A stretch of 60,837 nucleotides of DNA, taken from NCBI GenBank assembly GCA_903896045.1, contig CAITWD010000030.1:1-60837 (forward strand), written 5' to 3'. Shown piece after piece: positions 1 to 60,837 of this stretch. The translations under genes and the position numbers were made by a program. Position 1 is the stretch's first letter, and each line of letters starts with the position of its first letter. The notes beneath the pieces are model-generated. The model was not told the DNA's origin. It saw only the letters and a program-made list of their open reading frames with translations, and did no database searches. This stretch comes from an uncultured Actinomycetes bacterium (GTDB lineage Bacteria > Actinomycetota > Thermoleophilia > Miltoncostaeales > Miltoncostaeaceae).

Positions 1-956
1 ATGACGAGCAGGCAGCTTGACCGCGAGAAGCTCACCATCAGTCCGCCAAGCAGGAGCACGATGACAGCGGTGCCAATCATCAGCATGCGCGTTGACGGCC
101 GCAGCCACATCCAGGCCACTGCCGCGACAACCGCAATTGCCAGATAGCGCCCCATGATGTTTGGGTCATAAAAAATGCCGTTGACACGGAAGAATTGGCT
201 ATAGACGTCGGCTTGTTGGAGCTTCGTATTCCAAAAGATCCATCGCGTGGCGTATTGCACCAATGCGAGAACCGAAATTGCGCTGGCGAGCCCGATGGTG
301 ACTGCGGTCCCAATCGTGATGGCATATGGAATACGCCGCCACCACGCAATGACCGTGTAGAACAACAGCGGGAACGGGAGGTAAAAGAACACGATTTGGA
401 TCGCGGCGTCTTTTGTATCGCTCGTCCACAACACCGAGAGCAGTGTGAATGCCAAAAAGATACTGATCGGGAGATCAATTGGTGATGACGGGTCATCCTC
501 TGACGAGGCACCCCGCACGCGCTTCCAGAGGTAGGCGATCATCCCCCATGCGATCAGGAGATAGAGCGGGAGTAAGAGATTTCGTGACGTACCCCCGACA
601 GGGATCGGGACACGCACTGGCAGCGCTATGACAAGGGCGATCCACCATGCAACGGGCCAGCGTTGCACTCCCCAAGCACCGATCCCCAGCAATGCCACCG
701 CACACACCACTCCAGCAATCGTGATTGCGGCCAGCTCGGCAATACCAATTGGCCCCGCAATGAGGTGATGGAGGCGATGCCCGATACTTGCGGGTGCAAG
801 CGAGGCAGCCAAGATGCACCAGCTCATAAGCACGAGGAGAAGTCCGGTACAGCGAATTGCGAGACGTCGTGCACCGGGTATTGGCGTCATCAGGCCAACG
901 ATGCCGATGGCCCCGACGACCGCACCGATTTCGCGAGTCACGGTAAGCCCGCTCAT
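1..956 (-). CDS. O-antigen ligase/polymerase-like membrane protein (3' end outside window)
   Basis: A stop-free minus-strand reading frame runs from an ATG at 956 off the left edge, so the C-terminus is missing (318 codons seen). The start overlaps the stop of the upstream gene as ATGA, which indicates translational coupling. The translation is strongly hydrophobic, with many membrane helices. Near the visible end it reads FYDPNIMGRYLA, then a helix, then SFSRSS. A D-P-N-x-x-G segment followed by SxSRS is typical of Wzy/WaaL-type O-antigen ligases, which join or polymerise undecaprenyl-linked glycans outside the membrane. The family call is from this motif and topology; the substrate is unknown. 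Antisense ORFs over this stretch are arginine-rich shadows. Confidence 0.7.
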   Translation of the reverse strand, partial: MSGLTVTREIGAVVGAIGIVGLMTPIPGARRLAIRCTGLLLVLMSWCILAASLAPASIGHRLHHLIAGPIGIAELAAITIAGVVCAVALLGIGAWGVQRWPVAWWIALVIALPVRVPIPVGGTSRNLLLPLYLLIAWGMIAYLWKRVRGASSEDDPSSPIDLPISIFLAFTLLSVLWTSDTKDAAIQIVFFYLPFPLLFYTVIAWWRRIPYAITIGTAVTIGLASAISVLALVQYATRWIFWNTKLQQADVYSQFFRVNGIFYDPNIMGRYLAIAVVAAVAWMWLRPSTRMLMIGTAVIVLLLGGLMVSFSRSSCLLV

Positions 957-1990
957 GGAGTACTCCCAATGATCATGAGCGCGGTGCCGGTGGAGGTGGT
1001 TGCAGTGAGCCAGAGTCGGCGCGCCGGAATTCCGTGAGGAAGTTCAGCGGTTGCCGCCCCTGCGGTGGTGTGTATCGGATGACCGATTGGGGATCCAAGC
1101 GGTTGGCCGAGGGTGGTTCCCGTTGTGGTGCGACGGGTGAATTGCAGCACGACCGGTGTCGATGGCGGAAGAGCTCGACCGATGAGCGAAGCGAGATGCG
1201 CTGTCACGACCGGATGTGGAGGATTTGGGGTGAGCGTGAGGTCCCCGATCAGATTGCCGATCCAGCAGTTGGATACCTGATTGAAGGTAAATCCGTTGAC
1301 GGAGGTGGTGTGGATCGACACCTGCACAACACCCGGAGGCTGAAAACGCCTATCGGTTGTTCGTCCATTCCAATTCCAAATTGCGGGCGCCTGGGACGAT
1401 CCAACGAGGACGGCGTGAATCACACGACTACCGTTTTCATCGGTGCTGAATCGCACTGGGCCACTGGTTGGTGGAGTGACGGTGATCGCGCATTGCATTC
1501 CCCGCGCAAGGGTCCCAAGGTTTGCAAAGACGGTGTGCACGGTTGGAGCGGATGGACGTACGCGGTTGATCGTGACCCGACGACTTGCGTCAAAGCTCTT
1601 TTGGCCGGCAACCGCGAGCAGATGAAAGGTGTAGGTCCCGTCGGGCATTCGGTGCCCTGCGCTATTGGTGCCATTCCAGGCAAAAAAGTGTGCACCCTTG
1701 CTCAGCACTTGGTTGTTCACCAAGGTCCGCAGCACTGTTGTTGACTGGTTGACCGTCAACGTGACTCGACTCGCATTGCGGATATCTAGGGTCACTCGCG
1801 CGGTTGAACGTCCTCCCGGTGTATTCGGACTGAATGCAACCCGCGAATTAAAGTGGGCCACAATGGCCCCTTGCGTTGGGAATGCGAAGGGCAGCAGAAA
1901 TATCCCGAGAGCGACGAGAAATATTGCCAATAGCCCGATGCCGACTCCGGCCCGCCGCCGTTGGAGCATCTGGGGCGTCGGTGAGCTCAC
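953..1990 (-). CDS. membrane-anchored protein with FlgD-Ig-like repeats
   Basis: 345 aa from a GTG start. After a basic N-terminus (RRRAG, residues 11-15) there is one membrane segment at about 16-37, so the rest is probably outside the membrane. The exported part is rich in Thr, Val and Pro. It holds at least two FlgD-like Ig units: one with FFAWNGTNSAGHRMPDGTYTF around 103-123, and a second around 204-225 with WNWNGRTTDRRFQPPGVV. These W-N/D-G-x-x-x-x-G-x-x-x-P-x-G-x-Y patterns are characteristic of FlgD Ig folds. The gene is followed by the O-antigen-ligase-like gene with a 4-bp overlap, so a role in envelope or exopolysaccharide structure is plausible. No catalytic motif is visible. Confidence 0.6.
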   Translation of the reverse strand: MSSPTPQMLQRRRAGVGIGLLAIFLVALGIFLLPFAFPTQGAIVAHFNSRVAFSPNTPGGRSTARVTLDIRNASRVTLTVNQSTTVLRTLVNNQVLSKGAHFFAWNGTNSAGHRMPDGTYTFHLLAVAGQKSFDASRRVTINRVRPSAPTVHTVFANLGTLARGMQCAITVTPPTSGPVRFSTDENGSRVIHAVLVGSSQAPAIWNWNGRTTDRRFQPPGVVQVSIHTTSVNGFTFNQVSNCWIGNLIGDLTLTPNPPHPVVTAHLASLIGRALPPSTPVVLQFTRRTTTGTTLGQPLGSPIGHPIHTTAGAATAELPHGIPARRLWLTATTSTGTALMIIGSTP

Positions 1991-2143
1991 GTCGGCATCT
2001 CGTCGCTGCGGACAGGGAGCTCCCCGGGTCGATGCATCGCTATGCAGAGGATACCCAGCACGGGTGACAGCTTATCTGGCCGATCCCCTGATCTGGGATT
2101 GGAGGATATTTTCGTTGCACATTGCGGCCCGTGCTCGGCGACG

Positions 2144-3289
2144 TCAGGAGGCCGTCACCCGCCGAAGCTCCGCAATCGCAGTACCCAGGTGCTCCTCGCT
2201 ACTTGCGGCGAGCATGGGGTCTGCGAGCGGGGTCATGTTGACGATTTGCAGGTGGCGCGCCCCTGCGCGCACAATGCCGGCAAGTTGAGATGCAACGGTC
2301 TGCGGGGAGCCTGCGATGACGGTATCGAGGATGACCCCGTCGGGGACCTTTTCGGCGAGTTCCAGCGCATGAGCGCGCGTCAGACCCGATGGGACGAAGC
2401 TTGTCAATCCCATTACGCCTACGCCGAGTGGATGCTCGATTCCGTGGCGATGAAATGCTTCGGATGAGGCGGTAAGGGCGATAAATCGAAGGAGCAGCGA
2501 ACGTGTGGCCACGCGACGAGCATGTTCGTCATCCTCGGTCACTACGACGCGGACATAGCAGCCGGGGGTGATCGCATCGTCGTCGCGTCCTGCGGCCTGA
2601 CGACTTGCTTGTACCTGTGCCCACATGTGGGCGTAGGCCGCAGGATCTGGGCAGAGTGGAAGCCATCCATCTCCGAGTCGCCCCGTCATCTCGAGGCCCC
2701 GTGGCCCGTGGGCGGCAACCCAAATCGGCGGCGGCGTCGCACCAAATGGACGAAGACCTACTGCGACCGCACGGAGCGTGAGATGGCGGCCATTGAAGTC
2801 GACCTCATCGGGGGTTGCAAAGAGCATGCGCAGTACGGTGAGCGCCTCCTCCAGCCGACCTACCGGATGGTGATTTTCCATTCCCAGTGGTGCGAGGTTC
2901 AGCGATTCGCCGGTGCCGACTCCCAAAATGAACCGTCCCTCGGTGATGTGGTCAAGGGTGAGGGCAGTTTGGGCAAGCGCCGCGGGATGACGACGAACGG
3001 TGTCGGTGACGCCAACGCCAAGTCGCATCGTCGGTGCAACGTCCGCCGTTCCCGCAATCACAGCAAAAGGATCCATCCATACATGAGGACTTGGCTGCTG
3101 CTCGGCTTGCGGCACGAGGTCTTTCGTCCAAATCGAGGTCGGAAACCAATGAAGGAGGTGATCTGCCCACCACACCGCATCAAAGCCCTGTGCTGCACGA
3201 CGGGCGATGCCGGCACGAATACCTGCAATGGGTGGCCTGGCCGGCGCCGCGGCCGAAATTTCAAGAGGCGGTGTACCTGGGTTGGACAT
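2144..3289 (-). CDS. LLM-class flavin/F420-dependent oxidoreductase
   Basis: 381 aa, the usual length for luciferase-like monooxygenases, which use FMN or F420 in a TIM barrel. Recognisable blocks are GFDAVWWADHLLHW (about 35-48), LGVGVTDTVRRHPAALAQ followed by TLDHITEGRFILGVGTGE (about 90-126), and PPIWVAAHGPRGLEMTGRLGDGW in the middle. These match the F420-dependent branch of the family (methylene-H4MPT reductase-like and phthiodiolone ketoreductase-like proteins), but the substrate cannot be read from the sequence. The gene stands alone: 153 bp separate it from the FlgD-Ig gene and 174 bp from the GT20 gene, both on the same strand. The ATG start has no obvious ribosome-binding site. Confidence 0.8.
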   Translation of the reverse strand: MSNPGTPPLEISAAAPARPPIAGIRAGIARRAAQGFDAVWWADHLLHWFPTSIWTKDLVPQAEQQPSPHVWMDPFAVIAGTADVAPTMRLGVGVTDTVRRHPAALAQTALTLDHITEGRFILGVGTGESLNLAPLGMENHHPVGRLEEALTVLRMLFATPDEVDFNGRHLTLRAVAVGLRPFGATPPPIWVAAHGPRGLEMTGRLGDGWLPLCPDPAAYAHMWAQVQASRQAAGRDDDAITPGCYVRVVVTEDDEHARRVATRSLLLRFIALTASSEAFHRHGIEHPLGVGVMGLTSFVPSGLTRAHALELAEKVPDGVILDTVIAGSPQTVASQLAGIVRAGARHLQIVNMTPLADPMLAASSEEHLGTAIAELRRVTAS

Positions 3290-3463
3290 ATCCGAACCGG
3301 CCTGTGACGAGAGTGATTGACGTGACTGACATGTGACGACGCAGCGCTAGGGCGAATGTCGTCGATTTTTCCGCTGGAGTCAATCTTCGATGTCGCGTTT
3401 CGTGCGTGCGCGCTTCTCCTGTGGGACCGGACATCGAGCGACAGACCGAAGGGTCGTGGTGCA

Positions 3464-4954
3464 TTACCCGCGCGCGCTGTCGTGCGCCCGCTTTTCGGTG
3501 ATGTCCGTGCGCTGTGCGGTGATCCACTTTTCAATGTCGTTTTCATGCACGATGCGCTTGATGTGGAGGAGTCGCTCTTGGCGTTCATTCGCCGGCATCG
3601 TGAGCGCTTCATATAGGGCCTCGGCCTGGTGTTCGATATCGAAGGGATTCACCGATACCGCGAACGAGCCGAGCTCCTCGTGCGCCCCGGTGTTCTCACT
3701 CAAGATCATGACCCCATCGCGCTCATTCATGAGTGGGCCCTCTTTGGCGACAAGGTTCATTCCGTCGTAAATGGCATTGACCATCAGCACGTCGTAATGC
3801 TTATATGCGGCGACCGCGCGGGCCATATTGGATTCAATGCGCAAATCGATTGGCATCCAATCGGTGTTTCCATGCTTGGTATTGATGCGTGACACCGTTT
3901 CTTTGATCTTGGCCAGATAGTCGACGTATTCCGGTACGTCTTGACGAGATGGCTGGATAAGCGCCAGAAACGTGATCTCCTCCAGAAATTCGGGATACCG
4001 GTCAAGAAATACATCGAATGCCTGGAAGCCACGGATGGCATTTTTTGACAAATCAGCCCGGTCGACGCGGACAACGAGATGCGTGCGCCGGCGGCGAAGG
4101 ATTGCACCTTCTTCCTCCGCAACTTCGGGCGACTGTGCAATTGCTTCAAATGCCGGGGCATTGACCGAGATGGGATACGAGCGCACCCACACATCGCGGC
4201 CATGCCAGTGCACCAGACGTCGTTCATAATCGACGCGCAAGCCGAGGTGGTCCTCGCAACACAACAGGAAGTTTCTGGCATAGCGAGAGGTGTGGAAGGC
4301 AATGATGTCGTTGGCCAAAAGGCCTTCCAAAATAGCTTCGCGGATGTGGTTTGGCAGGACCCGCCAGTAGTCCGGTTGGCTCCACGGGATGTGCACGAAA
4401 AAGTGGAGAAATGCATCTGGATGTGCGGCGCGGATGATTCCCGGGGCGGTGTAGAGGTGATAGTCGTGCAACATCACGATTGCATCTGGGCGGCGCGCAA
4501 GCTCCTGGGAGACCACGTCGGCAAATTGGGCATTGGCGACCTGATAGCCATGTTCCCATGCATCGAGCTCGCCACGCCGAATGTCTGGCGCCTGAGAGAG
4601 ATTCCAGAGGTAGTGCTGGATGAACCACAGCATCGGATTGGCGATGATGTTGTAGTACTGGTCGTAGACCGTGGGATCGATCACGACGAATCGGCCTGCA
4701 GTGGTGCCGCGCTGGTCAGGGAGCGAGATCGCAGTGTTTCCGGCCTCCGCCTGCATGCGCGCGTCTTCATCCGAGATCGCCGCCGATATCCACACCACCG
4801 GGGTCAAGTCAACGAGCCCTGACAGTGCGGTGACAAGCCCACCTCCACCACGGATCGTTGTGGGGTGTCCGTCTGCATCGATATCAAAGGTGACGGGACC
4901 ACGATTTGAGACCAGAATGACTTCGTCGTGTCGTTCCGAGGTGGGTGGCGTCAT
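3464..4954 (-). CDS. GT20 glycosyltransferase, trehalose-6-phosphate synthase-like (divergent)
   Basis: 496 aa from the ATG at 4954, which overlaps the upstream stop as ATGA; a TTG 12 codons upstream is less likely. GT20 enzymes move glucose from a nucleotide sugar to a phosphorylated acceptor. Family features seen are SNRGP (16-20), GGGLVTAL (37-44), LWFIQHY (109-115), HDYHL (163-167), HIPW (188-191), FHTSRYARNFL (220-230) and DGMNLVAKE near residue 400. Where OtsA usually has DRxDYxKG, this protein has DRADLSKN (298-305), keeping Arg299 and Lys304 but changing the context. No OtsB phosphatase lies nearby, so trehalose-6-phosphate is only one possible product; glucosylglycerol phosphate is another. 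The gene is co-transcribed with the TreT-like gene. Confidence 0.75.
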   Translation of the reverse strand: MTPPTSERHDEVILVSNRGPVTFDIDADGHPTTIRGGGGLVTALSGLVDLTPVVWISAAISDEDARMQAEAGNTAISLPDQRGTTAGRFVVIDPTVYDQYYNIIANPMLWFIQHYLWNLSQAPDIRRGELDAWEHGYQVANAQFADVVSQELARRPDAIVMLHDYHLYTAPGIIRAAHPDAFLHFFVHIPWSQPDYWRVLPNHIREAILEGLLANDIIAFHTSRYARNFLLCCEDHLGLRVDYERRLVHWHGRDVWVRSYPISVNAPAFEAIAQSPEVAEEEGAILRRRRTHLVVRVDRADLSKNAIRGFQAFDVFLDRYPEFLEEITFLALIQPSRQDVPEYVDYLAKIKETVSRINTKHGNTDWMPIDLRIESNMARAVAAYKHYDVLMVNAIYDGMNLVAKEGPLMNERDGVMILSENTGAHEELGSFAVSVNPFDIEHQAEALYEALTMPANERQERLLHIKRIVHENDIEKWITAQRTDITEKRAHDSARG

Positions 4955-6261
4955 TGGCGATGGGTCAGGTTGGTGAGAATGCGCAGCCAATCTCGTAGGA
5001 GTCGTGGTGTGAGAAATTCCGCACGCACATGTTCTTTGCCTCGTTGCGCCATTGCCGCAGCGGAGCGGGGGTGGTCCATAATTTCACGCATGGAGTGCGC
5101 ACACTCCTCTGGCGAGCGCACGAGGTAACCGGTCACCCCATCTTCGATTTGCAGTGGAATTCCTCCAGTGTTACCACCAATGGTGGGACGCGCCTTCCAC
5201 ATCGACTCTGTCACCGTGAGGCCGAATCCCTCACGAGTCGATTTTTGCATGACCATATTGGCATGGACTTGGAAGGCATTGACCTCAAGTCCGCCGACGT
5301 TGTTGAGGTTGCTCAGGATGAATATGTCGCTATCACCCTGCGCATATTCCACTGTGCGGTTGTAATACTCCCAGCCCTCGGGGTCATCGCTTGCCATTGA
5401 GCCGATGAGCGCGAGCTGAAGTCCGGGAATGTGTGGGCGCGCAAGGCGATATGCATCGATCACTCCCAATGGGTCTTTCCAGGGGTCAAATCGCGACACC
5501 TGAAGTGCCAGGGGCCGCGTGAGGTCGAGGCCGAACTGGCCGACGATGTACGCTGCGTCCTCCGATGAGAGCGCCATATTTTTCGGGGTGAGCGGATCGA
5601 TTGCCGGAGGCACGATCACCACATTTGGAATATTGCCCTGAGGAACGTACTGAGCCATATGAAAGACGGTTGCGTCATACCCTTCGATCATGGGACGCAA
5701 ATATTCCAAGACCCCCGGGTTGGGATCAGAAAGATCGATGTGGCACCGCCAAATCCATTTGGCGTTTTCCAGAGTGGGGGTATTGCCGCGCAGGGCCAGC
5801 GGCTGAGGATCGTGGACGATCACGACGTCGTAGTCACCATCCAGACCACCGGCGTTGAGCAAGTTGTATCGCTCGAAGATGCGTTGTTCGGTTGGCGTGA
5901 TTCCCGTCGAGGAGCCTTGCAGGGCGTTATGGATGGTCTTGGTGACCTGAAAAAACTCTTCGCGGCCAAACATGACGCGCCATTCGGCGGCGATCCCGAC
6001 ATCGTTCATGAGCGGGACGAGGCTCGTAAGAATTTCGGCGACTCCTCCGCCGAAGCTTGTCGCGTTGATGTGACACACCTTGAGTCCGCGGAGTTCGTCG
6101 GCAAGCTCGGTGATTTCCGCGAGCAATTCATGGGCAACGATCGAGTGATAATCGGCCAAATGCTTCATGCCAACGTTAATTCGGGAAAGCACGATTGTCG
6201 TCCCTTGGGGTGTCGCCGTCCACTGCGTATCTCGGCAGGATCTTTTTGCGGCAGACATCAT
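4951..6261 (-). CDS. treT: trehalose synthase TreT-like GT4 glycosyltransferase
   Basis: 436 aa from tandem ATG codons at 6261; an internal ATG at 6171 (INVGMKHL) is an alternative. TreT joins NDP-glucose and glucose to give trehalose, reversibly. The N-terminal Rossmann half has the TreT signature HINATSFGGGVAEIL about 35 residues after LADYHSIV. It continues with IWRCHIDLS and VIVPPAIDPL. The C-terminal half has QVSRFDPWKDPLGVIDAY, SNLNNVGGLEVNAFQ and the GT4 donor motif STREGFGLTVTESMWKARP (E-x7-E), followed by GGNTGGIPLQI. The start lies 30 bp from the divergent M28-like gene. The next gene downstream is a GT20 enzyme, which puts two trehalose-type activities in one transcript. Confidence 0.82.
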   Translation of the reverse strand: MMSAAKRSCRDTQWTATPQGTTIVLSRINVGMKHLADYHSIVAHELLAEITELADELRGLKVCHINATSFGGGVAEILTSLVPLMNDVGIAAEWRVMFGREEFFQVTKTIHNALQGSSTGITPTEQRIFERYNLLNAGGLDGDYDVVIVHDPQPLALRGNTPTLENAKWIWRCHIDLSDPNPGVLEYLRPMIEGYDATVFHMAQYVPQGNIPNVVIVPPAIDPLTPKNMALSSEDAAYIVGQFGLDLTRPLALQVSRFDPWKDPLGVIDAYRLARPHIPGLQLALIGSMASDDPEGWEYYNRTVEYAQGDSDIFILSNLNNVGGLEVNAFQVHANMVMQKSTREGFGLTVTESMWKARPTIGGNTGGIPLQIEDGVTGYLVRSPEECAHSMREIMDHPRSAAAMAQRGKEHVRAEFLTPRLLRDWLRILTNLTHRQ

Positions 6262-6290
6262 CCTAGTCGTGGTCAAGCCCAAATCGGTGA

Positions 6291-8066
6291 ATGTGCGGGG
6301 ACAATCTCCTGATGCTCAATCGACGCGTGTACAGAATCGGGTGGCTGATCAGCATTGTGGGCGTGATCATCGTCTTGCTGACGCTGCAGTCTCCTGGAGG
6401 TTTGCCGCAGCCTGCCGTTCCGCCTGCGGTCAATGGCGCTGTCGTCGTCACGACAAGTCAGCAGCTCGTTGCTGTTGCCCCGAATCGCCTTCCCGGATCA
6501 ACCGGTGATGTACGTGCGGGTGCATGGGTTGCGCAACAGTTTGTGGCGATTTCGGGTTCCGCATTAGCCGCATCTGGACGTCCACACGTCATGCAGCAAC
6601 CCTTTCTTGCGCGATGGCGTGATCGGCTGATTGCGGGGAACAATGTCGCGCTGGAGTTGCCGGGAGCGACGACCGGGTCTGCGGCGCTTCCCGCCATTGT
6701 GATCAGTGCCCCGCGTGACATGCGTGCGGGTGCCCCGAGTGATGCAAGTGCGACAGGCATGATGGTTGCCCTTGCCCAATTGTCTGCATCGACCACCCAT
6801 CAGCGCCCCCTCATTTTTCTCTCGAGCGATGCAAGCACGGTGGGTAATGCCGGAATGCGGTGGTTTCTCGCGCATCGGCACCAAATTCAGGTCGCTGCGG
6901 TGATCAATATTGATGCGCCGGATGAATCCGTGAATCACGCGACATGGGTGTGGATTGATGGTCGCAATAACACCCATGCACTTGATCTTGGCCGTTGGGC
7001 TGGGACGGCGATCACCCGAGCGGGAGGTGTGCCAGCGTCCATGGAAAGTACCGGTGCTCAGCTTTTGGGACTGGCGGTACCGCAGACATTTGGGGACCAG
7101 GCACCCGTGATTGCCGACAACATCCCTGGGGTTACCATTTCGGGCCGTCCCGACACACCGTCATTTGGCGATGCGCAGCTCACACCGACACAACTCGGGA
7201 CGACTGGTGATGCGGTGCTTGGTCTCGCCGACGCGCTAGATGTCACTCAGACGATTCCTGGACCAACACAAGCGATCTTTTTTGCGGGTCGTCAACTCAG
7301 TGCGACGGCGATGCGCCTGATATTGCTCCTTCTGGTGTTGCCGGTCGTACTTGTCGGAATTGACCTCATCGTGCGGTTGCATCGGACGGGGCTCTCTGCC
7401 CGGGAAGGCGTGTCTGCGCTTGGATGGCGCCTGTTGCCATGGGGAGTTGCTGTGATCATCGGTGGAGCCCTTGGGCGGGCAGGCTTGTTGCCGACTATGT
7501 CAGCAGGCGTTCTTCCACTTCCCGGCGATGCACCCTTTCTTACCCGAAGTCTCATGGTGATCGTCGCAATGGCGGTCGCGGGTCTCGCGGTCGCCATGGT
7601 GGGTATTCCCAAGATCAATCGTCTTGGTTTGACGCCGGCGGCAGATGTCGCGGTGAGTTTGATCGCAGTGACCGCTGTGCTTGGAGTGGAGTGGGTACTA
7701 CGGCCAATGTCACTCGTGCTTCTTGCGATCCCCGTGCAGGCGGCGGCCGCGTCGCTCTTGGCATCACGGCGCTGGCAGCTTCTGGTGTGTGCTGTCCTTA
7801 TGGTCGTCCCGCTCGTCGCGCTCTCGGTATCGGTCGGAAATCAGCTCCATCGTGGCGCGGTATATGCGGCTTGGTATTTGATTGTCACCACACTGCAGGG
7901 TGGACGTGGGGTGGTCGGACCGATCCTTGGTGTCCTTGCAGTGGGCTGTGCATGCTCAGTGATTGCGATCGCCTATCGGCGCTTGACGAACACCCCCTAC
8001 GTTCCGACGGCTGCGTTGTGGCAGACCGCATGGGAACGTTTGCGCGCCCAAGGGGCACCCCGCTAG
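6291..8066 (+). CDS. membrane protein with degenerate M28 peptidase-like domain
   Basis: 591 aa from ATG 6291 (ATG 6312 is an alternative). One membrane helix at about 15-33 is followed by an extracytoplasmic domain of about 290 residues, then a block of about seven or eight helices. The domain follows the M28 aminopeptidase order: AGAWVAQQF, a core strand ending in VISAPRD, PSDASATGMMVALAQL (the usual N-D-N-x-S-G helix), LIFLSSDASTVGNAGMRWFL (usual F-x-x-x-x-E-E-x-G-x-x-G-S) and AVINIDAP. The metal-binding His and the catalytic Glu-Glu pair are replaced (SAPRD and SSDAST), so it is probably not an active metalloprotease. The layout resembles M28-like scaffold proteins with polytopic tails. 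The stop is shared with the convergent neighbour in CTAG. Confidence 0.6.
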   Translation: MCGDNLLMLNRRVYRIGWLISIVGVIIVLLTLQSPGGLPQPAVPPAVNGAVVVTTSQQLVAVAPNRLPGSTGDVRAGAWVAQQFVAISGSALAASGRPHVMQQPFLARWRDRLIAGNNVALELPGATTGSAALPAIVISAPRDMRAGAPSDASATGMMVALAQLSASTTHQRPLIFLSSDASTVGNAGMRWFLAHRHQIQVAAVINIDAPDESVNHATWVWIDGRNNTHALDLGRWAGTAITRAGGVPASMESTGAQLLGLAVPQTFGDQAPVIADNIPGVTISGRPDTPSFGDAQLTPTQLGTTGDAVLGLADALDVTQTIPGPTQAIFFAGRQLSATAMRLILLLLVLPVVLVGIDLIVRLHRTGLSAREGVSALGWRLLPWGVAVIIGGALGRAGLLPTMSAGVLPLPGDAPFLTRSLMVIVAMAVAGLAVAMVGIPKINRLGLTPAADVAVSLIAVTAVLGVEWVLRPMSLVLLAIPVQAAAASLLASRRWQLLVCAVLMVVPLVALSVSVGNQLHRGAVYAAWYLIVTTLQGGRGVVGPILGVLAVGCACSVIAIAYRRLTNTPYVPTAALWQTAWERLRAQGAPR

Positions 8067-9772
8067 CCGAGGTGATGGGTCGCGGGTGTCACGCGTTCCG
8101 CAGTCGATGAAAGGACGCATGGGGATGATCGGCCCAGAAGTGCATCCATCATGTGCTGGGGTGTGACCTCAAACGACAAGGTGACCATTCCTGGGCGGTC
8201 GATGTGGAGGGCAATCATTCCATTTACCGCCGGCCGAATGCAGCTCTGGGCTGTGGATGAGACGGCCGACCAGTACGGCGTGTCATGGAGACGAATATCG
8301 ATCCATCCCGGATGCAGTACTGCGATGTGGAGCTGCGTTCCCGACAGCGCAACCACCTTGGCATTTCGTGTGGGGGTCACGATTGGGGTTGGCTGCGGGA
8401 GCGCGTAGATCGTCCATGCCCCGCCGTGTGCAACCGCACGTAACCCAGAGCGCCCGCTGCGCAAAAGATGCGCTTCTTGAATCGACGTGAAATCGAGTTG
8501 GTCAGTGGAAAGCAACACGTAATTCACGCCGAGTGTGCGGAGCCAGGATTGGTAGTTGGCAGGTGTCAGCGTGCCATACAGCACTTTATTTGCGGGGAAA
8601 TCATCTTGCCGGTACCAACCGCGTGCCATCGCATGGTGATCGCGGGCGATGTAATAGGCCTCCCAATAGCGCTTGGACTGCACCACCTCGACGCGAAAGT
8701 TCGGATCGTTGTGCGCATCGAGAAAGCGCAATGCAGGTGTCCAGTAGGCCGCCGACTGCCCCTGCGCACTCGCGGAGTATCTCCACTCATTCACGGGTGG
8801 AATTGCTTGCCATACGGCGACGATGACCAGGCAGACCACGGTGAGCAACGCTGGACGAAACCTGCGTGCGGCGAGCGGAATGATGATCACAACGATGCCG
8901 AAGGTCGCTGCGAAGCGAACCGCGTTCCCTCCGATCGCATTGGGAATCGCATAGTCGATCAGGCTGAGTAGGCCGTAGATGATGAACATCATGCGAAGGC
9001 CGCGGAACTCTGGGCGCCGGGCGCTGAGCGCACCGCCGACTCCGCAGATGACAAGGATCGCGATGAGATCCTTGGGATCAAAGATGTAGTGCGCGCCGGG
9101 CAGCGAAAACAGACGTAAAAGCACCAGTTGCATGATCGCCAAGGCGATCAGTACTCCCGCAAAGATGCGGTGCCGCACCGATGCGATCCAGGTGCGATCT
9201 GTCAGCGCCCAACTTGCAAGTACTAGGACCGCCATGCCAAAGGCCAAGCTATGGGTGGCAATTGCCAATATCGCCAGGAGCGATGCCCATCGCAGTGCAC
9301 CTGATTGCACCGCAACGAGCATCCACAATGAAAAGGCAACGCCCAACAGGAATGGATATACCCCTGCGATAACCTCAAGCGGGAGCGAGATGGCAACACA
9401 GATCGCCGGCAGGAGTCCGAGGTTCGGCCATTGGCGCTGGATGAGCAGCACGGCTGCAGTCGTGCCCGCCCCGACCGCACCCGCGATGACCACGACCGGT
9501 GCGGTGAGCACGGCCGCGGGATAATAGAGCAGGCTGTAGTTCACAAAGCTGTATCTGCCGGCGTACCACAGGTTGTCCCAGAAGACGATGCCATGCTGGC
9601 GAAACAGTTCGGTCTGATAGAGGTGTGTTGCCGCATCTCCACCCGGAGGCCCAGCGAGATACAACAGTGCTGCGGCGATCGCTGCGGCAATACCGAGTAA
9701 CAGCGCATGGAGTGACGTGCGCTGTGCCCACGGCACTTGGGGACCCTTCAGTTGATCCACAACATTGGCCAC
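8063..9772 (-). CDS. polytopic membrane protein, GT-C glycosyltransferase-like
   Basis: 569 aa. Residues 22-335 form about ten membrane helices and the last 230 residues are soluble and probably extracytoplasmic. The first periplasmic loop carries GGDAATHLYQTELFRQHG and then WDNLWYAGRYSF. An acidic residue followed by H-x-Y in the first loop is what GT-C glycosyltransferases and related envelope proteins show, and FLDAHNDPNFRVEVV plus LGVNYVLLS in the soluble part resembles the C-terminal domain of such proteins. I cannot name a substrate. The start is 6 bp after the stop of the penicillin-binding protein gene, so the two are one operon and the product probably acts in wall or glycan assembly. 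Confidence 0.55.
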   Translation of the reverse strand: MANVVDQLKGPQVPWAQRTSLHALLLGIAAAIAAALLYLAGPPGGDAATHLYQTELFRQHGIVFWDNLWYAGRYSFVNYSLLYYPAAVLTAPVVVIAGAVGAGTTAAVLLIQRQWPNLGLLPAICVAISLPLEVIAGVYPFLLGVAFSLWMLVAVQSGALRWASLLAILAIATHSLAFGMAVLVLASWALTDRTWIASVRHRIFAGVLIALAIMQLVLLRLFSLPGAHYIFDPKDLIAILVICGVGGALSARRPEFRGLRMMFIIYGLLSLIDYAIPNAIGGNAVRFAATFGIVVIIIPLAARRFRPALLTVVCLVIVAVWQAIPPVNEWRYSASAQGQSAAYWTPALRFLDAHNDPNFRVEVVQSKRYWEAYYIARDHHAMARGWYRQDDFPANKVLYGTLTPANYQSWLRTLGVNYVLLSTDQLDFTSIQEAHLLRSGRSGLRAVAHGGAWTIYALPQPTPIVTPTRNAKVVALSGTQLHIAVLHPGWIDIRLHDTPYWSAVSSTAQSCIRPAVNGMIALHIDRPGMVTLSFEVTPQHMMDALLGRSSPCVLSSTAERVTPATHHLG

Positions 9773-9778
9773 CGTGGA

Positions 9779-11875
9779 TTAATGTGACGGGGGTGGCGGA
9801 GCGGCGGTTGGTTGTGGTGAGGGTGTTGGGGTGTGCGTTGGATGCGTTGGATGCGTTGGGGGCGCAGTTGTCGTCGGTTGGGTCGGCGTTGTCGGCGTTG
9901 GCGTCGGAGCGACGGCTTGGCTGAACTTGCTGGTGAATGGCTTCCATATGAGCGGTGTCGTTGGCACGGGGTACCCTTGCGCTGGACAGGCGTAGCGCGG
10001 ATCCTTGAGGACCTGTTCCATAAATGCAGCCCAGATCTTCGCCGGGAAACTTCCACCGGTGACGTGGATACCGTGGACATTGGTGAGGTCCTTAGGGGTT
10101 CCTGATGCATTGGGGTATCCCACCCATACTGCTGCCGCATAGCATGGGGTGTATCCCACAAACCATGCGTCGACATAGTTGTTGGTCGTACCTGTTTTGC
10201 CGGCGATATTTGGGGCGATGTTTGCGTTGACGGCCGTGCCCTGGAGCACATTGTCATGAAGGATTTGGGTCACGCCGTAGGCGACCCCATCACTGATGAC
10301 CCGTGTAAGTGACGGCTGGGTCGTGATGACGGGACCATCTGGTGGAACGATTTGTGTGACCGAGAGTGGGGTCACTCGTTGACCCCCATTTGACAAGGCG
10401 CTGTACGCCGTTGTCATATCGAGGGGCGTCACAACCCCGGAGCCAAGACCAATTGAGGCCACAACTGGGAGATTGCGGTCGCGGGGAATACCGAGCGTAT
10501 ACGCGGTGTCGACGACCGCCTGGGGCCCCACATCGAGGGTGAGTTGGGTGTAGACCGAGTTGTCGGACTGCAAGGTTGCGTTGTGGATGTTGATCCGCCC
10601 CGGATACGTATTGCTGTAGGTCTGCACATTGATCGCACCCCAGTTTGGGTCAACAAAGTTCAATGGGTGCGAGACGTAGTAGGTCGTATCTGGGTTGATT
10701 CCTTGATTGATCGCGGCGGCGAGTACGAATGTTTTAAAGGTCGACCCAGGTTGACGCAGCGCTTCGGTCGCGTAGTTGAATTGGCTATTTGGTCCGAATG
10801 GCTGTGTGGACTGCATTGCCCGGATGGCGCCAGTGTGGGTATCCATCATCACGAGGGCCGCTTCCGGATCACCGGGGCTTCCGAGTTGGCTATTGATTGC
10901 ATTCAGTGCAGCGTTATCGAGTTTTGGATCGATCGTGGTGTAGATCTTCAGACCATCGTCGGCCAGTGCCGCTTGTCCATAGGTCGCCTCAAGATTCTGT
11001 TTGACGTACTCGAAGAAATAGCCGTCCTGGGGGGTTGCCGTATATGCCGTTCCTGGATTGAGTTCGAGCCCTTGGCGCTCGGCCGCTGCCGCCGCGGCCG
11101 GGGTGACATATCCCTGGGCCGCCATTTGGGCCAGTACTTCATTCCGCCGCTCTTTGGCGATCACTGGGTGCACAAGCGGGTTGTACTGGGTGGGTGCCTG
11201 AGGAAGGCCCGCCAAGAGTGCGGCCTGGGCGAGGCTGATGTTCTCAACGTGCCGATTGAAGTAGGTGACCGATGCCGCCTCGACTCCTACGGCATTGTTG
11301 CCGTAGAAGACGCTATTGAGATAGTCAGTCAGGATCTGATCCTTGGTGTGCGACTTCTCGTAATGCAGCGCGAGGTAGGCCTCTTTGATCTTCCCGGACA
11401 CCGAGTGGTCATTTCCACCCAGGACAAGCACCTTCATCAACTGCATGGTGATCGTGGAACCCCCCTGCAGCCCCCCGCCCCCGGAAACATCGTGTGCCGC
11501 AGCGCCGAGCAGGCGCACATAGTCGACTCCGTGATGCTGGTAAAAGCGCTTGTCCTCGATGGCGACGGTTGCCTCTTTGAGGATTGGCGGAATCTGTGCA
11601 CTGGTGACGATGGTGCGGTTTTGGGTCCCCGCAACAACGCCGAGAAGGTGGCTATCGCGATCAAAAATGGACGTATTTTGGCCGAGGGTTGCGATGTTGA
11701 GGTGTGCCGTCTCGTGGGTAATCGTGTTGATTTCTCGATTGAGGGCGAGCCCACCCACCAGAACACCCCCGACAATGATTCCCAGGACGATGAGGATCGT
11801 GAATCGGATCCGTGATGCGCGGCGCTGCCGTTGCTGACGCGTTCTGCGCGCACGCTTTGTCTGGAAGTGGGTCAT
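9779..11875 (-). CDS. class A penicillin-binding protein (glycosyltransferase/transpeptidase)
   Basis: 698 aa bifunctional peptidoglycan synthase. A basic cytoplasmic head (1-26) and one anchor helix (about 27-48) precede a GT51 domain with EDKRFYQHHGVDYVR and GGSTITMQL, then LNSVFYGNNAVGVEAAS. The transpeptidase domain has all three active-site motifs in order: STFK (SxxK), SDN (SxN) and KTGT. After residue about 655 there is a low-complexity tail of Pro, Thr and His, which should be extended and wall-exposed. The start is ATG 11875. The downstream GT-C-like gene begins 6 bp after the stop. A plus-strand ORF of 423 codons inside this gene is a shadow. Confidence 0.93.
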   Translation of the reverse strand: MTHFQTKRARRTRQQRQRRASRIRFTILIVLGIIVGGVLVGGLALNREINTITHETAHLNIATLGQNTSIFDRDSHLLGVVAGTQNRTIVTSAQIPPILKEATVAIEDKRFYQHHGVDYVRLLGAAAHDVSGGGGLQGGSTITMQLMKVLVLGGNDHSVSGKIKEAYLALHYEKSHTKDQILTDYLNSVFYGNNAVGVEAASVTYFNRHVENISLAQAALLAGLPQAPTQYNPLVHPVIAKERRNEVLAQMAAQGYVTPAAAAAAERQGLELNPGTAYTATPQDGYFFEYVKQNLEATYGQAALADDGLKIYTTIDPKLDNAALNAINSQLGSPGDPEAALVMMDTHTGAIRAMQSTQPFGPNSQFNYATEALRQPGSTFKTFVLAAAINQGINPDTTYYVSHPLNFVDPNWGAINVQTYSNTYPGRINIHNATLQSDNSVYTQLTLDVGPQAVVDTAYTLGIPRDRNLPVVASIGLGSGVVTPLDMTTAYSALSNGGQRVTPLSVTQIVPPDGPVITTQPSLTRVISDGVAYGVTQILHDNVLQGTAVNANIAPNIAGKTGTTNNYVDAWFVGYTPCYAAAVWVGYPNASGTPKDLTNVHGIHVTGGSFPAKIWAAFMEQVLKDPRYACPAQGYPVPTTPLIWKPFTSKFSQAVAPTPTPTTPTQPTTTAPPTHPTHPTHTPTPSPQPTAAPPPPSH

Positions 11876-12172
11876 CGAGTTAGTTGGCGATCACGCGGGC
11901 GTGCGCAGGCCTGAGCGCGGGCTGGTGGAGCGGCGTGTGTGGTGCACCCCATCACGAGGCACGACTCCTCCAGCTGCAGCACATCTCGAATCCACGATGT
12001 CGTTCCTACTGTTGTGGTCGTCTGTGTATGTGCGACATTCGACCGAAGATCGCGCCGATCGGCGCCGCTGCGCCGTATTGAAGTGCAATGTCAGTGCTGA
12101 CCGGTGATGATGCCGAAAATCCCGTCACGTGACTGCGACGTTCACCCAGGTCCGGTGGAGTATAAACCGCTT
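11876..12172. other. intergenic region between divergent genes
   Basis: 297 bp between the penicillin-binding protein gene (leftward) and the HAD gene (rightward). No ORF here has coding character and I see no RNA gene. It should contain both promoters. The only clear one is TATAAA at 12161-12166, just before the HAD start. GATCGCGCCGATCGGCGCCGC-type short repeats near 12050 are not a convincing operator. Confidence 0.5.
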
Positions 12173-12880
12173 ATGTCCGCGGCTCGACACAAGAAGGGTT
12201 TGGTGTACCAGGGCGCGCCGGTCACGACGCTTTTGTGCGACGCAATGGGAACATTGGTGCACCTCACGGACCCGGTCCGCGCACTGGGTGAGGCACTCAT
12301 CGCCCGGGGCGCCCACAACAGCGCCGAGGTTGTCGCGAATGCCCTTCGTGCAGAGATCGCATTTTATCGTGCGCATCATCTGCGTGGGTCGACCCCCGCG
12401 GGGGTCGCTGAGCTGCGCGCAGAATGCGCCGATGTGTGTTCTGCACATTTGACCCAGACGGTGCGACATGAGGATCTCGTCGCGATCCTCGTGGAGGCCC
12501 TTGCAGTCGTTGTGTATCCGGATGTCCACGCGGCGTTGTGGGATCTGCGCCAGGCAGGGGTCACCATCGTTGTGGTGAGCGATTGGGATGTCAGCTTGGG
12601 CGCGCAGCTTCGTGCGCTGGGTGTTGCCGATCTTGTGGATGCCGTTGTGGTGAGCGCCGATATCGGGGTGACCAAGCCTGACCAGCAGTTGTTTCATGCG
12701 GCGCTTCGGGCCGTCGATGCGCTCCCTGATGGGGCGATGTGTTGCGGAGATGACCTCATACGTGACGTTGCGGGCGCACACGGGTCTGGCATCCGAGCTG
12801 TACTACTCGATCGGGATGGACGATTTCCTGAACGCACCGATACGGTGCGTTCATTGGCGGAAATCATCGAACTGCGTTAG
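12173..12880 (+). CDS. HAD-superfamily hydrolase, dehalogenase/HDHD3-like
   Basis: 235 aa from ATG 12173, placed 6 nt after a TATAAA box; longer in-frame starts would put the start upstream of that promoter. HAD motif I reads LCDAMGTLV at about 20-28, motif II is VVVSDWD, motif III TKPDQQLF, and motif IV CCGDDLIRDVAGAHGSGI. The nucleophile Asp is present, but the second motif I Asp (DxD) is replaced, giving D-x-x-G-T as in haloacid-dehalogenase-type members. That makes a standard phosphatase mechanism less certain. An alpha-helical cap lies between motifs I and II (type C1). The last codons overlap the convergent repressor gene in TTAG. Confidence 0.72.
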   Translation: MSAARHKKGLVYQGAPVTTLLCDAMGTLVHLTDPVRALGEALIARGAHNSAEVVANALRAEIAFYRAHHLRGSTPAGVAELRAECADVCSAHLTQTVRHEDLVAILVEALAVVVYPDVHAALWDLRQAGVTIVVVSDWDVSLGAQLRALGVADLVDAVVVSADIGVTKPDQQLFHAALRAVDALPDGAMCCGDDLIRDVAGAHGSGIRAVLLDRDGRFPERTDTVRSLAEIIELR

Positions 12881-13158
12881 CGCGAAAGTGATCCGAATCG
12901 CAAAAAGGTTGCGATGGCATCTTCAAGTTGCGCCACACAGTCGCCTTCGTCGGTCAGGACGCAGGTGCGCATTTGGTCGGTGATCAGGTGTAAGCCCACC
13001 TGATCGAGCGCAGCCTTCACCGCGGAGAGTTGTGTCAACACCTCCCGACAGCTCGCACCTTCATCCAACATTCGTTGGACGCCGCGAAGTTGTCCCTCGG
13101 CGCGGCGCAAGCGTACTTGGAGTTGCTCAGGAGGGGTTGTCTGGGCGGAGGTCGTCAT
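12877..13158 (-). CDS. CsoR/FrmR-family repressor with CstR-like Cys pair
   Basis: 93 aa all-helical DUF156 repressor. The start is ATG 13158, touching the fmdB-like stop (TAATG); the upstream part of the longer frame overlaps fmdB-like coding sequence and is discarded. EGQLRGVQRMLDEGASCREV and LSAVKAALDQ match the family. Aligned by eye to M. tuberculosis CsoR, Cys36 corresponds to Cys37 and Cys65 to Cys66, but the copper-binding His61 corresponds to Gln62. Cys pair without the His is the pattern of persulfide-sensing CstR rather than copper-sensing CsoR. It is last in an operon with thioredoxin reductase and thioredoxin, and a GC-rich inverted repeat lies over the operon promoter, so autoregulation by sulfane sulfur or redox state is a reasonable inference. 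Confidence 0.8.
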   Translation of the reverse strand: MTTSAQTTPPEQLQVRLRRAEGQLRGVQRMLDEGASCREVLTQLSAVKAALDQVGLHLITDQMRTCVLTDEGDCVAQLEDAIATFLRFGSLSR

Positions 13159-13385
13159 TAGTGACCCCCGCACGCCCCACCGCAGCACCCTCCGCCACCA
13201 AAGCTCGTGACGGTTGGGGCAGCGGTCACCCGAGTTGGCCGTGGGGCGACAAAGCCCGTGAAGCGTTGATCGACCTCGCGTGAACCACAATCAGGACACA
13301 CACGGTCTTCGTCGCGGAGGAATCCTTGACGGAATGTTTCAAAGTGCGTTGCGCAGGAGGCGCAGGCAAGGTCATATGTGGGCAT
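13158..13385 (-). CDS. FmdB-family zinc-ribbon protein
   Basis: 75 aa. It has the FmdB-type start MPTYDLACASCATHFE with a CxxC at residues 8-11 and a second CPDC at about 30-33, forming a small zinc ribbon. The C-terminal tail is glycine and cysteine rich (GGGGCCGGACGGH) and could bind another metal or act as a redox or sulfur site. Functions of this family are poorly known; it was named from a regulator of formamidase. The gene sits between trxA and the repressor gene in one operon; its stop TAA overlaps the ATG of the repressor by one base. Confidence 0.8.
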   Translation of the reverse strand: MPTYDLACASCATHFETFRQGFLRDEDRVCPDCGSREVDQRFTGFVAPRPTRVTAAPTVTSFGGGGCCGGACGGH

Positions 13386-13402
13386 CGAAAACTCCTTGAT
13401 AC

Positions 13403-13726
13403 CTATTGCGTGAGGCCGAGCTGCTTTTCCAGCTGCGCCTTTGGCATTGCGCCAACCGCTTGATGGGTGAGTTGACCGTTTTCAAACAGGCCGAGGAACG
13501 GAATCCCCTGCACGCCATAGTGAGCGGCAATGGTGCCGTGCTTGTCGACATCGAGCTTGCCAACGACGAGGGTGCCGGCGCGCTCGGTGGCAATTTGTTC
13601 CACGACGGGAGCAATTGTGCGGCATGGGCCACACCATTCCGCCCAAAAGTCGACCAAGACGGGGTGTGGATTTTCGAGAACTACGCTCTGAAAGTTATCT
13701 TGTGTGATTTCGAGAACGTCAGCCAT
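13403..13726 (-). CDS. trxA: thioredoxin
   Basis: 107 aa, full length for TrxA. The active site WCGPC is at residues 31-35 and the buried Asp at about 26 (VDFWAEW) is kept. The cis-proline loop reads GIPF, where most thioredoxins have an aliphatic residue-Pro-Thr, a mild change. It reduces protein disulfides and, in other bacteria, protein and low-molecular-weight persulfides, using electrons from TrxB. It lies 29 bp after trxB and 17 bp before the fmdB-like gene on the same strand. Confidence 0.95.
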   Translation of the reverse strand: MADVLEITQDNFQSVVLENPHPVLVDFWAEWCGPCRTIAPVVEQIATERAGTLVVGKLDVDKHGTIAAHYGVQGIPFLGLFENGQLTHQAVGAMPKAQLEKQLGLTQ

Positions 13727-13755
13727 GGTGGAGCCTTCCTTGGTAGTCGAGTGAA

Positions 13756-14700
13756 TTAGGCGTGCTGGGCGGCGGCGCTATGCGATTGGGCTTCGACCCA
13801 TCGTTCTGCATCAATCGCCGCCGCGCAACCACTTCCCGCCGCGGTGATTGCTTGGCGGTAGACGGTGTCTTGCACATCGCCGCAGGCGAAGACGCCATCG
13901 ATGTTGGTACGTGTTCCGTTGGTGATGATGTATCCCGCAGGATCAAGGTCTACCTGGCCGACAAACAAGTCGGTGTTCGGAAAGTGCCCGATTGCGACGA
14001 AGACCGCTGCCGTAGGGATGGTGTCGAGCGCACCAGATGTGGTGTCCCGGACGACCACACCCTCAACGGCACTATCTCCGGTGATGCTGTCTACTTCTGC
14101 ATTCCAACGCACGGTGATCTTGGGATGGGCAAGCACGCGCTCAACCATGATGCGCGAGGCGCGGAATTCATCGCGTCGGTGCACCACCGTGACATGGGAG
14201 GCGATGCGAGCGAGAAAGAGCGCCTCTTCCATTGCGGTGTCTCCGCCGCCGACAACCACGACATCGCGATCGCGAAAAAAGAAGCCATCGCATGTGGCGC
14301 AGGAGCTGACCCCATAGCCACGTAGGCGGGTTTCGCTCTCAAGTCCCAACCATCTTGCCGAGGCGCCCGTGGAGATGATGATGCTCTTGGCGCGATATTC
14401 TTGGTCGCCCATCCAGACACCAAATGGGCGTTGCGAGAGGTCAACCCGTGTGACGTCAACCGTCAATATCTGCGCGCCGAAACGCTCCGCTTGGCTGCGG
14501 AACATCTCCATGAGTTCGGGCCCTTGCACGCCATCGGGAAAGCCAGGGTAATTTTCCACATCGGTCGTGATCATGAGTTGGCCGCCGGCCGCGTACCCCT
14601 CAATGATCACCGGCGCGAGATTCGCCCGTGCGGCGTAGATGGCGGCGGTGAGACCCGCAGGGCCTCCGCCAATGATGATGACCTCATGTACGTCCGACAC
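13756..14700 (-). CDS. trxB: thioredoxin reductase
   Basis: 314 aa, standard length. FAD-binding GGGPAG at 11-16, redox-active C134-A-T-C137 in [11 protein letters not shown], the NADPH-binding [13 protein letters not shown] motif, and the C-terminal [13 protein letters not shown] motif are all present. It reduces thioredoxin with NADPH in the cytoplasm. The start is GTG 14700; the ATG three bases upstream is out of frame. It heads the operon trxB-trxA-fmdB-repressor. A promoter and an inverted-repeat operator lie 29-48 bp upstream. Confidence 0.95.
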
Positions 14701-14728
14701 ATCAACCCCATTTCACCCTGCGTGCAAT

Positions 14729-14744
14729 ATACCCAGGGGGGTAT
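14729..14744. promoter_or_regulatory. probable CsoR/CstR-type operator upstream of trxB
   Basis: ATACCC-AGGG-GGGTAT is a perfect 6-bp inverted repeat around a G-rich spacer. A/T-rich ends and G/C-tract halves are what DUF156 repressors of the CsoR and CstR group bind. It overlaps the last two bases of the trxB -10 box, so a bound repressor would block RNA polymerase. The repressor gene at the end of the same operon is the obvious ligand. Confidence 0.65.
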
Positions 14745-14748
14745 TCTA
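14743..14748 (-). promoter_or_regulatory. trxB -10 box
   Basis: TAGAAT read on the minus strand, 42 nt before the GTG of trxB, giving a leader of roughly 35 nt. It overlaps the operator at 14729-14744. I see no good -35 element. Confidence 0.5.
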
Positions 14749-14771
14749 TCATGACCTGTGCGGAGGGGCGT

Positions 14772-15332
14772 TTACGCCTCAGGCGATGAGGATGTGGACT
14801 GGGTGGTGGATGTTGAGCGCGGCTGCCAGACCAGCACCGAGCCGACGCTCACCGGGCGTTTGCATGCGGCGTAGTAGGTGCGTTGCTGCTCCATCTCAAT
14901 CTGCGCGACACGGGCAACATCGCGTGCAGTGACCACGCCCCAAGCGATAAAGACCCCGACGACGACCCCTTCTGCCATTCCCCCTCCACCCAGCACGGCG
15001 GTCAAAAAGCCCATGATGAAGACGCCAGCAATGGTCAAACAGATCAACAGTCCGATGCCCCAAGCACGCCACTGCCTGTCAGTTGCCTCCAGCCGCCGAG
15101 GTGATGATGGGTTTGGTGTTGCGTCCGGCAGACGACTGCTGGGAAGGCCACTTGCCTGCATCCAGGTGCGCAGCAGCACAAGAAAAATCAGCGTCGTCGC
15201 GACCACCGTAATCAGTGCGGTGAGACACCAACTCATACGTTGGGACCCGCTCTGGCCGATTTGGAATGCAGCGGCAATGCAGAGCACCAGGAGGCCAGTG
15301 AGGATGAGCATCCGTGCCCAGATGTGCGACAT
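14772..15332 (-). CDS. hypothetical four-helix membrane protein
   Basis: 186 aa from ATG 15332 (MSHIWARM); the longer frame to 15524 begins in the coding region of the divergent MFS gene and is less likely. Four hydrophobic helices at about 8-28, 37-57, 96-122 and 127-145, with a polar Pro/Ser-rich loop between helices 2 and 3. After the last helix comes a cytoplasmic tail (RDVARVAQIEMEQQRTYYAACKRP) and a Ser/Thr-rich end. No family recognised. It is upstream of trxB on the same strand but the trxB promoter lies between, so it is probably a separate unit. Confidence 0.6.
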   Translation of the reverse strand: MSHIWARMLILTGLLVLCIAAAFQIGQSGSQRMSWCLTALITVVATTLIFLVLLRTWMQASGLPSSRLPDATPNPSSPRRLEATDRQWRAWGIGLLICLTIAGVFIMGFLTAVLGGGGMAEGVVVGVFIAWGVVTARDVARVAQIEMEQQRTYYAACKRPVSVGSVLVWQPRSTSTTQSTSSSPEA

Positions 15333-15462
15333 CCGGGCGTAGTTCCAAAGCTTTTCGTCGGTCACAAGTATCGAGGCTATCGAGTCTGATGGGCAGATGC
15401 ATGATTTGATGCAGCGCACGCACCTCGTGTCATGGGGCGCCTGTGGGAACCGAGAGGACACA

Positions 15463-16680
15463 ATGACTCGTTGGGCGTGGAGCGCAACACTCGCGCTACT
15501 GATTTTTACGATGGGTACGAGCATCGTGACGCCGCTGCTCCCCCTCTATCAGACGCGGTTTTCACTCAGTGATGGGCAGATCACCCTCTTGTTTGCGGCC
15601 TACACCCTGACCGTGGTCCCGACCATGTTGGTCATGGGTGGAATCTCTGACCGTATTGGTCGCAAACGTGTGATGTTGCCGGCAATGGTCAGCGTCACCC
15701 TTGCCTCGGTGGTGCTCGCCTTTGCTGAGAATGTCCCAATGCTCTTTGCCGGCCGCGTGTTACAGGGCCTTGCAATCGGAAGCTTTCTCGGCGTGGGTAC
15801 TGCATTTATCGTCGATCACGCCCGTCCGCGTGAGAAGGCCTGGTCGGCGATGGTGGCAGGGTTGGCATTCCGTTTGGGATTTGGTCTTGGGCCGGGTCTC
15901 GCCGGGATCATTGCGCAGAATTCGAATGAACCCATTCGTCGGCCCTTCGAGGGCCATGTGCTGCTGATGGTGATTGCATTTTTGGCATTTGCGGTCACGC
16001 CCGAGACGGTACGACGCCTTCCGCGGGATCGATCGAGCGGGAGATGGCGTCCCCAAGTCGGTGTTCCTGCGGGCCAAATGGCGGGATTCGCAACCTTCTT
16101 GGCCCCTGCGGCATTTGTCTTGGGATTTCTCGATGCGACCCTTTTGTCTGTGGTGCCGCTCTACATGGTGGCGGTGCTTGGTGTGCGCAACCTGATCTTG
16201 ATCGGCCTTGTCGGATTTCTCGAACTCGGCCTTGGTGGGGTCACCCCCCTGCTTGCTCGGAATATGCCGCCGCGGATTGCGGTGATGATTGGTGTGGGCG
16301 GGGGTGCTGTGGCATCGCTCCTGGTCGTGTCCGCCTCGCAACTCCATTCGGTGGCGTTTGTGCTGATTGCCGCCGCCGCAATCGGGTTGTTGAACGGGCT
16401 GACATTGCAAGGTGCGACAGCGATTTGTGGTGTCTCGGTGCCAATCACTGAGCGTGGAAAGTTGGTGTCGGCGCTCTACATGTGTGCATACGCGGGGACA
16501 ATTCCCACTATTGCGCTTGGCTATCTTGCGCAGGGGATTGGCATTACCCCTGCACTTGGCATTTTTTCGGTCGCCGCCATTCTGCTCGCGATATGCGTGA
16601 TTGTGGTTGGGGGGCGGGTCTATCGCGAAGTGGTTCCGTATGTCGAAACACCCGTACCAGCGACCGATCACCGCGCGTGA
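15463..16680 (+). CDS. MFS transporter
   Basis: 405 aa with about twelve membrane helices. The start is ATG 15463, preceded by GAGAGGA at a good distance. The MFS signature between helices 2 and 3 is GGISDRIGRKRVML (G-x-x-x-D-R-x-G-R-K/R), at about 60-73. FAGRVLQGLAIGSFLGVGTAFI fits helix 4, and HARPREKAWSAMVAGLAFRLGFGLGPGLAG fits the helix 5 drug/H+ antiporter motif C (G-x-x-x-G-P-x-x-G). This suggests an efflux pump of the drug:H+ antiporter type; the substrate is unknown. It stands alone between membrane-protein and rlmN genes. Confidence 0.85.
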   Translation: MTRWAWSATLALLIFTMGTSIVTPLLPLYQTRFSLSDGQITLLFAAYTLTVVPTMLVMGGISDRIGRKRVMLPAMVSVTLASVVLAFAENVPMLFAGRVLQGLAIGSFLGVGTAFIVDHARPREKAWSAMVAGLAFRLGFGLGPGLAGIIAQNSNEPIRRPFEGHVLLMVIAFLAFAVTPETVRRLPRDRSSGRWRPQVGVPAGQMAGFATFLAPAAFVLGFLDATLLSVVPLYMVAVLGVRNLILIGLVGFLELGLGGVTPLLARNMPPRIAVMIGVGGGAVASLLVVSASQLHSVAFVLIAAAAIGLLNGLTLQGATAICGVSVPITERGKLVSALYMCAYAGTIPTIALGYLAQGIGITPALGIFSVAAILLAICVIVVGGRVYREVVPYVETPVPATDHRA

Positions 16681-16806
16681 GACCCGTCGCGCGCCGCGCT
16701 GATCCGATACCGATGCCGCACTGCATCGAGATGGCAACCGACGATCGCAGTGTCATTCCATGCCAATTGGCGAACCAGATTGCGGCGGCACATGAGCTCC
16801 GACTGC

Positions 16807-16812
16807 TACCGT
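16807..16812 (+). promoter_or_regulatory. rlmN -10 box
   Basis: TACCGT (TAnnnT) ends 6 nt before the chosen rlmN ATG at 16819, which would make the transcript leaderless. It supports this start over the in-frame ATG at 16792. Confidence 0.4.
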
Positions 16813-16818
16813 CGTCGC

Positions 16819-17862
16819 ATGGATCGTGACGTAATTGGCGGATTACTGACCCAATGGGGTGAGTCGTCCTATCGGATGGAACAAATTATTCGTGCCCAAC
16901 GTACTGGGGCACAGTCGTGGGACGACGTCACCACGCTGGGCAAAGAGCTGCGTGCGCGTCTTGCTGAGCACGGCCCGCTGTGGTCGGTGACACCACGTGA
17001 ACGCCTCGTGTCGGTTGACGGCACGGTGAAGTGGCGTCTTGGACTGCACGATGGCCGTGAAATTGAGGCGGTGTTGATTGCGCATGCCCGTGGTCGGCGG
17101 ACCTTGTGTGTGTCAAGCCAGGTGGGCTGCGCGCTCGGCTGCAAGTTCTGCTCAACGGGAACCATGGGATTCGGTCGCGACCTCACCACGTGGGAGATTT
17201 TTGAGCAGGCGTTAATTGCCGCTCATGAGGCAGATCAACAGGGTGCCCGGCTTTCCAACGTGGTGTTTATGGGCATGGGTGAGCCCATGCACAATTTGCC
17301 CGCCGTGTTCGGGGCGATTCATGAAATGCATCGTCCGGCGCCCGGACTCGGGATTTCTGCGCGCCAAATTGCCATCTCCACCGTGGGTTGGGTCCCCGGG
17401 ATCGCCGAGCTTCAGGAATTCCCATTGCCGGTGCGTCTGGCGGTGTCACTGCACGCTGCAGATGACGAGACACGCAGCAAGATGATGCCGATCAATCAGC
17501 GCTATCCGATTTACAACTTGCTCTCTGCATGTCGGCGCTATTGCGACACGACGGGGCGTCGTGTCTTTATCGAATATGTCCTTTTGGATGGGGTCAACGA
17601 CTCACAAGCAGATGCAAAGCGCTTGGCAAATATCTTGCGCGATGGGCGTTTCCACGTAAATCTGATCGAATACAACGCAACGGGAGGGGAGTTCCAAGGA
17701 TCTCGCCCTGAGCGCCGGGAACTCTTTCTTGCCACGCTTGAGCGCGCGGGCCTTGAGGCGTCGGTGCGTCGTTCCCGGGGTGCCGATGTCGCGGCGGCAT
17801 GTGGTCAGCTGGTGACGGCTGCGCGTGGGAAAGCGGTTGGCAAGGTACCAACCGCATCCTGA
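16819..17862 (+). CDS. rlmN: 23S rRNA A2503 / tRNA A37 C2-methyltransferase
   Basis: 347 aa radical SAM enzyme that methylates C2 of adenosine 2503 in 23S rRNA and A37 in some tRNAs. The 4Fe-4S site C104-x3-C108-x2-C111 lies in VGCALGCKFCSTG, followed by GNVVFMGMGEPMHN-type sequence (NVVFMGMGEP) and SARQIAISTVG. The conserved C-terminal Cys near VAAACGQL is the one that forms the mCys/substrate adduct. The homologous region begins at MDRDVIGG, which with the -10 box supports the ATG at 16819. Confidence 0.93.
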   Translation: MDRDVIGGLLTQWGESSYRMEQIIRAQRTGAQSWDDVTTLGKELRARLAEHGPLWSVTPRERLVSVDGTVKWRLGLHDGREIEAVLIAHARGRRTLCVSSQVGCALGCKFCSTGTMGFGRDLTTWEIFEQALIAAHEADQQGARLSNVVFMGMGEPMHNLPAVFGAIHEMHRPAPGLGISARQIAISTVGWVPGIAELQEFPLPVRLAVSLHAADDETRSKMMPINQRYPIYNLLSACRRYCDTTGRRVFIEYVLLDGVNDSQADAKRLANILRDGRFHVNLIEYNATGGEFQGSRPERRELFLATLERAGLEASVRRSRGADVAAACGQLVTAARGKAVGKVPTAS

Positions 17863-17924
17863 CCGCGTGCATCCGGGTCCCTGATCGAAGGAATGCAGAC
17901 CGAAAGGTCGGATAAGTACACGCC

Positions 17925-18122
17925 ATGGAAGAACCTCGCGAACCCCAGTCAGATCCCACCATTGGATGGACACTTGGTGCAGATGGTCTTCCTCGGGTCG
18001 CGTGGCTGATTCTTGCGGTGCTCTTGGTTGGCCTCGGAGTCGTGCTGCTCTTGGTGGGGTATCTCGGTTATGGCGTACTGATGGCGCTTGTCGGCGCCGC
18101 CGCCGCCGTCAACCTGTTGTGA
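17925..18122 (+). CDS. small membrane protein
   Basis: 65 aa. A polar N-terminus (MEEPREPQSDP) is followed by two close hydrophobic stretches at about 25-45 and 48-64 rich in Val, Leu and Gly. No family recognised. The next ORF begins at the GTG overlapping its TGA (GTGA), so the two are coupled. It lies 62 bp after rlmN. Confidence 0.5.
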   Translation: MEEPREPQSDPTIGWTLGADGLPRVAWLILAVLLVGLGVVLLLVGYLGYGVLMALVGAAAAVNLL

Positions 18123-18307
18123 GCGCTCCCGTCAACGACCCTGAACAGATTGCTGACGCACTGATTGCCGCCCATCCCGAGTGGGAGCCCTTCGAGATCT
18201 CCGATGACCAGGTCCTCGAGTGGTCTCGTGACGAGGGACTTGATCTGTCGGATGATCAGATGTTTGCCGCGGTGATGCTTGCCTGGGAGTTGCGTCGAAT
18301 GATCTAG
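18119..18307 (+). CDS. small acidic hypothetical protein
   Basis: 62 aa from GTG 18119. It is soluble and acidic, with predicted helices separated by EISDDQVLEWSRDEGLDLSDDQMF, where two D-D-Q repeats give a possible pair of related helices. No family recognised. The longer frame to 17966 runs through the preceding gene with an Arg-rich shadow sequence and is rejected. Its stop is shared with lipB on the other strand in CTAG. Confidence 0.5.
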   Translation: MSAPVNDPEQIADALIAAHPEWEPFEISDDQVLEWSRDEGLDLSDDQMFAAVMLAWELRRMI

Positions 18308-19005
18308 GCGCCCACTGGCGGGGTGATCTCGGCGAGGGCGCAGAGTCCGTTCAGCGTGAGTGGTGTTGCGTCAAGGTTGAACCGTTCGACAAATGCACTG
18401 CCAAGCAATGACTCGACGCGTCGACGATCCGGATCACCAGACTCTGCCGCGATTGAGGTTGTCCTCACCCCGGGTGCGCCACACGCGGTCATGAGCGCGC
18501 TCCATTCAAGATCAGGATCGCGATTGAGTGCGATGCCATGGGTCGTGATGCCATGTTGCACGCGAATGCCAACTGCTCCGAGCTTTCGGCCGTCTCGATA
18601 GACCCCAACGGTGTCGTGATCGGCAACGACATCGGTGACCCCGACGCCAGTACATGTATCGGCCATCGCATCAACGAGGTGGTCGATGACCGTGCGGATC
18701 TTGCGATGGGGGCGCACGTCGATAATTGCATACACGGTTGATTGTCCGGGGCCATGCCAGGTCATCTGCCCACCCCGGTCGATGTGATGCACCTCCGCGC
18801 CCATCAGTGCAAGCTGTTCGTCACTGAGAAAGAGATCCGCGCGCGTTCCATTGCGGCCAATGGTGTACACAGGTGGGTGTTCCAGTAGCCAGACCACGTC
18901 AGGGATTCGCTGCGCCTCTCGTGCGATGGCGAGTTCGCGTTGCAGACGCCAGGCCTCGGCATAGGGGATCGTGTCGGTGTGGACGATCACTCCGGGTCGG
19001 GTCAT
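18304..19005 (-). CDS. lipB: octanoyl-[ACP]:protein N-octanoyltransferase
   Basis: 233 aa. It moves octanoate from acyl carrier protein to the lipoyl domains of E2 and GcvH, the first step of lipoate assembly. Visible family blocks are EHPPVYTIGR, RGGQMTWHGPGQ and KLGAVGIRV with the catalytic Lys, then GITTHGIALN and the catalytic Cys in TACGAPG. The start codon overlaps the E2 stop (TGATG), so it is the last gene of the pyruvate dehydrogenase operon and serves the lipoyl domain of its neighbour. LipA, which inserts the sulfurs, is in the same window at 56.1-57.1 kb. Confidence 0.95.
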   Translation of the reverse strand: MTRPGVIVHTDTIPYAEAWRLQRELAIAREAQRIPDVVWLLEHPPVYTIGRNGTRADLFLSDEQLALMGAEVHHIDRGGQMTWHGPGQSTVYAIIDVRPHRKIRTVIDHLVDAMADTCTGVGVTDVVADHDTVGVYRDGRKLGAVGIRVQHGITTHGIALNRDPDLEWSALMTACGAPGVRTTSIAAESGDPDRRRVESLLGSAFVERFNLDATPLTLNGLCALAEITPPVGA

Positions 19006-20291
19006 CAGATTGCGGCGACCAGCCCGTAGGGGGCTTCGATGAGCTCTGCAATACGTCCGAGAAAACGTGCCCCTTCGGCCCCATAGAGGCTGCGGTGATC
19101 CACGGAAAGCGTGAGCGTCATCATGGTGCGAATGACGATTGCATCCTCGTGCACGACCGGTCGTGGTCGAGCGGCGCCGACTGCCAAAATCGCCGCCTCG
19201 GGCGGATTGAGGACCGCGGTAAATCGGTCGATGCCGAACATTCCCAAATTACTGATCGTCATCGTGCTGCCTTCGAGCTCGGCAGCGGTGATGCTGTTGT
19301 CACGGCATCGGCTGATGAGTTCATGTGACGCGGCGGCGATCTCGAGGAGCGTGTGCTGTGCGGCATCACGCAGGACCGGCACCACGAGGCCGCGGTCGAC
19401 AGCGACAGCGAGTCCGATGTGCACCCCGTCAGGGATCACGATGGTGTCGTTGTCCCATTGCGCGAGTGCCTCGGGTTGCTCGCTCGCCGCGAGTGCCACC
19501 GCGCGGATAATGAAGTCATTGAGCGTCGGTGGGGTGTGGTCTGGGGTGCGCACAGTGATTTCTGCGCGGACCTCGAGTGCACGTGTTGCATCGACATCGC
19601 GCTGCAGGGTGAAATGTGGGGCGGTCTGCGACGACAGGCTCATTCGCCGTGCAATCGTGCGTTGCAGGCGGGTGGCCGGAATGCGCGATCCGGGTGCGAC
19701 ATGTGGCGTGACTGGCGCCGGTGAGACTGGTGATGGCGCGGGGGCGAAGGTGGATGGCGCACGTTTGAGTGCATCCTCGACATCTGCGCGAATAATGCGG
19801 CCTCCCGGGCCAGTCCCATGCACGCCCGCAAGGTCAAGTCCGCCATCGGCTGCCAGCGCACGTGCGAGCGGCGATGCAATCACTCGATCGCTTTCAGGTC
19901 CCGGTGATGACGGCGCATCTGTACTCGGGAGTGCGATCGGTGCCACCGGCGTCACCAGATGTGGTGCGACGGATGGGAGCTCATTCGGGGTACCGTCGTC
20001 GCCAACGGGAATGTTGGATGCCGGCTCCTCATCGGGGGCGGGGGTCACCGGGAGAGGGTCCGCATCACCGATTTGTGCAATCGGTGCACCAATGGCGAGC
20101 ACATCACCCTCGTGGGCAATGACGACCAGGACCCCGGACTCCATTGCCTCGACGGTCATATCGGCCTTATCGGTTTCGATTTCGACAATCGATTGGCCAC
20201 GCTCAACGGTGCTCCCATCGGGAACAAGCCACGACAGGATGGTGCCTTCCTCCATCGTGTCACTGAGTTTGGGCATCAGGAGGTATCCCAT
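19005..20291 (-). CDS. pdhC: 2-oxoacid dehydrogenase E2 (dihydrolipoyl acetyltransferase)
   Basis: 428 aa from ATG 20291, which overlaps the E1 beta stop (TAATG). One lipoyl domain with the modified Lys in EIETDKADMTVEAMESG (about 44), then a Pro-rich linker. The E1/E3-binding domain is at about 140-175 (SPLARALAADGG and GTGPGGRIIRADVE). The catalytic domain follows. Its usual HxxxDG motif reads HRSLYG, with Tyr in place of Asp; HRVIYG-type variants are known from cyanobacterial and plastid E2. Together with E1 alpha and E1 beta it converts pyruvate to acetyl-CoA; a branched-chain substrate cannot be fully excluded. No E3 gene is in the operon. Confidence 0.9.
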   Translation of the reverse strand: MGYLLMPKLSDTMEEGTILSWLVPDGSTVERGQSIVEIETDKADMTVEAMESGVLVVIAHEGDVLAIGAPIAQIGDADPLPVTPAPDEEPASNIPVGDDGTPNELPSVAPHLVTPVAPIALPSTDAPSSPGPESDRVIASPLARALAADGGLDLAGVHGTGPGGRIIRADVEDALKRAPSTFAPAPSPVSPAPVTPHVAPGSRIPATRLQRTIARRMSLSSQTAPHFTLQRDVDATRALEVRAEITVRTPDHTPPTLNDFIIRAVALAASEQPEALAQWDNDTIVIPDGVHIGLAVAVDRGLVVPVLRDAAQHTLLEIAAASHELISRCRDNSITAAELEGSTMTISNLGMFGIDRFTAVLNPPEAAILAVGAARPRPVVHEDAIVIRTMMTLTLSVDHRSLYGAEGARFLGRIAELIEAPYGLVAAI

Positions 20292-21292
20292 TACCGCTCC
20301 CGTCGCGCGAGGGTTGCCCGAACTGCTTGTGCCACATCGTCGGCTCTGGGGAGTGCGGCTTGTTCGAGATCGTGGGCATAGGGCATGGGCACGTCGGCGG
20401 CATTGACCCGTCCAATTGGGGCATCGAGCCAGTCGAAGCATGCCTCATAGACATGGGCGGCAACATTCGCGGCCAGCCCACACTCAGGCCACCCCTCATC
20501 AACGACCACGCAATGGTTTGTCCTGCGGACCGAGGTCGCGATCATCCCGAGATCAAGTGGGCGGGTTGTGCGTGGATCGATGACCTCGCAACTGATGCCC
20601 TCATTGGCAAGGATGTCTGCGGCAGCGAGGGCGATCCACACCATGCGCGACACAGCAACGATCGTGCAATGGGTGCCTTCACGTCGAATGATTCCCTGTC
20701 CGAAGGGAATGAGGTCCTCCGCACCGCCGACCGGACCCTTCTTTGCATACAGCCCTTCCGACTCCAGAAAAATGACCGGATCGTCATCGCGGATCGCCGT
20801 TTTCAGGAGTGCTTTGGCGTCATATGGCGTTGACGGGCAGACGACCTTGAGTCCCGGAATATGCGTAAACCATGCCTCGAGCGAGTGGGAGTGCTGGGCA
20901 CCGAGTTGATGGCCTGCTCCACCCGGCATGCGAATCACCATGGGGACGCTGACCTGACCGCCAAACATATAGCGCACTTTGGCGGCGTTATTGACAATTT
21001 GGTCCATTGCCACAATGGAGAAATTGACGGTCATCAGCTCGATGACTGGTCGCAAACCCGACATCGCCGCGCCAATCCCGAGCCCGACAAACCCGGCCTC
21101 AGAAATGGGGGTGTCAACGATACGTGTGGGGCCAAATTCGGTCAACAGACCACGCGTCACTTTGAATGAGCCCTCAAAAAGACCGATGTCCTCACCCATT
21201 AAAAAGACATTGGCATCACGCTGAAGCTCCTCACGCATTGCCTGTGTGAGGGCCTCACGGTAGGAGACCGAGGTGGGCGTCGACGTGCTCAC
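20291..21292 (-). CDS. pdhB: pyruvate dehydrogenase E1 beta subunit
   Basis: 333 aa from GTG 21292, which overlaps the E1 alpha stop as GTGA; this is preferred over longer starts because homology begins at SVSYREALTQAM. Typical blocks are VFLMGEDIGLFEGSFKVT, VDTPISEAGFVGLGIGAA and MPGGAGHQLGAQHSHSLEAWF. DPRTTRPLD and VVVDEGWPECGLAANVAA follow. The HSQSLEA-type block shows HSHSLEA, with the catalytic His present. It binds the pyrophosphate-free part of TPP in the heterotetrameric E1. Confidence 0.93.
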   Translation of the reverse strand: MSTSTPTSVSYREALTQAMREELQRDANVFLMGEDIGLFEGSFKVTRGLLTEFGPTRIVDTPISEAGFVGLGIGAAMSGLRPVIELMTVNFSIVAMDQIVNNAAKVRYMFGGQVSVPMVIRMPGGAGHQLGAQHSHSLEAWFTHIPGLKVVCPSTPYDAKALLKTAIRDDDPVIFLESEGLYAKKGPVGGAEDLIPFGQGIIRREGTHCTIVAVSRMVWIALAAADILANEGISCEVIDPRTTRPLDLGMIATSVRRTNHCVVVDEGWPECGLAANVAAHVYEACFDWLDAPIGRVNAADVPMPYAHDLEQAALPRADDVAQAVRATLARRER

Positions 21293-22344
21293 TGATCGGC
21301 ACCCGGCATGACCGCTCCACCGCGCGGGTTGGTGTTCCATGGGTGCGTGTAGACATTGTCGGCGAGGGCGCTGATCGGCACCTGCGGTGAGCCTTCTGCG
21401 AAGCTCACTGCCTCGTCAATGCGGGTGACATTCGCGGCACGGAGCTGTTCGAGTTCTTCCGGAGTCGCAATGGCATCACCGAGCACGACGCGCTCGAAGG
21501 TGATGAGTGGATCGCGCGCGCGCCAGCGAGCCTTTTCCTCTTCGGGGCGAGTGTTATCGGGATCACTCATCGAATGTCCCCGATATCGGTATGCAAGGGC
21601 TTCAATCATGCTCGGCTCATGTGCGGTGCGCGCATACTCGGCCGCATCATTGACCGCGCTGTACACCGCCATGACATCCATGCCATCGATGCGTCGTGAT
21701 GGCATATCGAATGCTTGGGCACGTGTGAACAGCTCCGTGTCAGATGCGGCGCGTGTGATCGAGGTACCCATTCCATACTGATTGTTGAGGCAAAAAAAGA
21801 TCACTGGCAGGTGCCACAGCTTGGCCATGTTCATCGATTCTGAGAGCACCCCTTGGTTGGTTGCCCCATCGCCAAACATCACCATGACCACGCCATCCTC
21901 ATGGCGGTAGTTGATGGCAAATCCCAAGCCAACTGCCAGTGGAATGGATCCCCCCACGATTCCATACCCGCCATAGAAGGCGTGCTCACGGTCCATAAGA
22001 TGCATTGAACCGCCGCGACCATTGCACAATCCGGTTGTGCGGCCGAAGAGCTCGGCCATCACCGCATTGGGATCACTCCCTCGTGCCAGCGCCTGGCCGT
22101 GTTCACGGTAGGTAGAGGTAATTGGATCGGTCGGCCTGAGTGCCGCCACCGCACCAACCACGGCTGCTTCTTCGCCAATTGCCAGATGCAGAAATCCGCC
22201 GATATTGCCACGCATGTATTGCTCGGCGGCGCGTTCCTCAAATGTGCGAATCAGGTGCATTTTCGCGTACATCTGTCGCATCGTGGACGCATCGATAGAT
22301 GCGGGTACCGGCGACTGATCGTGCGCTGTTGCAGACTCCGTCAT
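21289..22344 (-). CDS. pdhA: pyruvate dehydrogenase E1 alpha subunit
   Basis: 351 aa from ATG 22344, with GGGGAG as ribosome-binding site at 22349-22354. TPP/Mg-binding motif GDGATNQG...NN (GDG then CLNNQYGMGT). Also present are IGEEAAVVGAVAAL, TSTYREHGQALARG, GRGGSMHLMD and GGYGIVGGSIPLAVGLGFA. The phosphorylation-loop region YRYRGHSMSDPDN is conserved. It decarboxylates the 2-oxoacid and transfers the acyl group to lipoyl-E2. It is the first gene of the operon pdhA-pdhB-pdhC-lipB. Confidence 0.94.
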   Translation of the reverse strand: MTESATAHDQSPVPASIDASTMRQMYAKMHLIRTFEERAAEQYMRGNIGGFLHLAIGEEAAVVGAVAALRPTDPITSTYREHGQALARGSDPNAVMAELFGRTTGLCNGRGGSMHLMDREHAFYGGYGIVGGSIPLAVGLGFAINYRHEDGVVMVMFGDGATNQGVLSESMNMAKLWHLPVIFFCLNNQYGMGTSITRAASDTELFTRAQAFDMPSRRIDGMDVMAVYSAVNDAAEYARTAHEPSMIEALAYRYRGHSMSDPDNTRPEEEKARWRARDPLITFERVVLGDAIATPEELEQLRAANVTRIDEAVSFAEGSPQVPISALADNVYTHPWNTNPRGGAVMPGADQ

Positions 22345-22373
22345 CGAGCTCCCCTGCACCGTGACTCAGGCAA

Positions 22374-22379
22374 ATCTTA
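22374..22379 (-). promoter_or_regulatory. pdhA -10 box
   Basis: TAAGAT on the minus strand, 29 nt before the pdhA ATG, followed by a ribosome-binding site. A -35 element is not clear. Confidence 0.45.
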
Positions 22380-22419
22380 TTCTGGCATGGATGAATATAT
22401 GCGCATGACGGCGCCCTGC

Positions 22420-22944
22420 TTACCCGGAGTGGCCAGAGGGATCGACCACAAGGTGGCGTTCGACCAGGGTCACATCGCGCCACTGCCCATTGAGCGTGGC
22501 GTGCGCCTGGTGCGTGCCAACTGTGCCAAATCCATGCCGATGGGCTAATCGCAGCCCCGCGTCGTTGTCGGAGAGAATCATTCCGACGAGTTTCCAATAG
22601 CCGAATGCGGGTGCCGTCGCGACCAGATCTGCGAGGAGTTGGCTCCCGATATTCATTCCACGTGCGCCGCGCGCGACATAGACCGTGTATTCGGCGACAC
22701 CGGCATACCATGGCCGATGTGAGAATGGGGCAAGCGCCGACCACCCCAATGCAGTGTCGCCGTCCCATGCGCAAAACACCGGTGCATTTTCGGGGCGTTT
22801 GGTGAGCCATGCGACCCGCTCTTCGGCGGGGTGCGACCCGCTCGCGAAGGTGGCATTGCCATCGGCAATGCCTTCGTCGTAGATGCGTCCAATAAATTCG
22901 GCATCTGCGAGGCGGGCGCGGCGGATGTCAATCGGTCTCGACAC
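22420..22944 (-). CDS. GNAT N-acetyltransferase, phosphinothricin-acetyltransferase-like
   Basis: 174 aa, one GNAT domain. IRRARLADAEFIGRIYDEGIADGNATF at the N-terminus and SALAPFSHRPWYAGVAEYTVYVARGARGMNIGSQLL in the middle match the Pat/Bar branch. The acetyl-CoA loop is RGARGMNIG. The acceptor is unknown; detoxification or amino-acid acetylation are usual roles for this branch. It ends 75 bp from the pdhA start and is a separate unit. Confidence 0.8.
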   Translation of the reverse strand: MSRPIDIRRARLADAEFIGRIYDEGIADGNATFASGSHPAEERVAWLTKRPENAPVFCAWDGDTALGWSALAPFSHRPWYAGVAEYTVYVARGARGMNIGSQLLADLVATAPAFGYWKLVGMILSDNDAGLRLAHRHGFGTVGTHQAHATLNGQWRDVTLVERHLVVDPSGHSG

Positions 22945-23116
22945 GGTCTACAAATGAGTGTGGCATAGTCGACTGCGCGACATCGGTGATTCGGCACCAA
23001 AAATGTGTTGCCGGGATACGAAATGATGATCGCAGGTCGTCGCCTTACCGAGATACCTGGCGGTCGTGAGCGGTACGGGCGACATCGTTGTGTCGAAAGA
23101 ACCTCAAGGAGTCTGC

Positions 23117-24004
23117 GTGGGCGCACCATTCGATCCGGATCCAAAGATCAGTCAGTATGCGCATCCTGAACGCTTGGTGACACCTCAGTGGCTGGCCGAT
23201 CACGCCGATGACCCCAACATCGTGATTGCAGAGTCCGATGAGGATGTGCTGCTGTACGAGACCGGGCATATTCCAGGTGCGGTGAAAATCGACTGGCATG
23301 CGGATCTCAACGATCAGATCACCCGCGACTATGTCGACGCCGAGGGGTTTGCGCGGCTGATGTCGGCAAAAGGCATTACCCGTGATACCACCATCATTTT
23401 TTACGGAGACAATTTTAATTGGTGGGCGGCGTACGCGCTGTGGGTCTGCAGCTTGTTCGGGCACGCCGATGTCCGCCTGCTCGATGGCGGACGGCAACGT
23501 TGGATCGCCGAAGGGCGCCCAGTTACCACCGACGCCACACATCGCACCCCGACCGAGTATCCGGTAACACCACGTGATGACGCGACAATCCGTGCATTTA
23601 AAGAGGATGTGCTCTCACACATTTCCCATGGGCCACTCGTGGATGTGCGCTCGCCCGGTGAGTACAGCGGCGAGCTGATGCACATGGCCGACTATCCCCA
23701 GGAAGGCGCCTTGCGTGGTGGTCACATTCCCACTGCGCGCAGTGTGCCGTGGCGGCGCGCAGCCCAGGATGATGGAACATTTCGTCCACTCGACGAGTTG
23801 CAGGCGATTTATGTCGAGGAACAGGGCCTGGCGCATGATGATGATGTGATTGCGTACTGCAGGATCGGTGAGCGTTCGAGTCACACATGGTTCGTGTTGA
23901 CCCACCTGTTGGGTTTGCCACGGGTCCGCAACTACGACGGCTCCTGGGTTGAGTGGGGCAATGCGGTTCGGGTGCCGATTGAGCGCCCCGACCCAACCGC
24001 GTGA
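23117..24004 (+). CDS. sseA: thiosulfate/3-mercaptopyruvate-type sulfurtransferase
   Basis: 295 aa from GTG 23117, chosen because AAGGAG lies 5 nt upstream. Two rhodanese domains: an inactive N-terminal one ([29 protein letters not shown]) and a C-terminal active one with the loop CRIGERSSH and catalytic Cys at about 249. CRxGxR-type loops are typical of actinobacterial CysA/SseA-type thiosulfate sulfurtransferases. It moves sulfane sulfur to thiol acceptors. The SufE-like gene follows 10 bp later; the same pairing occurs in M. tuberculosis (sseA next to a SufE-like gene). Confidence 0.88.
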
Positions 24005-24014
24005 GCCCACTGTC

Positions 24015-24464
24015 ATGCTGACACCCGCCTTGCAGGAGATCGTTGACGACTTTCAGATGTCGCCACGCGAGATGCGCTTGCAGATGTTGCTCGATTACTC
24101 GCGGGGGCTACCGGCGCTTCCTGAGCGGTTTGCCGATGCCCATGAAACGCTCGAGCGGGTCGCGGAGTGCCAGACCCCATTTTTTGTCGCGGTCGAAGTG
24201 GTCGATGGCCATGTGCATCTGTTTTTTGATGCGCCCCCCGAAGCGCCGACGACACGCGGCTATGCCGGAATTCTGGCCGCCGGTCTTGATGGCGCAACGG
24301 TTGATGAGGTCCTTGAGATTTCGCCTGATTTTGCGCTCAAAATGGGCCTGGGGGAGCTGGTATCGCCCTTGCGCCTACGTGGCATGAGCGCGATTTTGGC
24401 CAGAATCAAGCGCCAGGTGGTGCTCCATACCTATGGTGAGGCTGGCCGACCCAGCACCGACTGA
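24015..24464 (+). CDS. sufE: SufE-family sulfur acceptor protein
   Basis: 149 aa from ATG 24015. SufE fold with MLTPALQEIVDDF at the start and the sulfur-accepting Cys in RVAECQTPFFVAVEV at about 55, followed by FDAPPEAPTTRGYAGIL. SufE takes persulfide from a cysteine desulfurase and passes it to Fe-S assembly. Here the partner in the operon is a sulfurtransferase rather than SufS, so sulfur may enter from thiosulfate or mercaptopyruvate; this is inference. Confidence 0.85.
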   Translation: MLTPALQEIVDDFQMSPREMRLQMLLDYSRGLPALPERFADAHETLERVAECQTPFFVAVEVVDGHVHLFFDAPPEAPTTRGYAGILAAGLDGATVDEVLEISPDFALKMGLGELVSPLRLRGMSAILARIKRQVVLHTYGEAGRPSTD

Positions 24465-24590
24465 TCTCCGCAGCTCGCGACCGCGCACCCAACCTGTCAT
24501 TGCTCTGAGTGGGCACGGGAAATATGAAGGTTGTGCGGGATACCGAGTGAAGGCTCGGTGAATATCGTGGGAAAACTCCTCACGGACCGC

Positions 24591-24596
24591 TACGTT
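24591..24596 (+). promoter_or_regulatory. response-regulator gene -10 box
   Basis: TACGTT ends 7 nt before ATG 24604, so transcription would start at or next to the start codon. A 6-bp hairpin (ACCGAG/CTCGGT, 24542-24559) lies just upstream. Confidence 0.45.
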
Positions 24597-24603
24597 TGTG
24601 ACT

Positions 24604-25299
24604 ATGTCTGATCGCATCATGGTGGTAGAGGACGAACAAGCGATTCGTGCGGTGATCGAGTTTGCGCTCACCGATGCGGGTTTTGAGGTTGTCAGCGTGG
24701 GTCGTGGTGACGAGGCGCTTGCCGTCATCGGCGCGCAGCACATCGATCTGGTGATTCTGGATCTGATGCTGCCCGGTGTGGACGGCCTTGAGGTCTGTCG
24801 CCAGATTCGTGCGGAACGGATGACTCCGATCATCATCCTGTCGGCGCGCAGCGAGGAACTCGACAAGGTCTTGGGCCTTGAGCTCGGTGCAGACGATTAC
24901 GTCACCAAGCCATTCTCTCCTCGCGAGCTTGTGTCTCGCGTACGCGCAAACTTGCGACGTATGCGCTCTGAGCCAGAGCGTGGCCAGGTGATGGAGGCGG
25001 GCGACCTCGAGATTGATCCCGTTGCACGGACTGTGGTGCGGGCTGGCGAAGAGATCTATCTGACCTTTAGCGAGTTCGAGATTTTGCACAAACTTGCATC
25101 GTCGCCGCGGCGGGTCTTCACGCGCGAAGAATTGATGAATCACCTCTGGGAAGGTTCATTTTTCGGTGACTTGCGCAGCGTGGACGTCCATGTGCGCCAT
25201 CTTCGGCAGAAGGTCGAGGTGGATGCGGCGAATCCTGAGTTAATTCGCACCGTACGTGGTGTGGGATATGCCTTCGGGGCTGACGTTACCCGCACGTGA
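24604..25299 (+). CDS. OmpR/PhoB-family response regulator
   Basis: 231 aa. Receiver domain with the acidic pair EDE near residue 10, phosphoacceptor Asp in VILDLMLPGVDGLE (about 53), the Thr/Ser switch (ILSAR) and Lys in VTKPFSPREL. The C-terminal winged helix has LTFSEFEILHKLASSPRRVFTREELMNHLW and RSVDVHVRHLRQKVE, RTVRGVGYAF. It is coupled to the histidine kinase gene by GTGA overlap. The regulon is unknown; the branch resembles PhoP, ResD and MtrA. Confidence 0.93.
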   Translation: MSDRIMVVEDEQAIRAVIEFALTDAGFEVVSVGRGDEALAVIGAQHIDLVILDLMLPGVDGLEVCRQIRAERMTPIIILSARSEELDKVLGLELGADDYVTKPFSPRELVSRVRANLRRMRSEPERGQVMEAGDLEIDPVARTVVRAGEEIYLTFSEFEILHKLASSPRRVFTREELMNHLWEGSFFGDLRSVDVHVRHLRQKVEVDAANPELIRTVRGVGYAFGADVTRT

Positions 25300-27098
25300 G
25301 CGAGCGTATGCGTCGACCAGGTCTGCAGGTGTGGCTTGTCGCGACCTTGATCGCGGTTGGGGCACTCGCGAGTCTCTCGGTGCTGATATCGATCTTGCCG
25401 ACCTTCGAATCGAGCCTGCGTGATGCCCACGCAACTGCGACCGCACGTCAGCTGCGCAGCGACCTTGACCAGCAACTCAGCGAGCTCCCACCGCAATTGC
25501 CTGCGTCCGGCGCCGCGCTCAATGCCCTTGCGACAGCGATTGGCAGTAACGTAGGCGCGCAGGTCCGGATTATTTCCGCCGGCCTGACGACACATACGGG
25601 TACATCGGTGGGGTGTTGTGCGCTCCTCGATCACTTGCACGCCCAATATGGGAGTCGCCTCCCTGGCAACGCCGCATTTGTCGCAGATGGCAATCGCGCG
25701 GTCTATGCGCGAGTGGCCCAAGTGCAGACAGACCTTGATCCGCGCATCGTCGGCGCGGCGGGGAACTTCGTCATTGAGGCCGCCACTCCGGTGCGCGGTA
25801 TTTCTGGTGACGAGTTGGCCGCAATCCAGTTGCGTTTGATGTTGGCGGTGGCCGCGGTGCTCGGCCTTGCCGCCCTCGCGGGATATGGATTGAGCGTGTT
25901 TGTGGGGCGACGCATCGCGGTGCTGGCATCGACGGCATCATTATTGGCGGGCGGCGATTTGTCGGCGCGGGCGCCCCAGCAAGGCATTCGTGAGTTCGCG
26001 GTGTTGGGCGATAGCCTCAACAGTATGGCGAGTCAGATCGAGGGCCAAGTCGGCGAGATCACCAGTGAGCGCGACCGTGCGCGCGTGCTGATTTCATCAC
26101 TTGTCGAGGGCGTGATTGCGGTCGCCGATAGCACCCAGGTGACGATGCTTAACCCCGCGGCTCGGCGGATTTTGGGCCTCGAGCGCACTCCGAGTATTCG
26201 TACGGTGAGCGATCTGCCCACGCCGATTCATGATGCGATTCGCGCCGCTGGAGCGACGGGACGTGGTGAGATTCATGAAGGGGAAGTCACACTCGATGAT
26301 GGGACCGAAGTCGAGTTCGCCGTCACAGGTTTGAGTGCGCCAAGCGTCGGTGTGGTCGTCACCGTCCGCGATGTCACCGAGCAACGACGCCTTGATCGTG
26401 CCCGTCGTGATTTGGTGGCCAATGTGTCCCATGAATTGAAAACGCCGCTTGCCGCAATTAAGGGACTGCTTGAGCTCCTCGAGGGCGGGCGTGTTGACGC
26501 ACAGCGCCAAAAGGAATTTCTTGGACTGATGAGCGGTGAAGCGCAGCGTTTGGAACGATTGGTTGAGGAGCAATTGCAGCTGGCGCGCCTGGATAGCGGC
26601 GCACTTCCGTTGGACCGAGAGCACTTTGATTTGGATGCACTCGTGACCGGGGTCGTCGCATCGCGGATTCCGCTCGCCGAAGCTCAAGGTATCTCATTAA
26701 CGGCCCGTAGCGATGCGTTTGCCACGGTCGACGCTGACCCTGCGCGTATTGAGCAGGTACTGCTGATTCTCCTCGACAATGCGCTGCGTCACACCCCATC
26801 TGGTGGCGCAATCAGCGTCGGTGCCCGTCGGACGCCCGCCGAAGGACAAATCCTGGTCACCGATACAGGTGAGGGCATTCCCTATGAGGACCAGCCCTTC
26901 ATTTTCGATCGCTTTTATCGTGGCGACCAAAGCCGAGAAGGACGAAGTGCCGGCTTGGGCCTTGCGATTGCCCGCGGGATTGCAAAGGCGCACGGCGGAG
27001 TGATTGATGTGGTCTCAGTGCCCAACGAGGGAAGTACGTTCACCTTGCGATTGCCACTCGCGGTGCAACCCCATGTGCGCGATCTCGATGATCAGTAG
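25296..27098 (+). CDS. membrane sensor histidine kinase (HAMP, PAS, HisKA)
   Basis: 600 aa from GTG 25296. Two membrane helices at about 11-33 and 170-195 flank an extracytoplasmic sensor of roughly 135 residues that contains a Cys-Cys pair (SVGCCALLDH), possibly a disulfide or metal site. After the second helix come a HAMP (about 197-250), a PAS-like domain (SSLVEGVIAVADSTQVTMLNPAARRILGL) and HisKA with the phosphorylated His in VSHELKTPLAAIKG. The ATPase domain has LLDNALRHTP (N box), DTGEGIP (G1) and GLGLAIARGIAKAHGG (G2). Phospho-relay to the adjacent regulator is expected. Confidence 0.92.
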   Translation: MSERMRRPGLQVWLVATLIAVGALASLSVLISILPTFESSLRDAHATATARQLRSDLDQQLSELPPQLPASGAALNALATAIGSNVGAQVRIISAGLTTHTGTSVGCCALLDHLHAQYGSRLPGNAAFVADGNRAVYARVAQVQTDLDPRIVGAAGNFVIEAATPVRGISGDELAAIQLRLMLAVAAVLGLAALAGYGLSVFVGRRIAVLASTASLLAGGDLSARAPQQGIREFAVLGDSLNSMASQIEGQVGEITSERDRARVLISSLVEGVIAVADSTQVTMLNPAARRILGLERTPSIRTVSDLPTPIHDAIRAAGATGRGEIHEGEVTLDDGTEVEFAVTGLSAPSVGVVVTVRDVTEQRRLDRARRDLVANVSHELKTPLAAIKGLLELLEGGRVDAQRQKEFLGLMSGEAQRLERLVEEQLQLARLDSGALPLDREHFDLDALVTGVVASRIPLAEAQGISLTARSDAFATVDADPARIEQVLLILLDNALRHTPSGGAISVGARRTPAEGQILVTDTGEGIPYEDQPFIFDRFYRGDQSREGRSAGLGLAIARGIAKAHGGVIDVVSVPNEGSTFTLRLPLAVQPHVRDLDDQ

Positions 27099-27121
27099 GT
27101 GAGTCTGGGCGACCGAACCGC

Positions 27122-27127
27122 TAGCCT
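27122..27127 (+). promoter_or_regulatory. SDR gene -10 box
   Basis: TAGCCT ends 7 nt before ATG 27135, again at leaderless distance. Confidence 0.4.
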
Positions 27128-27134
27128 ACCGGCC

Positions 27135-27992
27135 ATGAGTACTCCAACTGTTCTTGTCACTGGTGCGGGTCGTGGGATTGGCCGTGCAACGGTCGAAGGC
27201 TTTCTTGCCGAGGGCTGGAAAGCGGTTGCGGGTGTACGTGATGTGGATGCGGCACAGGCGGCATTTGCTCCGCATCCCAATCTTGCGATCGTGCATCTCG
27301 ATGTCTGTGACGCGTTGAGCATTGCCAGCGGTACCGCGGCGGCGCGCCAATTTGCAGATGCGCCGCTTGCGGCGGTGGTGCCGAATGCCGGATACGCGGT
27401 GATGGGATCCTCCGAGGACACGGACCTTGACGTCGTACGTCAAATGTTCGAAACCAACCTGTTTGGGAATGCCGCCGTGATGCAGCATGTGTTGCCCGAG
27501 ATGCGTGCGTCGGGGCAGGGTGTGATCGTCTGTACCTCATCAGTTGGTGCGCGCTTGGCCAATCCACTCCTTGGGATGTACCACGCGAGTAAGTACGCGA
27601 TGACCGCGTGGGCGGAATCGATGGCGCTTGAACTTCTGCCATTCGGCGTGCGTGTCCATCTTGTCGAACCGGGCATGGTGAACACCGATTTTCCGATGGC
27701 GACGCGAGCGACAGGAGCGATTGCTCAGGGTGAGGGCCCGTACGCGCCACTTTTTGGGGAGCTCCGCGATGGATTTCGTTCGTGGCGTGAGCGGTTGGGT
27801 GTTGGGGCAAGTGATGTCGCCGAGGTGATTGTGGCGACCGCGTTGGACCCACGCGCTCCATTTCGGATCCCGGTAGGTTCAGATGCGATTGAAATGACGG
27901 CAGCGCGCGCGAAACTCGATGATGCTGCGTTTCACCGCTGGCAGATGGACTTTCTTGGGATGTCGTGGGGGCAGGAGCGGCCGGAGGAGTGA
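27135..27992 (+). CDS. short-chain dehydrogenase/reductase
   Basis: 285 aa classical SDR. Cofactor-binding TGAGRGIG at 10-17, an Asp-containing strand LDVCD near 57, NAG (VPNAGYAV) and catalytic S...YxxxK in TSSVGARLANPLLGMYHASKYAMTAW. EPGMVNTDFP follows. The arginine after the first strand (VRDVDAA) hints at NADP(H). The substrate is unknown. It precedes the glycerate kinase gene, whose start overlaps this stop, so they share a transcript; a reductase of hydroxypyruvate or tartronate semialdehyde type would fit but is not shown by sequence. Confidence 0.82.
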   Translation: MSTPTVLVTGAGRGIGRATVEGFLAEGWKAVAGVRDVDAAQAAFAPHPNLAIVHLDVCDALSIASGTAAARQFADAPLAAVVPNAGYAVMGSSEDTDLDVVRQMFETNLFGNAAVMQHVLPEMRASGQGVIVCTSSVGARLANPLLGMYHASKYAMTAWAESMALELLPFGVRVHLVEPGMVNTDFPMATRATGAIAQGEGPYAPLFGELRDGFRSWRERLGVGASDVAEVIVATALDPRAPFRIPVGSDAIEMTAARAKLDDAAFHRWQMDFLGMSWGQERPEE

Positions 27993-29161
27993 TTGGTCCA
28001 GTCGTTGTGGCCCCGGCAGCATTTAAGGGGGCGCTTTCTGCATCGGAGGCGGCCAGGGCAATTGCGGCAGGGATCCAACTCGCGGCGACCGGTACATTGG
28101 TGCGCATCGTTCCCGTGGCCGATGGCGGTGAGGGGACGTTGGATGCACTCGTTGGGGCGCGCGGCGGCCGCCGTCGCACGACATTGGTCAGTGATCCTCT
28201 GGGGAGAGAGATCACTGCGGTCATTGGCGAATTGCCAGGCCATACCTGTGTCGTGGAGCTCGCCCAAGCGTCAGGGTACGAGCGCCTTGGGGCAGATGAG
28301 CGCGATCCGGAGGTCACATCTTCCTTTGGAACCGGCCAACAGATTCGTATGGCGCTTGATCTCGGGGCCGAGCGCATCATTTTGGGTCTCGGCGGGAGCG
28401 CAACCAATGATGGGGCAATGGGACTGTCCCGTGCCCTCGGTGTGCGATTTTTGGATGCGGACGGCCATGAGCTCGCGGGTATGGGTGCCGATCTTTCACG
28501 GGTAACTGAGATCGATGTCTCCGGTCGTGACCCACGCCTTGCCGGAACGCAGATTGTGATTGCCAGCGATGTCACCAATCCATTTGCCGGACCGGATGGC
28601 GCAGCGCATGTGTTTGCGCCGCAAAAAGGCGCCGATCCCGCTGCCGTTGCACGCCTCGATGCGGGACTCACCCACTATGCCTCGGTCCTCGCGCGCGCGA
28701 CGGGGGTCGACGTTCGCCATCTGCGTGGTGCCGGTGCCGCCGGTGGGGTCGCGGGTGGTGTGATCGCGCTGTTCGGTGGTGTGGTGACTCCCGGCGCAGA
28801 GTTGGTGTTGTCATCGGCAGGGCTCGAGGAGCAGCTTGTCGGCGCGCAGTTGTGCATCACCGGTGAGGGGCGGCTTGATCTGCAGTCACTCAACGGGAAA
28901 GCGGTCAGCGCAGTTGCTGCGGCTGCGAACCGTGCGGGGGTGCCATGTCTTGCGTTGTGTGGGTCCCTTGACCTCTTGCCGGGGATGGTTCGGCGCATGG
29001 GCCTGACCGCGGCATTTCCGATTAATCGTTCGCTTGTAACGGAGCCCGATGCGCTTGCGGCAACCGAGACAAATTTGGCGGCGATGTCTGCGGCGCTTGC
29101 CAGTACCTGGCAGCGCGCCTGCCACGCGCCTTCATCGTCATCGTTACAGGAGCTTGATTAG
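27989..29161 (+). CDS. glycerate kinase (GarK/GlxK family)
   Basis: 390 aa from GTG 27989 (GTGA overlap with the SDR); a GTG at 27965 is the alternative. The protein begins with the family start VVVAPAAFKGALSASEAARAI and has VADGGEGTLDAL, SSFGTGQQI, LGGSATNDGAMG and SDVTNPFAGP. TGEGRLDLQSLNGKA near the C-terminus completes the pattern. Members of this family phosphorylate D-glycerate, usually on C2 to give 2-phosphoglycerate. It lies convergent to gpgP, the last step of glucosylglycerate synthesis, so it may recycle glycerate from that solute. Stops overlap in TTAG. Confidence 0.88.
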   Translation: MIGPVVVAPAAFKGALSASEAARAIAAGIQLAATGTLVRIVPVADGGEGTLDALVGARGGRRRTTLVSDPLGREITAVIGELPGHTCVVELAQASGYERLGADERDPEVTSSFGTGQQIRMALDLGAERIILGLGGSATNDGAMGLSRALGVRFLDADGHELAGMGADLSRVTEIDVSGRDPRLAGTQIVIASDVTNPFAGPDGAAHVFAPQKGADPAAVARLDAGLTHYASVLARATGVDVRHLRGAGAAGGVAGGVIALFGGVVTPGAELVLSSAGLEEQLVGAQLCITGEGRLDLQSLNGKAVSAVAAAANRAGVPCLALCGSLDLLPGMVRRMGLTAAFPINRSLVTEPDALAATETNLAAMSAALASTWQRACHAPSSSSLQELD

Positions 29162-29898
29162 GTCCCCAGCCAGGCGGTCACGGCTTCGAGTACGCCATCA
29201 CCATGCGTTCCTGTGGTGATCCACTGGGCGCGTGCGGCGATCTCGGGGTCGGCGTCGGCGCCATTGCGCACCAAGGCAAATGTGCCGACGCACGATTGCA
29301 TCTCGAGATCTTCCCCCGAATCGCCAACCGCAAGACATGCGTCGGGGCGACATCCGTTGGCTGCCATGTGTCGCACCACCGAGAGCGCCTTGGTCGCGCC
29401 TGCGGGAAGCACGTGGTAGACGTGCGCTGCCCCGGGGCCAATGTGTCCATTGTCAGCGAAGCGAAGTTGGCCTGCGGAATAGTTGGTGACCCATTCTGCG
29501 GTATCAACGCGGGCCACACCGCGGAGGCAGTGACTTCCCGCCCTCCCCCACATTGCCTCAGGATGGATTTCGAGTCCCGTATCGCGATCCAGAAGTGCTT
29601 CGATGATCCCCGTTGTGGCAATCGCCTCGAGGATGGTCTGGCCGGGCGCTGTCGGAAAACCCGCATCGAGTGCTCCCAATTCGGCAAGCACTCCGGCGGC
29701 ACCGAGTACTCGGCCGACGATTTCCAGGCGCAGTGCGCTGCGGCCGCTGACCAAGACATAGGGAACTCCGGCCGCAGTAAGACGTGCCAACGCCTCGACC
29801 CCGGAGGTCGTGGGCTGGCGCGTTCCCGAATGCAAAATAGATCCTCCGGCGCCGAAGAGGGTGCCATCGAGATCGAGATAGCAGCAGCGTGCGCTCAT
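29158..29898 (-). CDS. gpgP: HAD phosphatase, probable glucosyl-3-phosphoglycerate phosphatase
   Basis: 246 aa Cof/MPGP-type HAD enzyme. Motif I LDLDGTLF (8-15) with both Asp, motif II VLVSGRSALR, the conserved Lys in GATKALSVV and motif IV VGDSGEDLEM. Cap domain between motifs II and III. The start overlaps the stop of gpgS as ATGA. Pairing with gpgS indicates dephosphorylation of glucosyl-3-phosphoglycerate to glucosylglycerate, as in known gpgS-gpgP pairs. A mannosyl version is possible; assignment rests on context. Confidence 0.75.
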   Translation of the reverse strand: MSARCCYLDLDGTLFGAGGSILHSGTRQPTTSGVEALARLTAAGVPYVLVSGRSALRLEIVGRVLGAAGVLAELGALDAGFPTAPGQTILEAIATTGIIEALLDRDTGLEIHPEAMWGRAGSHCLRGVARVDTAEWVTNYSAGQLRFADNGHIGPGAAHVYHVLPAGATKALSVVRHMAANGCRPDACLAVGDSGEDLEMQSCVGTFALVRNGADADPEIAARAQWITTGTHGDGVLEAVTAWLGT

Positions 29899-30848
29899 GG
29901 GGCGGGAAGTCGGGGAGGCGTGAGGATGTCGCGCATTGGAGGGCGCTCCGCTGGTGCAATCGCGTGGCTGGTCATCGTCCAGCCATTGTCGGTGCGTTCC
30001 GGACGTGCGTAGGTATCTGCCTGTGTGAGCACCGCGGGGATGCGCCCATCCCGCGATAAGCGTTGGAGCACCGCATGCTGGATCGCGAATGCCATCTTCC
30101 CCAGGGCCGCTGTCGGTTGATTGACATGAGCGCGGTGACCGAGATCGACTTGGGCCAACCCGGTGAGTCCCACGGTCGCATATGCATCCAGAAGCAGACC
30201 AATCTCGACGGCGTATCCAGTGAAAAAGGGAAGTTGTTCAAGCAGGCTGCGACGCCCGGCCTGCTCGCCGGCCAGGGGTTGGACGAGGCCTGCTAACTCG
30301 GGATAAAAGAGGTTCAACAATGGGCGGGCACAAATCTCGGTGACGCGACCCCCGTCGGCGGTCTCACCGAGTTGACGGGTGTACATCGCTTTGACAAATG
30401 CGACCTCGGGATCGGTCAGCAGGGCCCCAAGCATTCCCGGAACAAAGTGCGATTGAAAATCGTGGATATCGGAGTCAATCCAACAGATGATGTCTCCGTG
30501 TGTCACGGCGAGGCTTTTCCACATCGCCTCCCCCTTGCCCGCCCCTGGACCCACCTCAGTCAGAATCTCATCATCCTGAAACACCGTCGCTCCATGATCG
30601 CGTGCGATCTGGGCAGTGCCGTCGTTTGATCGGGAGTCGATGACGACGATCTCATCAACAAGCGGCGTCGCATCCACCCAGTCGGTGTGAATCCGTTCGA
30701 GGATCGGTCCGATCGTCGTTGCAACGTTCAATGCAGGCAGGCACACACTGACCGTGTACCCGTGCGCACGTTTCGCAGCGAGCAGGACCTCGGGGTCGAA
30801 GTTCGTACCTTTTACTGTTCGCCGCGTGAGCCATTGTTCTCGTGTCAT
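29895..30848 (-). CDS. gpgS: glucosyl-3-phosphoglycerate synthase
   Basis: 317 aa GT81-type enzyme. VSVCLPALNVATTIGPIL (33-50), IDSRSNDGT (70-78) and GKGEAMWKSL are donor-site blocks, and metal-binding D125-S-D127 lies in CWIDSDIHDF. LAGEQAGRRSLLEQLPFFTGYAVEIGLLLD matches GpgS of actinobacteria. It joins NDP-glucose and 3-phosphoglycerate. The product is precursor to glucosylglycerate, a compatible solute, and in mycobacteria to methylglucose lipopolysaccharide. A TATCGT box ends 8 nt before the ATG at 30848. Confidence 0.92.
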   Translation of the reverse strand: MTREQWLTRRTVKGTNFDPEVLLAAKRAHGYTVSVCLPALNVATTIGPILERIHTDWVDATPLVDEIVVIDSRSNDGTAQIARDHGATVFQDDEILTEVGPGAGKGEAMWKSLAVTHGDIICWIDSDIHDFQSHFVPGMLGALLTDPEVAFVKAMYTRQLGETADGGRVTEICARPLLNLFYPELAGLVQPLAGEQAGRRSLLEQLPFFTGYAVEIGLLLDAYATVGLTGLAQVDLGHRAHVNQPTAALGKMAFAIQHAVLQRLSRDGRIPAVLTQADTYARPERTDNGWTMTSHAIAPAERPPMRDILTPPRLPAP

Positions 30849-30856
30849 CCCCGCAG

Positions 30857-30862
30857 ACGATA
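30857..30862 (-). promoter_or_regulatory. gpgS -10 box
   Basis: TATCGT on the minus strand, 8 nt before the gpgS ATG. Together with the divergent rmlA box at 30880-30885 it fills the 47-bp gap. Confidence 0.45.
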
Positions 30863-30879
30863 GTGATCGGCGGGTCCTG

Positions 30880-30885
30880 TAGCGT
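30880..30885 (+). promoter_or_regulatory. rmlA -10 box
   Basis: TAGCGT, extended by TG two bases upstream (TGTAGCGT), ends 10 nt before ATG 30896; AGGAG at 30887-30891 is a possible ribosome-binding site. Confidence 0.4.
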
Positions 30886-30895
30886 CAGGAGCATC

Positions 30896-31969
30896 ATGAA
30901 ACAAACACTCAAGGGCTTGGTGTTGTCGGGCGGCGCGGGTACCCGCCTGCGGCCGATTACCCACACCAGTGCCAAGCAGCTCGTTCCTGTGGCGAATAAG
31001 CCGGTGCTGTTTTATGGGCTCGAGGCCCTGCGGGATGCGGGAATTCGTGAAATCGGCATCATCGTGGGGGATACCCATGCCGAAATTGAGGCCGCAGTTG
31101 GCGACGGGTCGCAATTCGGCGTTGAGGTCACCTACATTCGTCAGTCAGCCCCATTAGGGCTCGCTCATGCGGTCTTGACCGCCGAGGAATTTCTGGGGGA
31201 TGCACAATTTGTGATGTACCTCGGCGACAATCTCTTGCGCGATGGGATTCAGGGGCTCGTTGAGGACTTTCGCACCAACGATGCCGCCGCCATGATCCTG
31301 TTGCAGCAGGTGCCAAATCCCGAGTCGTACGGGGTTGCCGAGCTCGAGGGTGGCCGTGTGGTGCGCCTTGTGGAGAAGCCCAGTGCACCGAAGTCGGATC
31401 TGGCACTCGTGGGTGTCTACATGTTCGGCCCATCGATTCTGGCTGCCGCAAAGGCGATCGCACCATCCCCGCGCGGGGAACTCGAGATCACGGATGCAAT
31501 TCAGCATCTCATTGATATCGGTGAGCGGGTTGAGCCGTCGGTAGTGACCGGATGGTGGAAGGACACCGGCATGCTCGATGACATGCTGGAAGCAAACCGA
31601 CTGATTTTGGATGTCATTGCGCCACGGATTGATGGCGAGGTTGAGAACTCGACCATCGAGGGGCGTGTGGTCATTGAAGAGGGCGCGCGTGTGATTAACT
31701 CTTCCGTCCGTGGTCCGGCGATCATCGGATCGGGTGCCGTGATTGAGAATGCGTATGTGGGTCCATATTCGGCGATTTCCGCGGGCGTACTCATTCGCAA
31801 TTCGGAAGTTGAGCACTCCATATTTTTAGAAAATAGCCAGCTCGATGGCATCGATGCACGCGTGGAGAGCAGCTTGGTCGGACGTGGCGTCGTGATCCGC
31901 AAATCCGACGCCAAGCCGCGTGCCTACCGCTTCATGGTGGGCGACTCGTCCACGATTGGGCTGATTTAG
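30896..31969 (+). CDS. rmlA: glucose-1-phosphate thymidylyltransferase, long form
   Basis: 357 aa. Nucleotidyltransferase domain with LVLSGGAGTRLRPITHTSAKQLVPVANKP (8-36) and MYLGDNLL, VEKPSAPKSDLALVGVYMF and GWWKDTG. The C-terminal third (about 245-350) is a left-handed beta-helix of hexapeptide repeats (ENSTIEGRVVIEEGARVINSSVRGPAIIG). This architecture is that of long RmlA-type enzymes of actinobacteria and archaea. It makes dTDP-glucose for dTDP-rhamnose. rmlD and rmlB follow. Confidence 0.9.
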   Translation: MKQTLKGLVLSGGAGTRLRPITHTSAKQLVPVANKPVLFYGLEALRDAGIREIGIIVGDTHAEIEAAVGDGSQFGVEVTYIRQSAPLGLAHAVLTAEEFLGDAQFVMYLGDNLLRDGIQGLVEDFRTNDAAAMILLQQVPNPESYGVAELEGGRVVRLVEKPSAPKSDLALVGVYMFGPSILAAAKAIAPSPRGELEITDAIQHLIDIGERVEPSVVTGWWKDTGMLDDMLEANRLILDVIAPRIDGEVENSTIEGRVVIEEGARVINSSVRGPAIIGSGAVIENAYVGPYSAISAGVLIRNSEVEHSIFLENSQLDGIDARVESSLVGRGVVIRKSDAKPRAYRFMVGDSSTIGLI

Positions 31970-31974
31970 CACCG

Positions 31975-32805
31975 ATGCGGGTATTGGTCACAGGTGCCAA
32001 CGGGATGCTCGGCCAAGACCTCATCCCCTATTTGCGTGCGCACGGACATGAGGTGACGGGTATCGACATGGAGGTCGATATTCGGGATGCAACCCAGGTC
32101 GACGATGCAGTGGGACGCCTCGCTCCCGAGGCCATCATCCACTGTGCGGCATGGACCGATGTCGATGGGGCAGAGACCCAAGAATCTGCTGCCTACGAGG
32201 TCAATGTGACCGGAGCCGGCAATGTTGCGCGCGCCGCCGCCGCCTGCGGTGCAGCACTGGTGTACGTCTCAACCGACTATGTCTTTGATGGGACCAGCGC
32301 ACGCGACTACACCGAGAATGACACGACCGCACCGATTGGGGCCTATGGTCGCACCAAGCTCGCTGGGGAGAATGCGGTGCGTGCCGCCCATCCCACCGGG
32401 GCACGGATTGCCCGGACCGCGTGGCTCTATGGCGCACATGGACGCAACTTTGTGGACACGATGCGGGCTCTTGGGGCAGAACGGGATGTGGTCCAGGTCG
32501 TCGATGACCAGCTGGGATCACCGACATGGACTCGCGACCTTGCGCCAGCGCTTGCCCAGATCATGATGCTCCCACCGGGGATCTATCACACCTCTGGCGG
32601 TGGCCAGGTGACGTGGGCGGGTTTTGCACGCGCAATCTTTGCTGCGACCAACAGCGCCTGTGCGGTCGACCCAATCACGACTGAGCAATTGGGGCGACCC
32701 GCCCCCCGCCCCCGCCGTTCTGTACTCGCGGTCACAAAAGAGGGCGCACCGCAATTGCGGGATTGGAATGAGGCGCTGACGCACTATCTCAAGGAGACGG
32801 CATGA
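31975..32805 (+). CDS. rmlD: dTDP-4-dehydrorhamnose reductase
   Basis: 276 aa. NADPH-binding VTGANGMLGQDL at 5-16, DIRDATQVDDAV, CAAWTDVDGAE and NVTGAGNVARAA. Catalytic YVSTDYVFDG and YGRTKLAGE (YxxxK). The C-terminal substrate-binding part (YHTSGGGQVTWAGFARAIF, RPRRSVLA) matches RmlD. It reduces dTDP-4-keto-L-rhamnose to dTDP-L-rhamnose. It begins 5 bp after rmlA and overlaps rmlB as ATGA. The length is that of the reductase alone, so it is not a RmlC-RmlD fusion. Confidence 0.93.
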   Translation: MRVLVTGANGMLGQDLIPYLRAHGHEVTGIDMEVDIRDATQVDDAVGRLAPEAIIHCAAWTDVDGAETQESAAYEVNVTGAGNVARAAAACGAALVYVSTDYVFDGTSARDYTENDTTAPIGAYGRTKLAGENAVRAAHPTGARIARTAWLYGAHGRNFVDTMRALGAERDVVQVVDDQLGSPTWTRDLAPALAQIMMLPPGIYHTSGGGQVTWAGFARAIFAATNSACAVDPITTEQLGRPAPRPRRSVLAVTKEGAPQLRDWNEALTHYLKETA

Positions 32806-33794
32806 AACTGCTGGTGACCGGCGGCTGCGGGTTTATTGGGTCGACCTTCGTCCGCATGGCGCTTGCCCGGGGCCACGAGGTGGTCAATGTGGACAAGCTG
32901 ACCTACGCAGGAAATCCGGCGAACGTGGCAGAGGTTGCCGACGATCCGAAATATCACTTTGTGCACGCCGATATTGCCGATGCGCCGGCGATGGCAGACG
33001 CCCTTACGGGTGTCGATGCCGTCGTAAATATGGCTGCAGAAAGCCATGTGGATCGCAGCATTCTGGATCCTGCTGCCTTTCCGATGACTGACGTTGTCGG
33101 TACCGCCGTCATCCTGGATCAGTCGCGCCGTGCGGGTGTTGGGCGTTTCGTACAGGTCTCCACCGATGAGGTGTATGGGTCAATCCCGGTGGGCCTCTTT
33201 CGTGAGACCGATCCCTTGAACCCTTCAAGCCCCTATTCGGCGAGCAAAGCAGGCGGTGACCTGCAGGCCCTTGCGTGGCACCACACCTATGGAATGGATG
33301 TGGTGGTGACGCGCGGTTCAAACACCTATGGTCCGCGTCAATATCCCGAAAAGCTGATTCCGCTGTTTGTGACCAACGCGCTCGATGGGGAGCAATTGCC
33401 GGTGTACGGCGATGGGCAGCAGATCCGCGATTGGATTCACGTTGAGGATCACTGCTCGGGTGTCTTTGCTGCCCTAGAACACGGTATCGCCGGTGAGGTC
33501 TACAACGTCGGTGGTGGCAACGAACGCACGAATCTTGAGATCACCGAGCGCATTTTGGAGTACACCAATCGCGATGCCTCACTGATCCGCTATGTCGAAG
33601 ATCGCCTCGGGCATGACCGTCGCTACGCTCTGGCAACGGAAAAACTGTCGTTATTGGGATGGTCGGCGGCGGTCGATTTTGGAACCGGACTCACGGACAC
33701 CGTGACCTGGTACCGCGACAATCGCGCCTGGTGGGAGCCCATCAAGTCCGGCGAGTATCGGGCGTACTACGACGAGCAGTACGGACAGCGCTAG
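32802..33794 (+). CDS. rmlB: dTDP-glucose 4,6-dehydratase
   Basis: 330 aa extended SDR. NAD-binding GGCGFIGS at 6-13, NMAAESHVDRSI, VSTDEVYG and catalytic SPYSASKAGGD. NTYGPRQYPEKLIP, RDWIHVEDHC and GHDRRYAL are diagnostic for RmlB. It converts dTDP-glucose to dTDP-4-keto-6-deoxyglucose. It is the last gene of rmlA-rmlD-rmlB; an rmlC epimerase is not in the window. Confidence 0.95.
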   Translation: MKLLVTGGCGFIGSTFVRMALARGHEVVNVDKLTYAGNPANVAEVADDPKYHFVHADIADAPAMADALTGVDAVVNMAAESHVDRSILDPAAFPMTDVVGTAVILDQSRRAGVGRFVQVSTDEVYGSIPVGLFRETDPLNPSSPYSASKAGGDLQALAWHHTYGMDVVVTRGSNTYGPRQYPEKLIPLFVTNALDGEQLPVYGDGQQIRDWIHVEDHCSGVFAALEHGIAGEVYNVGGGNERTNLEITERILEYTNRDASLIRYVEDRLGHDRRYALATEKLSLLGWSAAVDFGTGLTDTVTWYRDNRAWWEPIKSGEYRAYYDEQYGQR

Positions 33795-33806
33795 AAGGCC
33801 ATACCG

Positions 33807-33830
33807 GGGCGCCGCATTCTGCCGGCGCCC
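33807..33830. terminator. hairpin between convergent rmlB and acetyltransferase genes
   Basis: GGGCGCCG and CGGCGCCC pair perfectly around an 8-nt loop. There is no T-run on either strand, so it is a GC-rich hairpin of the kind often found between convergent actinobacterial genes; termination activity is inferred. Confidence 0.5.
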
Positions 33831-33836
33831 ACAGGG

Positions 33837-34526
33837 TTATTCGACGACGAATTCCTCTGGTGGTACATCCCGCCAGGCCTTGGCAGGGAGGCCTGCAACA
33901 AGCCGTTTTGCAGGGACATCCTTGGTGACAAGAGCGCCTGCAGCGACGAATGCTTCCTCACCGATCTCGATTCCGGGCAGGATCACTGCCCCGCCACCCA
34001 CACGGGCACCGCGACGGATGATTGCACCGAGAATGTGCTCGTGACGTGCATCGGTACGGCCCATGAAATTGTCATTGGTCGTCGTCACACACGGGGCGAT
34101 GAAGACGTGTTCCTCGAGTGTGGAGTAGGCAGTGATGTAACTGTTGGACTGAATCTTGCTAAATCCGCCGATGGCGACGTCATTCTCAACGCAGACGCCG
34201 CGGCCGACGACGACCGATTCGCCAATCTCGCAACGTTCCCGCACTGAGGCGAGGTCACCAATAATTGAGCGTGCGCCAATGTTGGTTCCCGCGTAGACGA
34301 TTGCTCCCGAGCACACCGCGGCACCCGCGCCCAAGACGAGTCCAGGAAGTGGGTCGCGTCGCGCGGTTGAACGCGCAGAAAGTCGAGGCGCCTTTCCCAA
34401 AACGACATTGTCCTGGATGACGCAACCATCACCAATCGTGGTGTTGTCATGGATCACCACATTCGCACCGATTTCGACATCAGCGCCGATGGTGACGTTG
34501 GCACCGAGCACCAAATTTTCTCTCAC
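33837..34526 (-). CDS. left-handed beta-helix acyltransferase (WbpD/WlbB-like)
   Basis: 229 aa from GTG 34526, overlapping the stop of the oxidoreductase gene as GTGA. Nearly the whole protein is hexapeptide repeat (LGANVTIGADVEIGANVVIHDN and onward). Late coils hold TTTNDNFMGR, the active-site loop, and GGGAVILPGIEIGEEAFVAAGALVTKDVPA, a typical ending of WbpD/PglD-like N-acetyltransferases. With the upstream Gfo/Idh oxidoreductase and UDP-sugar dehydrogenase it fits acetylation of a 3-amino UDP-sugar. Substrate is inferred from context. Confidence 0.75.
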   Translation of the reverse strand: MRENLVLGANVTIGADVEIGANVVIHDNTTIGDGCVIQDNVVLGKAPRLSARSTARRDPLPGLVLGAGAAVCSGAIVYAGTNIGARSIIGDLASVRERCEIGESVVVGRGVCVENDVAIGGFSKIQSNSYITAYSTLEEHVFIAPCVTTTNDNFMGRTDARHEHILGAIIRRGARVGGGAVILPGIEIGEEAFVAAGALVTKDVPAKRLVAGLPAKAWRDVPPEEFVVE

Positions 34527-35542
34527 GAGCCCGCCTTTGCGAGTGGGATAGCAATACCGCCAGCCTGGAGGCTCATGGTCATCGCCTCGAGTACTTCGAC
34601 AACTGTTGCCCCAGAGTGCCCATCTGCCAGTGGACGCGCACCGGAGGCCACACACCGGACAAACTCATCACAGACAACCCGGAGCGGTTCGACCCCGGGA
34701 ACTTTTGGACTGTAGATGTCGCCACTGCGGACCTGGATGTATTCACCATAGGTCTCCGTGCGCGGGATCGGGCCCTTGTCGTAGAGCGTGACCTTGCGCT
34801 CGTTCTCCATATCGTCGAACACGACCATCTTTTCCGATCCGATGACGGTCATTTTGCGCATTTTGTGCGGATCGAGCCACGAGAGATGGAGGTGTCCCAA
34901 AATCCCTGACGGAAAACGGATTTGGCCAAACACCACGTCTTCGACGCCAGGTTGCAGGTAGCTCTCTCCCGTTGCCGACACGCTGACCGGTCGTTCTCCG
35001 ACGAGCCAGAGCAGCACGGAAATATCGTGGGGCCCAAGGCTCCACAAGGCGTTCTCATCGGGACGGACAATGCCGAGATTTTGACGGTTGCCGTACAGGT
35101 AGTAGATCGACCCGAGATCGCCATCGTCAATCATCTTTTTCACGCGTTGCAGGCCTGGGTGATAGACCAACAAATGATCCACCATGACCACGAGATTACG
35201 GGCATCACCGAGTGCTGCCAGCTCGCGAGCATCGGCAGCACTCGTCGCGAGCGGCTTTTCGATGAATGTGTGTTTACCGGCCTCAAGCGCACGCTTTGCA
35301 AGCGCAGCATGCGTCGGTACCGATGTCGCAATCACCACGGCATCGAGGCTATCGTCCTCAAGAAGATCGTCATAGCGCGTGGTGAATTGCGTAGTCGGGT
35401 ATGCCGGCCGGTGGCGATCGAGAATCTCGTTATCGAGATCGCAGCACCACGCGAGTTCGGCATCCGACATGCGTGCAAAGTTTCGAGCGAGGTTCGGGCC
35501 CCAGTAGTTCATACCGACGACGCCGATGCGCACCTGGCTCAT
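34523..35542 (-). CDS. Gfo/Idh/MocA-family NAD(P) oxidoreductase (WbpB/WlbA-like)
   Basis: 339 aa from ATG 35542 (ATGA overlap with the dehydrogenase stop). N-terminal Rossmann domain with VRIGVVGMNYWGPNLARNF, AVVIATSVPTHAALAKRALEAGKHTFIEKPLATSA (EKP motif), and the C-terminal domain with LGPHDISVLLWL. The order 6-dehydrogenase, Gfo/Idh oxidoreductase and acetyltransferase is that of the WbpA-B-D route to UDP-2,3-diacetamido-uronic acids, where this enzyme oxidises C3. An aminotransferase (WbpE) is needed but is absent here. Confidence 0.78.
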   Translation of the reverse strand: MSQVRIGVVGMNYWGPNLARNFARMSDAELAWCCDLDNEILDRHRPAYPTTQFTTRYDDLLEDDSLDAVVIATSVPTHAALAKRALEAGKHTFIEKPLATSAADARELAALGDARNLVVMVDHLLVYHPGLQRVKKMIDDGDLGSIYYLYGNRQNLGIVRPDENALWSLGPHDISVLLWLVGERPVSVSATGESYLQPGVEDVVFGQIRFPSGILGHLHLSWLDPHKMRKMTVIGSEKMVVFDDMENERKVTLYDKGPIPRTETYGEYIQVRSGDIYSPKVPGVEPLRVVCDEFVRCVASGARPLADGHSGATVVEVLEAMTMSLQAGGIAIPLAKAGS

Positions 35543-36804
35543 AGGCGCCACACGTGCGGTGCATCCGGCGCGACCCGACGTAGATCCACAACCAACGGCG
35601 CATGCGCCACCACAAGGTCCCAGTCAATGCTGTCGTGATCGGTGACAATGACGGCCACATCGTGATTGGCAAGGGTTTCCGCGGTCAATGGCACGCTCTC
35701 GAGCCCCCGTGTTGCGAGTGTCGCGACATGGGGATCATGGAAGTCGACGATGCCACCATCGGCGGCAAGGAGATCGATGATGCGGAGTGCTGGGCTCTCG
35801 CGGGTGTCATTGACATTCTTCTTGTATGCAACACCCAATACGAGAACCCGACTGCCATTGAGTGATTGCCGTCGGCTATTGAGCGCCCGGATCACCTTCG
35901 AGACACAAAATGCGGGCATCTGAGAGTTGACTTTGCCGGCAAGTTCAATGAATTCGGTGTGGAAGTCGAATTCGCGGGCCTTCCATGTCAGATAGAACGG
36001 ATCAATCGGAATGCAGTGTCCACCGAGTCCTGGCCCGGGGCGGAACGGCATAAACCCAAAGGGCTTTGTCGCCGCCGCATCGATGACCTCCCACAAATCA
36101 ATCGACATTCGGTCGCACATCACGGCGAGCTCATTGACGAGCGCGATATTGACGCTGCGGAAGATATTTTCCAGCAGCTTGGTCATCTCGGCGACCTCGG
36201 GGGTGGACACCTCGACGATTGTGGTCATGGCGAGCCCGTAGATCTCGGCTGCACGGCGTGTGCATTCTGGTGTGAGACCGCCGATGACCTTCGGGGTCGT
36301 GCGGGTTGTCCAGTCTTCGCGACCCGGGTCGACACGTTCTGGTGAAAATGCGAGTGAGAAATCACGACCGGCTCGTAGTCCGGAACGCTCCAGAATTGGC
36401 GCCAGCTCGTCGCGCGTTGTGCCTGGATAAGTCGTGCTTTCGAGCACCACAAGTTGCCCCGGGCGGAGGCGTTGGGCCAGGCTCTCTGCGGCGCCAAGCA
36501 CTGCCGAGAGATCGGGCTCACGGTGTTCATCAAGCGGCGTCGGGAGGCAGATGAGGATCGCGTCGACGTCCCGCAGTTCATCCCAGTTGGTGGTTGCGCG
36601 AACCAGGCCAGAGCTGGTTAATGGGGCAAGTCGTGCACTGGAAATGTCTTCGATATATGAGGTGCCTGCGTTGACCGAATCCACCTTGGATTGCACGGCG
36701 TCGAGTCCCAACACAGGGACGCCGGCTTCCGCAAACGCGGTGGCGAGAGGGAGACCTACATACCCCAGTCCGATCACACCTACACGTGGCGCAGTTGCGC
36801 TCAA
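35539..36804 (-). CDS. UDP-N-acetylhexosamine 6-dehydrogenase (WbpA-like)
   Basis: 421 aa from TTG 36804, with AGAAGG upstream. NAD-binding GVIGLGYVGLPLATAFAEAG at 9-28, PTPLDEHREPDL, LESTTYPGTTRDEL and SPERVDPG. The catalytic Cys lies in GPGLGGHCIPIDPFYLTWKA. VLGVAYKKNVNDTRESPAL marks the C-terminal domain. The RVDPG and IPIDPFYL blocks match UDP-GlcNAc/ManNAc dehydrogenases better than UDP-glucose dehydrogenase. It makes a UDP-uronic acid for surface glycans. Confidence 0.85.
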   Translation of the reverse strand: MSATAPRVGVIGLGYVGLPLATAFAEAGVPVLGLDAVQSKVDSVNAGTSYIEDISSARLAPLTSSGLVRATTNWDELRDVDAILICLPTPLDEHREPDLSAVLGAAESLAQRLRPGQLVVLESTTYPGTTRDELAPILERSGLRAGRDFSLAFSPERVDPGREDWTTRTTPKVIGGLTPECTRRAAEIYGLAMTTIVEVSTPEVAEMTKLLENIFRSVNIALVNELAVMCDRMSIDLWEVIDAAATKPFGFMPFRPGPGLGGHCIPIDPFYLTWKAREFDFHTEFIELAGKVNSQMPAFCVSKVIRALNSRRQSLNGSRVLVLGVAYKKNVNDTRESPALRIIDLLAADGGIVDFHDPHVATLATRGLESVPLTAETLANHDVAVIVTDHDSIDWDLVVAHAPLVVDLRRVAPDAPHVWRL

Positions 36805-36895
36805 AAGGGCCTTCTTCGAGTCGTGTGGACAAAGATCAACTGCAACGGCGCGTTATCGTAGCCACTAGCGCCACTGACTGAAAGGATTCGCCGTC

Positions 36896-37504
36896 GTGGC
36901 CGACACTCTTCTAGACGGACTACCAAGGTTGGTTCGTATTCGGGATGAAGTCCGGATGCGAGGGAGTGCGGGGCTCGGAATTGGGGCTGCCACACTGGGA
37001 TGGGGAATCCTGTCGTGGGTCCTTGGAAACGGTGTTTCGGTGGGCACATTTGCCTTGAGTGCCGTCGTCATTGGACTTCCTACCCTGGTGTTGGCAGCAA
37101 TCGTAAGTGGTCGGCGCATTCGTGCCGCGGCCCAGCTTGGGCGACCGCCACGCAATGGTGTCTATGAGACCTTCGCGGCAGCCCGTGAACGCCGTACGCG
37201 GGTTGCAGGAGTCGTGATGTTTGCGGTGATTGTCTTGATGATGTTCGATCACATTCGCCATGGTGGCGGAGAGATGGCTGGGTGTGTGGTTGGTTTGTTT
37301 TGTGCGGTGGGTCTCATTGATGTGCGTGAGGCACGCCTCTGGAGTGCAATTGAGCGCAGCCGTGAGGATGCCCGGCTCTACGTCATTGTTCCGAGTCATG
37401 CGGTGATGGCACGTTTTGGCGCACAGCCGGTCTATGAGCGACCCGCGCAGGACGAGTCGTTTGGAGATGGGGTCACCCGTGTCGCGTATGACATTGATGA
37501 GTGA
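36896..37504 (+). CDS. hypothetical membrane protein
   Basis: 202 aa from GTG 36896. Four hydrophobic segments at about 25-43, 48-68, 102-118 and 126-143. The pair-wise arrangement is separated by a basic cytoplasmic loop (GRRIRAAAQLGRPPRNGVYETFAAARERRTR). A soluble C-terminus of about 55 residues ends VTRVAYDIDE. No family recognised. It sits alone, divergent from the UDP-sugar dehydrogenase and convergent with the 2-epimerase, with only 4 bp before the next stop. Confidence 0.55.
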   Translation: MADTLLDGLPRLVRIRDEVRMRGSAGLGIGAATLGWGILSWVLGNGVSVGTFALSAVVIGLPTLVLAAIVSGRRIRAAAQLGRPPRNGVYETFAAARERRTRVAGVVMFAVIVLMMFDHIRHGGGEMAGCVVGLFCAVGLIDVREARLWSAIERSREDARLYVIVPSHAVMARFGAQPVYERPAQDESFGDGVTRVAYDIDE

Positions 37505-37508
37505 GGCC

Positions 37509-38585
37509 TTAGCGCGACGCAACAAACTCCTCAATGAGGGCAGCAATCCGTTCTGAGGCCCTCCCGTCGCCATAGAGGCGTGGGGCATCGGCGGGGATCG
37601 TGGCGTCGAGAACTGCAGCGCTCACCGAGCCAGCGTGCATCCCCGTCAGGGTGTTGTAGCCATGTGTGACGGTTTCTGTCCATTCGGTGGTCTCGCGTAC
37701 GGTCACGCATGGGATGCGGTGCAGGCACGCCTCCTTTTGGACTCCACCAGAATCGGTGACCACGGCACGAGCTTGGGTCAAAAGTCGTGTGAAATCGAGG
37801 TACCCCACCGGTCCGATGAACGTGACACCGGGGATCTGTGATGCCTCATCCCAAAGCCCTGCATCAGTCAATTTGGCGCGAGTTCGGGGATGTACCGGAA
37901 AGAGCGCGGGGAATGGAAGCGCGCGGAGCATTTCGATGAGGGCGGCGAGGGCCTCTGGGGTGTCGGTTGCCGCGGCACGATGCACGGTAATCAGAATGAA
38001 TTCGCCCGGGGTCATTCCAAACGCGGTTGCGCCGATCCGGCTCGCGGCGGCATCGGCAAACATGAGAGCCGCGTCCAACATCACGTCACCAACCATGTGC
38101 ACACCGTGGGTGATTGCCTCGTGGTGAAGATTCTCCACCGCGACAGGAGTCGGACACAGCAGCAGACCCGAAAGGTGATCGGTGACGATCCGGTTCTGCT
38201 CCTCGGGCATGGTGGCATCGAAGGAGCGAAGCCCCGCCTCAACATGGGCGAGTGGAATGTTGCATTTGGCAGCGCACAGGGCCCCTGCGAGGGTCGTCGT
38301 GGTGTCGCCATACACCACAAGTGCCTCAGGGCGTTCGGTCGAAATAAGCGCTTCAAGCCCTGTGATCATGCCGGCAAGTTGCACCAACGGGCTGCCCTGT
38401 CCGATGCCGAGAGCGTGATCGGGCGTCGGTATCGCGAGCTCGTCAAAGAAAAGATCCGCCAGATCAGGGTCGTAGTGCTGACCGCTGTGCACAAGGATTT
38501 CGGTACCGCGACTGCGTAATGCACGCGAGAGTGGCGCTGCCTTGACAAATTGCGGGCGGTTGCCGACAAGAGACATCACGCGCAC
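37509..38585 (-). CDS. wecB: UDP-N-acetylglucosamine 2-epimerase (non-hydrolysing)
   Basis: 358 aa from GTG 38585, with GGGAGG at the right distance. GNRPQFVKAAPLSRAL at the start, SGQHYD, VYGDTTTTLAGALCAAK, HVEAGLRSFDATMPEEQNRIVTDHLS and VGDVMLDAA are all diagnostic. VTDSGGVQKEACLHRIPCVTVRETTEWTET closes the C-terminal nucleotide site. It interconverts UDP-GlcNAc and UDP-ManNAc or their 2,3-diacetamido uronic acid analogues (WbpI). Neighbouring WbpA-, B- and D-like genes favour the latter role. Confidence 0.92.
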   Translation of the reverse strand: MRVMSLVGNRPQFVKAAPLSRALRSRGTEILVHSGQHYDPDLADLFFDELAIPTPDHALGIGQGSPLVQLAGMITGLEALISTERPEALVVYGDTTTTLAGALCAAKCNIPLAHVEAGLRSFDATMPEEQNRIVTDHLSGLLLCPTPVAVENLHHEAITHGVHMVGDVMLDAALMFADAAASRIGATAFGMTPGEFILITVHRAAATDTPEALAALIEMLRALPFPALFPVHPRTRAKLTDAGLWDEASQIPGVTFIGPVGYLDFTRLLTQARAVVTDSGGVQKEACLHRIPCVTVRETTEWTETVTHGYNTLTGMHAGSVSAAVLDATIPADAPRLYGDGRASERIAALIEEFVASR

Positions 38586-38653
38586 CGATCACACCTCCCC
38601 AGAGCGGTTGCGATGCGAGCGCATCGCAGGTCGGTAGTTCATTCGCCGCCCGC

Positions 38654-39466
38654 TCACTGGTTCCCGTGTTGCGGTGCATCAACAGGATGATCAATTCGGG
38701 CGATCGCGGTCGCGCGTCCATCCGCGGCACTCGTGATCACCACCCCTTGGATGCGAATATCGTCTTCTGCCGGTACGAATCGGCCTGGGGCGCCGGTGAG
38801 AAAGCGGTTGATGATGATCTGTGTGTTCACGCCGATCACCGAATCGTGGGGCCCGGTCATACCCAGATCCGTGATGTAGGCAGAACCCCCTTTGAGTACT
38901 CGCGCATCGGCAGTTTGGACATGTGTGTGCGTCCCGACAATCGCGGTGACACGTCCGTCGACGTAGTGTCCGAGCGCGACCTTCTCACTGGTTGCTTCGG
39001 CGTGAAAATCCACAAAGATCTGGGCGGAGTGCGCGGCAGCGGTCGCAATCAAGTCATCGATGATCGCGAATGGGTTCGCCGACGCCTCAAGAAATACGGC
39101 ACCCTGAAGGTTGATGACCGCCGCAGGACCCGCCGTGGTTGCAATGCGTGCAATTGCCGCGCCGGGGGCATTTACGGTCGGCAGATTTGCGGGCCTGAGT
39201 GTGCGTGGATCGGTGCGAAGCATGTCGTGATATGACCGTCGTTTGAGGGTGTGATTGCCTCCGGTAATGACGTGTACCCCTGCGGCAAAAAGCTCCTCTG
39301 CTTGGCGGGGCGACGTGCCGCTTCCGTCGGCAGCATTTTCGGCATTGACCACAATCAGATCCGGTTGATGGGTGGCAATCAGCGTTGGCATGTACGCCAA
39401 CAGCGCACGCAAACTCGTTCCACCGACCACATCGCCAATCATCAGAGTGGTCATTGTGTTGGTCAT
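38654..39466 (-). CDS. ymdB: YmdB-family metallophosphoesterase
   Basis: 270 aa. MIGDVVGGTSL, NAENAADGSG, TGGNHTLKR, DFHAEATSEK and GTHTHVQTAD give the metal-binding Asp, Glu, Asn and His residues of YmdB (TIGR00282). Characterised members hydrolyse 2',3'-cyclic nucleotides and affect RNA turnover and biofilm genes. The ATG overlaps the stop of the M23-like gene (ATGA); ATG 39454 is an alternative. wecB follows 68 bp later. Confidence 0.9.
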   Translation of the reverse strand: MTNTMTTLMIGDVVGGTSLRALLAYMPTLIATHQPDLIVVNAENAADGSGTSPRQAEELFAAGVHVITGGNHTLKRRSYHDMLRTDPRTLRPANLPTVNAPGAAIARIATTAGPAAVINLQGAVFLEASANPFAIIDDLIATAAAHSAQIFVDFHAEATSEKVALGHYVDGRVTAIVGTHTHVQTADARVLKGGSAYITDLGMTGPHDSVIGVNTQIIINRFLTGAPGRFVPAEDDIRIQGVVITSAADGRATAIARIDHPVDAPQHGNQ

Positions 39467-40203
39467 TGCGTATGCGCCGAGCGGACAACGATGATTGAGG
39501 CGTGGTTTCCGGAATCACCTGAGAATTGCGAGATGTCTTGGGACTCGACTGCGCTGAGATCAATGACTTGCCCGAGTGGCGTGATACCCGCGATGACGGT
39601 GCTTCCAACTTTGGGAATTGGTGTCCCGGGGTGGGTAACCAGATGCCCCACCACCACGATGAGCCCTGGGGCGGTCTGTGGAGTAATCAGCACTTGATAC
39701 CCCTGTACCTGGCCGCGAATGACGTTGTTATAGATGCCAATGATTCGGCCGTCGACAGGTGAGTAGACGGCGGTCCCCGCCGCCGCCCCGACATCGAGCT
39801 CGGTGTCGGGTATTCCGGCGCCATGCGAACCCTCATCATTTTGATGCAAGGGCCCCGTTGGGGTGAGTGCGATGGCCGAAGGATTGGGAATGGAACGGAA
39901 GGCGATCGCCGTCACAGCGCCGGGGTTGATCGGGAGTCCAATGGTGATGAGTGGTGCAGTGGCAATGACCACGTGTGGAGGCGGGGATGAGATCGGCAGC
40001 GCGTTTGCGCCAGCAAGCGATCCGAGCGTTTGTGGATGCGACCCCTTTGTGCCGCCCGTGGCCCAGAAGAGAATCATCACCGCCGCGGCGACAACGACTG
40101 CGGAAATCCCAAGGGAAAAGGTGGTGCGACGTTTGCGCTGCGCCGCCGCACGACGACTGCGCGCACGTGAGCGAGAGGGGTCTGGGGCGCGGCGTGATGA
40201 CAT
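39463..40203 (-). CDS. membrane-anchored M23-like protein, probably inactive
   Basis: 246 aa from ATG 40203. A very basic head (SRSRARSRRAAAQRKRRT) precedes one membrane helix at about 30-50. The exported part ends in a fold with GTAVYSPVDGRIIGIYNN, GYQVLITPQTAPGLIVVVGHLV and VGSTVIAGITPLGQV, the strand order of LytM/M23 peptidases. The zinc ligands H-x(3)-D and H-x-H are missing (NHASI at the HxH position), so it is probably a non-catalytic LytM domain, which usually activate amidases. A TAGTGT box is 8 nt upstream. Confidence 0.6.
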   Translation of the reverse strand: MSSRRAPDPSRSRARSRRAAAQRKRRTTFSLGISAVVVAAAVMILFWATGGTKGSHPQTLGSLAGANALPISSPPPHVVIATAPLITIGLPINPGAVTAIAFRSIPNPSAIALTPTGPLHQNDEGSHGAGIPDTELDVGAAAGTAVYSPVDGRIIGIYNNVIRGQVQGYQVLITPQTAPGLIVVVGHLVTHPGTPIPKVGSTVIAGITPLGQVIDLSAVESQDISQFSGDSGNHASIIVVRSAHTQ

Positions 40204-40211
40204 CTGTCGTG

Positions 40212-40217
40212 ACACTA
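40212..40217 (-). promoter_or_regulatory. M23-like gene -10 box
   Basis: TAGTGT on the minus strand, 8 nt before ATG 40203; leaderless spacing. Confidence 0.4.
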
Positions 40218-40290
40218 TCTCAGTGGGACGCGAGGTGATTGCAGCGATCCCGGCAGGGAACTTCCCACCGATGAGGCATACAACCACTGC

Positions 40291-41406
40291 ATGAAGAGTC
40301 GAATCACTACCCCACCCTGGGCGATTTTCCTCGTTGCGGTCGCGTGTGTGGTCGCGGTGTGGATTCTCGCCCAGACCATCGGCCAGGTGCTGATCGTCTT
40401 TACATTCTCTGCGGTAATCGCATTGATGTTGCATCCTGCGGTTCGCGTGTTGCGGCGATGGCACGTTCCCAGAGGCATCGCTGTCGCAGTGGTGTTTCTT
40501 GGGTTATTCGCGATCATTATCGGAGTGATTGCGCTTGTGGTGACTCCCGTGCGGTCGCAGATTCAAGAGATCCAACAAAATCTGCCCACCTATAGCGCGC
40601 AGGCAGCTCAGCAAATCGATCGTTTGCAGGGATTTTTTGATTCTCATCACATCCACATCAATGTGCATCACCGGCTGACCGCATTTGTGAATTCAACCCA
40701 GCAGCAGGCCCGTCACGCAGCCAACAATGTGCTCAGTTACAGCCTGGGCGTCCTCGGGGCGATCGTCACACTGCTGATCATTCTTGTGGCATCGGTGTAC
40801 ATGGCCCTGGATGCACCGCGGATCCTGCAGTGGGTCCAGCGCCTTGGTGGACCCGGTGCGGCGTCATTTCTTCGTCGGGCCGAGACCAACCTGTTGCATT
40901 ATCTGCGTACCCAAGCGCTGGTCTCGTTGATCATCAGCCTGGCAGTGGGCATTGCGCTGTGGATACTCGGTGTCTCAGGGGTCTACCCATTGGGCCTGAC
41001 ATTCGCGGTCACCTTCATGACCTGGGTCTTCCTGACGGATTTTGTTCCCTATATCGGTCCAATTCTGGGAGCAATCCCACCCATTGCGTTGGCACTCGTC
41101 ACCTCGCTGGTTGGTGCAATTTGGGTGCTGGTGGCGTTCATCGCGATCCACGAGACGGTCCGACGGCTCGTTCCGAAGGCACTCGGGGATGCGGCAGGAG
41201 TCCCACCGTTGGTGGTGATTTTTGGGCTCTTGATTGGTGCGCAACTGGCAGGCGTGATCGGGGTCGTACTCGCGATCCCCCTCGTGGTCATTGCAAAGGA
41301 AGGCGTGAGCGTCTGGGCAGATATCGCGGTGGCCCGACGCGCAGAACGCGCGCAGATGTCCAACATAAGTGCACCACCACCAAAGTCATCGCCCTCGAGT
41401 GAATGA
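40291..41406 (+). CDS. AI-2E-family permease (PerM/TqsA-like)
   Basis: 371 aa with about eight membrane helices. An amphipathic region of about 75 residues (PVRSQIQEIQQNLPTYSAQAAQQIDRLQG) lies after the third helix, as in the family. FLTDFVPYIGPILGAIPP and GVIGVVLAIPLVVIAKEG are the conserved C-terminal blocks. Members export autoinducer-2 or act as Na+/H+ antiporters; the cargo cannot be told. The last 21 bp overlap the convergent aat gene. Confidence 0.87.
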   Translation: MKSRITTPPWAIFLVAVACVVAVWILAQTIGQVLIVFTFSAVIALMLHPAVRVLRRWHVPRGIAVAVVFLGLFAIIIGVIALVVTPVRSQIQEIQQNLPTYSAQAAQQIDRLQGFFDSHHIHINVHHRLTAFVNSTQQQARHAANNVLSYSLGVLGAIVTLLIILVASVYMALDAPRILQWVQRLGGPGAASFLRRAETNLLHYLRTQALVSLIISLAVGIALWILGVSGVYPLGLTFAVTFMTWVFLTDFVPYIGPILGAIPPIALALVTSLVGAIWVLVAFIAIHETVRRLVPKALGDAAGVPPLVVIFGLLIGAQLAGVIGVVLAIPLVVIAKEGVSVWADIAVARRAERAQMSNISAPPPKSSPSSE

Positions 41407-41994
41407 GCGTGGTGCGGCGATGGCCGCGCGCAGCCGTGTTCGATATTCATCATGAGAGATGACCTCGGCTCCAAAGCGACGCGTATGTGCGGTCGACATC
41501 TGGATATCCCACAACGCGAAACCCTGTGCCACAAGGTGTTGGGCGGTACCAACAATTGCGGCATTTCCTGCATCGGTGACGCGATGGAACATGCTCTCTG
41601 AAGTGAACAGCCCTCCCACGCTCACGCCAAAAAGACCACCTACGAGAGCCCCATCGCGCCACACCTCGACGCTATGGGCATGCCCCTGCCGGTGAAGGTC
41701 GATGTAGGAATCGATGAGTCGTGCGCTGAGCCATGTGTCGTCGCGGTCGATTGCGCATGCCGTGCAGACCTCGGCAAAGGCCTGGTTGATCTTGATGGTG
41801 AACTGTCCGGCCGTCATTCCCCTGCGCACCGATTTGGGAATGCGAAAGCCACTGATCGGGAGCACTGTGCGTGGGTCTGCCAGATAGAACGGCACTCTGT
41901 CGTCGGCATATTCAGGCCCATCCATCGGAAACGCCCCACTCGCGTAGGCCTCGAGCATTTCCTGAACTGTGGGTCCGGGAGGCGCACTGCGCAC
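41386..41994 (-). CDS. aat: leucyl/phenylalanyl-tRNA-protein transferase
   Basis: 202 aa from GTG 41994, with AGGAG upstream. AYASGAFPM, VPFYLADPRTVLPI, FRIPKSVRRG, TWLSARLIDSYIDLHRQGHAHSVEVWRDGALVGGLFGVSVGGLFTSESMF are spread over the chain and are diagnostic. It transfers Leu or Phe from tRNA to N-terminal Lys/Arg of proteins for the N-degron pathway with ClpS. It is divergent from hemB. Confidence 0.95.
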   Translation of the reverse strand: MRSAPPGPTVQEMLEAYASGAFPMDGPEYADDRVPFYLADPRTVLPISGFRIPKSVRRGMTAGQFTIKINQAFAEVCTACAIDRDDTWLSARLIDSYIDLHRQGHAHSVEVWRDGALVGGLFGVSVGGLFTSESMFHRVTDAGNAAIVGTAQHLVAQGFALWDIQMSTAHTRRFGAEVISHDEYRTRLRAAIAAPRSFTRGR

Positions 41995-42090
41995 GTACTG
42001 AGGTCTCCTGTGTTGCCGGCGTGCCGAACAGCCACCCGTGTCGCGTTACCCACGGGGGCGGCACTCAAGACCATATCCTCCAGATGGGGA

Positions 42091-42096
42091 TACACT
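42091..42096 (+). promoter_or_regulatory. hemB -10 box
   Basis: TACACT, 12 nt before ATG 42109, giving a leader of a few bases. An inverted repeat CCCGTG/CACGGG lies upstream at 42035-42056. Confidence 0.4.
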
Positions 42097-42108
42097 CAAA
42101 ATCGCACT

Positions 42109-43116
42109 ATGACCCGACATGAAATCGACACTTCACCAGGATTTCCCCGCATTCGTCCGCGTCGTTTGCGCCGGACCCCGACCCTGCGCAAGATGGTGCG
42201 GGAAACGCGCCTGACCGCCGATCAGTTTGTGCTGCCCCTGTTTGCCATCGCTGGGACAGGTGTTGAGGAACCAATCGCGTCGATGCCAGGACATTCCCGA
42301 CTGTCGGTGGATCTTCTCGCCGCTCGTGCAGCGCGGGCATTTGCGCACGGGGTCCCGGCGGTCCTGCTCTTCGGGGTGACCAATCACAAGGACGAGGTCG
42401 GCTCGCACAGTGCGCATCCCCACGGCGAGGTGCAGGAGGCTGTTGCCGCGATTAAGCGGGCAGTACCGGAAATGGTCGTCATCACCGATGTGTGCTTATG
42501 CGAGTACACCTCACACGGGCACTGCGGCATCTTGCGCGATGGCGAGGTGGATAACGATGCGTCATTGCTCGCCCTCGCCGAGGCGGCGGTGAGTCATGCC
42601 CGTGCCGGTGCAGACATTGTTGCCCCAAGCGACATGATGGACGGGCGAGTTGGGGCGATTCGCACAGCCCTCGATGCGCACGGATTCCTCGATGTCGGAA
42701 TCCTGAGTTATGCAGCGAAATACGCGTCCGCCTTCTATGGCCCGTTTCGGGACGCAGCAGGTTCGGCGCCGAGTTTTGGTGATCGTCGGGGATATCAGAT
42801 GGACAGCGCAAACCGCCGTGAAGCGATGCGCGAGGTCGCGCTGGATATCGCCGAAGGGGCCGACATGGTCATGGTGAAGCCGGCCAGTATGTACCTCGAT
42901 GTGATTTCTGATGTTGCGGCATTTTCGAATGTGCCGGTGGCCGGCTATCACGTGAGTGGGGAGTTCGCCATGATCAAGGCCGCGGCCGAGCGCGGGTGGC
43001 TCGATGAGCGCAGTGCAGTACTCGAGGTGCTGACATCACTACATCGCGCTGGGGCGGATCTGATCATTACCTATTACGCAGAAGATGCCGCAGGTTGGCT
43101 AAAGGAGTCCGAGTGA
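42109..43116 (+). CDS. hemB: delta-aminolevulinate dehydratase (porphobilinogen synthase)
   Basis: 335 aa from ATG 42109; a longer frame upstream overlaps the divergent aat gene and is rejected. Zn-binding Cys triad in DVCLCEYTSHGHC (zinc-dependent type), catalytic Lys residues in SYAAKYAS and MVKPASMYLD. The chain also has APSDMMDGRVGAIR and the closing ITYYAEDAAGWL. It condenses two 5-aminolevulinate into porphobilinogen. It is first in the operon hemB-ahbAB-hemL-HepS-like-ubiD, with GTGA coupling to ahbAB. Confidence 0.96.
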   Translation: MTRHEIDTSPGFPRIRPRRLRRTPTLRKMVRETRLTADQFVLPLFAIAGTGVEEPIASMPGHSRLSVDLLAARAARAFAHGVPAVLLFGVTNHKDEVGSHSAHPHGEVQEAVAAIKRAVPEMVVITDVCLCEYTSHGHCGILRDGEVDNDASLLALAEAAVSHARAGADIVAPSDMMDGRVGAIRTALDAHGFLDVGILSYAAKYASAFYGPFRDAAGSAPSFGDRRGYQMDSANRREAMREVALDIAEGADMVMVKPASMYLDVISDVAAFSNVPVAGYHVSGEFAMIKAAAERGWLDERSAVLEVLTSLHRAGADLIITYYAEDAAGWLKESE

Positions 43117-44216
43117 CCACGACCGCCGAACCGCGAATTCAGCACAAGCCTGACGACGCCGACCGGGAACTCTTGAACGCCCTGCAGTCGGGGCTTGCGT
43201 TCGTGCGACACCCCTATGCGGAGATCGGTGCACGCATCGGCATGACCGAGGATGAGGTTCTTGCACGCCTGGACGTGTTGCGTCGGGCTGGGGTCGTGCG
43301 CCAACTCTCAGCAATTTTTGACACCCGTGCGCTGGGGTACGAAAGCACATTGGTTGCTGCCAAATATCCGGACGATCGACTCTTCGAAGCGGCGGCGATT
43401 GTGGGCGGACACCCCGGTGTCAGTCACAACTATCGGCGCAGTCACGATTTCAATCTGTGGTTCACGTTGGCGGTTGAACCAGATGCCCGCCTGAGTCTTG
43501 AAGACACTCTTGAGGTGCTGGCGAAGGCAACCGGTGCGGAGTCCATGCGGATGTTGCCCACACTCAAGCTCTACAAGATCAATGTGCAGCTGGATATGAC
43601 CGGGACAAGCGACGTCACTGCGAAGTCGGCTGCTCCTGCTGCTGCGCCGGTGCGCGGTGATGGAGTGTTGCCGACCGAGGATGACAAGCGTGTGATTTGC
43701 ATCTTGCAGCGGGATCTCCCTGCAGTCTCGGCGCCATTTGATGTGTGGGCCGCCGAGGCCAGCATGGATGTCAATGATCTCCTTGCGGCCGCGCAGACCT
43801 TTGTCGATCGCTCCTACATGCGCCGTTTTGCCGCGGTACTGAATCACCGCCGTGCGGGATTTGGCGCAAACGGAATGGCGGTATGGAAGGTCGCCGAGGA
43901 AGATCTCGAACACATTGGTCCACAGATGGCCGCGTTCCAGTCGGTGTCGCATTGCTACAAGCGACCGACCTATGCCGACTGGCCCTACTCGATTTTCACC
44001 ATGGTCCACGCACGTTCCAAAGAGTTGTGCGAGCAGACGATTGATGCAATTGCCGAGGAGACGGGAATCACTGAACCCGATCGGCGCGCGATTTTGTACT
44101 CGACCTATGAGTTCAAAAAGATCCGTCTCGTCTACTACACCCCCGAATACCGTCAATGGGAGGACATCGCCCTGTCGGGAGATGCGCTGCCGATGTGGGA
44201 GCCCGCACAGGTATGA
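43113..44216 (+). CDS. ahbAB: fused siroheme decarboxylase AhbA-AhbB (Lrp/AsnC-like)
   Basis: 367 aa from GTG 43113 with AAAGGAG 5 nt upstream. It holds two Lrp/AsnC-like units. Unit 1 (about 15-155): winged helix, then GVSHNYRRSHDFNLWFTLAV, the AhbA/NirD signature. Unit 2 (about 185-345): winged helix with LNHRRAGFGANGMAVWKV, then VSHCYKRPTYADWPYSIFTMVHARS, the AhbB/NirL signature. A Pro/Ala-rich linker lies between. In characterised systems these two subunits decarboxylate siroheme to didecarboxysiroheme, on the way to heme or heme d1. The neighbours are hemB and hemL, so heme is the likely product. Annotation pipelines often call such proteins Lrp regulators. Confidence 0.85.
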   Translation: MTTTAEPRIQHKPDDADRELLNALQSGLAFVRHPYAEIGARIGMTEDEVLARLDVLRRAGVVRQLSAIFDTRALGYESTLVAAKYPDDRLFEAAAIVGGHPGVSHNYRRSHDFNLWFTLAVEPDARLSLEDTLEVLAKATGAESMRMLPTLKLYKINVQLDMTGTSDVTAKSAAPAAAPVRGDGVLPTEDDKRVICILQRDLPAVSAPFDVWAAEASMDVNDLLAAAQTFVDRSYMRRFAAVLNHRRAGFGANGMAVWKVAEEDLEHIGPQMAAFQSVSHCYKRPTYADWPYSIFTMVHARSKELCEQTIDAIAEETGITEPDRRAILYSTYEFKKIRLVYYTPEYRQWEDIALSGDALPMWEPAQV

Positions 44217-45481
44217 GTCTCAATGATTCCCGCAGCCGGGAGCTCTTCGGGCGTGCCCGAGAGGTCCTGGTTGGTGGAGTGAATTCGCCGGTTCGGGCGA
44301 TGCGGGGAATCGGCCGTGATCCACTCTTTATTGACCGCGCAGTCGGTCCGCGGGTCTGGGATGTTGATGGAAATGAGTTCATCGACTATCTCGCCAGTTG
44401 GGGTCCAGCGATCCTCGGCCATAGTGCGCCGGTCGTGCTCGATGCGGTGACTGCCGCCCTTCCGCGCGGAACCTCCTACGGGGCTCCGACCGAGCGGGAG
44501 GTGATCTTTGCCGAGGCGGTACGTGACGCGATCCCGTCGATCGAGCGTCTGCGGATGACCTCCTCAGGCAGCGAAGCGGTGATGGGTGCCCTGCGCGTGG
44601 CCCGCGCGGCGACGGGGCGTGATCCAATCGTCAAAACCATTGGCGGCTATCACGGTGCGATTGACAGCTTGTTGGTGGAGGCGGGGAGCGGGGCAACGAC
44701 ACTCGGTGTCCCGACGAGCCCGGGAGTCCCTTCCGCGGCAACTGCGGCAACGCGGTTGGTGCCCTACAACGATCTCGACGCTGCGGTGACGGCGCTTGAG
44801 GGGGCAGCAGCCATCATCATTGAACCCGTCGCGGGGAATATGGGGGTGGTTCCTCCGGCTCCAGGCTACCTCGAGGGACTTCGCGCAGCGTGTGACCGCA
44901 CGGGGGCGCTCCTGATCTTTGATGAGGTCATTACCGGCTTTCGCGTAGCGCGGGGTGGGGCGCAAGAGCGCTTTGGTGTGACAGCGGACCTTGCCTGTTA
45001 CGGAAAAATCATCGGGGGCGGGCTGCCCGTCGGGGCATTTGGCGGACGGGCGGACATCATGTCGGTGTTGGCGCCAGAAGGTCCCTGTTATCAAGCGGGA
45101 ACGCTCTCAGGAAACCCGTTGGCAACCGCTGCCGGATGTGCGGTGATTGGGGCACTTGCACAACCCGGCATCTACGACGAACTTGAGGCGGGCGGAGCTG
45201 CGCTTGAGGCGGCGTTCATTGCCGCGGGTGTTCCGGTGCGCATCAACCGCGTCGGGTCGATGCTGACGCCGTTCTTTAGTGATGTCACGGTGACCAACTA
45301 CGCCACGGCAACCGCATCGGATACCACGCTGTATGCGTCCTTTGCGCGTGCACTGCTTGCACGTGGGGTCTATCCCCCGCCGTCGCAATACGAGGCGTGG
45401 TTTGTCAGCACGGTGCACACGACACGCGACATTGCGGCGACGGCCGAGGCCTTGGCCGATGCGATGGGTGAGGTGGGCTGA
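44213..45481 (+). CDS. hemL: glutamate-1-semialdehyde 2,1-aminomutase
   Basis: 422 aa from ATG 44213 (ATGA overlap). GGVNSPVRAMRG at the start, TSSGSEAVMGALRVARAATGR, GGYHGAIDSLL and IFDEVITGFRVARGGAQ. PLP Lys in CYGKIIGGGLPVGAFGG and YQAGTLSGNPLA. It converts glutamate-1-semialdehyde to 5-aminolevulinate, the substrate of HemB two genes upstream. The presence of HemL indicates the C5 pathway. Confidence 0.95.
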   Translation: MSLNDSRSRELFGRAREVLVGGVNSPVRAMRGIGRDPLFIDRAVGPRVWDVDGNEFIDYLASWGPAILGHSAPVVLDAVTAALPRGTSYGAPTEREVIFAEAVRDAIPSIERLRMTSSGSEAVMGALRVARAATGRDPIVKTIGGYHGAIDSLLVEAGSGATTLGVPTSPGVPSAATAATRLVPYNDLDAAVTALEGAAAIIIEPVAGNMGVVPPAPGYLEGLRAACDRTGALLIFDEVITGFRVARGGAQERFGVTADLACYGKIIGGGLPVGAFGGRADIMSVLAPEGPCYQAGTLSGNPLATAAGCAVIGALAQPGIYDELEAGGAALEAAFIAAGVPVRINRVGSMLTPFFSDVTVTNYATATASDTTLYASFARALLARGVYPPPSQYEAWFVSTVHTTRDIAATAEALADAMGEVG

Positions 45482-45988
45482 GTGAGAACTGATCTCCTAC
45501 AGGACCCAACGCTTTCTCAAGGGGTGGCCGAAACCCCTGCTGCGCCCCTCTTGGCACCTGTGGTCTCACCGCCGTTGGCATTTGAAGACGCCATCGGGGT
45601 TGATCTCATTTTGGAAGGGTTTTTGGCCCATCACGCCCATCCCCGTGAAATCGCCCTGACTGGGACCGCGGATCTGGTGCTCGCGGGCGACTATTGCTAT
45701 GCCGCTGGCCTGGTGCGGGTGGCACGCGCCAATGATCTTTTTGTGATCGATGTGCTGGCCCAGCTCGTGGCGCTTTCATCGGGCGTCGTAGCAAGCGGGC
45801 GCCGCGCGCAGTTACCGACGATTTGGTTGGGCGCGCTCGCAGCAATTGCGCATCACGATCGCGCACTCGCCACCGATCAATTTCGTGATGCAGTCCTCCA
45901 TGCCGTGGGATCCGATGACATTGCCGGATTTGCTGCGTTGGCGGCCACTCTCTCTGATCCCCCGAACCTTGAAGAGGTCTTTGCATGA
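45482..45988 (+). CDS. polyprenyl-synthase-like protein without DDxxD motifs (HepS-like?)
   Basis: 168 aa from GTG 45482, directly abutting hemL (TGAGTG). All helical. Residues about 62-105, TADLVLAGDYCYAAGLVRVA onward through DVLAQLVALSSGVVASGR, align by eye with the GDYLFARAF...MLAQ...GELAQGR segment of the catalytic polyprenyl synthase at 51.7 kb. Both Asp-rich motifs and the GKRLRP segment are absent. A VLAGDY-containing, DDxxD-less protein is what the small subunit of two-component heptaprenyl diphosphate synthases (HepS) looks like. It overlaps ubiD (ATGA). HepS-like function is a hypothesis. Confidence 0.5.
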   Translation: MRTDLLQDPTLSQGVAETPAAPLLAPVVSPPLAFEDAIGVDLILEGFLAHHAHPREIALTGTADLVLAGDYCYAAGLVRVARANDLFVIDVLAQLVALSSGVVASGRRAQLPTIWLGALAAIAHHDRALATDQFRDAVLHAVGSDDIAGFAALAATLSDPPNLEEVFA

Positions 45989-47430
45989 TTCGTGATCTGC
46001 ACGATTGGATTGAGCGGTTGCGCAAAGCGGGGGAGTTGGTCGAGATCACTGCTCCGGTTGATCCCTACCTTGAAATTACCGAGATCACCGATCGGGTGTC
46101 CAAGCAATTCGGACCGGCGCTGCTGTTTCACAATGTCATCGGGAGCGAGTTTCCCGTCTTGATCAATCAGTTCGGTAGCGACCGACGGATGTGTATGTCC
46201 TTGGAGGTCGAGCACCTTGACGAGCCAGGGCAACGTATTCAGGAGTTGATGGACCTTCAGCCACCCCAGGGGCTTGTCGCGAAGGTCAAGGCGTTGAGTA
46301 AATTACGCGAGCTGGCATCGTTTTCTCCGCGGATGGTCAAGACCGCGCCCTGCCAGGAGGTCTGGATGGAGGCGCCGGATCTGTCGCGACTTCCCGTCTT
46401 GACCTGTTGGCCCGATGATGGTGGTCCGTACATCACCCTCCCGTTGGTGTTCAGTAAGGACCCCGTGACGGGCGTGCGCAATTGCGGCATGTACCGCGTG
46501 CAGGTGGTCGACGAGCGCACCGCAATGATGCACTGGCAGATCCACAAAGATGGGGCAGCACACCTTCGCGACTCCTCGGGCCGCGTTGAGGTGGCAATCG
46601 CCATTGGTACCGACCCCGCGGTGACCTATAGCGCCACTGCGCCGTTGCCACCAAACATTGACGAAATGCTCTTCGCTGGGTTTTTGCGCGGGGATAACGT
46701 TGACATGGTGGCCTGTCGCACCGTCGACGTCGAAGTACCTGCCAACGCCGAATTTGTGATCGAGGGTTATGTCGATGCCAATGACATTGGTCCCGAAGGG
46801 CCATTTGGCGATCACACAGGGTTTTACACACCGGTCGACAACTATCCGACCTTTCATGTCACGGCAATCTCCCATCGTCGCGACGCGGTCTATTCGACCA
46901 CGATCGTCGGCCCGCCACCAATGGAAGATTTTTATCTCGGCAAAGCCACTGAACGCATGTTTTTGCCGCTGATTCGGATGACCGTGCCGGATTTATTCGA
47001 CATGAATCTTCCGCTTGAGGGCGTGTTTCATAACTGCGCGATCGTCTCGGTGAAAAAGCGCTATCCAGGCCATGCCAAGAAGTTGATGAATGCCGTTTGG
47101 GGATTGGGGCTGCTCTCATTGACTCGATGCGTCATCGTGGTGGACCACGATGTGGACGTCCACAATGTCTCCCAGGTCGCATTCACTGCGTTCAGCAATG
47201 TTGATCCGGCGCGTGACCATCTGATGGTCGATGGACCGGTTGATGCGCTTGATCATGCTGCACCGTATTTTGCGTATGGGTCGAAAATCGGTTTCGACGC
47301 GACCCGGAAATGGGAGGGCGAAGGCCTTGTGCGCCCGTGGCCGGATGCGATCACGATGTCTGAGGAGATCATCGCCCGTGTCGATCAGCGTTGGAGCGAG
47401 TTGGGGATACCGCTTCCTCCTCGGGCATAG
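45985..47430 (+). CDS. ubiD: UbiD-family decarboxylase (menaquinone pathway)
   Basis: 481 aa. FGPALLFHNVIGSEFPVLINQFGS, NCGMYRVQVVDERTAMMHWQIHKDGA and FVIEGYVDANDIGPEGPFGDHTGFYTPVDNYPTF are UbiD blocks; the E-R-E catalytic region is in the middle of the chain. It uses prenylated FMN made by UbiX to decarboxylate an aromatic acid. With mqnA and mqnC in the window, the futalosine-pathway role (decarboxylation of the prenylated or free 6-hydroxynaphthoate) is likely. The operon with heme genes is unusual but sensible for respiration. Confidence 0.9.
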   Translation: MIRDLHDWIERLRKAGELVEITAPVDPYLEITEITDRVSKQFGPALLFHNVIGSEFPVLINQFGSDRRMCMSLEVEHLDEPGQRIQELMDLQPPQGLVAKVKALSKLRELASFSPRMVKTAPCQEVWMEAPDLSRLPVLTCWPDDGGPYITLPLVFSKDPVTGVRNCGMYRVQVVDERTAMMHWQIHKDGAAHLRDSSGRVEVAIAIGTDPAVTYSATAPLPPNIDEMLFAGFLRGDNVDMVACRTVDVEVPANAEFVIEGYVDANDIGPEGPFGDHTGFYTPVDNYPTFHVTAISHRRDAVYSTTIVGPPPMEDFYLGKATERMFLPLIRMTVPDLFDMNLPLEGVFHNCAIVSVKKRYPGHAKKLMNAVWGLGLLSLTRCVIVVDHDVDVHNVSQVAFTAFSNVDPARDHLMVDGPVDALDHAAPYFAYGSKIGFDATRKWEGEGLVRPWPDAITMSEEIIARVDQRWSELGIPLPPRA

Positions 47431-47772
47431 GCGCGAGGCGATGTGGTCAATCGGTCCATCGTCGCTCTGCTGCAGGAGGATTTCATCTGCTTCATAGAAA
47501 TAGTTCGCTGATGCGCTTAACGAAGCGTGCTCCGGTCGATATGATCGAGAAGCGATCTGAATATGTCGCGGTGCCTGCAGGACGTAGGGTGGACGAAATC
47601 GAATCATTCAGCTGCCAGGCATCACGTACGGCCCGCAGATCCGAGGACAAGTGACCCGCTGGACGGGACACTTGGCCCGACGGTTTGGGCATGATTTAGG
47701 TCGGCAGTCTGGTTGAATCCAAATAGCGGCCGTTGGTCGTTCTGGGTTATTTGGTCGAGGAGGGGAAACCGA
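47431..47772. other. intergenic region upstream of the bc-complex operon
   Basis: 342 bp with no ORF of coding character. It holds two hairpins near 47649-47691 (separate entry) and a ribosome-binding site (GAGGAGGGG) before the Rieske start. The promoter must be here, but I cannot point to one -10 element with confidence. Confidence 0.5.
47649..47691 (+). repeat. two adjacent inverted repeats upstream of qcrA
   Basis: AAGTGACCCG and CGGGACACTT (47649-47658 and 47664-47673) form a stem with one mismatch around a 5-nt loop. A shorter stem, GCCC/GGGC, follows at 47676-47691. No T-run follows, so this may be a leader structure, an operator, or the ubiD terminator. Confidence 0.4.
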
Positions 47773-48483
47773 GTGGCAGAGAGCCAGGGAAACGATGCTC
47801 CGCAGGGGTCGTCGGGAGGCCAGTACGCTGGTCCGCGCGCGATTGATCCTGTGCAGGAGCACTCCCACGATCATGACCCCGATTTCATCACCCGTACAAA
47901 GTTCTTAAGCGGAGTCGCCGTCGCCGGTGGGGCGGTCCTGACCGCCGCAATTTTGGTGCCGATCGCAGGGTTCGCCGGTGCCGACGCAGTCAAGACGCCG
48001 AAGGCCCAATGGGTTGATATTGGCCCGGTGAGTAATTTCCCGGACGGCCAGACAACCTCGATTGCCGTGTCGGGCCAATCAGAGTGGTCGGATGCGCGTG
48101 TGTTTGTGCGCAACAAAGACGGACAGATCTTGGCGATCTGGAACCGTTGTGCACACCTCGGATGCCCGGTCGAATACTTCAAGGGTGGCGACAACTTCGT
48201 ATGCCCATGCCACGGTGGTGCCTATAACTCTCTCGGACTTGTGGTCGCCGGCCCGCCGCCGCGCCCGCTGGATCGCTTCAATATCAAGGTCGTGAATTCG
48301 GGCGGGGCCACAGTAGGATCGGTGGGCAAGGTGCACGGATCGTGGTCGACGGCAGGACTCAACCCTTCAGCACGCCTACTGCTGGGCAGCCCGTTCTCGA
48401 TCGACTCGAATCAAAGTGCAACGCGTTTGCATGACCCGGGTGAACCGGTAACCGGTGTGTTGTCCAATCTCTACCCCTTCTAG
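47773..48483 (+). CDS. qcrA: Rieske iron-sulfur subunit of the cytochrome bc complex
   Basis: 236 aa from GTG 47773. One membrane helix at about 45-68, preceded by TRTKFL, a degenerate Tat-like segment. The 2Fe-2S site is C126-A-H128-L-G-C131 and C144-P-C146-H147 in CAHLGC and CPCHGGAYN. PPPRPLDRF is the conserved Pro loop. It oxidises menaquinol together with cytochrome b. Export would need Tat, and tatA is in this window. It heads the qcrA-qcrB-qcrC operon; no translation overlap with qcrB (8-bp gap with GGAGG). Confidence 0.93.
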   Translation: MAESQGNDAPQGSSGGQYAGPRAIDPVQEHSHDHDPDFITRTKFLSGVAVAGGAVLTAAILVPIAGFAGADAVKTPKAQWVDIGPVSNFPDGQTTSIAVSGQSEWSDARVFVRNKDGQILAIWNRCAHLGCPVEYFKGGDNFVCPCHGGAYNSLGLVVAGPPPRPLDRFNIKVVNSGGATVGSVGKVHGSWSTAGLNPSARLLLGSPFSIDSNQSATRLHDPGEPVTGVLSNLYPF

Positions 48484-48491
48484 GAGGCACG

Positions 48492-49322
48492 GTGAGCACC
48501 ACAGATATCGGGCCGAAGGGGCCGGTCGGACAGGTCGGAGAGGCCGTCGTTGAGTACGTCGACCGCCGGGCTGGGGCCAAGACTGGCATTACCTGGTTCT
48601 TAAAGCGGAACATTCCCAGCGAGACAAGCTGGTTCCAAACACTTGGCTTCGCCGCAATGGCGACCTTTGGCCTGCAGGCAGTGACCGGAATGATCCTGGC
48701 GATGTACTACAAGCCAGATCCGACCACGGCCTATTCGAGCATTCAGCACATCACCAATGAGGTGACCTGGGGCTGGTTGGTCCGAGGTATGCACAAGTGG
48801 GGCGCAAGCGCCATGATCATCCTGGTGTTCTTGCATATGGCCCGCGTATTTCTGTTCGGTTCCTACAAGTACCCACGTGAGTTGACCTGGGTGACTGGTG
48901 CCATCCTGCTCATCATGGTCATGTTTATGGGCTTGACGGGATATCTGCTGGTCTGGGATCAGCGAGCGTACTGGGCAACAGTCGTGGCAATGAACATCAC
49001 CGCGAGTGCGCCGATCATCGGTCCATACATCGCAGACATTTTGCGGGCGGGATCAAACTTTAATCCCGATACGTTATCGCGCTTCTATTCGATCCATATG
49101 CTCGTCATACCCGGGGGTATTGCGACCTTTATCGGTCTGCACTTATTCCTCGTGTCCAAGCTCGGTATCACTGAGCCACCATGGGCGAAGCGCGCAATGC
49201 GTGCGCGCCGCGCCGAAGAGGCGGCTGCTCGTGCCGCTGCCAGGGAGCGTGCTCCGCAGGGTCGACGTGAGGTGACAGTTGCACCGGCGACACAACCGGT
49301 GAAGGTGGAGGCAGGGCAGTGA
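48492..49322 (+). CDS. qcrB: cytochrome b6-type subunit (QcrB)
   Basis: 276 aa from GTG 48492. Four membrane helices. Heme-ligand His pairs at H101, H115, H202 and H217, with 13 residues between the first and second and 14 between the third and fourth, as in cytochrome b6. WFQTLGFAAMATFGLQAVTG, YKYPRELTWVTGA and TGYLLVWDQRAYWATVV are conserved. After residue 230 there is a basic Ala/Arg-rich tail of about 45 residues. The remaining b-type helices are on the next gene (subunit IV part), so the b subunit is split as in Bacillus and cyanobacteria. Confidence 0.93.
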   Translation: MSTTDIGPKGPVGQVGEAVVEYVDRRAGAKTGITWFLKRNIPSETSWFQTLGFAAMATFGLQAVTGMILAMYYKPDPTTAYSSIQHITNEVTWGWLVRGMHKWGASAMIILVFLHMARVFLFGSYKYPRELTWVTGAILLIMVMFMGLTGYLLVWDQRAYWATVVAMNITASAPIIGPYIADILRAGSNFNPDTLSRFYSIHMLVIPGGIATFIGLHLFLVSKLGITEPPWAKRAMRARRAEEAAARAAARERAPQGRREVTVAPATQPVKVEAGQ

Positions 49323-50137
49323 AACGCGCAGAACAAGAGGCGTATGAGCGCGACTACGCGCAGGCCAAAAAAGAGGGCAAGCCGTTTTTCCCGTATGCGA
49401 TCTACAAGGATCACATCGTTGCGATCCTCGTATTCGCGGCAATCATCGGGATGGCCATCTGGCAGCGTGTGGGTGTTGGTCCGCCGGTGTACACCGCAAC
49501 GTCGACATTTGAGCCTCGTCCGGAGTGGTACTTCTTCTTCCTCTTCCAGATGCTCAAGATCTTCAAAAACCAGAATGCGCTGCTGCCGGTCATCATGGCA
49601 ACGTTCATTGTGCCGAACCTGCTTATGGGGTTGCTCATTGCGACGCCGTTTATCGACCAACGTGCCGAGCGTCGGATTTCCAAGCGTCCATTTGCGTTGT
49701 CGGTTGCTGTGTTGGTGTTTGTCGGAATTGGTTGGCTGACCTACCAAGGTGAAACGGGTGCCGTGCCGGTATCTGGTGGTGCGATTACCTTCACGGGTAT
49801 CACCCCGGGTTCCGCAGCGGCAGCTGGGCAAACGATCTTTGCGAACTCAGGGTGTACGAGTTGCCACATGATCAAGGGCTCCGGGGGCCAGGTTGGTCCG
49901 AACTTGACCAACGTCGGAACTCTGGGGAAGACATCAACCTATGCGGGGACCATTCCCGTCAAGGTGCCGGGTGTGAAGGGCCCTGTTTATAGCGGTGAAA
50001 ACTGGTTCGTGTTGCATACCGAGTGTCCGACGTGCGCGACACCTGGATCTGCGATGCCGGCATTCGCCAACTTCACGGCCAAGGAGTATCAGCAGCTTGC
50101 GACCTTCTTGAATGGTCTCGGAACGACCTACAAGTAG
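49319..50137 (+). CDS. qcrC: subunit IV-cytochrome c fusion of the bc complex (QcrC)
   Basis: 272 aa from GTG 49319 (GTGA overlap). Residues 1-145 are subunit IV with three membrane helices and the quinol-site motif P68-E-W-Y71. Residues 165-270 are a cytochrome c domain with C179-T-S-C182-H183 and an axial Met at about 246 (GSAMPAF). Between them a loop contains HTECPTCATPG, an extra CxxC (C236, C239) with no His, close to the Met ligand. Subunit IV-cytochrome c fusions are known from Bacillus QcrC. The operon ends with a strong terminator. Confidence 0.9.
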   Translation: MKRAEQEAYERDYAQAKKEGKPFFPYAIYKDHIVAILVFAAIIGMAIWQRVGVGPPVYTATSTFEPRPEWYFFFLFQMLKIFKNQNALLPVIMATFIVPNLLMGLLIATPFIDQRAERRISKRPFALSVAVLVFVGIGWLTYQGETGAVPVSGGAITFTGITPGSAAAAGQTIFANSGCTSCHMIKGSGGQVGPNLTNVGTLGKTSTYAGTIPVKVPGVKGPVYSGENWFVLHTECPTCATPGSAMPAFANFTAKEYQQLATFLNGLGTTYK

Positions 50138-50162
50138 GACCTGCGGAGAATTGGTGGGACAT

Positions 50163-50197
50163 GGGGCTCGGAGAGATCCGAGCCTCATCTGTTTTTT
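50163..50197 (+). terminator. intrinsic terminator of the bc-complex operon
   Basis: GGCTCGGA-GAGA-TCCGAGCC, a perfect 8-bp stem with a 4-base loop, followed 7 nt later by six T residues. It lies 25 bp after the qcrC stop, the clearest intrinsic terminator in the window. Confidence 0.88.
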
Positions 50198-50266
50198 GGG
50201 TAAGTACATCGTGGACAAGGGCCGGCTGACATGACCGCACCCCATTGGTTTCCATCAGACGGCCAC

Positions 50267-50272
50267 TACCAT
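50267..50272 (+). promoter_or_regulatory. ubiX -10 box
   Basis: TACCAT ends 8 nt before the GTG at 50281. It follows the bc-complex terminator, so the menaquinone operon appears to have its own promoter. Confidence 0.45.
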
Positions 50273-50280
50273 TGGCAGTC

Positions 50281-50934
50281 GTGAAACGTATTTTTCTGGG
50301 AGTGACGGGCGCCAGTGGCGCCGCCTACGCCGCAGCCGCCTTGCAGGCATTGACCGCCGCAGGTTGTGATGTGGGATTGTGCGTGAGCCGTGCCGGCGCT
50401 CATGTGATCAGCCATGAGCTCTTGCTCGCAGGTCGTGAGGCGCCGAAGGATCCCGATGGAGTGATTCGTGAGTTCGCCAGTCGTTATGCAGGCGGGCCGG
50501 GGACGGTCACCATCCTTGGGTTGGAAGACCTCACCGCGCCGTTCGCGTCGGGATCGTCGCTGGCGCCTGCCGCGCTGATCTGCCCATGTTCAGGATCCAC
50601 GCTCGCCGCAATTGCACATGGTACGGCGCGCAATTTGATCCATCGGTGCGGTGATGTGATGCTCAAAGAGCGGCGCACGTTGGTGCTGATGACCCGCGAA
50701 ACACCGTTGTCGCTCATTCACATTGAGAACATGGCAGCAGTCACCCGTGCAGGGGCCATTGTGATGCCCGCATCTCCGGGCTTCTACAACATTCCGACCC
50801 GTGTCGAACAGATCGTGGATTTTATGGTCGGCAAGGCACTTGATCATCTGGGGGTGCCTCATGAATTACTCGCCCGATGGGGCGAGGATGGCCAGATGAT
50901 TCCTGCCGCAAGTGATACTGAGCGTGGCGCATGA
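50281..50934 (+). CDS. ubiX: flavin prenyltransferase UbiX
   Basis: 217 aa from GTG 50281. The FMN-binding start RIFLGVTGASGAAYAA, CPCSGSTLAAIAHGTARNLIHR and LKERRTLVLMTRETPLSLIHIENM are typical, as is PASPGFYNIPTRVEQIVDFMVGK at the C-terminus. It makes prenyl-FMN for the UbiD decarboxylase at 46.0 kb. First gene of the operon ubiX-menG-polyprenyl synthase-MqnC-like-mqnA, with ATGA overlap to menG. Confidence 0.93.
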   Translation: MKRIFLGVTGASGAAYAAAALQALTAAGCDVGLCVSRAGAHVISHELLLAGREAPKDPDGVIREFASRYAGGPGTVTILGLEDLTAPFASGSSLAPAALICPCSGSTLAAIAHGTARNLIHRCGDVMLKERRTLVLMTRETPLSLIHIENMAAVTRAGAIVMPASPGFYNIPTRVEQIVDFMVGKALDHLGVPHELLARWGEDGQMIPAASDTERGA

Positions 50935-51659
50935 GCGTGACGGAGCCCAGCACCAACGAGCCAGGTCGATTGCCTGCGGGTGAGGTGCAGGCGATGTTTG
51001 ATCGCATCGCTCCCAGATATGACCGCTTGAATCGCATCATGACCGCGGGACTCGATCGCCGTTGGCGGGAGGCCGCCGCCGCCGCCGCCGATCTCGCCGT
51101 TGGTGATGCAGGACTGGATGTGTGTACCGGTACCGGAGATCTTGCATTTGCGCTGAGCACCCGCGTGACGGATCGTGGCCGTGTCGTGGGCGCGGACTTC
51201 TCTGAAAACATGCTGGATCGGGCGCGGGTCAAGGGTGATGCGCGTGGCGGCGGAGTTGAATTCGTCCAGGCGGATGCGCTCGCACTCCCCTTCGGTGACG
51301 GCACATTTGATGCCGCAACGGTGGGATTCGGCATTCGCAATGTCGCCGATCTCGATCGCGGGATTTCTGAAATGGCGCGAGTGGTGCGCCCCGGAGGGCG
51401 TGTGGTGATCTTGGAGATCACCACGCCACAACGCCTCAGGCGCTTTTATGAGCTGTGGTTTGATCGGGTCGTTCCTGTGCTTGGCAAGCTGATGGGCAAA
51501 GACGGCGCGGCGTATTCCTATTTGCCCGCATCGGTCAAACGCTTTCCCGAACCCCCTGCGTTGGCAGAGAAGATGGCTGCTGCAGGGCTGACCGATGTCC
51601 GCTGGCAGTTATTTGCGGGCGGGATTATCGGCTTGCATTACGGACGGGTTGCCCCATGA
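50931..51659 (+). CDS. menG: demethylmenaquinone methyltransferase
   Basis: 242 aa SAM methyltransferase of the UbiE/MenG type. MFDRIAPRYDRLNRIMTAGLDRRWR, GLDVCTGTGDLAFALS (SAM motif I), ADALALPFGDGTFDAATVGFGIRNVADLDRGISEMARVVRPGGRVVILEIT are the signature. The C-terminal YSYLPASVKRFPEPPALAEKM is the family block. It methylates demethylmenaquinone at the last step. ATGA overlap with the polyprenyl synthase gene, whose product supplies the tail. Confidence 0.92.
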   Translation: MSVTEPSTNEPGRLPAGEVQAMFDRIAPRYDRLNRIMTAGLDRRWREAAAAAADLAVGDAGLDVCTGTGDLAFALSTRVTDRGRVVGADFSENMLDRARVKGDARGGGVEFVQADALALPFGDGTFDAATVGFGIRNVADLDRGISEMARVVRPGGRVVILEITTPQRLRRFYELWFDRVVPVLGKLMGKDGAAYSYLPASVKRFPEPPALAEKMAAAGLTDVRWQLFAGGIIGLHYGRVAP

Positions 51660-52630
51660 GCGCACTCATGCAACCCACGACGGCACGGGTCGGTCGTGAC
51701 CTGAAGGCAGCGCTTGCCCGGTGTGAAGAGCGTCTTGAGGACGCTGTGGGATTGGGGATCGAGAATGTTGCTGTGCCTGCCGCGACGACGCTTGCTGCCG
51801 GCGGTAAGCGCCTTCGGCCGCTCCTGGTTATCGCCTGTGCGGGAAGCGGGCGGAATGCCTCTGAGGATGTTGTGCGGGCAGCGGCGAGTGTCGAGTTGGT
51901 GCACATGGCAACGCTTGTACACGATGATTTACTTGACGGCGCGACCATCCGTCGTGGTCACGAGACCATTGTGTCCTCGCACGGACCTGACGCAGCGATT
52001 CAGGTGGGTGACTACCTCTTTGCACGGGCATTTGCGGAGCTCGCCGCGACCGGTCATCCGGAATCGGTGGGGATGCTGGCCCAGGCAGCGCTCGATCTGT
52101 CGTGTGGTGAGCTCGCACAGGGTCGAGCCGCATGTGATCTCGCGCTGCGCGAGGAGGCATACACCGATCGTGTACGACGCAAAACCGCCTCGCTGTTTGC
52201 GGCGGCGTGCCGAATTGGCGCCCTGTTAGGTGGTGGGTCTGATGATGTGCAACAGCGTGTTGCAGATTTTGGTGAGGCGGTGGGCATGGCCTTTCAAATT
52301 TTCGATGACATTCTCGATATCACTGGATCGACAGATGCGACTGGAAAACGACGTGGCGCTGATCTTCGCGACGGTACGATCACCTTGCCCATGATTTATG
52401 CGATCCAGGACGAGCCCGCCCTCGTCGATCTGATCCGTGGCGCAACCGACGAGGAGGCCATTGCCGTGGCATGTGATCGCCTTGTGGGACATTCTGGGGT
52501 GCAACGCGCACGTGCCCGGGCGCTGGCCTATGTTGCAGATGCGCGCGCAGTGCTCGACGGGGATCTTGCGGGTGCCAATCGGGATGCGCTGGTATTGGTG
52601 GCGGATGGTGTTGTGGATCGGTACGCATGA
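51656..52630 (+). CDS. polyprenyl diphosphate synthase, catalytic
   Basis: 324 aa all-helical prenyl transferase. GGKRLRP (49-55), first Asp-rich motif D90-D-L-L-D94, and second FDDILDITG with the K in TGKRRGADLRDGT. RRGHETIVSSHG follows the first. The GDYLFARAF segment after that is conserved. Chain length (likely C35-C50) cannot be told from the sequence. Its place in the operon says it makes the menaquinone side chain. ATGA overlap with the next ORF. Confidence 0.9.
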   Translation: MSALMQPTTARVGRDLKAALARCEERLEDAVGLGIENVAVPAATTLAAGGKRLRPLLVIACAGSGRNASEDVVRAAASVELVHMATLVHDDLLDGATIRRGHETIVSSHGPDAAIQVGDYLFARAFAELAATGHPESVGMLAQAALDLSCGELAQGRAACDLALREEAYTDRVRRKTASLFAAACRIGALLGGGSDDVQQRVADFGEAVGMAFQIFDDILDITGSTDATGKRRGADLRDGTITLPMIYAIQDEPALVDLIRGATDEEAIAVACDRLVGHSGVQRARARALAYVADARAVLDGDLAGANRDALVLVADGVVDRYA

Positions 52631-53175
52631 ATCGAGATGAACTGATCGCACTCCTTGAGGTTCCTGATCCGCTTCGCGCCGCGGGGTTGATCGCATCAGC
52701 CCCTGGGGGATCGGTGACCTACCAACGGGGTGACACACCTGCGAAATGGCTGCATGACGAGGTGGATGAGTCACCGATTGCGGTGCATCGTGCTGCCCAT
52801 CTCGCCGGGACTCCGAGCGTTGCGGTTGTGCAATATGGCGCGGATGTGCCTGCCGCGCAGACCGTCGATCGATTGATTGCGTTGGCAGAACTTGCCGCTG
52901 AGACCGGCATGTTGCGCGCGGTCATGCCCGTACCTGCGGAAGGCAACGATGAACGTCCGGGATCCTGGGGAGTTGAGGATCTTGTGGTGATCGCGATCGC
53001 ACGGTTCCTGTTGCCAGCAACCACTGCGGTGCGTCCCGACTGGGTGCATCTGGGCGCTGCTGCATGCCAGATTGCACTCGCATTTGGTGCAGATGATTGG
53101 CAGATCCCTGCGGGCGATTCGAGTGATGTCGAGCATCTGGTGGCGGCCGTCGGCCGTCGGGCGGTGCCGCGATGA
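52627..53175 (+). CDS. MqnC/MqnE-like protein lacking the radical SAM core
   Basis: 182 aa. Residues about 55-160 align by eye with the C-terminal third of MqnC encoded 1.4 kb downstream: TVDRLIALAELAAETG with EERVEHLRRLRELQDEQPG, VEDLVVIAIARFLL with DYLMMLAVSRLYL, and WVHLGAAACQIALAFGADD with WVTQGLRIGQLALEFGCDD. The CxxxCxxC iron-sulfur site and the first two thirds of the barrel are missing; the N-terminal 50 residues are not recognised. It overlaps both flanking genes (ATGA) and is in-frame without damage, so it looks maintained. A companion subunit of a menaquinone enzyme is the idea to test. Confidence 0.6.
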   Translation: MNRDELIALLEVPDPLRAAGLIASAPGGSVTYQRGDTPAKWLHDEVDESPIAVHRAAHLAGTPSVAVVQYGADVPAAQTVDRLIALAELAAETGMLRAVMPVPAEGNDERPGSWGVEDLVVIAIARFLLPATTAVRPDWVHLGAAACQIALAFGADDWQIPAGDSSDVEHLVAAVGRRAVPR

Positions 53176-53990
53176 ATGTGGCCGAGACGAGAGCAGTGCT
53201 GCGCGTGGGGCGCATCGCTGCGCTGAATATGTATCCGCTCTATCACCATCTCGAACACGTCGGAGGCCCGCAGTTTGCCTTTACGGACGGAGTGCCAACA
53301 ACCCTGAATCAGGGTGTGATGCGGGGCGATCTCGATGTGTCGGCGATGTCGTCAATTGAGTATGCGCGCAATGCCGATCAATTGCAGTTGTTGCCGGTTG
53401 CATGCATCTCTGCCGCCGGCGCTGTGGATTCGATTCTGGTGTTTTCCCATGTGCCCTTTGCGGATATTCGATCGGTGGCGATTACGCCACACAGCGCGAC
53501 CTCGGTTGCCTTGCTGCGGATTCTCTTGGGAAATGATGCGGAATTTGTGGATCTCACCCAGACGCCCGCGCAGGCACTTACCCACTGTGATGCAGTGCTC
53601 TTGATTGGAGATGAGGCGCTCGTGGGTGGCCAATCACCGTATGCGGCCCATGTCACCGACTTGGGTGCCTTGTGGCGGGTACGCACTGGCCTGCCAATGG
53701 TCTTTGCGGTGTGGGCTGCCCGCGCAGACCTTGGGAGCGCATATCGGTCACCTCTGGCAGATTTGCAGCAGCAATTGACCGACGCGCAGGAGAGTTATGC
53801 GCGTGATCCTCGGGCCGTTGTGCGTGCAGCTGCGCAGCGGTTCCCATTCTCCGAGGAATTCATTGCGGCATATTTCCGACGGTTGGGATACGGTTTTGGT
53901 GCGATTGAGCGGGAGGGCCTTGGCATGTTTTTGCAGATGGCCCGCGAAGCCGGTCAGCTTGTGCGACTTCCCGAATTTGTCGCCGCCTAG
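53172..53990 (+). CDS. mqnA: chorismate dehydratase MqnA
   Basis: 272 aa. VGRIAALNMYPLYHHLE at the start, DVSAMSSIEYARNADQLQLLP, SVAITPHSATSVALLRILLG (T-S/A-T substrate loop), AVLLIGDEAL and YAAHVTDLGALWRVRTGLPMVFAVWAAR match MqnA. It converts chorismate to 3-[(1-carboxyvinyl)oxy]benzoate, the first step of the futalosine pathway. The ATG overlaps the stop of the MqnC-like ORF. Confidence 0.93.
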   Translation: MNVAETRAVLRVGRIAALNMYPLYHHLEHVGGPQFAFTDGVPTTLNQGVMRGDLDVSAMSSIEYARNADQLQLLPVACISAAGAVDSILVFSHVPFADIRSVAITPHSATSVALLRILLGNDAEFVDLTQTPAQALTHCDAVLLIGDEALVGGQSPYAAHVTDLGALWRVRTGLPMVFAVWAARADLGSAYRSPLADLQQQLTDAQESYARDPRAVVRAAAQRFPFSEEFIAAYFRRLGYGFGAIEREGLGMFLQMAREAGQLVRLPEFVAA

Positions 53991-54000
53991 GATCGCCTGC

Positions 54001-54033
54001 ATGATGACTTCCACGAGACGAGAGCACAGATGA
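54001..54033 (+). CDS. possible 10-codon leader ORF coupled to mqnC
   Basis: ATG 54001 opens a 10-codon frame (MMTSTRREHR) whose TGA overlaps the mqnC ATG as ATGA. TAGGAT (53988-53993), which contains the mqnA stop, ends 7 nt upstream and could serve as -10 box. If real, a leaderless peptide would be translated into mqnC. This is weak evidence on its own. Confidence 0.3.
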   Translation: MMTSTRREHR

Positions 54034-55127
54034 CCACAATTGCACCCGATACCGTGAGCGAGGTGCTCGAGCGCGTTATGGCGGGCGAGCGCATGAGTGA
54101 TGAGGATGCGCTGGTGTTGTTGCGCAGCAATGACTTGGTGCGTCTGGGTGCTGCTGCTCGGGCGGTCAGGGACCGGGTGACCAATCCCAATGAGGTCACC
54201 TTCATCATCGACCGCAACGTCAACTACACCAACTTCTGTGTGTCGGACTGCGATTTCTGTGCCTTCTACCGTCTTCCCCGTGATCCTGAAGGCTATGTCC
54301 TTCCCAAGTCGGTCATCTTCCGCAAAATCGAGGAGACCCTTGGTCTTGGGGGTACTGCGCTCCTGTTGCAGGGTGGCCACCACCCGGGTTTGCGGATCGA
54401 GTACTACGAGGACCTCTTTTCGTCGATCAAGGCCCGGTACCCAATCCACCTGCATGCGCTCTCGCCATCAGAGGTGCTGCATATCGGTAAGTACTCAAAG
54501 CTCACGCTTCCTGAAACGATTACCCGGCTGCGGGCTGCAGGACTCGATTCAATCCCTGGTGGCGGCGCAGAAGTCCTCGTTGATCGGGTGCGCAAAATTA
54601 TTGCCCCCAAGAAGACGACCACAGCAGAGTGGCTCGGCGTCATGCGCGAGGCCCATCGACAGGGAATGTCGACCTCGGCAACGATGATGTACGGCACCGT
54701 GGACACGCTTGAGGAGCGGGTCGAGCACCTGCGTCGCCTGCGTGAACTCCAGGACGAGCAGCCCGGATTCCGCGCCTTCGTGTGCTGGAGTTATCAGTCG
54801 GGCGGCGGCTCGCGCCGTGGTGATGATCATCAGAACACCACTGCTGCTGACTATTTGATGATGCTGGCTGTCAGCCGCCTGTACCTCGACAATTTCACCC
54901 ATTTCCAATCATCTTGGGTGACCCAAGGGCTGCGGATTGGGCAGCTCGCACTGGAATTCGGCTGCGATGACATGGGCTCGATCATGATCGAGGAGAATGT
55001 TGTGCGCGCAGCGGGGACCGCATTTCGCCTCGATACTCAGCGCATGGTGTCGGCAATTCAGGCGACGGGTCGTGTCGCAGTACAACGCGACACCCGGTAC
55101 AACGTGATCAAGCGGTACGCCGTTTAG
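54030..55127 (+). CDS. mqnC: cyclic dehypoxanthinyl futalosine synthase MqnC
   Basis: 365 aa radical SAM enzyme. The 4Fe-4S site C70-x3-C74-x2-C77 lies in NYTNFCVSDCDFCAFYR. LLQGGHHPGLRIEYYEDLF, HALSPSEVLHIGK, GLDSIPGGGAEVLVDRVRKIIAPKK and WLGVMREAHRQGMSTSATMMYG are diagnostic for MqnC as opposed to MqnE. It cyclises dehypoxanthine futalosine. It starts 39 bp after mqnA and its stop is shared with the convergent rhodanese in TTAG. Confidence 0.93.
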   Translation: MTTIAPDTVSEVLERVMAGERMSDEDALVLLRSNDLVRLGAAARAVRDRVTNPNEVTFIIDRNVNYTNFCVSDCDFCAFYRLPRDPEGYVLPKSVIFRKIEETLGLGGTALLLQGGHHPGLRIEYYEDLFSSIKARYPIHLHALSPSEVLHIGKYSKLTLPETITRLRAAGLDSIPGGGAEVLVDRVRKIIAPKKTTTAEWLGVMREAHRQGMSTSATMMYGTVDTLEERVEHLRRLRELQDEQPGFRAFVCWSYQSGGGSRRGDDHQNTTAADYLMMLAVSRLYLDNFTHFQSSWVTQGLRIGQLALEFGCDDMGSIMIEENVVRAAGTAFRLDTQRMVSAIQATGRVAVQRDTRYNVIKRYAV

Positions 55128-55444
55128 CTGGGGATTTCCCCAGCAAACGGCAAGCCTTCGGCGACCCAGCCGACAATGCCACCGGTGAGGTTGCCGACCT
55201 CGCCATAGGTTCCTAAGTTGGTGAGGTATCCGGCGACTTGGCCGCTGCGACCACCGACATGGCACATGATGATCAGCTCCCCGTCGGGAAGCTCGTGGAT
55301 GCGCTCGAGAAACTCACTCATGGGGATGAGCGTGACACCGGGCACATGCGTACGGTCATGCTCGCTTTGCTCGCGCACATCGATGATGGTCGCAACACCA
55401 GATTGCCATGCCGCGTGGGCATCGCTGGGAGAAAGTTCAGGCAT
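55124..55444 (-). CDS. single-domain rhodanese-like protein
   Basis: 106 aa. One rhodanese domain with IIDVREQSEHDRTHVPGVTLIPMSEF and the active-site loop MCHVGGRSGQVAGYL, catalytic Cys at about 61. GNLTGGIVGWVAEGLP is the C-terminal block. It is a small persulfide carrier in sulfur metabolism or thiol defence; the target is unknown. TAACAT 7 nt upstream of the ATG is a -10 box. Confidence 0.85.
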   Translation of the reverse strand: MPELSPSDAHAAWQSGVATIIDVREQSEHDRTHVPGVTLIPMSEFLERIHELPDGELIIMCHVGGRSGQVAGYLTNLGTYGEVGNLTGGIVGWVAEGLPFAGEIPS

Positions 55445-55451
55445 GCCGGGA

Positions 55452-55457
55452 ATGTTA
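55452..55457 (-). promoter_or_regulatory. rhodanese gene -10 box
   Basis: TAACAT on the minus strand, 7 nt before ATG 55444; leaderless spacing. Confidence 0.4.
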
Positions 55458-55478
55458 GAGGCAGCGGGGGTGGCGCGC

Positions 55479-55901
55479 CTAGAAATCGATCGGCTGGATC
55501 TGATCCTCGTGGATCGCTGCGATTAGCCGCTCGATGTCGTCATTCATATTTGAGTGGCTCCAGGTGCGCAATTCCATAATCAGTTCCTCAGTGCCCGCTT
55601 CGATGATGTCGTCGTAGGGCTCAATTTCCTCGTGCAGAAAGGTCCCGAGGTCATACCACTCGCAATTTGGGCACCGACGCTCAACGGTCCACAGACCATC
55701 CTCTTGCTCGTGCCAGTTCATCGGGTAGACCATCTCACTTGCGCACGATGGGCAGCAATGCAGCGGGAGTGCGTGGTCGGTCGATGTCGTCGCATGCTCC
55801 TCGAGTGCGGTCTCGATCGATCGATCCGGGTCGATGAGATACATGATCTCGATGACCTGGCCACTGGGGAGTGCGATCTTTTGTGTGCGGTACTCGTTCA
55901 T
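55479..55901 (-). CDS. hypothetical zinc-ribbon protein
   Basis: 140 aa from ATG 55901 with AAGGA 9 nt upstream; the longer frame to 56042 has no coding character. The N-terminal part (TQKIALPSGQVIEIMYLIDPDRSIETALEEH) is followed by a zinc ribbon, CCPSC at about 50 and CPNC at about 77, and then an acidic helix-rich C-terminus (LHEEIEPYDDIIEAGTEELIMEL). No family named. The ribbon with W-T-V-E-R-R-C-P-N-C-E-W resembles nucleic-acid or protein-binding ribbons. It lies between the rhodanese gene and lipA. Confidence 0.6.
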   Translation of the reverse strand: MNEYRTQKIALPSGQVIEIMYLIDPDRSIETALEEHATTSTDHALPLHCCPSCASEMVYPMNWHEQEDGLWTVERRCPNCEWYDLGTFLHEEIEPYDDIIEAGTEELIMELRTWSHSNMNDDIERLIAAIHEDQIQPIDF

Positions 55902-56099
55902 CCGGTGTCGTCCTTGGCTTGCCGCATCCATGCGAGAACAAATCCTTGTCACGAGGAATATCGGCAGGCAGCCGTCAATCTTGAGTGGAATGATCAATTC
56001 CCGAGTGACAGGGAAGATCCTTCTTGCAATTGGCAATCCCAAGATGTGCTGCGAGTTAGCTTCTGGCCAAGATGCACGCGATCGTGCAGGAATTCATTC

Positions 56100-57149
56100 T
56101 CAGACGCTGACGGCACCAAGTTCAGCGACGCGATCCGCCTCAAATGAGGATCGCACGAGTGGGCCCGCCTCCACATGGGCGAGGCCGATGCTGCGGCCCA
56201 TTTTCGCCAAGGCGGGGTATTCGGCCGGCGCGTAAAAGCGGTGCACCGGCAGGTGCGCGGGGCTCGGAGTGAGGTATTGCCCAACGGTGACCAGCTCACA
56301 CCCCACACTTGCCACATCACGAAACACGTCAGCAATTTCGTCGAGACGCTCGCCGAGTCCCACCATGATTCCGGTTTTGGTGCGAATTCCCGATGCAGCC
56401 GAATGCGCCAACAGCTCCAGGGTGCGTGCATATCTGGCACCAGGGCGGACAAGGCGATAGAGGCGCGGCACGGTTTCGGTGTTGTGATTGAGGACATCCG
56501 GCGCAGCATCGACGACAATGTCGAGCGCATCTCGCGAGCCGCGAAGATCGGGAATCAGTACCTCGACTTTGATTCCGGGATTGCGTTCGCGCAGCGCGTT
56601 GATGGTGGCAGCGAAATGTGCAGCACCGCCATCGGGCAGATCATCTCGCGCAACGGCAGTCACGACCACAAAACGCAGTCCCATCTGCGCGGCGGCCTCC
56701 GCCACGCGGGCCGGCTCATCGGGGTCCGGGGGACCGAGCGGGCGCGCAGTGGCGATATTGCAAAACCGGCAGCCACGGGTGCAATTGCTTCCCGCGATCA
56801 TGAAGGTTGCGGTCTTACGGGACCAACACCGACCGATATTGGGGCATGCCGCCTCCTCGCAGACCGTCGCAAGTCCCTTGGAGCGCATCAGGGCCTTCGT
56901 CTGGACAAATCCCCCGGAGATCGGGTTTTTGGCGATCACCCACCGCGGCAGACGCGTGGTTGCGACAAGTTGGCGTAACTCGTCGGGTGTGACCTCGACA
57001 AAGTCATAGTCCTCGGGTGCGCCGTCCCCGATAAACCGGTCATCAATCAGGAGTGCGGGAATTCGGCCATCGCGTTGCGCATCACAGAGACCCGCGATCG
57101 TCGCGGCATCAACCGGTCCCTCAATGCGGAATCCACGTGCACTGAACAC
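56100..57149 (-). CDS. lipA: lipoyl synthase with N-terminal extension
   Basis: 349 aa from GTG 57149, chosen because TACCCT ends 7 nt upstream. Both clusters are present: auxiliary C97-x4-C102-x5-C108 ([13 protein letters not shown]) and radical SAM C123-x3-C127-x2-C130 (CTRGCRFC). [28 protein letters not shown] and a C-terminal [11 protein letters not shown] (the usual RSSY is RSSF) complete the family. It inserts two sulfurs into octanoyl-E2. About 70 residues precede the usual start; they include [23 protein letters not shown] and match no family I know. Confidence 0.88.
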
Positions 57150-57156
57150 GCTTTGG

Positions 57157-57162
57157 AGGGTA
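57157..57162 (-). promoter_or_regulatory. lipA -10 box
   Basis: TACCCT on the minus strand ends 7 nt before the GTG at 57149. It is 22 bp from the divergent dcd box. Confidence 0.4.
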
Positions 57163-57184
57163 GCGGATGGTCCGACCGGATGGG

Positions 57185-57190
57185 TACGCT
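57185..57190 (+). promoter_or_regulatory. dcd -10 box
   Basis: TACGCT ends 10 nt before ATG 57201; no ribosome-binding site is visible, in line with a nearly leaderless transcript. Confidence 0.4.
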
Positions 57191-57200
57191 TGGCGGACAC

Positions 57201-57752
57201 ATGGTTCTTTCTGATCGCACAATCCGCGAATACATCGCATCCGGGCATTTGGTCATCGACCCATTCGATCCCACCCTCGTGCAGCCCTCGTCAGTCGACG
57301 TGCGCGTTGCTGCGCAGTTTCGGGTGTTTCATAACAATCGTCAGCCCTATATCGACGTGCGCCAGCCCATTGATGAGCTCACCGATATGGTCACGATGCC
57401 TGAGAATGAACCCTTCATCCTTCATCCCGGAGAATTCGTACTGGGTTCGACCCTGGAGCGCGTGGGTATTCCCAACGATCTCGTCGCACGCCTCGAGGGG
57501 AAATCGAGCTTGGGGCGATTGGGGTTACTGATTCACTCAACTGCGGGCTATGTCGATCCTGGATTCGAGGGGCAGATCACCCTCGAGCTCTCAAATGTGG
57601 CCCGACTGCCGATCACGATCTATCCCGGAATGCCGATCGGCCAGATCTCTTTTTTGACCCTCACGACACCGGTCGACACCCCATATAAGGGGAAATATCT
57701 GGGTCAGTCGGGGCCAACGGCCTCGGAGTACTACAAGAACTTCCCCCGCTAG
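57201..57752 (+). CDS. dcd: dCTP deaminase, probably dUMP-forming
   Basis: 183 aa from ATG 57201 ([12 protein letters not shown]). [72 protein letters not shown] are the dUTPase-fold blocks. The [13 protein letters not shown] loop is the type found in bifunctional dCTP deaminase/dUTPase of M. tuberculosis and Methanocaldococcus rather than the E. coli type (HVTAHRIDPG). It supplies dUMP for dTMP synthesis and keeps dUTP low. Its stop is shared with the convergent gene in CTAG. Confidence 0.93.
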
Positions 57753-58177
57753 AGCGAGTGGGTGCGCCTGCGGCTCGGGCGTAACAAAAGGTGTGCGACT
57801 GCGCCGCCTCCAAGAATTGCCAGGCCAGAGATCAGCGTGACTTGCGCCCACTCGGTGGCGCCCCCGGGAAGCAATGCCGGTGCGGCGGGTCCGGTGATCA
57901 GATGCACGATCTGTGCAGCAATGACATAGGCCACGTAGAAGCAGTTGGCAAGAACCCAGGCGATTGCGGCATTCATGATGCGATTGCGTACCGCGCGCAC
58001 CCCGGTCAGGAACCCGGCGACAACACCAATGATCACGGTGATGGCGACCCGGATTGCGAGCTCGCGGGGCCCCGCCAGAATCAGCCCAATTCCCCCGACG
58101 AGCCCGCCCCACGCCGCAGCAATCGCATCAATACGTTGGAGCCGGGCACTGGAGTTCAAGGTAATCACTGATGTCAT
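57749..58177 (-). CDS. hypothetical four-helix membrane protein
   Basis: 142 aa from ATG 58177. Four hydrophobic segments at about 19-38, 44-60, 70-95 and 110-130, with few polar loops and an Arg-rich C-terminus ([12 protein letters not shown]). No family recognised. It is divergent from tatA; the promoter region between holds TACCGT at 58180-58185 on the plus strand. It is the last gene before the stop shared with dcd. Confidence 0.55.
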
Positions 58178-58236
58178 GCTACCGTTAGGGAGTCGGTGAG
58201 CGGTCATTTTGATCCCCACACAACCCAGAGGCAGCC

Positions 58237-58449
58237 ATGGACATCACACCAGTCCATCTTCTCATTGTCCTTGTCATCGTGTTGTTGCTGTTTGGCGCCA
58301 AGCGTCTGCCGGAAATGGGCAGAAGCATCGGCAGCAGCGCGCGTGAATTTAAAAAGGGCATTAGTGGCGATGAGTCGGCGCAATCGACTGCAACGCCAGC
58401 GGATCCTCCTGCCACCCCGGTGGAAACGCACGACGCGCACTCCAGCTGA
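58237..58449 (+). CDS. tatA: Sec-independent translocase subunit TatA
   Basis: 70 aa. Short N-terminus, one membrane helix at about 6-22, hinge FGAKRLPEMGRSIGSSAREFKKGI forming the amphipathic helix, then a polar Ser/Thr/Pro-rich tail. These are TatA/E features. It forms the pore of the twin-arginine exporter; the Rieske protein in this window is a likely cargo. No tatC is in the window. The 3' end overlaps the amidohydrolase gene by 80 bp in another frame. Confidence 0.9.
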   Translation: MDITPVHLLIVLVIVLLLFGAKRLPEMGRSIGSSAREFKKGISGDESAQSTATPADPPATPVETHDAHSS

Positions 58450-59773
58450 CGTTGTCCTGATCGCCGCGGGGGTACTCGTTGGCGATGGAACCGTCGTGGC
58501 ACCCGGTGCCATTGCGGTGCGTGGCGGGCGAATTGCCGCCGTTGGCGATCCGCAATCGGTTCGTACCGCCCACACAGATCTTGGGATTGAGGATCTTGGT
58601 GAGGCCCTGCTTGCTCCCGGCCTCGTCGATGTGCACTGCCATCTTGAATGGGCGCTTACTGGCGGTATGGCCGCGGGTGGTGAGTTCGGCGCGTGGCTCA
58701 ACGAATTTCTGCGCGCAGCCGGCGCACTTTCGGCCGATGACTTGGCGACTGCAGCCGAGATCGGCGCGGTGAATGCGCTCCTGGCGGGGACGACCACACT
58801 GTGGGATTCCGGGCCAACCGGTGCGGGGGCGGCGGCAATGGAGCGTGTCGGTATCGGGGGCTATTGCTCGCTGGAGATCTTTGGCACCGGCGATGCGGCA
58901 AGTGTTTCGCAGTCGCTTGCGCGCTTTGCGGATGGTCGAGCAAAAATGGTGCCGAGCAGTGCGTCCGGTGTGACCGTGGGGATCTCTCCCCATGCGCCGT
59001 ATTCGGTCGGACCCGCGTTGTGGGGCCATTTGATTGAAGACCCCGAGTATCACCAGATGCCCTGGACCACACATCTCGCTGAATCTGCCGCGGAGATCCA
59101 TGCGATTGCTGAGGGCACAGGGACAATTGCCACAGCGCTCGCGCAGAGAAATGTGCGCCCCGGACAATGGCCCGCATCGACACCGATGACGGTGATCGAG
59201 CGCATTGCCGCAGCGAGAGCGCTTCGGGACGGGATGATTGCTGCGCATTGCGTTGAGCTTGGTGCCAACGATCCGAGTCTGCTTGCGAGCGCTGGGGTTG
59301 CCGTCGCCCACTGTCCGACGTCGAATGCGTATTTGGGATGTGGGGTAGCCCCGCTTGCCGCATTGCATGATGCGGGAGTTACCGTGGGGATTGGCACGGA
59401 TAGTCCTGCGAGTGCGGGAAGCTACGATGTCCGCGCAGAGGCACGTGCATGTCGTCGTGTGCAAGACGCGGCCGGGTATCCAATCTCCGCGGCGCGTGCG
59501 GTCCAAATGGCGACGAGAGATGGCGCGGATGCGATGGGACTCAGCGACGCCGTGGGCACGCTGAGGGTCGGGCTGCGCGCAAACATGGTTGCCGTGACTC
59601 CGGCTGCACATTTGGTGGGTGGGGATCCACACCTTGCCTTTCTCGATGCGGCATCCTCCGTCGATTCGGTATGGATTGATGGTGATCGTAAGGTCAATGC
59701 CGGCATGGTCTGCGATGAGACGTTGGTGAATGTCATCACTCAGATTGCAAAGGCCCGCCGCACGGTGTGTTAG
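58370..59773 (+). CDS. amidohydrolase, possible aminofutalosine deaminase (MqnX-like)
   Basis: 467 aa from ATG 58370 inside tatA; an in-frame GTG at 58196, 10 nt after TACCGT, would add 58 residues over tatA and has no protein-like character. Metal ligands of the TrzN/ATZ/MTA deaminase group are present: H89-x-H91 in LVDVHCHLEWALTGG, SPHAPYSVG, THLAESAAE and GTDSPASAGSYD. It deaminates or dechlorinates a purine-like or nucleoside substrate. The menaquinone operons in the window make aminodeoxyfutalosine (MqnX) a good candidate, but adenosine or MTA deamination is equally allowed. Confidence 0.72.
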   Translation: MSRRNRLQRQRILLPPRWKRTTRTPADVVLIAAGVLVGDGTVVAPGAIAVRGGRIAAVGDPQSVRTAHTDLGIEDLGEALLAPGLVDVHCHLEWALTGGMAAGGEFGAWLNEFLRAAGALSADDLATAAEIGAVNALLAGTTTLWDSGPTGAGAAAMERVGIGGYCSLEIFGTGDAASVSQSLARFADGRAKMVPSSASGVTVGISPHAPYSVGPALWGHLIEDPEYHQMPWTTHLAESAAEIHAIAEGTGTIATALAQRNVRPGQWPASTPMTVIERIAAARALRDGMIAAHCVELGANDPSLLASAGVAVAHCPTSNAYLGCGVAPLAALHDAGVTVGIGTDSPASAGSYDVRAEARACRRVQDAAGYPISAARAVQMATRDGADAMGLSDAVGTLRVGLRANMVAVTPAAHLVGGDPHLAFLDAASSVDSVWIDGDRKVNAGMVCDETLVNVITQIAKARRTVC

Positions 59774-59776
59774 CGT
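59771..59776 (+). promoter_or_regulatory. TPR-protein gene -10 box
   Basis: TAGCGT includes the TAG stop of the amidohydrolase gene and ends 8 nt before GTG 59785. Confidence 0.4.
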
Positions 59777-59784
59777 GACCCCCC

Positions 59785-60717
59785 GTGCTTCTTGATGAAC
59801 AACGCCATAAGCGCCTTGCGCGGATCGTTGCGATCCTGATCACCGTCGCCTTTCTTGGCGGAGGTGTGATCATCGCGTTGGCAGCAGTGTTCGGTGGCGG
59901 TTCATCATCGACGAGTTCAGTGATCAGCGCAGCGCAGGCGGCGGTGAAAGCGCAGCCATCAAGTGTGTCTGCATGGGAGGATTTGGCAACGGCCTATCAG
60001 GCGGCGAATAAGTTGCCACAGGCCCTGACCGCTGCACAGCAGGCAAATCACCTTGACCCCGCCGATCAAACCTCGGCCTTCACATTAGTCACGCTCTACA
60101 CCCAGGCGGGCCAAACTGCGAAGGCGAAATCGGTACTGGCGAGGTATACCGCCAAGAATCCGACGGATCCCGATGGGTACCTGCAGCTCGCCCAACTTGA
60201 GGATCAGCTTGGTCAGCCGGCAGCGACCTACGACGCATATGTGAAGTACCTGCACTATGCGCCACCCGGGGCCACCGCAACTGCGGTGCAAAATCAGCTG
60301 CCCACCCTCGCCAAAATTCGGGATGCGGCAGCAGTGACCATTGCCCACCCCAAGGATGCTGTCGCTTGGAGCGGATTGTCGAAGCTCTACGTGAAGGCGC
60401 TGAATGCGTCCGGCGCATTCCATGCCGCGACTCAGGCAACGCAGCTCGCGCCAAAAAATCCTGACTACATGAATCAGTTGGCATCGATTTACGCCCTTGC
60501 GAACCAACCGACCGTTGCCCAGCAAATTGCGACGGCGTACACGCTGCGGAATCCCAAAGACCCGATGGGTTTTTACTACTTGGGGCAACTCGCCAAAGCG
60601 GCAAAAGCCACCTTGGTCGCAGAGCAGGCGTACACGACCTATCTCAAACTCGCGCCCCATGGACCAAAGGCGGCGGCGGCCACGGCAAGTTTGGTCACAT
60701 TGAAGGCAGGCAAGTAG
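59785..60717 (+). CDS. membrane-anchored TPR protein
   Basis: 310 aa from GTG 59785. Basic head (QRHKRLAR), one membrane helix at about 13-37, then a Ser/Thr-rich linker. The rest is tetratricopeptide repeats: SSVSAWEDLATAYQAANKLPQALTAAQQANHLDP (about 58-92) is a clear TPR unit, with further ones at about 93-160 and 195-300. No catalytic domain. It probably scaffolds other proteins on the membrane surface. It is followed by tRNA-Lys; the intervening stretch is under 50 bp. Confidence 0.8.
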   Translation: MLLDEQRHKRLARIVAILITVAFLGGGVIIALAAVFGGGSSSTSSVISAAQAAVKAQPSSVSAWEDLATAYQAANKLPQALTAAQQANHLDPADQTSAFTLVTLYTQAGQTAKAKSVLARYTAKNPTDPDGYLQLAQLEDQLGQPAATYDAYVKYLHYAPPGATATAVQNQLPTLAKIRDAAAVTIAHPKDAVAWSGLSKLYVKALNASGAFHAATQATQLAPKNPDYMNQLASIYALANQPTVAQQIATAYTLRNPKDPMGFYYLGQLAKAAKATLVAEQAYTTYLKLAPHGPKAAAATASLVTLKAGK

Positions 60718-60747
60718 GTCAGACGTGAACCTGCGGGTTGCGTTGGG

Positions 60748-60753
60748 TAAGAT
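60748..60753 (+). promoter_or_regulatory. tRNA-Lys -10 box
   Basis: TAAGAT, 10 nt before the tRNA. GTGAAC (60725-60730), 17 nt upstream, may be the -35. Confidence 0.45.
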
Positions 60754-60763
60754 GTCGATCCTC

Positions 60764-60836
60764 GGGCCGTTAGCTCAGCTGGTAGAGCAGGGGACTCTTA
60801 ATCCCAAGGTCGTAGGTTCGATCCCTACACGGCCCA
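60764..60836 (+). tRNA. tRNA-Lys (anticodon CUU)
   Basis: 73 nt cloverleaf. Acceptor stem GGGCCGT pairs with ACGGCCC; D-arm TAGCTCAGCTGGTAGAGC; anticodon loop CTCTTAA with CTT at 60797-60799; TPsiC arm has GGTTCGATCCC. The discriminator base is A at 60836 and CCA is not encoded. It is complete and ends one base before the window edge. Confidence 0.95.
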
Positions 60837-60837
60837 T

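What the first reader, a model, noticed from the sequence alone, without database searches (positions are those of the whole stretch)
45482..45988. DDxxD-less polyprenyl-synthase-like ORF between hemL and ubiD
The stretch VLAGDYCYAAGLVRVA...VLAQLVALSSGVVASGR aligns by eye with the GDYLFARAF...LAQ...GELAQGR segment of the catalytic synthase at 51.7 kb, but both Asp-rich motifs are missing. That is the make-up of the small subunit (HepS) of two-component heptaprenyl diphosphate synthases in Bacillus. If true, this lineage sets menaquinone tail length with a two-part enzyme whose parts sit in different operons. With the MqnC-like ORF it makes two pseudoenzyme companions in one pathway.
Basis: partly seen in the sequence, partly recalled or inferred. 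Interest (0 to 1): 0.6.

Follow-up and report, generated by a model that had tools for sequence, protein, structure and literature searches.

The report
Non-catalytic partner of quinone-tail synthase
A small, unannotated protein, conserved across a whole class of soil and water bacteria, is a cut-down copy of the enzyme that builds the tail of menaquinone (vitamin K2); it appears to be that enzyme's missing second half, much as in Bacillus but in a family no database recognises.

Summary
45482-45988 (+) is a real, selected 168-aa gene of a Miltoncostaeales bacterium (Thermoleophilia, Actinomycetota), coupled to hemL and ubiD. Relatives occur in 208 of 229 class genomes. The family is a degenerate trans-polyprenyl diphosphate synthase. 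All 14 PDB sequences its profile finds are such synthases. A profile-profile match to the operon's own synthase (51656-52630) gives E 1.2e-6. In that alignment the first Asp-rich motif is missing as a 10-residue gap; the half carrying the second motif is absent. AlphaFold models (pLDDT 95-97) retrieve trans-prenyltransferases.

The link to the synthase is supported by a double dissociation. One family (14 of 14 genomes) lost both this gene and the synthase orthologue; two inspected loci keep hemL, ubiD and the futalosine pathway. Other families swapped futalosine for the classical MenD pathway and kept both (11 of 11 tested).

Best reading: a non-catalytic small subunit working like HepS/HexA. 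It is not a Pfam HEPPP_synt_1 member (no hit in 38 sequences). The 'different operons' claim is weak: both genes lie in one same-strand cluster. Complex formation and chain-length control are untested. The neighbouring 'MqnC-like' ORF is best read as a truncated MqnE.

The parts
45482..45988 (+). Small, DDxxD-less trans-prenyltransferase-like protein (168 aa), proposed non-catalytic subunit
   Evidence: ORF and junctions; conserved in 208/229 class genomes; profile matches to polyprenyl synthases; AlphaFold pLDDT 96.5, Foldseek hits mostly trans-prenyltransferases
45614..45646 (+). Family motif E-G-x-L-x-H-x4-R (residues 45-55): the spot where the first Asp-rich motif has been excised
   Evidence: E45 G46 L48 H50 R55 invariant in 38/38; hhalign gap opposite DDLLDGATIR of the synthase
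45686..45703 (+). GDYCYA segment aligned with GDYLFA of the catalytic synthase (residues 69-74)
   Evidence: G69, D70, A74 invariant; aligned in BLASTP, hmmsearch and hhalign
51656..52630 (+). Catalytic polyprenyl diphosphate synthase (324 aa), proposed partner
   Evidence: PF00348 2.7e-62; closest NCBIfam model HepT TIGR02748, 215 bits, below its cut-off; both DDxxD motifs present
51923..51937 (+). First Asp-rich motif DDLLD of the catalytic synthase (absent from the small protein)
52304..52318 (+). Second Asp-rich motif DDILD of the catalytic synthase (the small protein ends before the equivalent region)
44156..45481 (+). hemL, upstream neighbour, translationally coupled
45985..47430 (+). 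UbiD-family decarboxylase, downstream neighbour, start overlaps the ORF stop
50245..51659 (+). ubiX (50245-50934) and ubiE/menG-type methyltransferase (50931-51659), directly upstream of the synthase

Best explanation
The gene encodes a non-catalytic subunit of the long-chain trans-polyprenyl diphosphate synthase encoded 5.7 kb downstream in the same cluster. It descends from a polyprenyl synthase: it keeps the segment around the FARM-flanking and GDY helices but has lost the first Asp-rich motif and the C-terminal half with the second. The likely mechanism is that it pairs with the catalytic subunit through the helices that normally form the synthase homodimer, makes that subunit active or stable, and helps shape the hydrophobic tunnel that sets menaquinone tail length (probably C35), as HepS does for HepT and HexA for HexB. 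Shown here: the gene is real, homologous, catalytically dead, ancient, and gained or lost with the synthase rather than with the ring-making pathway. Inferred: physical complex, activation, chain-length control.
For: Homology: the family profile finds 14 PDB sequences at E<=10, all trans-prenyl diphosphate synthases, best 0.0064. It matches the class's catalytic synthases at E 1.2e-6 with the 10-residue DDLLDGATIR stretch gapped out, and it recovers the catalytic synthase itself in two genomes (E 2-4e-4). 13 of 38 members hit solanesyl diphosphate synthase TIGR02749, best 3.8e-4. A confident model of a class-level member gives a Foldseek top 50 made up of trans-prenyltransferases, including chains of the heterotetrameric mint GPP synthase. 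Function: of 229 class genomes, 208 have the gene. All 14 genomes of family f4 lack it, and all 14 lack a synthase orthologue (best hit only 1e-28 to 1e-41 or none); the five checked have a single, different GGPPS-like synthase. f4 keeps MqnC/MqnE, and its two inspected loci read hemL-rex-ubiD-ubiA-ubiE-mqnE-mqnA, with the two genes missing from their usual places. Conversely, 11 of 11 tested genomes of families f5, f7 and f79 have MenD over cut-off and no MqnC over cut-off, yet keep the gene and the synthase. Other actinobacterial lineages have a related DDxxD-less protein beside the catalytic gene (L162, L165). Class members Conexibacter and Solirubrobacter make MK-7(H4) (PMC3035278, PMC10722151).
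Against: No complex was predicted or measured. The single-sequence signal is weak (E 0.006) and no curated family hits the window protein. Foldseek E-values are above 0.001 and TM-scores about 0.4-0.55, so only part of the fold superposes. The f4 co-loss may be one evolutionary event. Outside f4 the association (4 of 11 synthase-less versus 3 of 204 synthase-bearing genomes lack the gene, p 1.2e-4) is partly explained by missing contigs, because the genes lie a few kb apart. Three genomes have the gene without a detected synthase orthologue (G441, G489, G551), four more have it with only a weak synthase hit (G042, G563, G596, G597), and three have the synthase without the gene (G021, G456, G531). 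The gene abuts hemL rather than the synthase.
Confidence: 0.72

Rival explanations
1. It is an accessory or regulatory protein for HemL or UbiD, with the synthase-like fold reused as a scaffold.
For: Translational coupling to hemL and ubiD is conserved throughout its family; the hemL-ORF-ubiD order is also seen in Rubrobacteria-like genomes.
Against: f4 keeps hemL and ubiD next to each other (with rex between) without it. f5/f7 members keep it where no ubiD is found in the cluster. The gene lost together with it is the synthase.
Confidence: 0.1
2. It is a stand-alone prenyl-diphosphate-binding protein (pseudoenzyme sensor or carrier) that handles the synthase's substrate or product without forming a hetero-oligomer.
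For: Invariant polar residues E45, H50, R55 and D70 could bind diphosphate. Co-occurrence with the synthase would look the same.
Against: No catalytic or metal-binding motif; characterised DDxxD-less synthase relatives (HepS, HexA, mint GPPS small subunit) work as subunits (PMC7839719).
Confidence: 0.12
3. It is a true, highly diverged member of the HepS (HEPPP_synt_1) family, inherited from a common ancestor with Bacillus HepS (this would be compatible with the subunit role; it concerns descent).
For: A widened profile that includes other actinobacterial small proteins reaches HepS in the PDB at E 0.087 (9kp1_A), and 2 of 18 of those proteins hit PF07307, best 9.6e-4.
Against: PF07307 hits none of the 38 family members. 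The same profiles hit catalytic synthases far better (1.8e-9), as independent degeneration would also give.
Confidence: 0.12
4. Chance resemblance or a non-functional ORF.
For: Single-pair similarity is modest (E 0.006).
Against: Class-wide conservation, purifying selection and specific profile hits.
Confidence: 0.01

Closest known systems
HepS / component I of heptaprenyl diphosphate synthase (Bacillus; Pfam PF07307 HEPPP_synt_1, PDB 9kp1_A)
   Same: Small, DDxxD-less relative of trans-prenyl synthases encoded near the catalytic subunit and a UbiE/MenG-type methyltransferase in a menaquinone cluster (B. subtilis hepS-menG-hepT, PMC12903253). C35 tail in B. subtilis and in tested Thermoleophilia.
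   Different: No hit to PF07307 in any of 38 members. Shorter than the HepS chain in 9kp1 (168 versus 261 aa). Sits between hemL and ubiD rather than beside ubiE and the synthase.
HexA, small subunit of hexaprenyl diphosphate synthase (Micrococcus luteus B-P 26)
   Same: Small non-catalytic subunit proposed to control product length together with HexB (PMC7839719). The widened profile reaches HexB (3aqb_B, E 1.7e-4).
   Different: HexA itself is not among the profile hits; direct structural comparison not done.
Plant GPPS small subunit (mint)
   Same: Non-catalytic trans-prenyltransferase fold lacking DDxxD. The widened profile hits the small subunit 3qkc_B at E 0.011, and mint heterotetramer chains are among the Foldseek hits.
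   Different: Nearly full-length fold, plant plastid enzyme, short products.
Catalytic polyprenyl diphosphate synthase of the same cluster (PF00348; closest NCBIfam model HepT TIGR02748)
   Same: Clear sequence relationship over the FARM-flanking and GDY helices.
   Different: The small protein lacks both Asp-rich motifs and the C-terminal half.

Membership tests
HepS / HEPPP_synt_1 (PF07307) | Scores against the PF07307 profile | tested here: not met
   No hit in the window protein, in 38 members at E<=10 or in the whole genome; the B. subtilis control rings
HepS / HEPPP_synt_1 (PF07307) | Relative of trans-prenyl synthases that lacks both Asp-rich motifs | tested here: met
HepS / HEPPP_synt_1 (PF07307) | Encoded with a catalytic long-chain synthase in a menaquinone cluster | tested here: met
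   Same-strand cluster in the window and relatives; contiguous gene string in Rubrobacteria-like genomes
HepS / HEPPP_synt_1 (PF07307) | Required for activity of the catalytic subunit and forms a complex with it | not testable with these tools
   Only indirect: co-loss of the two genes in family f4
Non-catalytic subunits of trans-prenyltransferases (functional class) | All-helical trans-prenyltransferase fold | tested here: met
   Two confident AlphaFold models; Foldseek lists dominated by trans-prenyltransferases, though with E above 0.001 and TM 0.4-0.55
Non-catalytic subunits of trans-prenyltransferases (functional class) | Phylogenetic co-occurrence with a catalytic partner | tested here: met
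   about ten discordant genomes remain, some of them probably assembly gaps
Catalytic polyprenyl synthase (PF00348) | Two DDxxD motifs | tested here: not met

The most novel reading that the evidence does not exclude
An unnamed family of non-catalytic polyprenyl-synthase subunits that arose separately from Bacillus HepS, through loss of the first Asp-rich motif and of the C-terminal half. It would make the menaquinone-tail enzyme of Thermoleophilia and Rubrobacteria-like bacteria an obligate two-part enzyme, a pairing that outlived the exchange between the futalosine and classical ring pathways.
Probability: 0.4. Interest if true: 0.6.

Novelty: new variant of a known kind. Interest (0 to 1): 0.5.

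Why it matters
It would give a large, ecologically common bacterial class a two-part quinone-tail synthase and an explanation to test for its unusual MK-7(H4) quinones. It would also explain a conserved unannotated gene, show that dead-subunit prenyl synthases may have arisen repeatedly, and offer a compact pair (168 + 324 aa) for studying how a non-catalytic partner sets prenyl chain length.

Tried and rejected
PF07307 membership: rejected (396 Actinomycetota genomes, where the few sub-threshold hits that were read fell in frames homologous to polyprenyl synthases). Single-sequence PDB search with the window protein: nothing useful. Accessory to HemL or UbiD: disfavoured by the f4 and f5/f7 patterns. 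Widened alignment A5 gives much stronger PDB hits (1.8e-9), but it includes L077 and L166, and 2 of its 18 members hit PF00348 on their own, so the homology claim rests on A1 alone. A plasmid search found nothing. Literature searches for Miltoncostaea quinones and for a HepS/HepT structure paper gave nothing usable; the HexA/HexB structure paper is not held.

Full report
Observation. The ORF at 45482-45988 (+) is exactly as described: 168 aa, GTG start directly after the hemL stop, stop codon overlapping the ubiD start. It is a genuine gene. 53 of 61 relatives carry it, nearly all family members start with a 4-base overlap of the hemL stop, the order ahb-hemL-ORF-ubiD is kept, and substitutions concentrate at third positions. 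The named relatives place the window in Miltoncostaeales, class Thermoleophilia, Actinomycetota.

Is it a synthase relative? Profiles make this firm. A 38-member alignment (A1) used against the PDB returns 14 hits at E<=10, all of them trans-prenyl diphosphate synthases. Against an alignment of 23 class synthases (A3) it gives probability 91%, E 1.2e-6. Scanned over genomes it also recovers the catalytic synthase in two of them (identified through for G016 and by position before mqnE, for G048). Thirteen members hit solanesyl diphosphate synthase TIGR02749, best 3.8e-4. AlphaFold models are confident (pLDDT 96.5 and 94.6) and Foldseek lists are dominated by trans-prenyltransferases. The overlap is partial, though: TM about 0.4-0.55 and no E below 0.001.

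Anatomy. In the profile alignment the ORF's ...LILEGFLAH-HAHPRE... faces ...LVHMATLVH-DDLLDGATIR-RGHET... of the synthase, so the first Asp-rich motif is missing as a 10-residue gap. In most family members HHGxPR then faces RGxPT. The ORF ends before the region of the second motif. The residues around the gap, E-G-x-L-x-H-x4-R, are invariant in 38 of 38 members, so the dead site is under selection. What is kept includes the GDY helix region; from general knowledge of this fold, helices of this region form the synthase dimer interface, which is why a heteromer is the natural inference.

What does it go with? Three comparisons separate the candidate partners. (i) Of 229 class genomes at least 90% complete, 208 have the gene, and a synthase orthologue is present in about 204 by my threshold of best A3 hit below 1e-75. 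(ii) All 14 genomes of family f4 lack the gene and also lack a synthase orthologue; the five examined have one different, GGPPS-like synthase. The five f4 genomes tested keep MqnC and a second MqnC/MqnE-type protein. Two f4 loci read hemL-rex-ubiD-ubiA-ubiE-mqnE-mqnA. In family f6 the ORF sits between rex and ubiD, and in f3 and Rubrobacteria-like genomes the synthase sits between ubiE and mqnE, so both genes have dropped out of their usual places in f4. (iii) In the 20 genomes tested, MenD over cut-off (11 genomes of f5, f7, f79) and MqnC over cut-off (9 genomes) exclude each other. The 11 classical-pathway genomes keep both the gene and the synthase. The gene therefore follows the tail enzyme, not the ring pathway, hemL or ubiD.

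Caveats on co-occurrence. The f4 loss may be one event. Outside f4 the association is p 1.2e-4, computed from a table that I read off by hand, and missing contigs inflate it. Discordant genomes: G441, G489 and G551 have the gene without a synthase orthologue, G042, G563, G596 and G597 have it with only a weak synthase hit, and G021, G456 and G531 have the synthase without the gene; in G021 hemL itself was not found convincingly, which suggests an assembly gap.

Wider distribution. Other actinobacterial lineages carry a small DDxxD-less protein beside the catalytic synthase (L162, L165), related to this family at E 2.2e-8 in a profile comparison with a set that also includes L077, L079 and L166.

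Comparison with the known. It works like HepS/HexA in every respect that could be tested, but it does not score as HEPPP_synt_1. A widened profile reaches HepS only at E 0.087 while matching catalytic synthases at 1.8e-9, so common descent with HepS and independent degeneration cannot be told apart. Menaquinone data fit a C35 product: Conexibacter and Solirubrobacter have MK-7(H4) (PMC3035278, PMC10722151), the same number of isoprene units as the HepS/HepT product. No quinone record for Miltoncostaeales was found in the papers searched.

'Different operons' overstates it: the two genes lie 5.7 kb apart on one strand within a hemL-to-mqnC cluster, and in Rubrobacteria-like genomes the string is uninterrupted. 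The 'MqnC-like' ORF lies where other families have mqnE, its best specific match is MqnE, and an intact MqnE-like gene lies elsewhere in the genome.

Verdict. A real family of non-catalytic trans-prenyl-synthase proteins without a Pfam or NCBIfam model, most likely the second subunit of the menaquinone-tail synthase of Thermoleophilia. Homology and the genetic link to the synthase are shown by computation; complex formation, activation and chain-length control are inferred.

Noticed in passing
52627-53175: The 'MqnC-like' 182-aa ORF sits exactly where other families have full-length mqnE (ubiE-pps-mqnE-mqnA-mqnC) and best matches the later part of MqnE (TIGR03700 positions 151-304). It looks like a truncated MqnE kept across the Miltoncostaeales family, while an intact MqnE-like gene lies at G000:C36:37593-38660.
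   Followed up: partly
L198, L199 (family f4): The unnamed Thermoleophilia family f4 has replaced the two-gene tail-synthase set by a single GGPPS-like synthase encoded elsewhere, and has the redox regulator rex between hemL and ubiD.
   Followed up: partly
families f5, f7, f79 versus f1, f3, f4, f6, f8: In the 20 genomes tested (19 Thermoleophilia and one Rubrobacteria-like), those with the classical MenD pathway and those with the futalosine MqnC pathway are mutually exclusive by family: a switch of ring pathway within one class.
   Followed up: no
L077, L079, L080, L166: Other small-genome Actinomycetota lineages carry a 250-280 aa protein with LxxGDYYYAKA and no DDxxD motif, homologous to polyprenyl synthases, next to a geranylgeranyl-reductase-like gene (name from reading the sequence) in several of them. 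Role unknown.
   Followed up: no
L209 (G000:C28): The window's genome has CofG-like and CofH-like genes side by side, the CofH-like one with a roughly 270-residue N-terminal extension; family assignment here is by eye.
   Followed up: no
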